IMG/VR virus record: IMGVR_UViG_3300017709_000028
Span: 1-24,995 of that record
Reading direction: 5' to 3' (one strand)
Length of the DNA stretch: 24,995 nucleotides
From: a virus
The notes under the pieces are model-generated. The model made no database searches. It was not told the DNA's origin and worked only from the letters and a program-made list of their open reading frames with translations. Below are positions 1-24,995 of this stretch, piece by piece. Position 1 is the first letter of the stretch. The number at the start of each line of letters is the position of its first letter. Made by a program: the position numbers and the translations under genes.

Positions 1-239
1 ATAAACGCCTTAATTACGAAATAGCTAGGTTGCGAAACTGCGCCGACCTCATGAAAGAAGGCGTGATGTTTCACCCCAAGTCGCCCTACAGCAAAATCTG
101 TGCTGATGTCGTCTTAGTCAATCCACCAGGCGTCTTACCGCCCCACACACATTCAATCCCTACTTCTTTAAAGACCGCTGAAACTTCCGACGCTGCCAAG
201 CAGACTCAACAAGGTTCTTCTTCCCAAGCTTCTCCTTAA
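1..239 (+). CDS. Possible partial plus-strand protein, C-terminal end, function unknown
   Basis: A plus-strand frame is open from the left edge (first full codon at base 3) to a TAA at 237-239, giving 78 codons with no stop. The first visible residues (KRLNYEIARLRNCADLMKEG) look like the charged heptad pattern of a real helical or coiled-coil protein, followed by a proline-rich stretch and a Ser/Gln-rich tail. If the gene starts inside the window, TTG at 30 or ATG at 51 would serve, but the upstream residues look protein-like, so it probably enters from outside. Its last 80 bases lie antisense to the end of the 252-residue minus-strand gene, which is the better supported of the two. I recognise no family. 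It could be a shadow; the strand switch at the edge is an inference. Confidence 0.38.
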   Translation, partial: KRLNYEIARLRNCADLMKEGVMFHPKSPYSKICADVVLVNPPGVLPPHTHSIPTSLKTAETSDAAKQTQQGSSSQASP

Positions 240-918
240 TCTTTTTGATCGTCTTTTTGACGATGGGTTTGACAACCTTCAGCAGAATATCGCCTAACGG
301 TTTAGCAAAGATAGCTGCTGTTGTCGCTACTGCTGCGATCGTTGCCGTCGTGACCACAACAGGGCCACCAGGCAAATAATTGCTGATGATCGTTGGTACG
401 TCCAACGGGTTGAATTGTGTTTCGCATTTTCCATCGATCAATTTATAACCAGTGATGACAGCAGTCTGCTGCTTATTTTTAGCGCCAATAGGTATTGCGT
501 CTGGTGGCGGACATGGCAAATCTATGTCTACATTTGGAATGCCGGTTGGGTTGGACGCCTCCGGTGAAGGGGACTGAGCCGGTTGCTGGGAGGCTGCCGG
601 TTTTTCTTTTGGGTCTATTGCTGGCGGCTTAGCTCGCGTATAAGTCAACGTGCCAGGTGTAAAGTCCAATGCAGCAGGAAACGATGGCATCGTTCCATCG
701 CAAACAGTGAAGTTGCCCTTCGGATCTGTTGTGTAAGCGTCTGCATTCCCAGGCTGAGTATTACGCGTCTCAACGCAGCCGGGTATATCGCCAACCGGAA
801 AGCCCAGCATCAATGTGATTGGGGGCTCTGATGGAATACTCTGAGGTGGGATGCTTCTCCAAGCAGGTATCTCAGTAATTTCAATACGTCCTATTCCAAT
901 TTCACGAATTTCAGGCAT
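160..918 (-). CDS. Proline-rich membrane-anchored phage protein, 252 aa, unknown function
   Basis: This 252-residue protein has four visible parts: an N-terminal stretch rich in Ile and Pro (residues 1-45), a low-complexity Pro/Ala/Ser segment (about 97-140), one hydrophobic helix rich in Ala, Thr and Val (about 186-206), and a strongly basic tail (about 212-252, many Lys). That layout fits an envelope-anchored protein whose basic tail stays on the cytoplasmic side, or a virion protein with a hydrophobic spike. Cysteines at 48, 73, 136 and 165 could form disulfides. It resembles a conserved hypothetical protein I remember from T4-like cyanophages, but I cannot check this. The ATG at 918 lies in a CATG that is also the start of the divergent plus-strand gene. 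Holin or spanin roles are possible but unsupported. Confidence 0.8.
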   Translation of the reverse strand: MPEIREIGIGRIEITEIPAWRSIPPQSIPSEPPITLMLGFPVGDIPGCVETRNTQPGNADAYTTDPKGNFTVCDGTMPSFPAALDFTPGTLTYTRAKPPAIDPKEKPAASQQPAQSPSPEASNPTGIPNVDIDLPCPPPDAIPIGAKNKQQTAVITGYKLIDGKCETQFNPLDVPTIISNYLPGGPVVVTTATIAAVATTAAIFAKPLGDILLKVVKPIVKKTIKKIKEKLGKKNLVESAWQRRKFQRSLKK

Positions 919-1231
919 GAAGTCAGAGCGATTTGTCGCAGGTCAACTATGGATCGAACGCAAAAAAAACCGCGAAGGACCACCTATTAGTTACACGGTC
1001 TTAAAAGGCTTCAGCTCAATGGGTTTTACCGACTCGAAAGAAGTCTTGAAGTTTATCCGTTGGCCAAAAGGCACGCCTACAGGCGATGCTGTACGCGAAT
1101 GGTTAGCAACCTTTGACGACAGGACAGAAGATCCTGCTCCAGTACTAGACATGGATCAAGTAGCGAAAGAAGGTTTTGGGCCGGAAGCTCATGACGAGGA
1201 TCCGACTGCTGACACTAAAATGGTGACTTAG
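917..1231 (+). CDS. Small hypothetical protein on the plus strand, 104 aa
   Basis: This is the only complete plus-strand gene I accept. The ATG at 917 gives 104 residues; the frame stays open upstream to an ATG at 851, but that extension is antisense to the 252-residue gene and looks unlike protein. The product has a basic N-terminal part, a compact middle with aromatic residues (motifs such as LKFIRWPKGTP and REWLATFDD) and an acidic C-terminal tail of about 35 residues. No family is recognised. It starts head-to-head with the minus-strand gene ending at 918 and its last 17 bases overlap the end of the next minus-strand gene. The ribosome site is poor (CAGG one base before ATG). The absence of any minus-strand frame across 918-1214 supports it being real. 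Confidence 0.58.
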   Translation: MKSERFVAGQLWIERKKNREGPPISYTVLKGFSSMGFTDSKEVLKFIRWPKGTPTGDAVREWLATFDDRTEDPAPVLDMDQVAKEGFGPEAHDEDPTADTKMVT

Positions 1232-1454
1232 GCGTCTCGATTGCTGGGCCTGTTGTTGATGGCAACTCAGGCATAACGTCATCAATCTGAGCAGGCACCA
1301 TCTGAGTTACAACTTTGGTTAGCTCTAGCTTTAGCTCACTCATGTAATACTTCGTCAGCGATGGGATGCGGGTGTAAAGGACAACCGACCCAACAATCAT
1401 CGCCCCAGACATCAGAAATGCTGTAGCGCCAAGCAGGTTAAAAACTTTTTGCAT
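1215..1454 (-). CDS. Small single-pass membrane protein, 79 aa, unknown function
   Basis: The ATG at 1454 gives 79 residues; a TTG one codon upstream is also possible. Residues about 7-27 form one hydrophobic helix, followed by an amphipathic charged region (about 30-60) and a proline-rich C-terminus, so the protein probably sits in the inner membrane with a soluble domain on one side. I have a faint memory of similar N-termini among cyanophage hypotheticals. It follows an intrinsic terminator whose T-run ends four bases before the ATG, and the G-run of the hairpin is the only ribosome-site-like sequence. A spanin or holin accessory role is conceivable because of size and topology, but no lysis enzyme is nearby. 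Confidence 0.7.
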   Translation of the reverse strand: MQKVFNLLGATAFLMSGAMIVGSVVLYTRIPSLTKYYMSELKLELTKVVTQMVPAQIDDVMPELPSTTGPAIETPKSPF

Positions 1455-1458
1455 CAAT

Positions 1459-1494
1459 AAAAAACCCCCCTTGCTGTGTGAGCACCAAGGGAGG
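1459..1494 (-). terminator. Rho-independent terminator after the outer-membrane-like gene
   Basis: Read on the minus strand, CCUCCCUUG pairs with CAAGGGGGG (nine pairs, one U-G wobble) around a 12-base loop and is followed at once by six T residues. It lies 26 bases downstream of the stop codon of the signal-peptide protein and just before the ATG at 1454, so that gene would be transcribed by read-through or from a promoter I cannot see. Confidence 0.85.
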
Positions 1495-1520
1495 TTGCGG
1501 CAGTTCTTTTAAAGACTAGC

Positions 1521-1877
1521 TCAGAAAAGCCACTTCACGCCAAGCTTGGTTCCGATCGAAGGATCCTCTTCTGCCGTCAAAAAGCTGAGTTCGCCATAAA
1601 TGCCAACGTTTTCGGCTACCTGAACGTTTCCGCCAATCTTGCCGGACAGTTCAAATTCACCGTCTTCACCCTGCGGTGACACAAAAGCTGGACCGCCCTG
1701 GGCGTAGTAGCTGTAAACGCCGTCAGCGCCTTCAAAACCAATGTGGAAATCTGTGGTTGCGCCTAAGTAGTCGCCGCCCGAATAACCAGCGTTATTTTCC
1801 ACGTTGACATAAGGGCCTGCCAAGGCAGCTGAACCAGCGAGAACACCAGAAACAGCTACTGCGAATGCTTTGATCAT
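1521..1877 (-). CDS. Secreted outer-membrane-like beta protein, 118 aa
   Basis: Residues 1-20 are a textbook Sec signal peptide: Lys at position 3, a hydrophobic Ala/Val core and an ALA cleavage site before Gly21. The mature part (about 98 residues) has alternating polar and hydrophobic residues with many Gly and aromatic residues, as in short beta-barrel strands, and ends in KWLF. A terminal Phe is the usual beta signal read by the Bam complex. This suggests a protein placed by the phage in the host outer membrane or periplasm. Similar porin-like small proteins occur in cyanophages as I recall. The ATG at 1877 lies directly after an A-rich stretch with no clear ribosome site. A strong terminator follows the gene. 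The role is inferred: altering host envelope permeability or blocking superinfection are the main options. Confidence 0.82.
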   Translation of the reverse strand: MIKAFAVAVSGVLAGSAALAGPYVNVENNAGYSGGDYLGATTDFHIGFEGADGVYSYYAQGGPAFVSPQGEDGEFELSGKIGGNVQVAENVGIYGELSFLTAEEDPSIGTKLGVKWLF

Positions 1878-1948
1878 TTTTAGAAGGGGTTGAGTTTTCT
1901 TGAGCCAGATTAGCTAGTCCAGTCAATGGACAGTTAGGAATCTGTTCC

Positions 1949-2143
1949 TTAATTTTCATCCGTTCCAGGGAACGTTGAGAAGTGACGCTTATGCAGTCCG
2001 GTGTAAAGACCGCGTTGTGGATGATCTGGCTTGTCGCGACCTTCAAGCTTGTAAAGCATATCCAGCCAGACAATGCGATTATTCATCGCAACCAAATCTT
2101 CTGCCCCTGGCTTGCAGGGGATCATTGGATCAGGTCTTTGCAT
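1949..2143 (-). CDS. Small conserved-looking phage protein, 64 aa
   Basis: The ATG at 2143 overlaps the TAA of the preceding gene as TAATG, so translation is probably coupled to it. The 64-residue product has a central stretch (NNRIVWLDMLYKLEGRD) with the pattern of an amphipathic helix, flanked by Pro-, Asp- and His-rich ends. There is no signal peptide or membrane segment. It sits at the end of the run of small genes downstream of the last fibre gene. I do not recognise a family with certainty. The next gene begins 71 bases further on with no terminator between. Confidence 0.72.
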   Translation of the reverse strand: MQRPDPMIPCKPGAEDLVAMNNRIVWLDMLYKLEGRDKPDHPQRGLYTGLHKRHFSTFPGTDEN

Positions 2144-2457
2144 TACTCAGAGTCAACCCATGGGAGACCTGCAGCTTTGGTTGGAGCGCGTTGCTCATCA
2201 AGTTGACCCTGCAAAGCAGTTTCAATTTCAGTGACCTTTTCAGCAGTCAAAGCAGCCTTGACCCAGCCGACAACGACCTCAGAAGTTAGATCGGCAAAAG
2301 CAACTAGCGTGTCAGGACGCTCGAAACCGATACTTCCATACGCACCAGATGAATAGGTGTCGTCTGCAGCAGAAACGGTGTAGTGAGCAGTAAAAACAAA
2401 ACCGTCTGCGGTTTCCCTATCCAGGTTGGAAATTGCCCAAGTAAAAGTTGTAGCCAT
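2143..2457 (-). CDS. Small phage protein downstream of fibre genes, 104 aa
   Basis: The protein starts with MATTFTWAISNLDRETADG and continues with a Tyr/Ser/Gly-rich, probably beta-structured region (about 20-60), then a helical acidic C-terminal half ending in a Gln-rich segment. I remember very similar proteins beside fibre genes in marine cyanophages, where their function is unknown; this has not been checked. The start is two bases after the TAA of the 75-residue gene, and its own stop overlaps the next start as TAATG, so the three small genes behave as one translational unit. A virion accessory or fibre assembly role is plausible from position only. Confidence 0.82.
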   Translation of the reverse strand: MATTFTWAISNLDRETADGFVFTAHYTVSAADDTYSSGAYGSIGFERPDTLVAFADLTSEVVVGWVKAALTAEKVTEIETALQGQLDEQRAPTKAAGLPWVDSE

Positions 2458-2459
2458 GA

Positions 2460-2687
2460 TTAAGCGTTGCCTGCGGTGATTGCGGAGTTTAAAGGAGCAA
2501 GGTCTTCTGTTGTCCAGTAGTCCTTGGCAACCATCAGCTCTAAATGCTCAACATTGCGAGCAACTGTTGCTGTTTGATCAGCATCACGAGCGTCAAGCGC
2601 CATTAAGTCAGTGATGACAGTGACGGAGTCAAGAGCTGCAGAATAGCTTTGGGCAATTTCTTCAGCAGTTGGCGTTTCAACAGACAT
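2460..2687 (-). CDS. Small helical phage protein, 75 aa
   Basis: The 75-residue acidic protein is predicted almost wholly helical from its pattern (Ala, Glu, Asp, Leu and Val rich, no Pro after residue 7 until position 65). It has no cysteine, signal peptide or membrane segment. It lies 26 bases after the S74 fibre gene and two bases before the next small gene. No strong ribosome site precedes the ATG at 2687. No family is recognised. Position suggests a fibre-associated or chaperone-like accessory, an inference only. Confidence 0.75.
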   Translation of the reverse strand: MSVETPTAEEIAQSYSAALDSVTVITDLMALDARDADQTATVARNVEHLELMVAKDYWTTEDLAPLNSAITAGNA

Positions 2688-2713
2688 AACAGGTCTAGGA
2701 GAATGATGAGATT

Positions 2714-4957
2714 CTACGCGCTCTTCAGCGCAGCGACCTCATTTTGCAGCTCCTTAACCATAGCCGTCAACTCTTGTACTGCATTAACCAGTACAGGAAC
2801 AAGATGCTCACCTTTGTACTTGAGGTGATCAGCGTCTTCGGTGTCAATGATGACGGGGTTATCACCTTCTAAGGCAAGGATGTCTTGCGCTTTGAAGCCA
2901 TAACGTACATCACCATTTGGTGTTTCAGTGTCACGATCTACCTTGAATTGATAGGCAGTTGGCTTGAGTTGATTAACAAAGTCCAGACCATAAGGTACTG
3001 GAGCAAAGTTCATCTTATCGCGTTCGTCTGATGTAACGGTCCAAGATACTTTGACGTAGGCATGGCTGATTGATGAATGACCTAAAACAAGACGGTTGCT
3101 TTCTGTTGTTACGTTAAATACTGGTGAAAAAATGTTAGCGCTTGTTTTAGCTCCAATACCAATGTTGCCACTACCAGTCGAACAATTGTAAAGAGCATAA
3201 GCACCAAAAGCAACGTTTGATCCTCCGGTGGTATTAAAATAAAGGGCCTTATATCCACTAGCCGTACTTTCCGCACCAGTGGAGTTTTCAAAGAGAGCTT
3301 GTCTTCCGATAGCCACGTTATTAGAACCAGTAGTGGTGTAATAGAGAGCTTCACTTCCGACAGCAGTGTTGCTAGAACCAGTAGTGTTTAAACGACCAGC
3401 AAGCCTTCCAATAGCAACGTTGTTGCTTGCTGTGGTGTTGGCATTTAACGCAGTAAGGCCAATCGCTATGTTGTAATTACCAGTGGTGTTGGAACGAAGA
3501 GCGTCATTACTAATGGCTACATTTTGTTGGCCTGTGGTGTTGCTTAAAAGAGCAGTATTTCCGTAGGCTATGTTATTTGAGCCAGTAGTGTTGTTATATA
3601 GAGAGCTACTTCCACTTGATATGTTGTTAACTCCAGTTGTATTGCTCTGGAGAGCTGAGGCTCCGATAGCTAAGTTGCTATGTCCAGTGGTGTTTGAATT
3701 AAGGGCATAATATCCATTAGCTACGTTGCTACTACCAGTGGTGTTGCTTTGTAGAGCACCATATCCGGTAGCTACGTTGTTGCCGCCAGTGGAATTAGTA
3801 TAAAGAGAATAAGTACCAACGGCTGTATTGTTAGTAGCAGTAGTGTTTTGTGCAAGGCTTTGGTACCCAACGGCTGTGTTGCTATTGCCAGTGTTGAGCT
3901 TAAGCGCAAATGTTCCTAAGCCTGTATTTTCAATTCCAGTGGTGACGGATTTAAGAGCTTCATATCCGGTAGCTACGTTGTAATTACCAGTGGTGTTGGC
4001 ATAAAGTGCCGCATCACCAATAGCTGTGTTATTGACAGCAGTCGTGTTTTGATAAAGAGCCGCTTTACCTACAGCAACGTTATTAGAACCAGTGGTATTG
4101 GTGTAAAGTGCTTGTGATCCATTGGCTACATTGTAATTGCCAGTGGTGTTGCTATAAAGAGCTTGGTATCCGCTAGATACGTTGCGAGTTCCAGTGGTGT
4201 TGGAAAGTAACGCACCACGGCCTGTAGCAGTGTTACTGTCACCAGTGGTATTGGAATAAAGTGTACTTACGCCAATAGCAATATTACTTGCTCCAGAAGT
4301 ATTTGTATAAAGAGCACTTACACCATACGCTCCATTAAAAGATCCAGTTGTATTGCTACGAAGAGCATTTACGCCAACAGCAACATTTTCTATGCCAGTG
4401 GTGTTATTTTGAAGAGCACTCTTACCGCTAGCTGTGTTGTTAGCGCCAGTGGTGTTGAGATAGAGAGCGTATGTTCCAGCTGCTGTATTGTTACTTCCTG
4501 TAGTGTTGTTATTAAGAGCTTTGTATCCGGTAGCAGCATTATCAGCACCAGAGGTATTTGAGTTAAGAGCTTGATAACCAAACGCCGAATTACCGTCAAC
4601 ATTATTCCCACCACGACCAACTGTTAGCGAGTTGATGGTTGCGTCTGCTGCCGCAGTGATTGAGCCGTTTCCTGAGAGGGTAAGGCCAGCAGTCGTTGCG
4701 TCTGCGTCATACATTGTGATGCTAAACGGATCACCGCTCCCTCCAGCATTAAACAAAGCACGTTGCTCATTTCCATCAGTATTAGAAGTGTTAATCTTAA
4801 AATTGCCATGCAAAGTTAATGGCTGAGTTGGAGAGCTGGTGCCGATACCCACGCGGCCAGAGCTGTCAACAATGATGCGCTGCGCTCCACCCGTCGTGAT
4901 ACTGACGCTTTCACCGTTATTAGGTGTGACGATATTGTTTACTTTGATGGTGCTCAT
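2714..4957 (-). CDS. Tail fibre with 27 beta-roll repeats and S74 chaperone domain, 747 aa
   Basis: The N-terminus (residues 1-45) has the IIVDSSGRVGIGTSSP type of module shared with the other fibres here. Residues 134-591 form 27 tandem copies of a 17-residue unit (consensus NTTGxxNxAxGxxALxx), flanked by one partial copy on each side. The Asn-x-Ala-x-Gly ladder resembles the left-handed beta-roll of trimeric adhesin heads (YadA type). The C-terminal part is an S74 intramolecular chaperone: SDERDK at 643-648 carries the Ser643-Asp644 cleavage site and Lys648, and the last 30 residues form a coiled coil. The domain is known to drive trimer folding and then cut itself off. The start overlaps the preceding stop as ATGA. 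It probably binds the host surface as a trimeric fibre. Confidence 0.93.
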   Translation of the reverse strand: MSTIKVNNIVTPNNGESVSITTGGAQRIIVDSSGRVGIGTSSPTQPLTLHGNFKINTSNTDGNEQRALFNAGGSGDPFSITMYDADATTAGLTLSGNGSITAAADATINSLTVGRGGNNVDGNSAFGYQALNSNTSGADNAATGYKALNNNTTGSNNTAAGTYALYLNTTGANNTASGKSALQNNTTGIENVAVGVNALRSNTTGSFNGAYGVSALYTNTSGASNIAIGVSTLYSNTTGDSNTATGRGALLSNTTGTRNVSSGYQALYSNTTGNYNVANGSQALYTNTTGSNNVAVGKAALYQNTTAVNNTAIGDAALYANTTGNYNVATGYEALKSVTTGIENTGLGTFALKLNTGNSNTAVGYQSLAQNTTATNNTAVGTYSLYTNSTGGNNVATGYGALQSNTTGSSNVANGYYALNSNTTGHSNLAIGASALQSNTTGVNNISSGSSSLYNNTTGSNNIAYGNTALLSNTTGQQNVAISNDALRSNTTGNYNIAIGLTALNANTTASNNVAIGRLAGRLNTTGSSNTAVGSEALYYTTTGSNNVAIGRQALFENSTGAESTASGYKALYFNTTGGSNVAFGAYALYNCSTGSGNIGIGAKTSANIFSPVFNVTTESNRLVLGHSSISHAYVKVSWTVTSDERDKMNFAPVPYGLDFVNQLKPTAYQFKVDRDTETPNGDVRYGFKAQDILALEGDNPVIIDTEDADHLKYKGEHLVPVLVNAVQELTAMVKELQNEVAALKSA
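3185..4558 (-). repeat. 27 tandem 51-bp repeats inside a fibre gene
   Basis: Twenty-seven in-frame units of 51 bp encode the 17-residue motif; the fifteenth full copy counting the flanking partial as first (near 3890) lacks one codon and is 48 bp. Units differ mostly at the two residues after NTTG, and at the two residues before Ala-Leu. Asn, Thr, Gly, Ala and Leu positions are nearly fixed. Short DNA blocks such as CCAGTGGTGTT recur in most units, so slippage or unequal crossing-over could change copy number. Confidence 0.95.
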
Positions 4958-6597
4958 GAACTTGCCTCCAAGGATGCAACTTTTGTTTCAAGGGTTTCAA
5001 TCTTGGCGATTGCCTCTTGTAGTGCTGCTGTAAGCAACGGTACAAGTTTAGATTGATCGATGCCTTGCATCTCCTCACCATCTTTCTCACCTGTTACAGC
5101 TTCAGGTACAACAGCTTGTGCTTCGTGAGCAAGGAAGCCATCAACTGTTGTTGTATCGTCAGCGATAAAGTTAAAACGTCTTGGCTGAAGTTGCTTGACG
5201 CGAGTAATGCCATCAGCAATGGTTACAACGTTTTCTTTTAAACGATAGTCAGAGGAAGTATTGTAAGCAACAGAAGAATTTCCCATTGAGATGCTGCCAT
5301 TTTCGCTACCATATCGCTTGTAAAACCTTATCGGTTTTACTCCAGATTGTGTAAAACTATTTATTCTTCCTGTTGCATCTTCAATAGAAACTCCAATATT
5401 TGCTGTTGTAGTATCACTCGTTAATCCAAAAAGTACAGTTCCCGCGCTGTTGATTCGCATCCGCTCGGAACTACCCGCTGTAAAGATTAACGCAGCATTT
5501 GTTGCTTGGAATTGATATTGTCCAGCACCATTTTGACAAGTCAATATGCCTGAGTTTCCAGTTCCGCTGAAAGTAGTGCTGCTAACCTTGCCGCCATTAA
5601 CTTTTAGCACATCTTCCGCAGGATTATATAAAAGACCGGAACCACCATCAATTACACCTGCACTCGTTTGGAATAAAACTGCTTGGTTGGCGTTATTGTT
5701 AGTTCCAGGGACTGCATTGATCGTGATACTCCCCGAGCTGTTGATTCGCATCGCCTCATCTGCAGCTGTCCAAAACCGCATTGAATCAGTTGGATGATGA
5801 TATTCAACTTGACCACGATATGCAGCATCACCAGACGTTCCATCCGCAAATAAAAGAGCACCGACAGTTGTAGAACGAATATCTATATATGAAGAAGAGC
5901 GCGTATGATCTCCTGCACTAATCAATCGATCAGGGAAACTACTTGTTGTCGAAGTTCCAACTAACAAACTTCCCGAGCTGTTGATTCGCATTCGCTCGGT
6001 GCCATTTGCATGGAACTGTTGTGTATTACCTTTAAGGATTAAATCCATCCAAGCATTTCCGCTTCTGTTGAATGCTTGTATTTGACCAGAGGTACTGGTT
6101 GGCTTAAATATTTCAATGCCACTACCAGCTGAAGGCGTTACATTTTCAGTTACTTGAATACCGCCCGTAACATTTATTAGTCCCGAGCTGTCGATTCGCA
6201 TTCGCTCGCTTTCAGCTGTATTAAATGCCATGGCATCACTGCCATGTTCATATTTAATAATGCCTCTATTTAAAGCTCCACCTGATGTACCATCAGCAAA
6301 GAAAATATGTCCATTATTACCAGTACCACTAACAATAGTTAAGCCGCCATTACTACCCGTATTTCCCAATACAAGCTCATTGCCTGCACTGTTGTAACTG
6401 CTGGGATTGCTAATGTTAATCCCAACTTTGCCCGAGCTGTCGATGTCAACGCTGCCAAGATCAACCGATCCATCAGCTGCTTTGACAATCACCTCGCCAG
6501 CAGTTGCTGGCAGTGTTAGCTGCAAGTCGCTGCCTATAGCCGCAGGAACATTCAGCTCAACTGAACCAGACGTTGCCCCATTAAGCTTGACAGGCAT
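4954..6597 (-). CDS. Tail fibre protein with S74 chaperone domain, 547 aa
   Basis: Residues 1-60 form a beta-rich N-terminal domain (MPVKLNGATSGSVEL). The middle is a string of short beta modules separated by seams of the type RMRIDSSGxxxx or RMRINSSGxxxx, seen about six times. The S74 domain begins at Ser449-Asp450 with Lys454 (SDYRLK) and ends in a coiled coil (LVPLLTAALQEAI onward), giving a cleaved chaperone of about 98 residues. The start has a fair ribosome site, AGAGGT nine bases before ATG. It lies in the middle of six fibre genes and probably forms a trimeric receptor-binding fibre. The seam DNA is nearly identical to that in the next upstream fibre gene, which suggests exchange of modules. 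Confidence 0.92.
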   Translation of the reverse strand: MPVKLNGATSGSVELNVPAAIGSDLQLTLPATAGEVIVKAADGSVDLGSVDIDSSGKVGINISNPSSYNSAGNELVLGNTGSNGGLTIVSGTGNNGHIFFADGTSGGALNRGIIKYEHGSDAMAFNTAESERMRIDSSGLINVTGGIQVTENVTPSAGSGIEIFKPTSTSGQIQAFNRSGNAWMDLILKGNTQQFHANGTERMRINSSGSLLVGTSTTSSFPDRLISAGDHTRSSSYIDIRSTTVGALLFADGTSGDAAYRGQVEYHHPTDSMRFWTAADEAMRINSSGSITINAVPGTNNNANQAVLFQTSAGVIDGGSGLLYNPAEDVLKVNGGKVSSTTFSGTGNSGILTCQNGAGQYQFQATNAALIFTAGSSERMRINSAGTVLFGLTSDTTTANIGVSIEDATGRINSFTQSGVKPIRFYKRYGSENGSISMGNSSVAYNTSSDYRLKENVVTIADGITRVKQLQPRRFNFIADDTTTVDGFLAHEAQAVVPEAVTGEKDGEEMQGIDQSKLVPLLTAALQEAIAKIETLETKVASLEASS

Positions 6598-8482
6598 CAG
6601 GTCTTACCTCTTGCCAGTATATTAGCAGCCTTCGGCACAGAAGCTCTAACAGCAGAACCCCACGTTGCCATGGGGCGGTTGCCGATCAGCAAGCCATCAA
6701 TACGCAAGGGATGCAGTAACTGCCATCTGCATAAGTTTCTGAAACTGTGGTGCTAGTCACCTTTGCAATCGTCTTGGAACGCACGATGTCATCATCTTGA
6801 GGCTTAGCCGTTCCATCACCAGCAGACATCAGCAGATCTCCGCGAGCAACTGTTGTTCCTTGTGCAATACGGATAACAAAGTCACCCGTCATCGCGCAGT
6901 AAAAGTCATTGGTGTAGGTATTGTCGTCATCGTCCCAAGCTTGGAAGACGCCAGACACGTTGACATCACCTTCAGCATCGCTGACCTTCATGCGATTAAG
7001 TTGTTCGTTATCTTCTTCGCCCCATTCGCACATTTCATCAAGGTTGCTCAATACAGAGCCACGCAAGATTTCTGTGCGTTCTACACCACCAGGCAACTGC
7101 GACCAACGAGATAAATGACCCCCGTTGTATGAAACAGTTGTGCCAGAAACTGAAATTGTACCTTCTGCAGTGCCATCTTGCCAAAATTGAACAAGGGTTC
7201 CATCGCTAGCTTTTCGGTTAATTAAAACAGTGGTTCCATTACTTCTACTGAAGTGAGTTTCACCATCACTGTTTATCATTGTCCCAGCAACGTTTGCACT
7301 GACTGGAGAGGTATTGGTCGTCCCCACCAACAGCCTGCCCGCGCTGTCAATTCGTAGGCGCTCGGTTTGACTTGTACCTGTGCCTGTTAAAAAAACGTGT
7401 GCATTGCTGTAATAAGTTAATGGCACGAATTGGAATGAACTTCTGTTAAAACTTTGCAGAAAAGCTCCTCCACCTTCACCTTGATTGGGGCTTATTTCGA
7501 GTCCGGCTGCCCCACCGTTGGAAATTACAAGCTTGTAAGAGGGATTCGATGTACCAATCCCAACTTTGCCCGAGCTGTCGATTCGCATTCGCTCGGTTGC
7601 TGCTGTATAAAAACGCATATTTGCGCTTTCTTTATTTTCAATCAGAAAATCACTGCCACTGACATATAAAAGTGATCCATCTCCTGATCCTGTCCCAGTC
7701 GTGCTGTTTGCTAATTTAAAGCGAGGAGTAGTCGAATCATAAACTTGAAGCCCTTTCCCGCTTGGAAGATTAAAGGTTGAAGATCCTATAGAAACATTGC
7801 CCGAGCTGTCGAGGCTTATGCCGCTAGTGCTACTTAATGATGCTCCAGGTCTGATTCCATAAACACCACTTTGGTCTCGATAGCCTTGAATAAATTTAGT
7901 AGTATTTGATTCATCTGCATATTCAACATAAGCCCAGTCACCATTGTTAGTATTTTGAAGTTTTAAAGCCCCACTACTCCCAGCAATATGTAAACCACTA
8001 CCCGCTGTAAATGTAGGGGTCGTCGTTCCGATGCCCACTCGACCCGCACTGTCGATTCGCATCGCTTCTGTATTACTTCTTCCCTTAAATACAATATTTC
8101 GGTTTTGTGCAGTTGATCTGCTTGCAACAATGTTCAGCTCCTTATCTCCGGTTGTTGCTTTGTCGATATAGCCAGCATTTGCAACATCACCAAAGTTGCC
8201 AAAATAAACTTTGCCCGAGCTGTCGATTCTGAGAGCCTCAGTATCATTATTTGTATAAGCAATAATGCTGCCATTCGTACTTGCAGCATGAATGCCAATA
8301 TCGTTAATTTCACTGCCAGTAGGATTAGAACTAATTCGTGTATTAGCTGTAGCAGTCGTGCTGTTATAAAGTGAGATTACACCGCCAGTCGTTCCATTAG
8401 CGACAGCTAAAACTTGCCTGCTTCCAAAAGCAACTGCATTTGTCGTACCAACCAACAGCCTGCCCGAGCTGTCAACCTTTAC
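5441..8482 (-). repeat. Dispersed seam repeats in two neighbouring fibre genes
   Basis: Near-identical copies of CCCGAGCTGTCGATTCGCAT (plus-strand view, coding for MRIDSSG on the minus strand) start at 5441, 5732, 5972, 6182, 6431, 7338, 7569, 7800, 8043, 8214 and 8463. The copies at 6182 and 7569 are exact over 27 bases and lie in different genes. A second 27-base identity joins 6418-6444 and 7556-7582. Third-codon positions are conserved as well, more than protein constraint alone needs. Confidence 0.85.
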
Positions 8483-8605
8483 CCGATCCGTCCCACCAGT
8501 TACAATTTTTACTTCGTTACTGCCATAGACCAAACCCGTATCAGCATCTGCTCCAGTAGTCCCTGGGTTTGCTGTGGTGTTTGTGCCGTCAATTCTGATG
8601 GACAT
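6686..8605 (-). CDS. Tail fibre-like protein with a distinct cysteine-containing C-terminal domain, 639 aa
   Basis: After a short N-terminus (MSIRIDGTNTTANPG) the protein consists of repeated DSSGxxxxG-type modules (about eight seams between residues 45 and 430) like the S74 fibres, so it should form an elongated beta trimer. The last 120 residues differ: an acidic helix-like segment, GDVNVSGVFQAWDDDDN, then GDLLMSAGDG and an ending YCIPCVLMAC with three cysteines. No Ser-Asp-x-x-x-Lys S74 site is seen. The ending resembles C-termini I recall from marine phage fibres and might be another self-processing chaperone such as a peptidase G2-type domain; that assignment is a guess. It starts two bases after the stop of the preceding fibre gene. 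Confidence 0.88.
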   Translation of the reverse strand: MSIRIDGTNTTANPGTTGADADTGLVYGSNEVKIVTGGTDRVKVDSSGRLLVGTTNAVAFGSRQVLAVANGTTGGVISLYNSTTATANTRISSNPTGSEINDIGIHAASTNGSIIAYTNNDTEALRIDSSGKVYFGNFGDVANAGYIDKATTGDKELNIVASRSTAQNRNIVFKGRSNTEAMRIDSAGRVGIGTTTPTFTAGSGLHIAGSSGALKLQNTNNGDWAYVEYADESNTTKFIQGYRDQSGVYGIRPGASLSSTSGISLDSSGNVSIGSSTFNLPSGKGLQVYDSTTPRFKLANSTTGTGSGDGSLLYVSGSDFLIENKESANMRFYTAATERMRIDSSGKVGIGTSNPSYKLVISNGGAAGLEISPNQGEGGGAFLQSFNRSSFQFVPLTYYSNAHVFLTGTGTSQTERLRIDSAGRLLVGTTNTSPVSANVAGTMINSDGETHFSRSNGTTVLINRKASDGTLVQFWQDGTAEGTISVSGTTVSYNGGHLSRWSQLPGGVERTEILRGSVLSNLDEMCEWGEEDNEQLNRMKVSDAEGDVNVSGVFQAWDDDDNTYTNDFYCAMTGDFVIRIAQGTTVARGDLLMSAGDGTAKPQDDDIVRSKTIAKVTSTTVSETYADGSYCIPCVLMAC

Positions 8606-8607
8606 AA

Positions 8608-9633
8608 TTAAACGATCACCCAGTTGGAGCCAGAAGGAACGGTAATTGTCGCACCGCTGTTGACCGTTAAAGGCCCAGCTGAAATTACGTTCTTGCCTGC
8701 ACCAATAGTGTAAGACGTCGTAATTGTATTGTCATGCTCGACAGCCCAGGTGTCACTGCCTCCGCCTGTCGCCCCACCACCAATAGATCCCCACGCTGAT
8801 CCATAGCCTTCAAACTGACTAAGAGTCGAGTTGTATCGAATCATCCCCGCAGCAGGGCTGCCATCACGCTGTGCAGTAGTGCCAACAGAAAGATTGGAAG
8901 ACCCAGTAGCAGATGTCCGTGGTGTGTACCCAGCAATGCTCTGACCACTATTGAAAACAATATCGCCAGTCATCGTGCCGCCAGATTTTGGCAACGCCGC
9001 ATTGGCTAAATCAAAAGCTGTTTTAACTGAATTTGGCGTTGCAGCAGTTGTGGTGCTAGTGCTTGAAGTTGAATTAGTAAGAAGAGCGCTACCTAAACTT
9101 GTCGCGTCTAAAACCTTTGTTCCATTAATTCGATATTCTTTAGCACTGGCAATATTGATATGTTCGCTAAGTGTCCACGCATCAGTCGCATTGACCCAAT
9201 TAATTGTTTTATCTGTTGCACCCTTCAGCGTGATGCCACCGCCATCAGCAGTTGTATCTGTTGGCGTTGAAACAACCGCAATTTCAATGTTCTTATCTTT
9301 AATAGACAGCGTGTTACTTGAGACTGTTGTCGTCGTTCCATTAACAGTCAGGTTTCCCTGGATCGTCGTATTGCCAGACGCATCAATCAACAGGCGCTGC
9401 GTTCCACCAGCCGTAACCGCAAGCTGATTTGCCCCAGGGCTATATATTCCTGTATCGAGGTCGCCAGTAAAAGCAAAGCTGGGTAGCGCTTCCGTTCCAA
9501 GGCCGAACTTTTTAAGCAGATCCTCAACCTTGACCTTTTTGGTCTGATCGTTGACCAAGTCAACAATCGGCAAAACGTCAGTAGCGACCGGATCCGTGTA
9601 AGCGGTCAGCCCAGAAATTTTGACGTTTGCCAT
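8608..9633 (-). CDS. Tail fibre-like protein, 341 aa
   Basis: The N-terminal 60 residues (MANVKISGLTAYTDPVATD, then VDLVNDQTKKVKVEDL) match in pattern the N-terminus of the 366-residue neighbour, so both probably dock to the same virion site. A module typical of marine phage fibres follows (FTGDLDTGIYSPGANQLAV, TAGGTQRLLIDASGN), then repeated Thr/Ser-rich beta segments and a C-terminal domain with SYTIGAGKNVISAGPLTV and VPSGSNWVIV. No S74 site is present. The likely role is a structural or adhesive fibre component. The start has AAAGAG nine bases upstream; the gene is 24 bases after the preceding stop. Confidence 0.88.
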   Translation of the reverse strand: MANVKISGLTAYTDPVATDVLPIVDLVNDQTKKVKVEDLLKKFGLGTEALPSFAFTGDLDTGIYSPGANQLAVTAGGTQRLLIDASGNTTIQGNLTVNGTTTTVSSNTLSIKDKNIEIAVVSTPTDTTADGGGITLKGATDKTINWVNATDAWTLSEHINIASAKEYRINGTKVLDATSLGSALLTNSTSSTSTTTAATPNSVKTAFDLANAALPKSGGTMTGDIVFNSGQSIAGYTPRTSATGSSNLSVGTTAQRDGSPAAGMIRYNSTLSQFEGYGSAWGSIGGGATGGGSDTWAVEHDNTITTSYTIGAGKNVISAGPLTVNSGATITVPSGSNWVIV

Positions 9634-9657
9634 GACTATCGACTCTTTAGCTTGATT

Positions 9658-10758
9658 TTAAGACCAAGTGCCAATCGCCACTCGTTTCCAAGTGTTGGTG
9701 GCAGTGCAAACGTAGATGTAGTTTGCGTCCCATGCCACCTCACCCAACGTTCCAGCAGCCGTAGCTGATGCAGGAGTATGAGTTGGCAAAATAGGCCGTG
9801 ATCCTAACGTCACGTTTGCGGCAGTAATCGCCGCCATGCTCGTTAACGTTCCAGCAGCCTTGACTTTTAGATCAAGCTTTCCGTCTTCAGTTGTGTCGCT
9901 GGCATCAACAATGCTGGCCTCAAGTTCTGCGAACTGAATTTGCTCAGGCGTCGATGCATCGTTATTGCCTTGGAAGTTGATGCTGCTCAGAACATCGCTG
10001 TCTTGACCCGCAACGGAACTACCACGGTGGTGATAAAGCGTAATGTCAGCAGCACTAACAGCAACAGCTTCTGCCGACTCAATAAATAGGCCAGTGTTAG
10101 TCACTGACTCTGTGATGTGGAGCGGATGCTGTGGGTCAGATTCGTTGACCCCAACCTTGTCGCTTTTAAGCGTGATTCGAGCAGCTGTTGTGCCAGCGGC
10201 TGCAGTCATCAACTGCAGTATGCCGTCCTCACTAGCGTCAGTCGTATCAGCGATACGAGCCAGGATCTGCCCGTAAATGATGTCTTCACTCGCGGCATTA
10301 CGGCCACGAAACTCAAGATTGCCAAGATTGTCATTGGCAGCAGGTGATGCAGAGTTGCGATACAACACCACATCAGGTGCCGTATCCAAGCCAGCATCAG
10401 TGTTCTCAATAATGACCTGATCAGTCGTATCAGTACTAAACAAATGCAGTTGAGCTGCAGCCGTTCCAGTGCCTAGCTGAAAACCTGCGGTCGTGAACTT
10501 TGCGACATAGTTGCTATTAGCAGTAATGGCAATCTCATTTGATGCGCTGCGATAAAAACCGGTAACGCTTGAATCAGTCAGAAAGCTGATTGCTGGCGCA
10601 GACGCTGATCCGTCAGGAACTGCTTTATGGATTGTTCCAAATGTGATGCTCTTATTTTTGTCAGCATCAGACGGTTGATCAATATCAACAACAACAAAGG
10701 TATCGCCAGCAGCAGGCGATGTCAGGCTATTTAGTTGTGAGATTTTGCGATCAGCCAT
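9658..10758 (-). CDS. Tail fibre-like protein, 366 aa
   Basis: The N-terminus (MADRKISQLNSLTSPAAGDTF, then VVDIDQPSDADKNKSITFGTI) belongs to the same kind of docking domain as the 341-residue protein. The middle holds two related blocks of about 120 residues, each with a Leu/Tyr-rich strand (DVVLYRNSASPAANDNLG and DITLYHHRGSSVAGQD), an Asn-Asp/Asn-Ala turn, an Asp-Thr-Thr-Glu-Asp-Gly segment and a Gly-Thr ending: an internal duplication. The C-terminus (YIYVCTATNTWKRVAIGTW) is a short tip motif I recall from many marine phage fibres. No S74 domain is seen. The start overlaps the stop of the previous gene as TGATG. Confidence 0.88.
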   Translation of the reverse strand: MADRKISQLNSLTSPAAGDTFVVVDIDQPSDADKNKSITFGTIHKAVPDGSASAPAISFLTDSSVTGFYRSASNEIAITANSNYVAKFTTAGFQLGTGTAAAQLHLFSTDTTDQVIIENTDAGLDTAPDVVLYRNSASPAANDNLGNLEFRGRNAASEDIIYGQILARIADTTDASEDGILQLMTAAAGTTAARITLKSDKVGVNESDPQHPLHITESVTNTGLFIESAEAVAVSAADITLYHHRGSSVAGQDSDVLSSINFQGNNDASTPEQIQFAELEASIVDASDTTEDGKLDLKVKAAGTLTSMAAITAANVTLGSRPILPTHTPASATAAGTLGEVAWDANYIYVCTATNTWKRVAIGTWS

Positions 10759-11720
10759 CAGCCAGCCTCCAGGGTTTCAATACGAGAAGTCAAAGCAGAA
10801 ATTTCAGCGAAAGCCTCTTGCAGTCCTTTCATTAGCAATGGCACCAGCATGTCCTTGCCAACACCCATGTATTCAACATTGCCGTTTTCATCAACGCTGT
10901 CTTCCGTCCCCATCACCGCAGAAGGAACTACGGTTTGCAGCTCTTGAGCAATAAAACCTTCCTCGTAGGTCTCAGTGCTAACCATGCGAAAACGGTGCAT
11001 CTGAATCTGATTGATTCGAGACTTGGCCTCCGGCATGTCAGTGATGTTGTCTTTCAACCGACGGTCTGAAGCGTCAATCAGAGAAACATCTGTTGCGCTA
11101 ATGATTCCAATTCGCCCGGCTTGTGTGCCGTTCGAACGAAACTCAACACACGAACCAAACTGCGTTCCGCCCGACCCAACCCTGTTAAATACGCCAGAAA
11201 AGCTGTTGTTACATGTAACGCGAATGCGACCGCGCTTTGAAATAATTAACCCTTCACCTGTCGTATTGCTTGTGGCAGTGGGATTGGTTTGCATCCCCCA
11301 GTACAAAGACGGCCCATCTGCAACGCCGTCGGAATCAGTGCCGTTGTCTTTGCCAATCGAAAAAAGCGTATGGTCGGCGTTTGTAAACTGGCTAACAAAA
11401 GCAACCGCGCCAGCAGATGGGCGGTAAAAGCCGTAATCAGGGCCGTCAGTGCCAAACGTTACGGATGGAGCAGCCTCGCTACCTACAGGAAAAACAATCC
11501 CACCGTCAAAATTACGAAGGGTAGTAAAGCTATTGCTTCCATCTTTTGCGCGAATTTTAAGCTGATCGCTTGTGGTGTCTGCCCAAAGCTGACAGGGGGA
11601 GGTGCCTGATGGGGCTGTGTCGCCGGAATGGGTTGAAAAAACTGCAGCCAACTGATTATTAATGTCAGCTCTTACAGCTGCCCCACTGCCATTCGCTACA
11701 TTTCCATCTGCCTGTGCCAT
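10758..11720 (-). CDS. Tail fibre protein with S74 chaperone domain, 320 aa
   Basis: The N-terminal domain (RADINNQLAAVFSTHSG, then PCQLWADTTSDQLKIR) is a common phage fibre or baseplate start module. A beta-rich middle follows (about 75-215). The S74 chaperone begins at Ser218-Asp219 with Lys223 (SDRRLK) and ends with a coiled coil (LVPLLMKGLQEAFAEI onward), about 102 residues. It is the first fibre gene after the tip protein J, eight bases from its stop, which is where lambda-like phages keep side-fibre genes. Self-cleavage after trimer folding is known for the family; the target receptor cannot be read from sequence. Confidence 0.93.
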   Translation of the reverse strand: MAQADGNVANGSGAAVRADINNQLAAVFSTHSGDTAPSGTSPCQLWADTTSDQLKIRAKDGSNSFTTLRNFDGGIVFPVGSEAAPSVTFGTDGPDYGFYRPSAGAVAFVSQFTNADHTLFSIGKDNGTDSDGVADGPSLYWGMQTNPTATSNTTGEGLIISKRGRIRVTCNNSFSGVFNRVGSGGTQFGSCVEFRSNGTQAGRIGIISATDVSLIDASDRRLKDNITDMPEAKSRINQIQMHRFRMVSTETYEEGFIAQELQTVVPSAVMGTEDSVDENGNVEYMGVGKDMLVPLLMKGLQEAFAEISALTSRIETLEAG

Positions 11721-11728
11721 GACGAGCC

Positions 11729-14700
11729 CTAAGCTTGCTGTGTACCGTATCCTATCGCAGTGTAACTAAAAAATCTATTGATAAGCTGATCGCCATCAAA
11801 AGTGCCCTTAAATGTAATTGTAAATCCTGTTGCTGTAGGCTCACTTAAATCAAAGTAATCCCCTGCCTCCATGTCTGAGACTGTAATGCCAACAGATACT
11901 TTGGTGTCGTCATCAACGTAAAAAGGTTGTTTAAAAACGACAGTCTTCGTGCCAAGACCAGACCCAATAGTTCCGCTGTTCTCAACTCGCCGTTCCAGCT
12001 GCACTGATACTCCTAGCTCATCGATCAAAGGCGTTTGGTCAACATGATCCGTACTCAGCACAGCTTTAAATTGGAACGATCTGCCGACGTAAGCATTATT
12101 GTCTAACGGTATCCATTCTTCAAACACAATGTCTGACTCTTGAAGAATGTTGCTCGCATCTTCAAATTGAATTTTATCTCCATTCTCGTTCACAATGTCG
12201 GCCTCAGGATACACTCTGCCAGTGCCAGCAGCCGACCCAGTAGCAATAAAGCTGGTATTAACCGTATTGCTTTGTGCGCCAATAGCAGTAAAATCTGTTG
12301 TGCCAGTAGTTAAAATTGTGTACCTATTATTAGCCACTAACGAACCTGCGCTAATAAAACCAGTCGCGGCAAAGTCTGATTTGCGAAAGTACGCTTCAAC
12401 GTTAGTATCGTCAGGAATCTCACCGTCAAAGTCTGACCAAGTATTTATTAACACTGTACGATCGTCGATAAGGTCGCTCTTGTAAAGACCTCTGGATGAA
12501 AGGATTCGATTCAATCGAACGTTGAACTTTGCTCCAAGATCAACTATTTTTTGAAATATGTATTCGCCACTAGAAAATTGTGTTCCAAAATGACTGTCAA
12601 TATTATCAGTAAATCCAACAAGGTCTGGTATAGCGTCAAAAGACGCATCACCATCAAAAATTAGACCGTCGTAAACATCGCTGTAAAAAACATTGTTTTT
12701 TTGTCCAGGAAACTCCCCAGGCGAAGCGTCTTCACGAGTTACTTCAAAGTCGTACTTAGGGATTGCATCTGGAACGTTAATAACAGCACTGCCTGCTTTG
12801 TTGCTCCGCTGGTTCTGGTCATTAACAAACTTGACAAGGTACTCACCGTTCAACAGCGGCAAGACGACAGAAGTGGTTCGTGCCTCAACTTTGCTAAGTA
12901 ATACACTATTTGGCCACGTTCCAGTACCGTCCGTTTTTGAGTTATGCCGAATATGCGCGACAAAACTTTCAAGTTTTTGACCACTCGCCGTCGCCGCCCA
13001 ACTCAAAACAACTTGATCTGCACCTACCAGTTGAATAGTTACATTCTCCGGATCAGGCGGCAAAACAATAGTGGCCAAGCCGTCTGCCGTGTCACTGGTT
13101 CCACCAACACCAATAACTCTGTTGGCAAATACAGCATCGGACTGCCTACGGTCTGGCTCAGGGCCAATCGCCCTGGCCTCAACATACAAACGCTTGCCAG
13201 TGGCTAAATTAGTGTTGATGTCAATCGAATTATCAGAAGTAGTAACCGTTGTGTAATTGCCACCTAGGCCAACTTTGTACTTCACCCTAAACTCAACTGC
13301 TGAAGCAGATAGTCCTCGAGCCCACGAAACCGTGGCACGGTTTGTTGTATTACGACCATCGTCTATTTGTTGGAACGCAATCGCTAGGTTTTGTGGATTT
13401 GCAGGTTTTGTTCCATAAATAGACGGAGAAGGTAGCGCAAGATTTGCGTCTAACTCATCAACAATGTTATAAATGCCGTCAACGTGTTTGACGCCAATAA
13501 TGCTATAAGTCCCGCCTTCGCCTTCTGCAACAGAAAGACAGCGGTATTTATTCAGAACAACTGAGTCATTTTTAATTGCGTATAGCGCATTGTCTGGTGG
13601 CGGCTGAGTGAAAGGGCTTGAAAGAGTCACCTTCACGCCACTAACGCTAGCAATAGCCTGGGTCTCTACGGCTCCATCAGCCATCACAACAGTTAGCTTG
13701 TTGCTTGACCCGGCGGGTAATACTGCTGTTTGGTCTAAATTCACAAAGTCACGAGTTGCTCCAACGACCCTGCCCGCAAGTCGCGTAGCAAGTCGCATTT
13801 CATCGGATACCTCGAAGACCTGACCAGGCAATACGTTTAAACCTTCAAGACCAACAGAGAACGTGATTGTTTCATCATGCAGCTTTTCGGACTGCATAAT
13901 CCAACGTCCCATGCGTTGCGCTTGATATTTAGACGTACAGCCAAACGCAACTACGCTTTTTTCTTGTATGCCATATTTTTCGATTAAAGCTTGGTCTTCA
14001 ATAATAATAAAGTTAGATTTGTAGAAATTGTCTGGATCGTTGTAGCGAACACGAACCCTGGTGCTACGAGTCTTGAGAGATGAACCGTTATAAACAAAGC
14101 TGCCATTAACAACATTTGAATTGCTGAAAACATGAATGGCATCAACATTTTGACCGTTTAGCTCACCGTGGTCTGCCGCAAGCTGTACGTTGTCTGCTTT
14201 CCAGAAAACCATCCCACGGAATACACTGGCCATGTCTTGCAAGACGTTATAAGCCTCTGCCTGCGACCCAATAACAGTATTGATCGCGAAGCGAGGTTCA
14301 GTCCCCTCCGGCGTAGTGACTAGCTCATTGCAGTATCTAGCAATATCGATTAGATCAACCCAATTCAAATTTGACTGGTCGATAAAATCACCAGCGCCAA
14401 AACGGCTATTGGTAAGCATGTTGTAAAAACAACAGACTGGGCATGTTGTCCAGTGCAGATCTGTTGTCAGACTGCCATCAAAGGGAATATCTGAAGACTT
14501 GAAAGCAAGACTGCCGTCAGCCCGAATGCTGCTGTAGTTCGACGGCAGCTGAACTTTCATGCCTTTTACTTCGTAAGCTCTTGCAGGCAGCGTGTTGTAC
14601 TCCTCCGAATCAAGGCTTAAATATGCAAGCGCTGTAAAGGGATACGAGGTTTTGATTCGTTTGCCAAGAACCATACTTGTCCAAAAAATCTCGTCAGCAC

Positions 14701-15403
14701 GCTTGTCTGCCAAAGGAGTTCTTTTCGGCAGATCGACTAGATCTTCAAACCTAATCTCAAATGCATCCTCAGCATCTGCAAATTTACGCTTCCTCACTCT
14801 GATGCGATAGGGAAACTTGTATTCGCGCAAGTCAATTTCTTGCGTCTCAAATTGATATCCAGACCTAGATATCCCTTTGATAACATTCTTTCGTCCTGTG
14901 TTCACCGAAGCGATGTCAATTTTATCAAAATTGCCGTTTTGATCTTCTATTTCAACATTCAGTTTTATTTGAGCAGAGAATAGTTGCCCGCGAGCCAAGC
15001 CTTCTGGAGCAACACAGAACAGCTTATTAACAGTAAAAACTAATTTTACAAAGTCAACTTCTGGATCCGTAATGTCCCGGATAACTTGCCCTTCTCCGTA
15101 GTCGCGGCCATTTCGCTTAACTAAGTCTTGGTCAGTTAACTCTTCGCTATAGCTAGACCCAATTTGCGCGTTAACCTGCTCAATAGTCGTCTGAGAGTTA
15201 TAAAAGCTTGTACTCCTGCTGAAGTCACCCTGCTCCTGTGTCCCCCTTGCACCTTTTACATAAACAGCTCTTTGTTCCAGCTGTTCGACGGACACCTCTG
15301 TTTCGTTTAAAAAGATGCTCTTGCGACGATCGACGAAGCCTTCAATAGGCCCCTCACAAATGGCATCGATCAACTTTAGATTAGTTTTTGAATTAAGAGC
15401 CAT
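11729..15403 (-). CDS. Tail tip host-specificity protein, lambda gpJ-like, 1224 aa
   Basis: The start (KTNLKLIDAICEGPIEGFVD) and length are typical of the J family, which forms the central tip that contacts the host receptor and passes DNA. The N-terminal two thirds form the hub; a J-type segment HWTTCPVCCFYNMLTNSRFG is visible near residue 315. Two fibronectin type III domains lie at about 663-765 and 775-877. The C-terminal part (about 880-1224) holds further beta domains and an inserted module at about 1013-1065 with TTDFTAIGAQSNTV. The start overlaps the previous stop as TAATG. It completes the lambda order L, K, I, J. Receptor-binding parts are probably shared with the fibres downstream. 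Confidence 0.95.
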   Translation of the reverse strand: MALNSKTNLKLIDAICEGPIEGFVDRRKSIFLNETEVSVEQLEQRAVYVKGARGTQEQGDFSRSTSFYNSQTTIEQVNAQIGSSYSEELTDQDLVKRNGRDYGEGQVIRDITDPEVDFVKLVFTVNKLFCVAPEGLARGQLFSAQIKLNVEIEDQNGNFDKIDIASVNTGRKNVIKGISRSGYQFETQEIDLREYKFPYRIRVRKRKFADAEDAFEIRFEDLVDLPKRTPLADKRADEIFWTSMVLGKRIKTSYPFTALAYLSLDSEEYNTLPARAYEVKGMKVQLPSNYSSIRADGSLAFKSSDIPFDGSLTTDLHWTTCPVCCFYNMLTNSRFGAGDFIDQSNLNWVDLIDIARYCNELVTTPEGTEPRFAINTVIGSQAEAYNVLQDMASVFRGMVFWKADNVQLAADHGELNGQNVDAIHVFSNSNVVNGSFVYNGSSLKTRSTRVRVRYNDPDNFYKSNFIIIEDQALIEKYGIQEKSVVAFGCTSKYQAQRMGRWIMQSEKLHDETITFSVGLEGLNVLPGQVFEVSDEMRLATRLAGRVVGATRDFVNLDQTAVLPAGSSNKLTVVMADGAVETQAIASVSGVKVTLSSPFTQPPPDNALYAIKNDSVVLNKYRCLSVAEGEGGTYSIIGVKHVDGIYNIVDELDANLALPSPSIYGTKPANPQNLAIAFQQIDDGRNTTNRATVSWARGLSASAVEFRVKYKVGLGGNYTTVTTSDNSIDINTNLATGKRLYVEARAIGPEPDRRQSDAVFANRVIGVGGTSDTADGLATIVLPPDPENVTIQLVGADQVVLSWAATASGQKLESFVAHIRHNSKTDGTGTWPNSVLLSKVEARTTSVVLPLLNGEYLVKFVNDQNQRSNKAGSAVINVPDAIPKYDFEVTREDASPGEFPGQKNNVFYSDVYDGLIFDGDASFDAIPDLVGFTDNIDSHFGTQFSSGEYIFQKIVDLGAKFNVRLNRILSSRGLYKSDLIDDRTVLINTWSDFDGEIPDDTNVEAYFRKSDFAATGFISAGSLVANNRYTILTTGTTDFTAIGAQSNTVNTSFIATGSAAGTGRVYPEADIVNENGDKIQFEDASNILQESDIVFEEWIPLDNNAYVGRSFQFKAVLSTDHVDQTPLIDELGVSVQLERRVENSGTIGSGLGTKTVVFKQPFYVDDDTKVSVGITVSDMEAGDYFDLSEPTATGFTITFKGTFDGDQLINRFFSYTAIGYGTQQA

Positions 15404-16716
15404 TAGCCTGTGAGAAGACGGTATCCATAACCCTGAAGCTCAAACGTAGCATCATCATGCACTGCTGCATCAATAATCTCAACCGTTAGATCCATTCCGT
15501 CGCCATTGCGCTTATCAACGCTTGGCATCTCCATGCGATGGCCGTATGTAAAATTTTGAGATTCGTTTACTAATCCTTGCAAAGTTACTTGCGCCGATGC
15601 AACATCAATATCTGAACCACCGCGTGTAATTGCCACGGTTATTTTGTAAGTAATAAAGCCATCAATTTTAGTCGTTCCCTCTGCCGCTACATAGTCATAC
15701 AGACCACGGTTTACAGAAAATATAACATCTAGCTCATCTCTTTTGTCTTTGTTCTTTTTGTACTCAAGCTGGGGGCGGTTGGATCCACCAGTGCCAGTAG
15801 TGTACTGAGCACCTGTTTCAATTTGTTGATCTTGATTTTTGCCGAAAACCTTGCTTATCTTCTGCCGTTTTCCAGGTAAATTTGAAACCTTAATTGGCAA
15901 GACATCTCTTTTGCTATCTATGCCCCCACAGGGCTTCAGCTCTCTTTTCAACTTATCGCTGTTAATTTTTAATGTTCGTAGCGATGGCTTCTGAGTTTCG
16001 AGCTTAAGAGGATCAGAGTCATCAGAAACCTCAAGATTCGCCGCGAGCAGATGACCACCTGTAATCACACGCCCGTAAATGACAGGCAATGTTGCCCCCG
16101 TTCCAACAGTATTAGCTGGACCGCTAAAAGCATAAGACTGCTCTCCTGATCCGCCTCGCGTAACACCATCAGGGCCGGGACCGCGAACACTGGTGCCTTT
16201 GCCCCGTATTCTGTCGCCGCCAAGATTCCCAAGCTGCGGTTGTGGTGAAAGTAACTGGGCCGTACCGCTAAGAATTAACCCGATACCAAGGGTGCCGCCT
16301 GCTGCAACAAGAGTCGCGCCAAGGGTCGCACTTGCTGCTCCAGCCACGGCTCCTGCGCCAAAACCTGCCGCACCGCCTAATCCAAAACCAACGGCAGGGT
16401 TAATAATTGCCAGCGCAACTAAACCAACGCCAAGCAAAATCTGGCCCGTCGAACCGCCACTGCCGCTGATCACCGGCACTACCAGCAATGGCTTACTGCC
16501 AAACGGCAGCTGCAGTTCGTCGTATCCCATCGACGCACCACCCTGGATCACCTTATATCCAACGCCGTTATGGTGCGCCTCAATTAGCTCTTGCTTAAGT
16601 TGTGGATAGTTAAAACACAGCAGCTTGATTGCATCCGCTGGTGTCTGCAGGTTGTAATACTCGTGTTGCTTGCCGTATTTCTCGCCAAGCTCACCTGCCA
16701 GCAGGACAAGTTGCAT
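15403..16716 (-). CDS. Tail assembly protein, lambda gpI-like, with long C-terminal extension, 437 aa
   Basis: Residues 1-75 look like the beta-grasp-type N-terminus of gpI (YGKQHEYYNLQTPADAIKLL). Then comes a Gly/Ala-rich hydrophobic stretch (about 85-160) that could insert in or cross a membrane, and a segment with GPANTVGTGATLPVIYGRVITGG as in the I family. Lambda gpI is about half as long; here about 200 further residues follow, including a basic Lys-rich region (about 245-330) and a beta-rich C-terminus. The gene lies between NlpC/P60 and J as expected. Its ATG at 16716 overlaps the preceding gene by 26 bases. The extension may be a separate tip domain. Confidence 0.88.
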   Translation of the reverse strand: MQLVLLAGELGEKYGKQHEYYNLQTPADAIKLLCFNYPQLKQELIEAHHNGVGYKVIQGGASMGYDELQLPFGSKPLLVVPVISGSGGSTGQILLGVGLVALAIINPAVGFGLGGAAGFGAGAVAGAASATLGATLVAAGGTLGIGLILSGTAQLLSPQPQLGNLGGDRIRGKGTSVRGPGPDGVTRGGSGEQSYAFSGPANTVGTGATLPVIYGRVITGGHLLAANLEVSDDSDPLKLETQKPSLRTLKINSDKLKRELKPCGGIDSKRDVLPIKVSNLPGKRQKISKVFGKNQDQQIETGAQYTTGTGGSNRPQLEYKKNKDKRDELDVIFSVNRGLYDYVAAEGTTKIDGFITYKITVAITRGGSDIDVASAQVTLQGLVNESQNFTYGHRMEMPSVDKRNGDGMDLTVEIIDAAVHDDATFELQGYGYRLLTG

Positions 16717-17080
16717 GACGGTAAACAGCTGCGGTCCTTCGCCAATAGTACTGCCGCAAAGGCTCTACCGCACTTATGCCATTCATTCGTTGATGCAGAA
16801 TCTTGTCCCCTCCGACATAGATTGCAGCGTGCATCGGGTTTCTGGTCCCAAGCCTCATGATCAACACATCATGTTGCCTGCGATCAGCGAATGACACACG
16901 CTCAAACCCTACTGTTTTTGCATATTTTAAAAATATGCTTTCCGTATACTCCAAGCTGTCAGGTCTAGGGAAGTCCGGGATATCAATCTTGAGCAGCTGG
17001 TAATAACCCTGCAACAACGAAAAGCAGTCATGCTTGCCATACTCCCACTGCCGTCCGACTAAGGATCGATAGTTAACCAT
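16691..17080 (-). CDS. NlpC/P60 peptidase, C-terminal half of lambda gpK, 129 aa
   Basis: The frame is open from 17131, but the ATG at 17080 gives the natural start (MVNYRSLVGRQWEYGKHDC). Cys19 in GKHDCFSLL is the nucleophile, His84 in HAAIYVGG the partner, and His96 the probable third residue, so the catalytic set looks intact. The family cuts peptide bonds in the peptidoglycan stem, which helps a tail tip pass the cell wall. In lambda this domain is fused to a JAMM domain; here it is a separate gene overlapping the JAMM gene by 22 bases in another frame. Translational coupling or occasional frameshifting could still make both in step. Confidence 0.93.
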   Translation of the reverse strand: MVNYRSLVGRQWEYGKHDCFSLLQGYYQLLKIDIPDFPRPDSLEYTESIFLKYAKTVGFERVSFADRRQHDVLIMRLGTRNPMHAAIYVGGDKILHQRMNGISAVEPLRQYYWRRTAAVYRHATCPAGR

Positions 17081-17370
17081 TTTTGATCCGGCACAGAATA
17101 AATGTACCAAGGCAGCTTGGTTTGTCTGCAAGCAATACGGTCATAGTCACTAGCTGGAGTGCCCTGTGGATGCGAATGCACAATCGCTTCAATTGTCCCA
17201 GCAAGCATTGCCCCTGCATAGTCCACAGGACTAATTACGAAAGTGTTTTCTGGATCAGAAGCAATATTCCTGCAAGGAAAATAACTGCCGTTGACAACTA
17301 GACCTGTTGATTCTTTTGGATTTTGCTGCTCTGCGTGCCTTGCAGCCTCACGCTTGAAGTCTTGCGCCAT
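17059..17370 (-). CDS. JAMM/Mov34 metallopeptidase, N-terminal half of lambda gpK, 103 aa
   Basis: The ATG at 17370 gives 103 residues (MAQDFKREAARHAEQQ); an upstream ATG at 17448 would add 26 residues overlapping gpL and is less likely. The zinc-site motif is complete: Glu20 (KESTGLVV), then His65-x-His67-Pro and Ser74-x-x-Asp77 (HSHPQGTPASDYD). JAMM domains bind zinc and cut isopeptide or peptide bonds; in phage tips the substrate is thought to be a peptidoglycan crosslink or a tip protein. The gene overlaps L by 23 bases and the NlpC/P60 gene by 22 bases. Confidence 0.93.
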   Translation of the reverse strand: MAQDFKREAARHAEQQNPKESTGLVVNGSYFPCRNIASDPENTFVISPVDYAGAMLAGTIEAIVHSHPQGTPASDYDRIACRQTKLPWYIYSVPDQKWLTIDP

Positions 17371-18373
17371 AGAACCCGCCAAAAGGCAACTCTGTATTTT
17401 GTCCAAACCTGGCCTGACAACTAGAGACACGCTTGCCGCAAATGTCATTAGTCACCTTGCCATTAACAATAATCTTGCCGCTTTGAGGGATGGCTATGTC
17501 ATTCACTGTGAAGCAAGAGTCTCCGGTGTAACCACATTCAGCACCTCTATACCTCCACGGGCAGAACTCCTCGATAGTTCGACCAGGCAATGGAACATTG
17601 GTAAGATCGAGCTTAGGAGCCAACTCAAACTCAACAAATTGTTGGTTTTCAGATGAGACCCTGTCGATATACCAAGCTTCAACAATCTTGGCGTCAGGGT
17701 CAGAAGTGTCGTTAAAGGTCTCCATGATGAAACTATCTGAGCCTTCAGTCACCAATGCATCAGTCACATCTTGATCTGGCGCAAAGGACGAACCTTGGCT
17801 GAAATTTGTTGTATCGATAAATTTGACAAAAGTGCGAATGCGCCTGACCTTTGCGGCTAACGGGTCGTATTGCAAAATCAAGCTGGTGATTGCATTATTT
17901 ACGTTTGCTACACGCATTGTGGGGCGTGGCAACGTACCTTTAGATGAGAACTCAAACCCGTCAACCTCTACAGGAACAGCTGCATAGGTTTCATTATCAA
18001 ATTTAAGATCTTCCGTTAGACCGTTCTTTCCTGGGTGATAACGCAACGTATCGTTAATGCCATTAACTTCCAGCGTCAACTCAACCTCGAACAGGTCAAT
18101 AATCGCTGTTGGGTCAAGTTTTAATAACTCCTCTGCTAACGGCTCAAAAGCCTCCCACGTACACGTTCCATCAACAAGCGTTTGCGTAATTTTGAAGGGA
18201 AACGCAGGTTCTTGGCTTGCAAAAGTCGCATACTCACCTGCGCTAGCTGTTGTGCCAGCAACAATGCACTTAAAAGCGAGGGTGTTCCCCTTTACCGGAC
18301 TGGCACGAACAACATCGCCGACTTCAAATGTCGTCTCGGCCAGCCATCGATGAAGAACGTAAGGATAAGCCAT
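17348..18373 (-). CDS. Minor tail protein, lambda gpL-like, with extra N-terminal module, 341 aa
   Basis: From about residue 82 (LLKLDPTAIIDLFEVEL) the protein follows the gpL family. Its C-terminal domain has five closely placed cysteines (FCPWRYRGAEC, GDSCF, NDICG, VSSCQARFG), matching the cysteines that hold an iron-sulfur cluster in lambda gpL. Residues about 11-76 are an additional module with the pattern VGDVVRASP, FKCIVAGTTASAGEY and VDGTCTWEA, like small substrate-binding modules in phage and secreted proteins. The start overlaps the M stop as TAATG. gpL links the tail tube end to the tip. Confidence 0.93.
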   Translation of the reverse strand: MAYPYVLHRWLAETTFEVGDVVRASPVKGNTLAFKCIVAGTTASAGEYATFASQEPAFPFKITQTLVDGTCTWEAFEPLAEELLKLDPTAIIDLFEVELTLEVNGINDTLRYHPGKNGLTEDLKFDNETYAAVPVEVDGFEFSSKGTLPRPTMRVANVNNAITSLILQYDPLAAKVRRIRTFVKFIDTTNFSQGSSFAPDQDVTDALVTEGSDSFIMETFNDTSDPDAKIVEAWYIDRVSSENQQFVEFELAPKLDLTNVPLPGRTIEEFCPWRYRGAECGYTGDSCFTVNDIAIPQSGKIIVNGKVTNDICGKRVSSCQARFGQNTELPFGGFYGARLQA

Positions 18374-18714
18374 TAGGTTTCAAACACTTGAACAAAAGTA
18401 GCAGTGATATTGAACAAATTTAGATAGGGCATTGTCTTAGTCCAACTTTGACAAACCCACTTATAAGTAGTCGCCTCGTCTGGTGGCGACCAATTAAATG
18501 ACTCAACACCTGCACGGGCTTCCAAGAAGTCTTCAATCGAGTTTGCATCAGCTGTTGTTCTGTTCTGCCAAGACAAATCCCATACCTTTGGATCTTGATT
18601 GATTCCAAAAGTTGCACGCTGCAAATAGCCCGATCCAAACTGAATTGACCGAACATTTGGTTGAGCTTTTTTCGATGCCCCATAATCTGGAGCAATATCA
18701 GGGAAAGTGGCCAT
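18373..18714 (-). CDS. Minor tail protein, lambda gpM-like, 113 aa
   Basis: The protein matches the gpM family in size and pattern: an N-terminal PDYGASKKAQPNVRSIQFG segment, the central WDLSWQNRTTADANSIEDFL and the ending with aromatic residues. gpM caps the tape measure end of the tube, joining the tube to the tip. It begins by a TAATG overlap with the tape measure stop and ends by a TAATG overlap with L, so the whole tip cluster is probably translated in step. One tryptophan-rich stretch (about 70-95) is typical of the family. Confidence 0.93.
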   Translation of the reverse strand: MATFPDIAPDYGASKKAQPNVRSIQFGSGYLQRATFGINQDPKVWDLSWQNRTTADANSIEDFLEARAGVESFNWSPPDEATTYKWVCQSWTKTMPYLNLFNITATFVQVFET

Positions 18715-21575
18715 TAACTCAACAGTCCTCCAGGTCGTTTTTGCTTAACTAGCTCAGCCTGCACAGCTGCACCAATTGCAGAGCCAAGTGCCTTGGCATT
18801 TGGCTGGTCACCTTGCACGTTAGATCCAGAAGCATCAACGTTGACCACTACATTACTAACCCCGCCGCCAGAAGCTTCAACCCCAAGCTTGCCATTTGCA
18901 CCACGACGTAAAGGCATGATTGCCTCGGTGCCAGCTTCGCCCATTAAGCCGTAGTTGCCGACACCACCTTGCTTGTACTGAAACAAGGTTGGTTTTGTGA
19001 CTAAGCCACCCTTGGCGTAAGGCACAATTCCGTTCCTGGCTACTGCAAGACCATTTGCTGCCATCGCGCCAACACCGCCAGGAATTGTCGTAGGAGGAGT
19101 CATGCCTTTGGTTACCCCACCTTTTGCCAGACCCAAGAAATTGCCTACTCCTGGAATAGCCGCAAGAGCTTGGAACATGGCAGCCCTTGCAAAAATTCGC
19201 GCCAAGTCCTGCAGTATCGATTTAGTTAGATCAGCAAAACTTGCCTTGCCTGTCGCAACAAAATCAGCAAAAGCATCGCCAAAGCTGCTCACTGCCTGAA
19301 CTCCAGCCTCGCCCAATGCAGTATTCAGATCCATTGCTGACTCAAACACCTCTTTCAAGCCATCCTTGAACTTGCCCAAAGGACTTGAAGCTTCTTCGAG
19401 CGCAGCACGTACAGCCTCAAACTGTTCGGGGAATAGCTTGGTGAGTTCAAAGGCTTGCTGTCTGATCTCTGCCTGTCTACCTTCCTCTTCTGTTATCTCT
19501 CCTGTTACCAATTTAATCTGGCTGAGAGCAAGTGCTTTTTCTTGCTCTTTCTTGATCTTGTCTTCTGCTTGCTTCTTAAGAGACTCTTCTAATATAAAAA
19601 TTTCATTAGCGGCTTTTACGTTAATTTTGTTGATTTCTACTCGTTGTTTTTGAGGAAGAAGTGACTTAGCCGCCTCTAGTGCAATTTTTTGCTGCGCTAA
19701 TATGTCCTCTTTAGTTATCTGCACACCTTTTTGCCTGAGGTTATTAGCAGCAATTAATGCGTCTGCTCTTGCCTCAGATATATCTTTCGGCCCTGTGCCG
19801 CCACCAGTGCCTGAGTCTTTTTCAGCCGTAGGGCCACCGTAATCAAAACGCTCAAATGGACCAGTCAAATACCCTTCAGCAGCACCTTGACTAGGGTCAG
19901 TATCGGTGATTTGATTCCTTCTTGTTCTTAACTGATCAACTTGTTTGTTAAGCCTGTCAACCGCTTGTTCCTCTGCCTCAAATCCACTTACCATGCTGTA
20001 CCCATCGTCATCCCCGGCTCTCTTCCTGGCCGCAATAAGCTTTACAATCGCTTCGTCACGCCTTTTCTCTAATTTTGTTAGCTCTGAATTTACCTGAGCA
20101 ACGCTGCCTTGTTTGAGCAAGTCATTAAATCTTTGTTGTTCTTTGGAGGCGTTGAAAATAGCGCCAGCAAGTATTCCAGCCCCCACTGCAAGTGCAGTGA
20201 ATGGGTTGGCTAGAGCGACTGCGATCAACTGTTGCTTGATAAGAATTAAAATCGTTTTTATACCGCCAAGGCTTGAAACGATTGCAGCAATTTTTGCTGC
20301 AGCAAACACAGCAAAAGCAGTCGTTGCCGCCACAACAAGAGTGTCTAAATTTTTCGCAAGAGCAAGGAATAGATTCGCTACTTTAGGAACATTTGCTGTC
20401 AAAAACGGAGTTATTTCTTTTATAAATGCAGCAAATGCATTCTGAAACTGCGCTCCAATCGGAATCAAGGCAGCTCCAATTTCGGCTTGCATGTCTTGGA
20501 CCGCAACAGCCAATCGTGCGCCAGCTTCTGCGTTTGAATTAGCAATTTTAGAAGCAGTGCCAGAATAAGTATCTCCCAACTCAACAATAAAATTCATCAA
20601 CTCATTCAAACCAACAGTTCCAGCCTTCAAGTTTTTCTGAAGCTCAGGCAGCGTCATTTTGTTCGCCTTGGCGAACATAGTCACGGCACCTGGAAGGCGC
20701 TCGCCCAGTTGCCCAGAAAGCTCTTCTGCAGAAACCTTGCCTTTGGAGAAGACTTGAACCATCGCAGTGATGGCACCCTTCACGTCCTCAGTACTGCCGC
20801 CAGTGGCCTTAATTGCCGCAGTAACGTTTTTAAAGGTTGTCTCAGCATCTGCAATGGGTCCGCCAGCGCCAGTTACGGCCGCAGTCAATCGAGTTACTCC
20901 TCGGACTGCATCTCTTTGGGGGACATTAAACCTTTCAGTAGCATCCCGCGCCGCATCCAAAGCACTAGCGAAATTAGCTTGACTTGCTGAAGCGTTGCCC
21001 TCAACTCTTGAAACACCTTCCAATGCAATTTTGAGTTTCTCAATATCAGCTGCATAATCAGCTGCACCAGCGGTTAGCTCTCTAATGCCCTTTAGCTGAG
21101 CACCAATAGCTGCACCAGCAAACGCACCTTGAACGCCACCAAGTGCAGCACCACCAAGCGCACCCACCGCACCTTCAGGCCCACCAAAAATGCCACCAGA
21201 AATAACTGCGCCAGCTACCTGTGTTGCTTGACGGGCTCCACCACCACCACCTTTTCGACCTTGAGCCTTAGTTAGCTGCTTTTCATATTTTCCAATGTCA
21301 GCTGTTAGCTCTTTAAACTCCTTGCTATTAATGTCTGCTTCTCTTCTTAATGCCCTTAATGCTGTAACTTGCCCTTCAATCGTGCTGATGCTTCTATTGC
21401 CTTGCTTTGCAAAATCGTTTATTGATCTTCTTACTTTTTCAATAGAAGGAGCCGTCTTGCCTGTTATTACTTTTAAGTTTTTTATTGAATTGCCAATCTT
21501 GTCAATTATCTGCTGAGAGCCAGATCCCGCCTTAAAATCAAGCCTGATGGAAAGAGTGTCAATTGCCTTTGCCAT
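18714..21575 (-). CDS. Tape measure protein, 953 aa
   Basis: The longest tail gene after J, placed directly after the chaperone frames, as tape measures are. A charged, coiled-coil N-terminus (1-95) is followed by a Gly/Ala-rich segment (about 108-165), then a tape-measure core with EELSGQLGERLPGAVTMFAK near 285-305, hydrophobic helices at about 410-472, a Lys/Glu coiled-coil region (about 600-720) and a Gly-rich C-terminus (MGEAGTEAIMPLRRGANGKL) as in lambda-like tape measures. Tail length scales with this protein: 953 residues at about 0.15 nm each predicts a tail near 140 nm. The start overlaps the T frame by 17 bases. Confidence 0.96.
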   Translation of the reverse strand: MAKAIDTLSIRLDFKAGSGSQQIIDKIGNSIKNLKVITGKTAPSIEKVRRSINDFAKQGNRSISTIEGQVTALRALRREADINSKEFKELTADIGKYEKQLTKAQGRKGGGGGARQATQVAGAVISGGIFGGPEGAVGALGGAALGGVQGAFAGAAIGAQLKGIRELTAGAADYAADIEKLKIALEGVSRVEGNASASQANFASALDAARDATERFNVPQRDAVRGVTRLTAAVTGAGGPIADAETTFKNVTAAIKATGGSTEDVKGAITAMVQVFSKGKVSAEELSGQLGERLPGAVTMFAKANKMTLPELQKNLKAGTVGLNELMNFIVELGDTYSGTASKIANSNAEAGARLAVAVQDMQAEIGAALIPIGAQFQNAFAAFIKEITPFLTANVPKVANLFLALAKNLDTLVVAATTAFAVFAAAKIAAIVSSLGGIKTILILIKQQLIAVALANPFTALAVGAGILAGAIFNASKEQQRFNDLLKQGSVAQVNSELTKLEKRRDEAIVKLIAARKRAGDDDGYSMVSGFEAEEQAVDRLNKQVDQLRTRRNQITDTDPSQGAAEGYLTGPFERFDYGGPTAEKDSGTGGGTGPKDISEARADALIAANNLRQKGVQITKEDILAQQKIALEAAKSLLPQKQRVEINKINVKAANEIFILEESLKKQAEDKIKKEQEKALALSQIKLVTGEITEEEGRQAEIRQQAFELTKLFPEQFEAVRAALEEASSPLGKFKDGLKEVFESAMDLNTALGEAGVQAVSSFGDAFADFVATGKASFADLTKSILQDLARIFARAAMFQALAAIPGVGNFLGLAKGGVTKGMTPPTTIPGGVGAMAANGLAVARNGIVPYAKGGLVTKPTLFQYKQGGVGNYGLMGEAGTEAIMPLRRGANGKLGVEASGGGVSNVVVNVDASGSNVQGDQPNAKALGSAIGAAVQAELVKQKRPGGLLS

Positions 21576-21834
21576 CAGAGCGTTTCCGGAGTTCTTTTAG
21601 GGCTGCCGCCTCCATTATCTGGAGACGCTCAAGCATGTCTCTACGATCCTCCACATTGTAGAGGCCAAACAAGCCTTCGGAACCTAGCAGTACTTCATAT
21701 TTCAATCCGACATATCCACTCATTGAAACCTGCCACTGGGTCTGCAGTCGCAGAAACATGATGACTGCATCCCAGTTTTCTTCCCAAACCTCAAAATCCG
21801 TAGACTCTGTCGGCTCCGGCTTTGGCAAAATCAT
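21559..21834 (-). CDS. T frame of tail assembly chaperone, made as a G-T fusion by -1 frameshift
   Basis: An ATG at 21834 would give 91 residues, but the frame is open back past the end of the G gene and lies in the -1 frame relative to it. Slippage at GGGAAAC (21915-21921) would join the 110 G residues to 118 T-frame residues (a fusion of 228, spanning 21559-22244). The T part has FEVWEENWDAVIMFL, TQWQVSMSGYVGLKYEVLL and a basic tail, resembling a phage family often found downstream of chaperone genes (DUF1799 type). In lambda, GT recruits tail tube subunits onto the tape measure. Independent translation from the ATG is possible but less likely. Confidence 0.85.
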   Translation of the reverse strand: MILPKPEPTESTDFEVWEENWDAVIMFLRLQTQWQVSMSGYVGLKYEVLLGSEGLFGLYNVEDRRDMLERLQIMEAAALKELRKRSDGKGN

Positions 21835-21911
21835 TCCAAAAGCAGCTGCATCATCATTGGTGCTGTCCTCGACTTCTTTGCCGCCGGACGCCCAATAAAT
21901 CGCAGCCTCTC

Positions 21912-22244
21912 TTAGTTTCCCGCTTCCGCTCCCTCGTAAGTTTTGGTGTAAGCCGCAAGGACAGCTTTCACCCAGTCAACATCGTCAGAGAACGATTCAA
22001 GCTCTTTGCTGGAAAAAGGCACTTCTTTACCTTCCTCATCCTGGATTCCTTCCCAGCCAATCATCACTTTCTTCAATAACGGCAATCCTGACTCTTCCCC
22101 TAAAGACTCAAGTTCAGAAAGCTTTACTCGTTTGAATACAGCCGTAAACTCAAACTTGTCAAATTCACCTGGGCGATCCTCACTAGGCTCTGTTACTTGT
22201 ACGGGCCATTTGAAGGTTTTTACCTTTTTACGTACAAAAGCCAT
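21912..22244 (-). CDS. Tail assembly chaperone, lambda gpG-like, 110 aa
   Basis: The protein begins with basic residues (MAFVRKKVKTFKWPV), then a beta segment (FEFTAVFKRVKLSEL) and the family-like middle VMIGWEGIQDEEGKEVPFS, ending with an acidic helix (DDVDWVKAVLAAYTKTYEG). Members bind the tape measure protein and keep it soluble before the tube assembles; they are absent from the finished virion. The last sense codons before TAA form the slippery GGGAAAC, so a minority of ribosomes should continue into the T frame. The gene follows an intrinsic terminator, and no strong ribosome site is visible before the ATG. Confidence 0.93.
   Translation of the reverse strand: MAFVRKKVKTFKWPVQVTEPSEDRPGEFDKFEFTAVFKRVKLSELESLGEESGLPLLKKVMIGWEGIQDEEGKEVPFSSKELESFSDDVDWVKAVLAAYTKTYEGAEAGN
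21915..21921 (-). promoter_or_regulatory. Programmed -1 ribosomal frameshift site GGGAAAC
   Basis: On the minus strand the zero frame reads GCG GGA AAC TAA, which is the canonical X-XXY-YYZ heptamer G-GGA-AAC directly before the stop codon. A -1 slip lets both tRNAs re-pair (GGG AAA) and continues CTA AGA GAG into the T frame. Lambda uses the similar GGGAAAG at the same gene junction. No clear stimulatory hairpin was found by eye downstream. Confidence 0.92.
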
Positions 22245-22280
22245 TAGATAGATAAGTGCATAAGCAGAATTAGCTTACAC

Positions 22281-22308
22281 AAAAAAAGGGAGCCCGAAAA
22301 GGCTCCCC
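22281..22308 (-). terminator. Rho-independent terminator after the tail tube gene
   Basis: On the minus strand GGGAGCC pairs with GGCTCCC (seven pairs) around a six-base loop, followed by seven T residues. It lies 20 bases downstream of the major tail protein stop and 37 bases before the G start. It would lower transcription of the chaperone and later genes relative to the abundant tube protein. Confidence 0.92.
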
Positions 22309-22328
22309 AAGACACAACAGAAGCTTGA

Positions 22329-23264
22329 TCAGGTGTAAACGATCTCTACCTCGTCGTTTCCAGCACTGCTAGGAATTGCTGTGAATGGAATTTCCAGCAT
22401 TGCAATCCCATCAAGATCGCCATAAGAGACATCCGCAATGTCGCCTCTAGCAGAGTCAACTTTGACTATGTTTCCAGCAGCCGTGCCATGAGTGAACTCA
22501 ATGATCCCAAGCGTGTCGGCCAATGCTGTCGCGAAGTAATCCTTAACGGAAAGTGCGACGGCCTCAATGCTGAGGTTTCCACTCACGCTCCTGTTTGTCA
22601 GAAGCACTTCTCCAGTGCCGCCCACAAGTTCTCGGTAGACGATCTCATTGCCGATATCAAGCGAATAAGTCGACAACTTTGCAGTCGTCAATCCCATCAC
22701 GTTGAGACCAGTAGTGTTTCCTTGCTTGAAAATCAGGGGAGTAGCCTGATTCGCATAGGTAACGCTTGGCTGAGCACTATCATCTGGAGCCACATAGATT
22801 CCAGTCATCGTGAAATCGAGTGTTGGGATTTCACCCACATTTGCTGAAACAGTAAAAGTTCCACGAGCACCGGTGACTTTGTGTCTGACACCATCAACGT
22901 TGTAGTGGATAGTGACCGAGTCGAAAGCTGTGCTGACAGGGACATAGGTGACGCTCGTGTTTGCAGCAACAGTTTCACTGAAACCACAAGCTTTCAACGC
23001 TTTGCCATACCTCGGTGCAGTACCAGCCGTGCCTGAACCTGCAAGCTCAACACTAAATGTGCATTCAACACGAGTGTTGGCCAACAGCTGCTCAGAAGCC
23101 CCCAAGTAAGGACGAATCAAGTCGCGACTAACAATGTCACTTTGCTGAGGCACAATGTTCAAATCACGAACAAGGACTGCGTCAGCTCCCGTCGGAGTCG
23201 GATCCGTCCCGTAGGTCGACTCCTCCTCGATCAGAATCAGGCGTTTGCGTAGTAGCAGTGCCAT
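22329..23264 (-). CDS. Major tail (tube) protein, 311 aa
   Basis: The protein lies in the lambda V position, between the tail terminator and the chaperone. Its opening (LLLRKRLILIEEESTYGTDPTPTG) is typical of tube proteins of this class, and the rest is rich in alternating beta strands (VECTFSVELAGSGTAGTAP, FDSVTIHYNVDG). It would polymerise into the hexameric-ring tube through which DNA passes. The start is well supported: AAAGGA stands eight bases before ATG. A strong terminator follows. The N-terminus overlaps a small upstream frame by 83 bases. Length is in the usual range for a tube protein with an extra domain. Confidence 0.94.
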   Translation of the reverse strand: MALLLRKRLILIEEESTYGTDPTPTGADAVLVRDLNIVPQQSDIVSRDLIRPYLGASEQLLANTRVECTFSVELAGSGTAGTAPRYGKALKACGFSETVAANTSVTYVPVSTAFDSVTIHYNVDGVRHKVTGARGTFTVSANVGEIPTLDFTMTGIYVAPDDSAQPSVTYANQATPLIFKQGNTTGLNVMGLTTAKLSTYSLDIGNEIVYRELVGGTGEVLLTNRSVSGNLSIEAVALSVKDYFATALADTLGIIEFTHGTAAGNIVKVDSARGDIADVSYGDLDGIAMLEIPFTAIPSSAGNDEVEIVYT

Positions 23265-23376
23265 CGGATTTTTCCTTTGATGGGGTTTGTGGTTGCGTGC
23301 GCCTAATCAAAGTACGAACGCCTGTTTCAGGGTCAAGAAGGTAACTGCCACCTTGACCACTGTGTTCATCTGCCAT
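23182..23376 (-). CDS. Small hydrophilic protein overlapping the tube gene start, 64 aa
   Basis: The 64-residue product starts with GQGGSYLLDPETGVRTLIRR, which reads like a short structured motif, and then turns into a Ser/Thr/Asp-rich, probably disordered tail. The last 83 bases overlap the major tail protein gene in another frame. I recall similar short proteins just upstream of tube genes in marine phages, but cannot check it. There is no clear ribosome site before the ATG at 23376. Its main use may be to carry ribosomes to the tube gene start; a structural role is equally possible. Confidence 0.62.
   Translation of the reverse strand: MADEHSGQGGSYLLDPETGVRTLIRRTQPQTPSKEKSDGTATTQTPDSDRGGVDLRDGSDSDGS
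23273..23278 (-). promoter_or_regulatory. Strong ribosome binding site of the tube gene
   Basis: AAAGGA lies eight bases upstream of the ATG at 23264 and is the clearest Shine-Dalgarno sequence in the window. It fixes the tube protein start and fits the need for many copies. It lies inside the coding region of the 64-residue frame. Confidence 0.8.
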
Positions 23377-23420
23377 GGTAAATGGAGAGCATCGTTAGGT
23401 TTTAGCCTAGGCCGAAAGGA

Positions 23421-23846
23421 CTACTGACTCAAATCAGCAACTTCAGTGCGGTAACGAATCTCAAATTCGCAGAAAATAATTCCAGCTGGCTGGTCAGCTT
23501 CTAAAAGCTGAAAACTTGTTTGAGCAGGTTGAACATCAATCGCATAGCCGCCCAAAGTCAGGTCAGCCATCATCTTGCTGTGAAGAGATTCAATCGTGTC
23601 ATCTGCCGCTTGATCTGGAACCGTACCTCTCTCAATTACCGCAATTCTTACGCGAAGAGTCCAATCCAGAGTGGGTAAGCTGGTGTTCTGGACTGGGGTG
23701 TCAGAAACAGGCTCAATAATGATCGCTGGAGACTCCCCCCTAGTCATAGGCTCAACACGGCTTCTGTAAATCCTGGTGCCTACTCCAGTCGTGTTAGCTA
23801 GTGCCGTCTCGATAGCAGCAAGGATGTTTTCGCGTTTTGTTGTCAT
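23421..23846 (-). CDS. Tail terminator protein, lambda gpU-like, 141 aa
   Basis: The protein has the family layout: an N-terminal helix (ENILAAIETALANTT), a Pro/Glu-rich beta segment (ESPAIIIEPVSDTP), the central strand set TLRVRIAVIERG followed by a helix (DDTIESLHSKMMADL), and an ending with EADQPAGIIFCEFEIRYRT. Tail terminators cap the growing tube as a hexamer and join it to the head connector. AAGGA at the end of the preceding gene lies eight bases before the ATG, so coupling with the FII-like gene is likely. No terminator follows. Confidence 0.9.
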   Translation of the reverse strand: MTTKRENILAAIETALANTTGVGTRIYRSRVEPMTRGESPAIIIEPVSDTPVQNTSLPTLDWTLRVRIAVIERGTVPDQAADDTIESLHSKMMADLTLGGYAIDVQPAQTSFQLLEADQPAGIIFCEFEIRYRTEVADLSQ

Positions 23847-23850
23847 CGAA

Positions 23851-24141
23851 TTAATCCTTCATCAGCATCACACGCATAATCTTGCCATCGTCAAGCAGCA
23901 TTTGCTCACGCACCGTATAAGCAACACCCTCAACAGTCATCGCGTCCCCTCTTGAGACGGCTGAAAAGTCAGAAGTCTTGACCACAACTGCGTAATCAGT
24001 GGTCAGTACAACTCCATCAGCAATGATTTCGTTAGGCGATTCAAAGTAGCCAACACTTGTTGTTGATCCTTGAACGACTGGAACCGTAAAGCCAGGCGTA
24101 TCGAAGAAAGCGTCTAAATCTTCGGTGAACTCAAGTGCCAT
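23851..24141 (-). CDS. Head-tail joining protein, lambda gpFII-like, 96 aa
   Basis: Size, beta-rich pattern and position between head genes and the tail terminator match the FII class (VSRGDAMTVEGVAYTVREQ, then DDGKIMRVMLMKD), which completes the head for tail attachment. The ATG at 24141 directly follows the T-run of a terminator hairpin, and the G-run of the hairpin stem is the only ribosome-site-like sequence (nine bases upstream). The next gene starts four bases after its stop. Confidence 0.87.
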   Translation of the reverse strand: MALEFTEDLDAFFDTPGFTVPVVQGSTTSVGYFESPNEIIADGVVLTTDYAVVVKTSDFSAVSRGDAMTVEGVAYTVREQMLLDDGKIMRVMLMKD

Positions 24142-24167
24142 AAAAAAGACCCCCGGATTGCCGGGGG
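24142..24167 (-). terminator. Rho-independent terminator between head and tail genes
   Basis: On the minus strand CCCCCGG pairs perfectly with CCGGGGG around the loop CAAT, then TC and six T residues. It lies between the decoration-like gene and the FII-like gene, with the T-run touching the next ATG. It would separate head and tail expression levels. Confidence 0.93.
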
Positions 24168-24179
24168 TTATGAAACAAA

Positions 24180-24560
24180 TCAGCCGTACTTAGGAGAGGC
24201 AAGACCCAAAACGCTGACTGCGCCTGCGCCTGTACCACCTGCGACTGTCACGACACATTTGATGAATCGCTTGGTCTCGTCGCTGTTAATAACCAGCTGT
24301 TCAACTAGCGCAGTATTTGCACCAGTCGTTGTGAATGCAGCGCCAGAAACGTCGGTATAAGTACCGTCAGTGGCGTCTGATTCAGTCAGCTTTACCGCGT
24401 AGGTAACGCTGCCGCCGCCTGCTTCAGCGTCGAGGCTGAGAGCGATATCACCCTCATAGTCCTCTAAATCAACTGCAGAACCAGTTTTGGTTGCTGTAGT
24501 CACGTCATTCGCAATGAATGTGAGCAGAGTTGTTGCCCTGCGAGTGTTGCCGATGCTCAT
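24180..24560 (-). CDS. Putative head decoration or stabilisation protein, 126 aa
   Basis: A 126-residue, Ala/Thr/Gly-rich, probably beta-sandwich protein (YEGDIALSLDAEAGGG, TYAVKLTESDATDGTY, then KRFIKCVVTVAGG). Proteins of this pattern often lie a gene or two downstream of the major capsid protein in phages and prophages, where they are thought to decorate the capsid. The start overlaps the preceding stop as ATGA, with AGAGGA ten bases upstream. A strong terminator follows, consistent with a high-copy structural gene. The decoration role is inferred from position and pattern. Confidence 0.8.
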   Translation of the reverse strand: MSIGNTRRATTLLTFIANDVTTATKTGSAVDLEDYEGDIALSLDAEAGGGSVTYAVKLTESDATDGTYTDVSGAAFTTTGANTALVEQLVINSDETKRFIKCVVTVAGGTGAGAVSVLGLASPKYG

Positions 24561-24787
24561 TCCTTAGTCCTCTTGCGAGTTGTGGTCTTTGGCTTAGCAG
24601 CCTTCTCTTCAGAAGACGCCTCTTTGGAAACAGGCTTTGCCTCACAAGCCTCAACCTCTCCCTTGAACTCGACAGCTTTGCCGAGGTTGATCAAAGTTGC
24701 AGCTTGCTGGTATTCAACCTCCAAAATGGAGCCCGCCGAAACGGACTCCCCGGAGATCATTACCTGTCTCAGAATTTCAATCTTCAT
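24557..24787 (-). CDS. Small head-region protein with basic tail, 76 aa
   Basis: The first 45 residues (EILRQVMISGESVSAGSILEV, then AATLINLGKAVE) form the small domain seen in many short proteins after capsid genes; it looks like a beta strand pair plus a helix. The last 25 residues are rich in Lys, Glu, Ser and Thr and probably disordered. It begins 32 bases after the capsid stop and overlaps the next gene as ATGA. Its function in the family is unknown; head completion is the usual guess. Confidence 0.85.
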   Translation of the reverse strand: MKIEILRQVMISGESVSAGSILEVEYQQAATLINLGKAVEFKGEVEACEAKPVSKEASSEEKAAKPKTTTRKRTKE

Positions 24788-24819
24788 GAGTCAGAAACGA
24801 TTGAACAAGTCACCTGCTA

Positions 24820-24995
24820 TCAGGTGCCAAGGCAGAATGCGCCAGCTTGCTTGACTGCGATGTCAAGATCCTGCAGGGCAATAATCCGAACGGTTCCGGC
24901 AGTTGCGCCAGCGTAAGGATCAACCGTCAGGTCAAGCCCAGACCACATACCCATGATCATCATGGAGAAGTCACCAAACAGAGCATCGTTGTTAG
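24820..24995 (-). CDS. Major capsid protein, HK97 fold, C-terminal part only
   Basis: The minus-strand frame is open from the window edge to a TGA at 24820-24822 and gives 57 residues (NDALFGDFSMMIMGMWSGLD, then TVDPYAGATAGTVRI and QDLDIAVKQAGAF). This is the characteristic C-terminal pattern of HK97-type major capsid proteins, with a Trp-Gly-Leu-Asp loop and the final strand and helix of the axial domain. The rest of the gene lies beyond the right edge, so any fused protease or scaffold domain cannot be judged. Confidence 0.85.
   Translation of the reverse strand, partial: NNDALFGDFSMMIMGMWSGLDLTVDPYAGATAGTVRIIALQDLDIAVKQAGAFCLGT

Follow-up and report, generated by a model that had tools for sequence, protein, structure and literature searches.

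The Phage_OMP gene

The window is the whole 24,995-nt stretch of viral DNA analysed here (IMG/VR record IMGVR_UViG_3300017709_000028). At nt 1521–1877, on the complementary strand, it holds an open reading frame with an ATG start, which encodes a protein of 118 residues matching Pfam PF24653 "Phage_OMP" and PHROG phrog_417. Codons 1–20 (nt 1818–1877, complementary strand) encode a Sec-type signal peptide, judged by inspection, with an N-terminal lysine, a hydrophobic core and ALA at residues 18–20. Cleavage after ALA-20 is predicted and would separate SAALA from GPYVNVENN. The mature domain (nt 1524–1817, complementary strand) comprises 98 residues, with a net charge of −11 and six predicted strands. 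Residues 111–118, KLGVKWLF (nt 1524–1547, complementary strand), fit the pattern of a C-terminal aromatic beta-signal. Both elements named in the original prediction, the signal peptide with an ALA site and the KWLF end, are present, and the PF24653 match is full length.

The reading frame is a real conserved gene and not a chance ORF. Compared with 44 relatives of the same length, its median dN/dS is 0.19 (range 0.07–0.84), with 0.18 for the mature part (44 relatives) and 0.26 for the signal part (18 relatives with a defined value). A20, P22, Y23, N25–N29 and F118 are invariant in a 42-member alignment in which the signal region varies, and A20, P22, Y23 and F118 are still invariant among 80 more diverse members. 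The terminal Phe occurs in all 94 complete members, and 92 of them fit a beta-signal pattern that we wrote for this analysis. A wider set of 150 members, which was pre-filtered for the A-x-P-Y junction, partly overlaps the set of 94 and contains some contigs twice, has the terminal Phe in 150, the beta-signal pattern in 149 and a Cys after residue 15 in none. One relative (L041) shares 93% identity with the window protein in the mature part and has a quite different, equally hydrophobic signal in front of it.

PF24653 matches the protein end to end, residues 1–118 aligning with profile positions 1–122 at 133.2 bits (curated cut-off 27 bits; E 7.4e-39), and phrog_417 matches with E 5e-34. Pfam describes the family as 'Cyanophage outer membrane protein like beta barrel domain'; its other names are PHROG 417, DUF680 (in T4-like cyanophages), T4-LIKE GC 241 and PhCOG173. 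Because membership in PF24653/PHROG 417/DUF680 is full length, the kind of protein is already known, and the window protein is, by its sequence, a new member. Known copies share with it the full-length match, the signal/mature junction, the C-terminus and the size. PF24653 was the sole family reported in a Pfam search at E ≤ 1, with no match to the Ail/Lom profile.

Surroundings of the gene in the window

An intrinsic terminator-like hairpin with a T6 run (nt 1459–1496, complementary strand) lies directly after the gene. It was found by a hairpin search with our own criterion, by which an equivalent hairpin and T-run follow the OMP gene in 69 of 78 sequences; a separate pattern scan with a loop limit of 8 omits it. 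Within the spacer (nt 1459–1520) the word TCACAC is kept in 66 of the 78 sequences though the surrounding hairpins differ. The upstream leader is conserved; no promoter-like site was listed in it, and no Pho box was seen there by eye.

Three flanking genes recur with the OMP gene, all on the complementary strand. The downstream partner (nt 1215–1454) matches phrog_568 and has one hydrophobic segment; PHROG labels this family 'plasmid stability', a putative assignment taken from the label. The second downstream gene (nt 160–918) matches phrog_570 and encodes a hydrophobic segment and a Lys-rich tail. Upstream, comparison of the neighbours of relatives marks a gene for 64 residues (nt 1949–2143). 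In 62 of the 70 relative loci long enough to tell, phrog_568 lies within 500 bases downstream of the OMP gene, and the eight loci in which it is missing belong to relatives of 48–54% identity. Phrog_570 follows in 54 of 56 loci, and the 64-residue gene precedes in 52 of 73.

The nearest fibre genes are two ORFs with Peptidase_S74 chaperone ends (Pfam; nt 2714–6597, complementary strand). The original placement of the OMP gene beside fibre genes is loose: three small genes intervene before the nearest fibre gene, which ends at nt 2714. The 747-residue S74-chaperone protein of nt 2714–4957 consists largely of short repeats, NTTG-x-N-x-A-x-G-x-x-A-L, which by eye recall the head repeats of trimeric adhesins. 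Further along, a J-like central tail protein (phrog_31; nt 11729–15403, complementary strand) marks a lambda-type tail module. Among the window ORFs scanned, which do not include those at 16691 and 17348, the other lambda-type tail matches are I (phrog_32), K-like (phrog_30), M-like (phrog_14), the tape measure and the tail terminator; the lambda gene letters are our reading. Such matches make the window a siphovirus-type fragment, and by its sequence it comes from a lambda-tailed cyanosiphovirus. The best matches of the J protein by coverage are in Prochlorococcus phages MED4-117 and MED4-184/P-HS2, with 27–28% identity.

The OMP gene is situated on the J/fibre side with its own terminator behind it. 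In MED4-117, the one comparator, the same place contains a DUF7936-like gene, a 60-residue ORF and phrog_568-like and phrog_570-like genes, with no OMP gene; the 60-residue ORF does not match the 64-residue gene of the window. The PF24653 family was found in none of four named cyanosiphoviruses (MED4-117, PSS2, S-CBS1 and S-CBS2). Since the flanking module occurs in MED4-117 without the OMP gene and the family is absent from these four phages, the window gene looks like an accessory, moron-type gene in a siphovirus of cyanobacteria.

Relatives in cyanophages and picocyanobacteria

A tblastn search of 50,697 phage records found relatives in 470, whose names are all cyanophage or marine, with identity below 60% throughout. 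In IMG/VR, a scan confirmed relatives in 181 stretches; 80 of these were kept, the closest being 97% identical to the window protein. The family is widespread among cyanophages, and the window copy extends it to lambda-like cyanosiphoviruses. To call the gene an unusual cargo holds for the four cyanosiphoviruses above and fails for cyanomyoviruses and podoviruses, where it is common. Six MAGs (L082, L083, L084, L086, L087 and L088, under the labels Dehalococcoidia, Lewinella, Euryarchaeota, Rhodobacteraceae and Porticoccaceae) carry a cyanophage OMP gene. They are probably binned phage contigs and, being taken as phage, were left out of the host gene count; a 189-kb contig of a Prochlorococcus single cell (L085) may be phage too.

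Whereas the window copy lies in a lambda-tailed siphovirus-type genome between the 64-residue gene and phrog_568/570, the known copies inspected adjoin psbA, nrdC-thyX-phoH or pstS. In the podoviruses S-RIP1, 9515-10a, P-SSP10 and S-SBP1, a window-type copy directly adjoins psbA (4/4 inspected). In the T4-like phages S-ShM2, Syn33, S-P4, MED4-213, P-TIM40 and S-TIM4, the copy is immediately 5′ of nrdC or a glutaredoxin gene. P-SSM2, S-SM2 and SynMITS9220M01 have a window-type copy, then a lysine-rich second copy, then pstS. A search with this second copy of P-SSM2 matched 185 records. The lysine-rich copy has pstS directly downstream in seven of eight records inspected, the exception being P-SSP3 with psbA.

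The net charge of the mature part has a median of −11 (range −14 to −7) in 79 IMG/VR-type copies including that of the window, and of −10 in 12 reference copies; three lysine-rich copies have −2, −1 and −6. The family therefore comprises two types, the acidic type of the window and a pstS-linked, lysine-rich sister subfamily. As the window copy is acidic and away from pstS, the phosphate link belongs to the lysine-rich sisters. Kelly et al. 2013 is reportedly a source of that link.

We found no established function for the PF24653/DUF680 family in the literature. In excerpts of PMC3037559, DUF680 stands in a row headed 15 of a table of cyanophage-exclusive genes, from a comparison with 16 cyanomyoviruses; we read the heading as 15 of 16. 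Excerpts of PMC3686209 report over-representation of DUF680 cluster 173 and PstS cluster 174 at BATS and give cluster 173 for 7 of 17 T4-like phages, so this cluster may be the lysine-rich type only. The closest experimental record concerns ORF224 of S-TIM4, a PF24653 member at 108 bits. According to passages of PMC6224464, it collected 13 mutations, many of them disabling, at a cumulative frequency of about 100%, solely in populations evolved on Synechococcus WH8102. The authors link the loss to nutrient-replete culture and call ORF224 a nutrient-response gene. Since it was lost in passaging there, this family member is dispensable on WH8102 (PMC6224464, same passages). Of the S-PM2d genes changed under low P, as listed in an excerpt of PMC10976474, we could tie none to the family, and no comparable barrel protein appears in the excerpted text of PMC10957091.

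Host genomes were searched within the family to which the Prochlorococcus single-cell genome G004 belongs. The PF24653 profile matches at E ≤ 0.001 in 48 of the 400 genomes and exceeds the cut-off in 32 of them; it matches in none of 14 control genomes. Few matches are strong, and most are weaker and lie inside ORFs of 250–400 residues. One strong match (L168) is probably phage, because by eye it lies between scaffold-like and capsid-like ORFs. Three host proteins (L177, L180 and L181) contain two PF24653 stretches each (Pfam), and in all three the halves resemble each other at 17–21 SD above shuffled sequence. The window protein scores above the shuffle maximum against three of the six single halves (L181 h1, L180 h1 and L180 h2), and a profile–profile comparison gives a probability of 94% (E 1.2e-7). 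General barrel families also reach the profile weakly, as in an OmpA-like protein (L186, E 2.5e-5, below the cut-off). Each host half is remotely homologous to the phage domain. Passages of PMC6224464 report no ORF224 homologue in the host strains used; the remote matches seen here require profile methods.

Neighbours of the host relatives that have about 320 residues or two units include ZnuA (L171, L173, L175 and L182) and CobW (L177, L178 and L182); the same neighbour scan gave no match for two short cut ORFs (L183 and L184) and one further ORF (L181). The host relatives, unlike the phage copy, are of double length and chromosomal and have zinc-locus neighbours. By sequence, they are tandem duplications, often in a zinc-uptake neighbourhood, with the phage carrying one unit; the duplicated proteins probably have 12 strands. 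Among viral contigs, a search for two-unit versions (query L181) gave five pattern matches and no confirmed case. Host relatives of about 320–400 residues (L171, L172 and L182–L184), several of them of the 320-residue type, have His/Asp-rich stretches, and some stand beside ZnuA; they are possibly zinc-binding outer-membrane proteins of picocyanobacteria. SYNW2481, considered as a zinc-regulated porin, was dropped as a candidate, since an excerpt of PMC9337993 gives it as a periplasmic zinc-binding protein.

Predicted fold and possible role

AlphaFold places strands at residues 21–33, 36–52, 55–68, 74–86, 91–100 and 107–116. Two runs with different alignments (42 and 80 sequences) agree on these six strands, with mean pLDDT of 83.6 and 84.1 and pTM of 0.67 and 0.66; the N-terminus is poorly ordered and the mature part has high confidence. 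The top structural matches of the model are outer-membrane barrels: OprF (Z 11.0, 97 residues, 2.5 Å), a de novo designed transmembrane barrel (10.6), OmpA (10.5), NspA (10.5), OmpW (10.4), OmpX (9.8) and Ail (9.6). Middling Z scores mean little, because avidins appear below Z 8. Foldseek found no PDB match at E ≤ 0.001, its top rows nonetheless being outer-membrane barrels, and 11 BFVD matches at that level, the named ones being the PF24653 family itself. A sequence-profile search of solved structures gave a single weak autotransporter match (E 1.4).

Export and outer-membrane insertion, as originally proposed, are well supported by the family, the signal/mature boundary, the beta-signal, the predicted barrel-like fold and the matches to OprF, OmpA, NspA, OmpX and Ail. 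The window protein is very probably an outer-membrane protein. A classical monomeric outer-membrane beta-barrel has at least eight strands, and both predicted models have six. The matched chain ranges mostly begin well inside 8-strand barrels, which would fit a protein without one hairpin relative to them. We know of no natural outer-membrane barrel with fewer than eight strands. A six-strand barrel closing on its own is possible. Since a single chain gives only six strands, an oligomer is considered most likely; that the protein works as one is somewhat favoured.

The preferred reading, to which we give a probability of about 0.5, is that this accessory protein serves as a pore or adaptor in the outer membrane, probably in oligomeric form, and thereby alters how permeable the infected cell is to nutrients. 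Sec would export the protein, with removal of the signal after ALA-20, and its beta-signal would direct it through the Bam machinery into the host outer membrane. There it might form a dimer with a 12-strand barrel like that of the duplicated host proteins. The gene neighbours of the relatives suggest that such a small pore or adaptor could alter how small charged nutrients reach the periplasmic binding proteins. New here are the siphovirus setting, the six-strand unit versus the duplicated host proteins of zinc neighbourhoods, and the split between acidic and pstS-linked lysine-rich types, and we infer from them a nutrient-permeability role. The altered permeability of the original prediction fits the wider pattern of copies beside pstS and host relatives beside ZnuA, from which it would follow; a nutrient-related role as such is plausible at slightly less than even odds.

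The original prediction also suggested, as one example, that the protein could block the receptor to which these fibres bind. Such masking or superinfection exclusion, in which insertion of the protein would hide or replace the surface receptor of the same phage, would suit a gene located after the J and fibre genes, and recalls lambda, where lom is situated between J and the tail-fibre genes and its product reaches the host membrane (PMC12309495, in excerpt). Like Lom, the window protein is a phage-encoded exported barrel near J and fibre genes, and its fold matches Ail as noted; it differs in the missing Ail_Lom match and in its six predicted strands. Ail and Lom have eight strands. Position is the support for masking, yet the members inspected in named phages adjoin psbA, nrdC or pstS and not fibre genes, and one family spans myo-, podo- and siphovirus-type phages that probably need very different receptors. 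Loss on serial passage would also be unexpected for a useful exclusion gene (PMC6224464, as excerpted). Receptor masking is accordingly improbable, though still conceivable; the original interpretation is partly supported, right on the membrane and unproven on the receptor.

Two further roles are less probable still. Excerpts of PMC9146016 record a DUF680 protein by LC-MS of the S-SZBM1 virion (2 peptides, 25.4% coverage), a detection that weighs against a purely membrane role and stems from either membrane carry-over or a structural role, and the window gene lies within the tail-gene region, as a structural or tail-tip protein might. However, a signal peptide and beta-signal are ill-suited to a tail assembled in the cytoplasm, the separating terminator and the lack of the gene at this position in MED4-117 speak against an essential part, and ORF224 of S-TIM4 was classed as not particle-associated (PMC6224464, as excerpted); a virion component is quite unlikely. 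Equally slight is the chance that the protein aids lysis by weakening the outer membrane at a late stage of infection. Directly behind the window gene stand two ORFs with hydrophobic segments, and one relative (L032) has, within about 5 kb downstream, an endolysin-like ORF (phrog_10051, E 2.9e-54) as well as several ORFs that carry signals, but spanin-like lipoprotein features are absent (no Cys), and in other phages the gene adjoins psbA, nrdC or pstS and not lysis genes.

Returning to the pore or adaptor, a more specific version is speculative and rather unlikely. The phage copies may be split, half-size versions of the duplicated host zinc-locus protein, each a six-strand half-barrel that would close only when paired, with itself or with an adjacently encoded sister, to give a pore of 12 strands. 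Acidic copies such as that of the window would serve cations or metals, and the lysine-rich ones directly upstream of pstS would serve phosphate. Such a pore would be an outer-membrane counterpart to the periplasmic PstS of the phage. If pores paired from six-strand halves supply the periplasmic binding proteins, phages would be adjusting, at the outer membrane, how permeable the ocean's main phototrophs are to nutrients, and the paired six-strand unit would be a natural outer-membrane building block.

Other exported proteins were seen near some copies. A cluster of phrog_848, phrog_650/DUF6322 and phrog_564, near phrog_568/570, occurs at L032:11597-13513 (−) and in P-SSM2 at L190:167-2195 (−), and is common to the siphovirus relatives of the window and T4-like cyanophages. 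An 'OMP1 protein' annotated at 178482–178985 of SynMITS9220M01 (L163:18520-19023, −) resembles by eye ORF 245 of P-SSM2, which matches phrog_564 and not PF24653.
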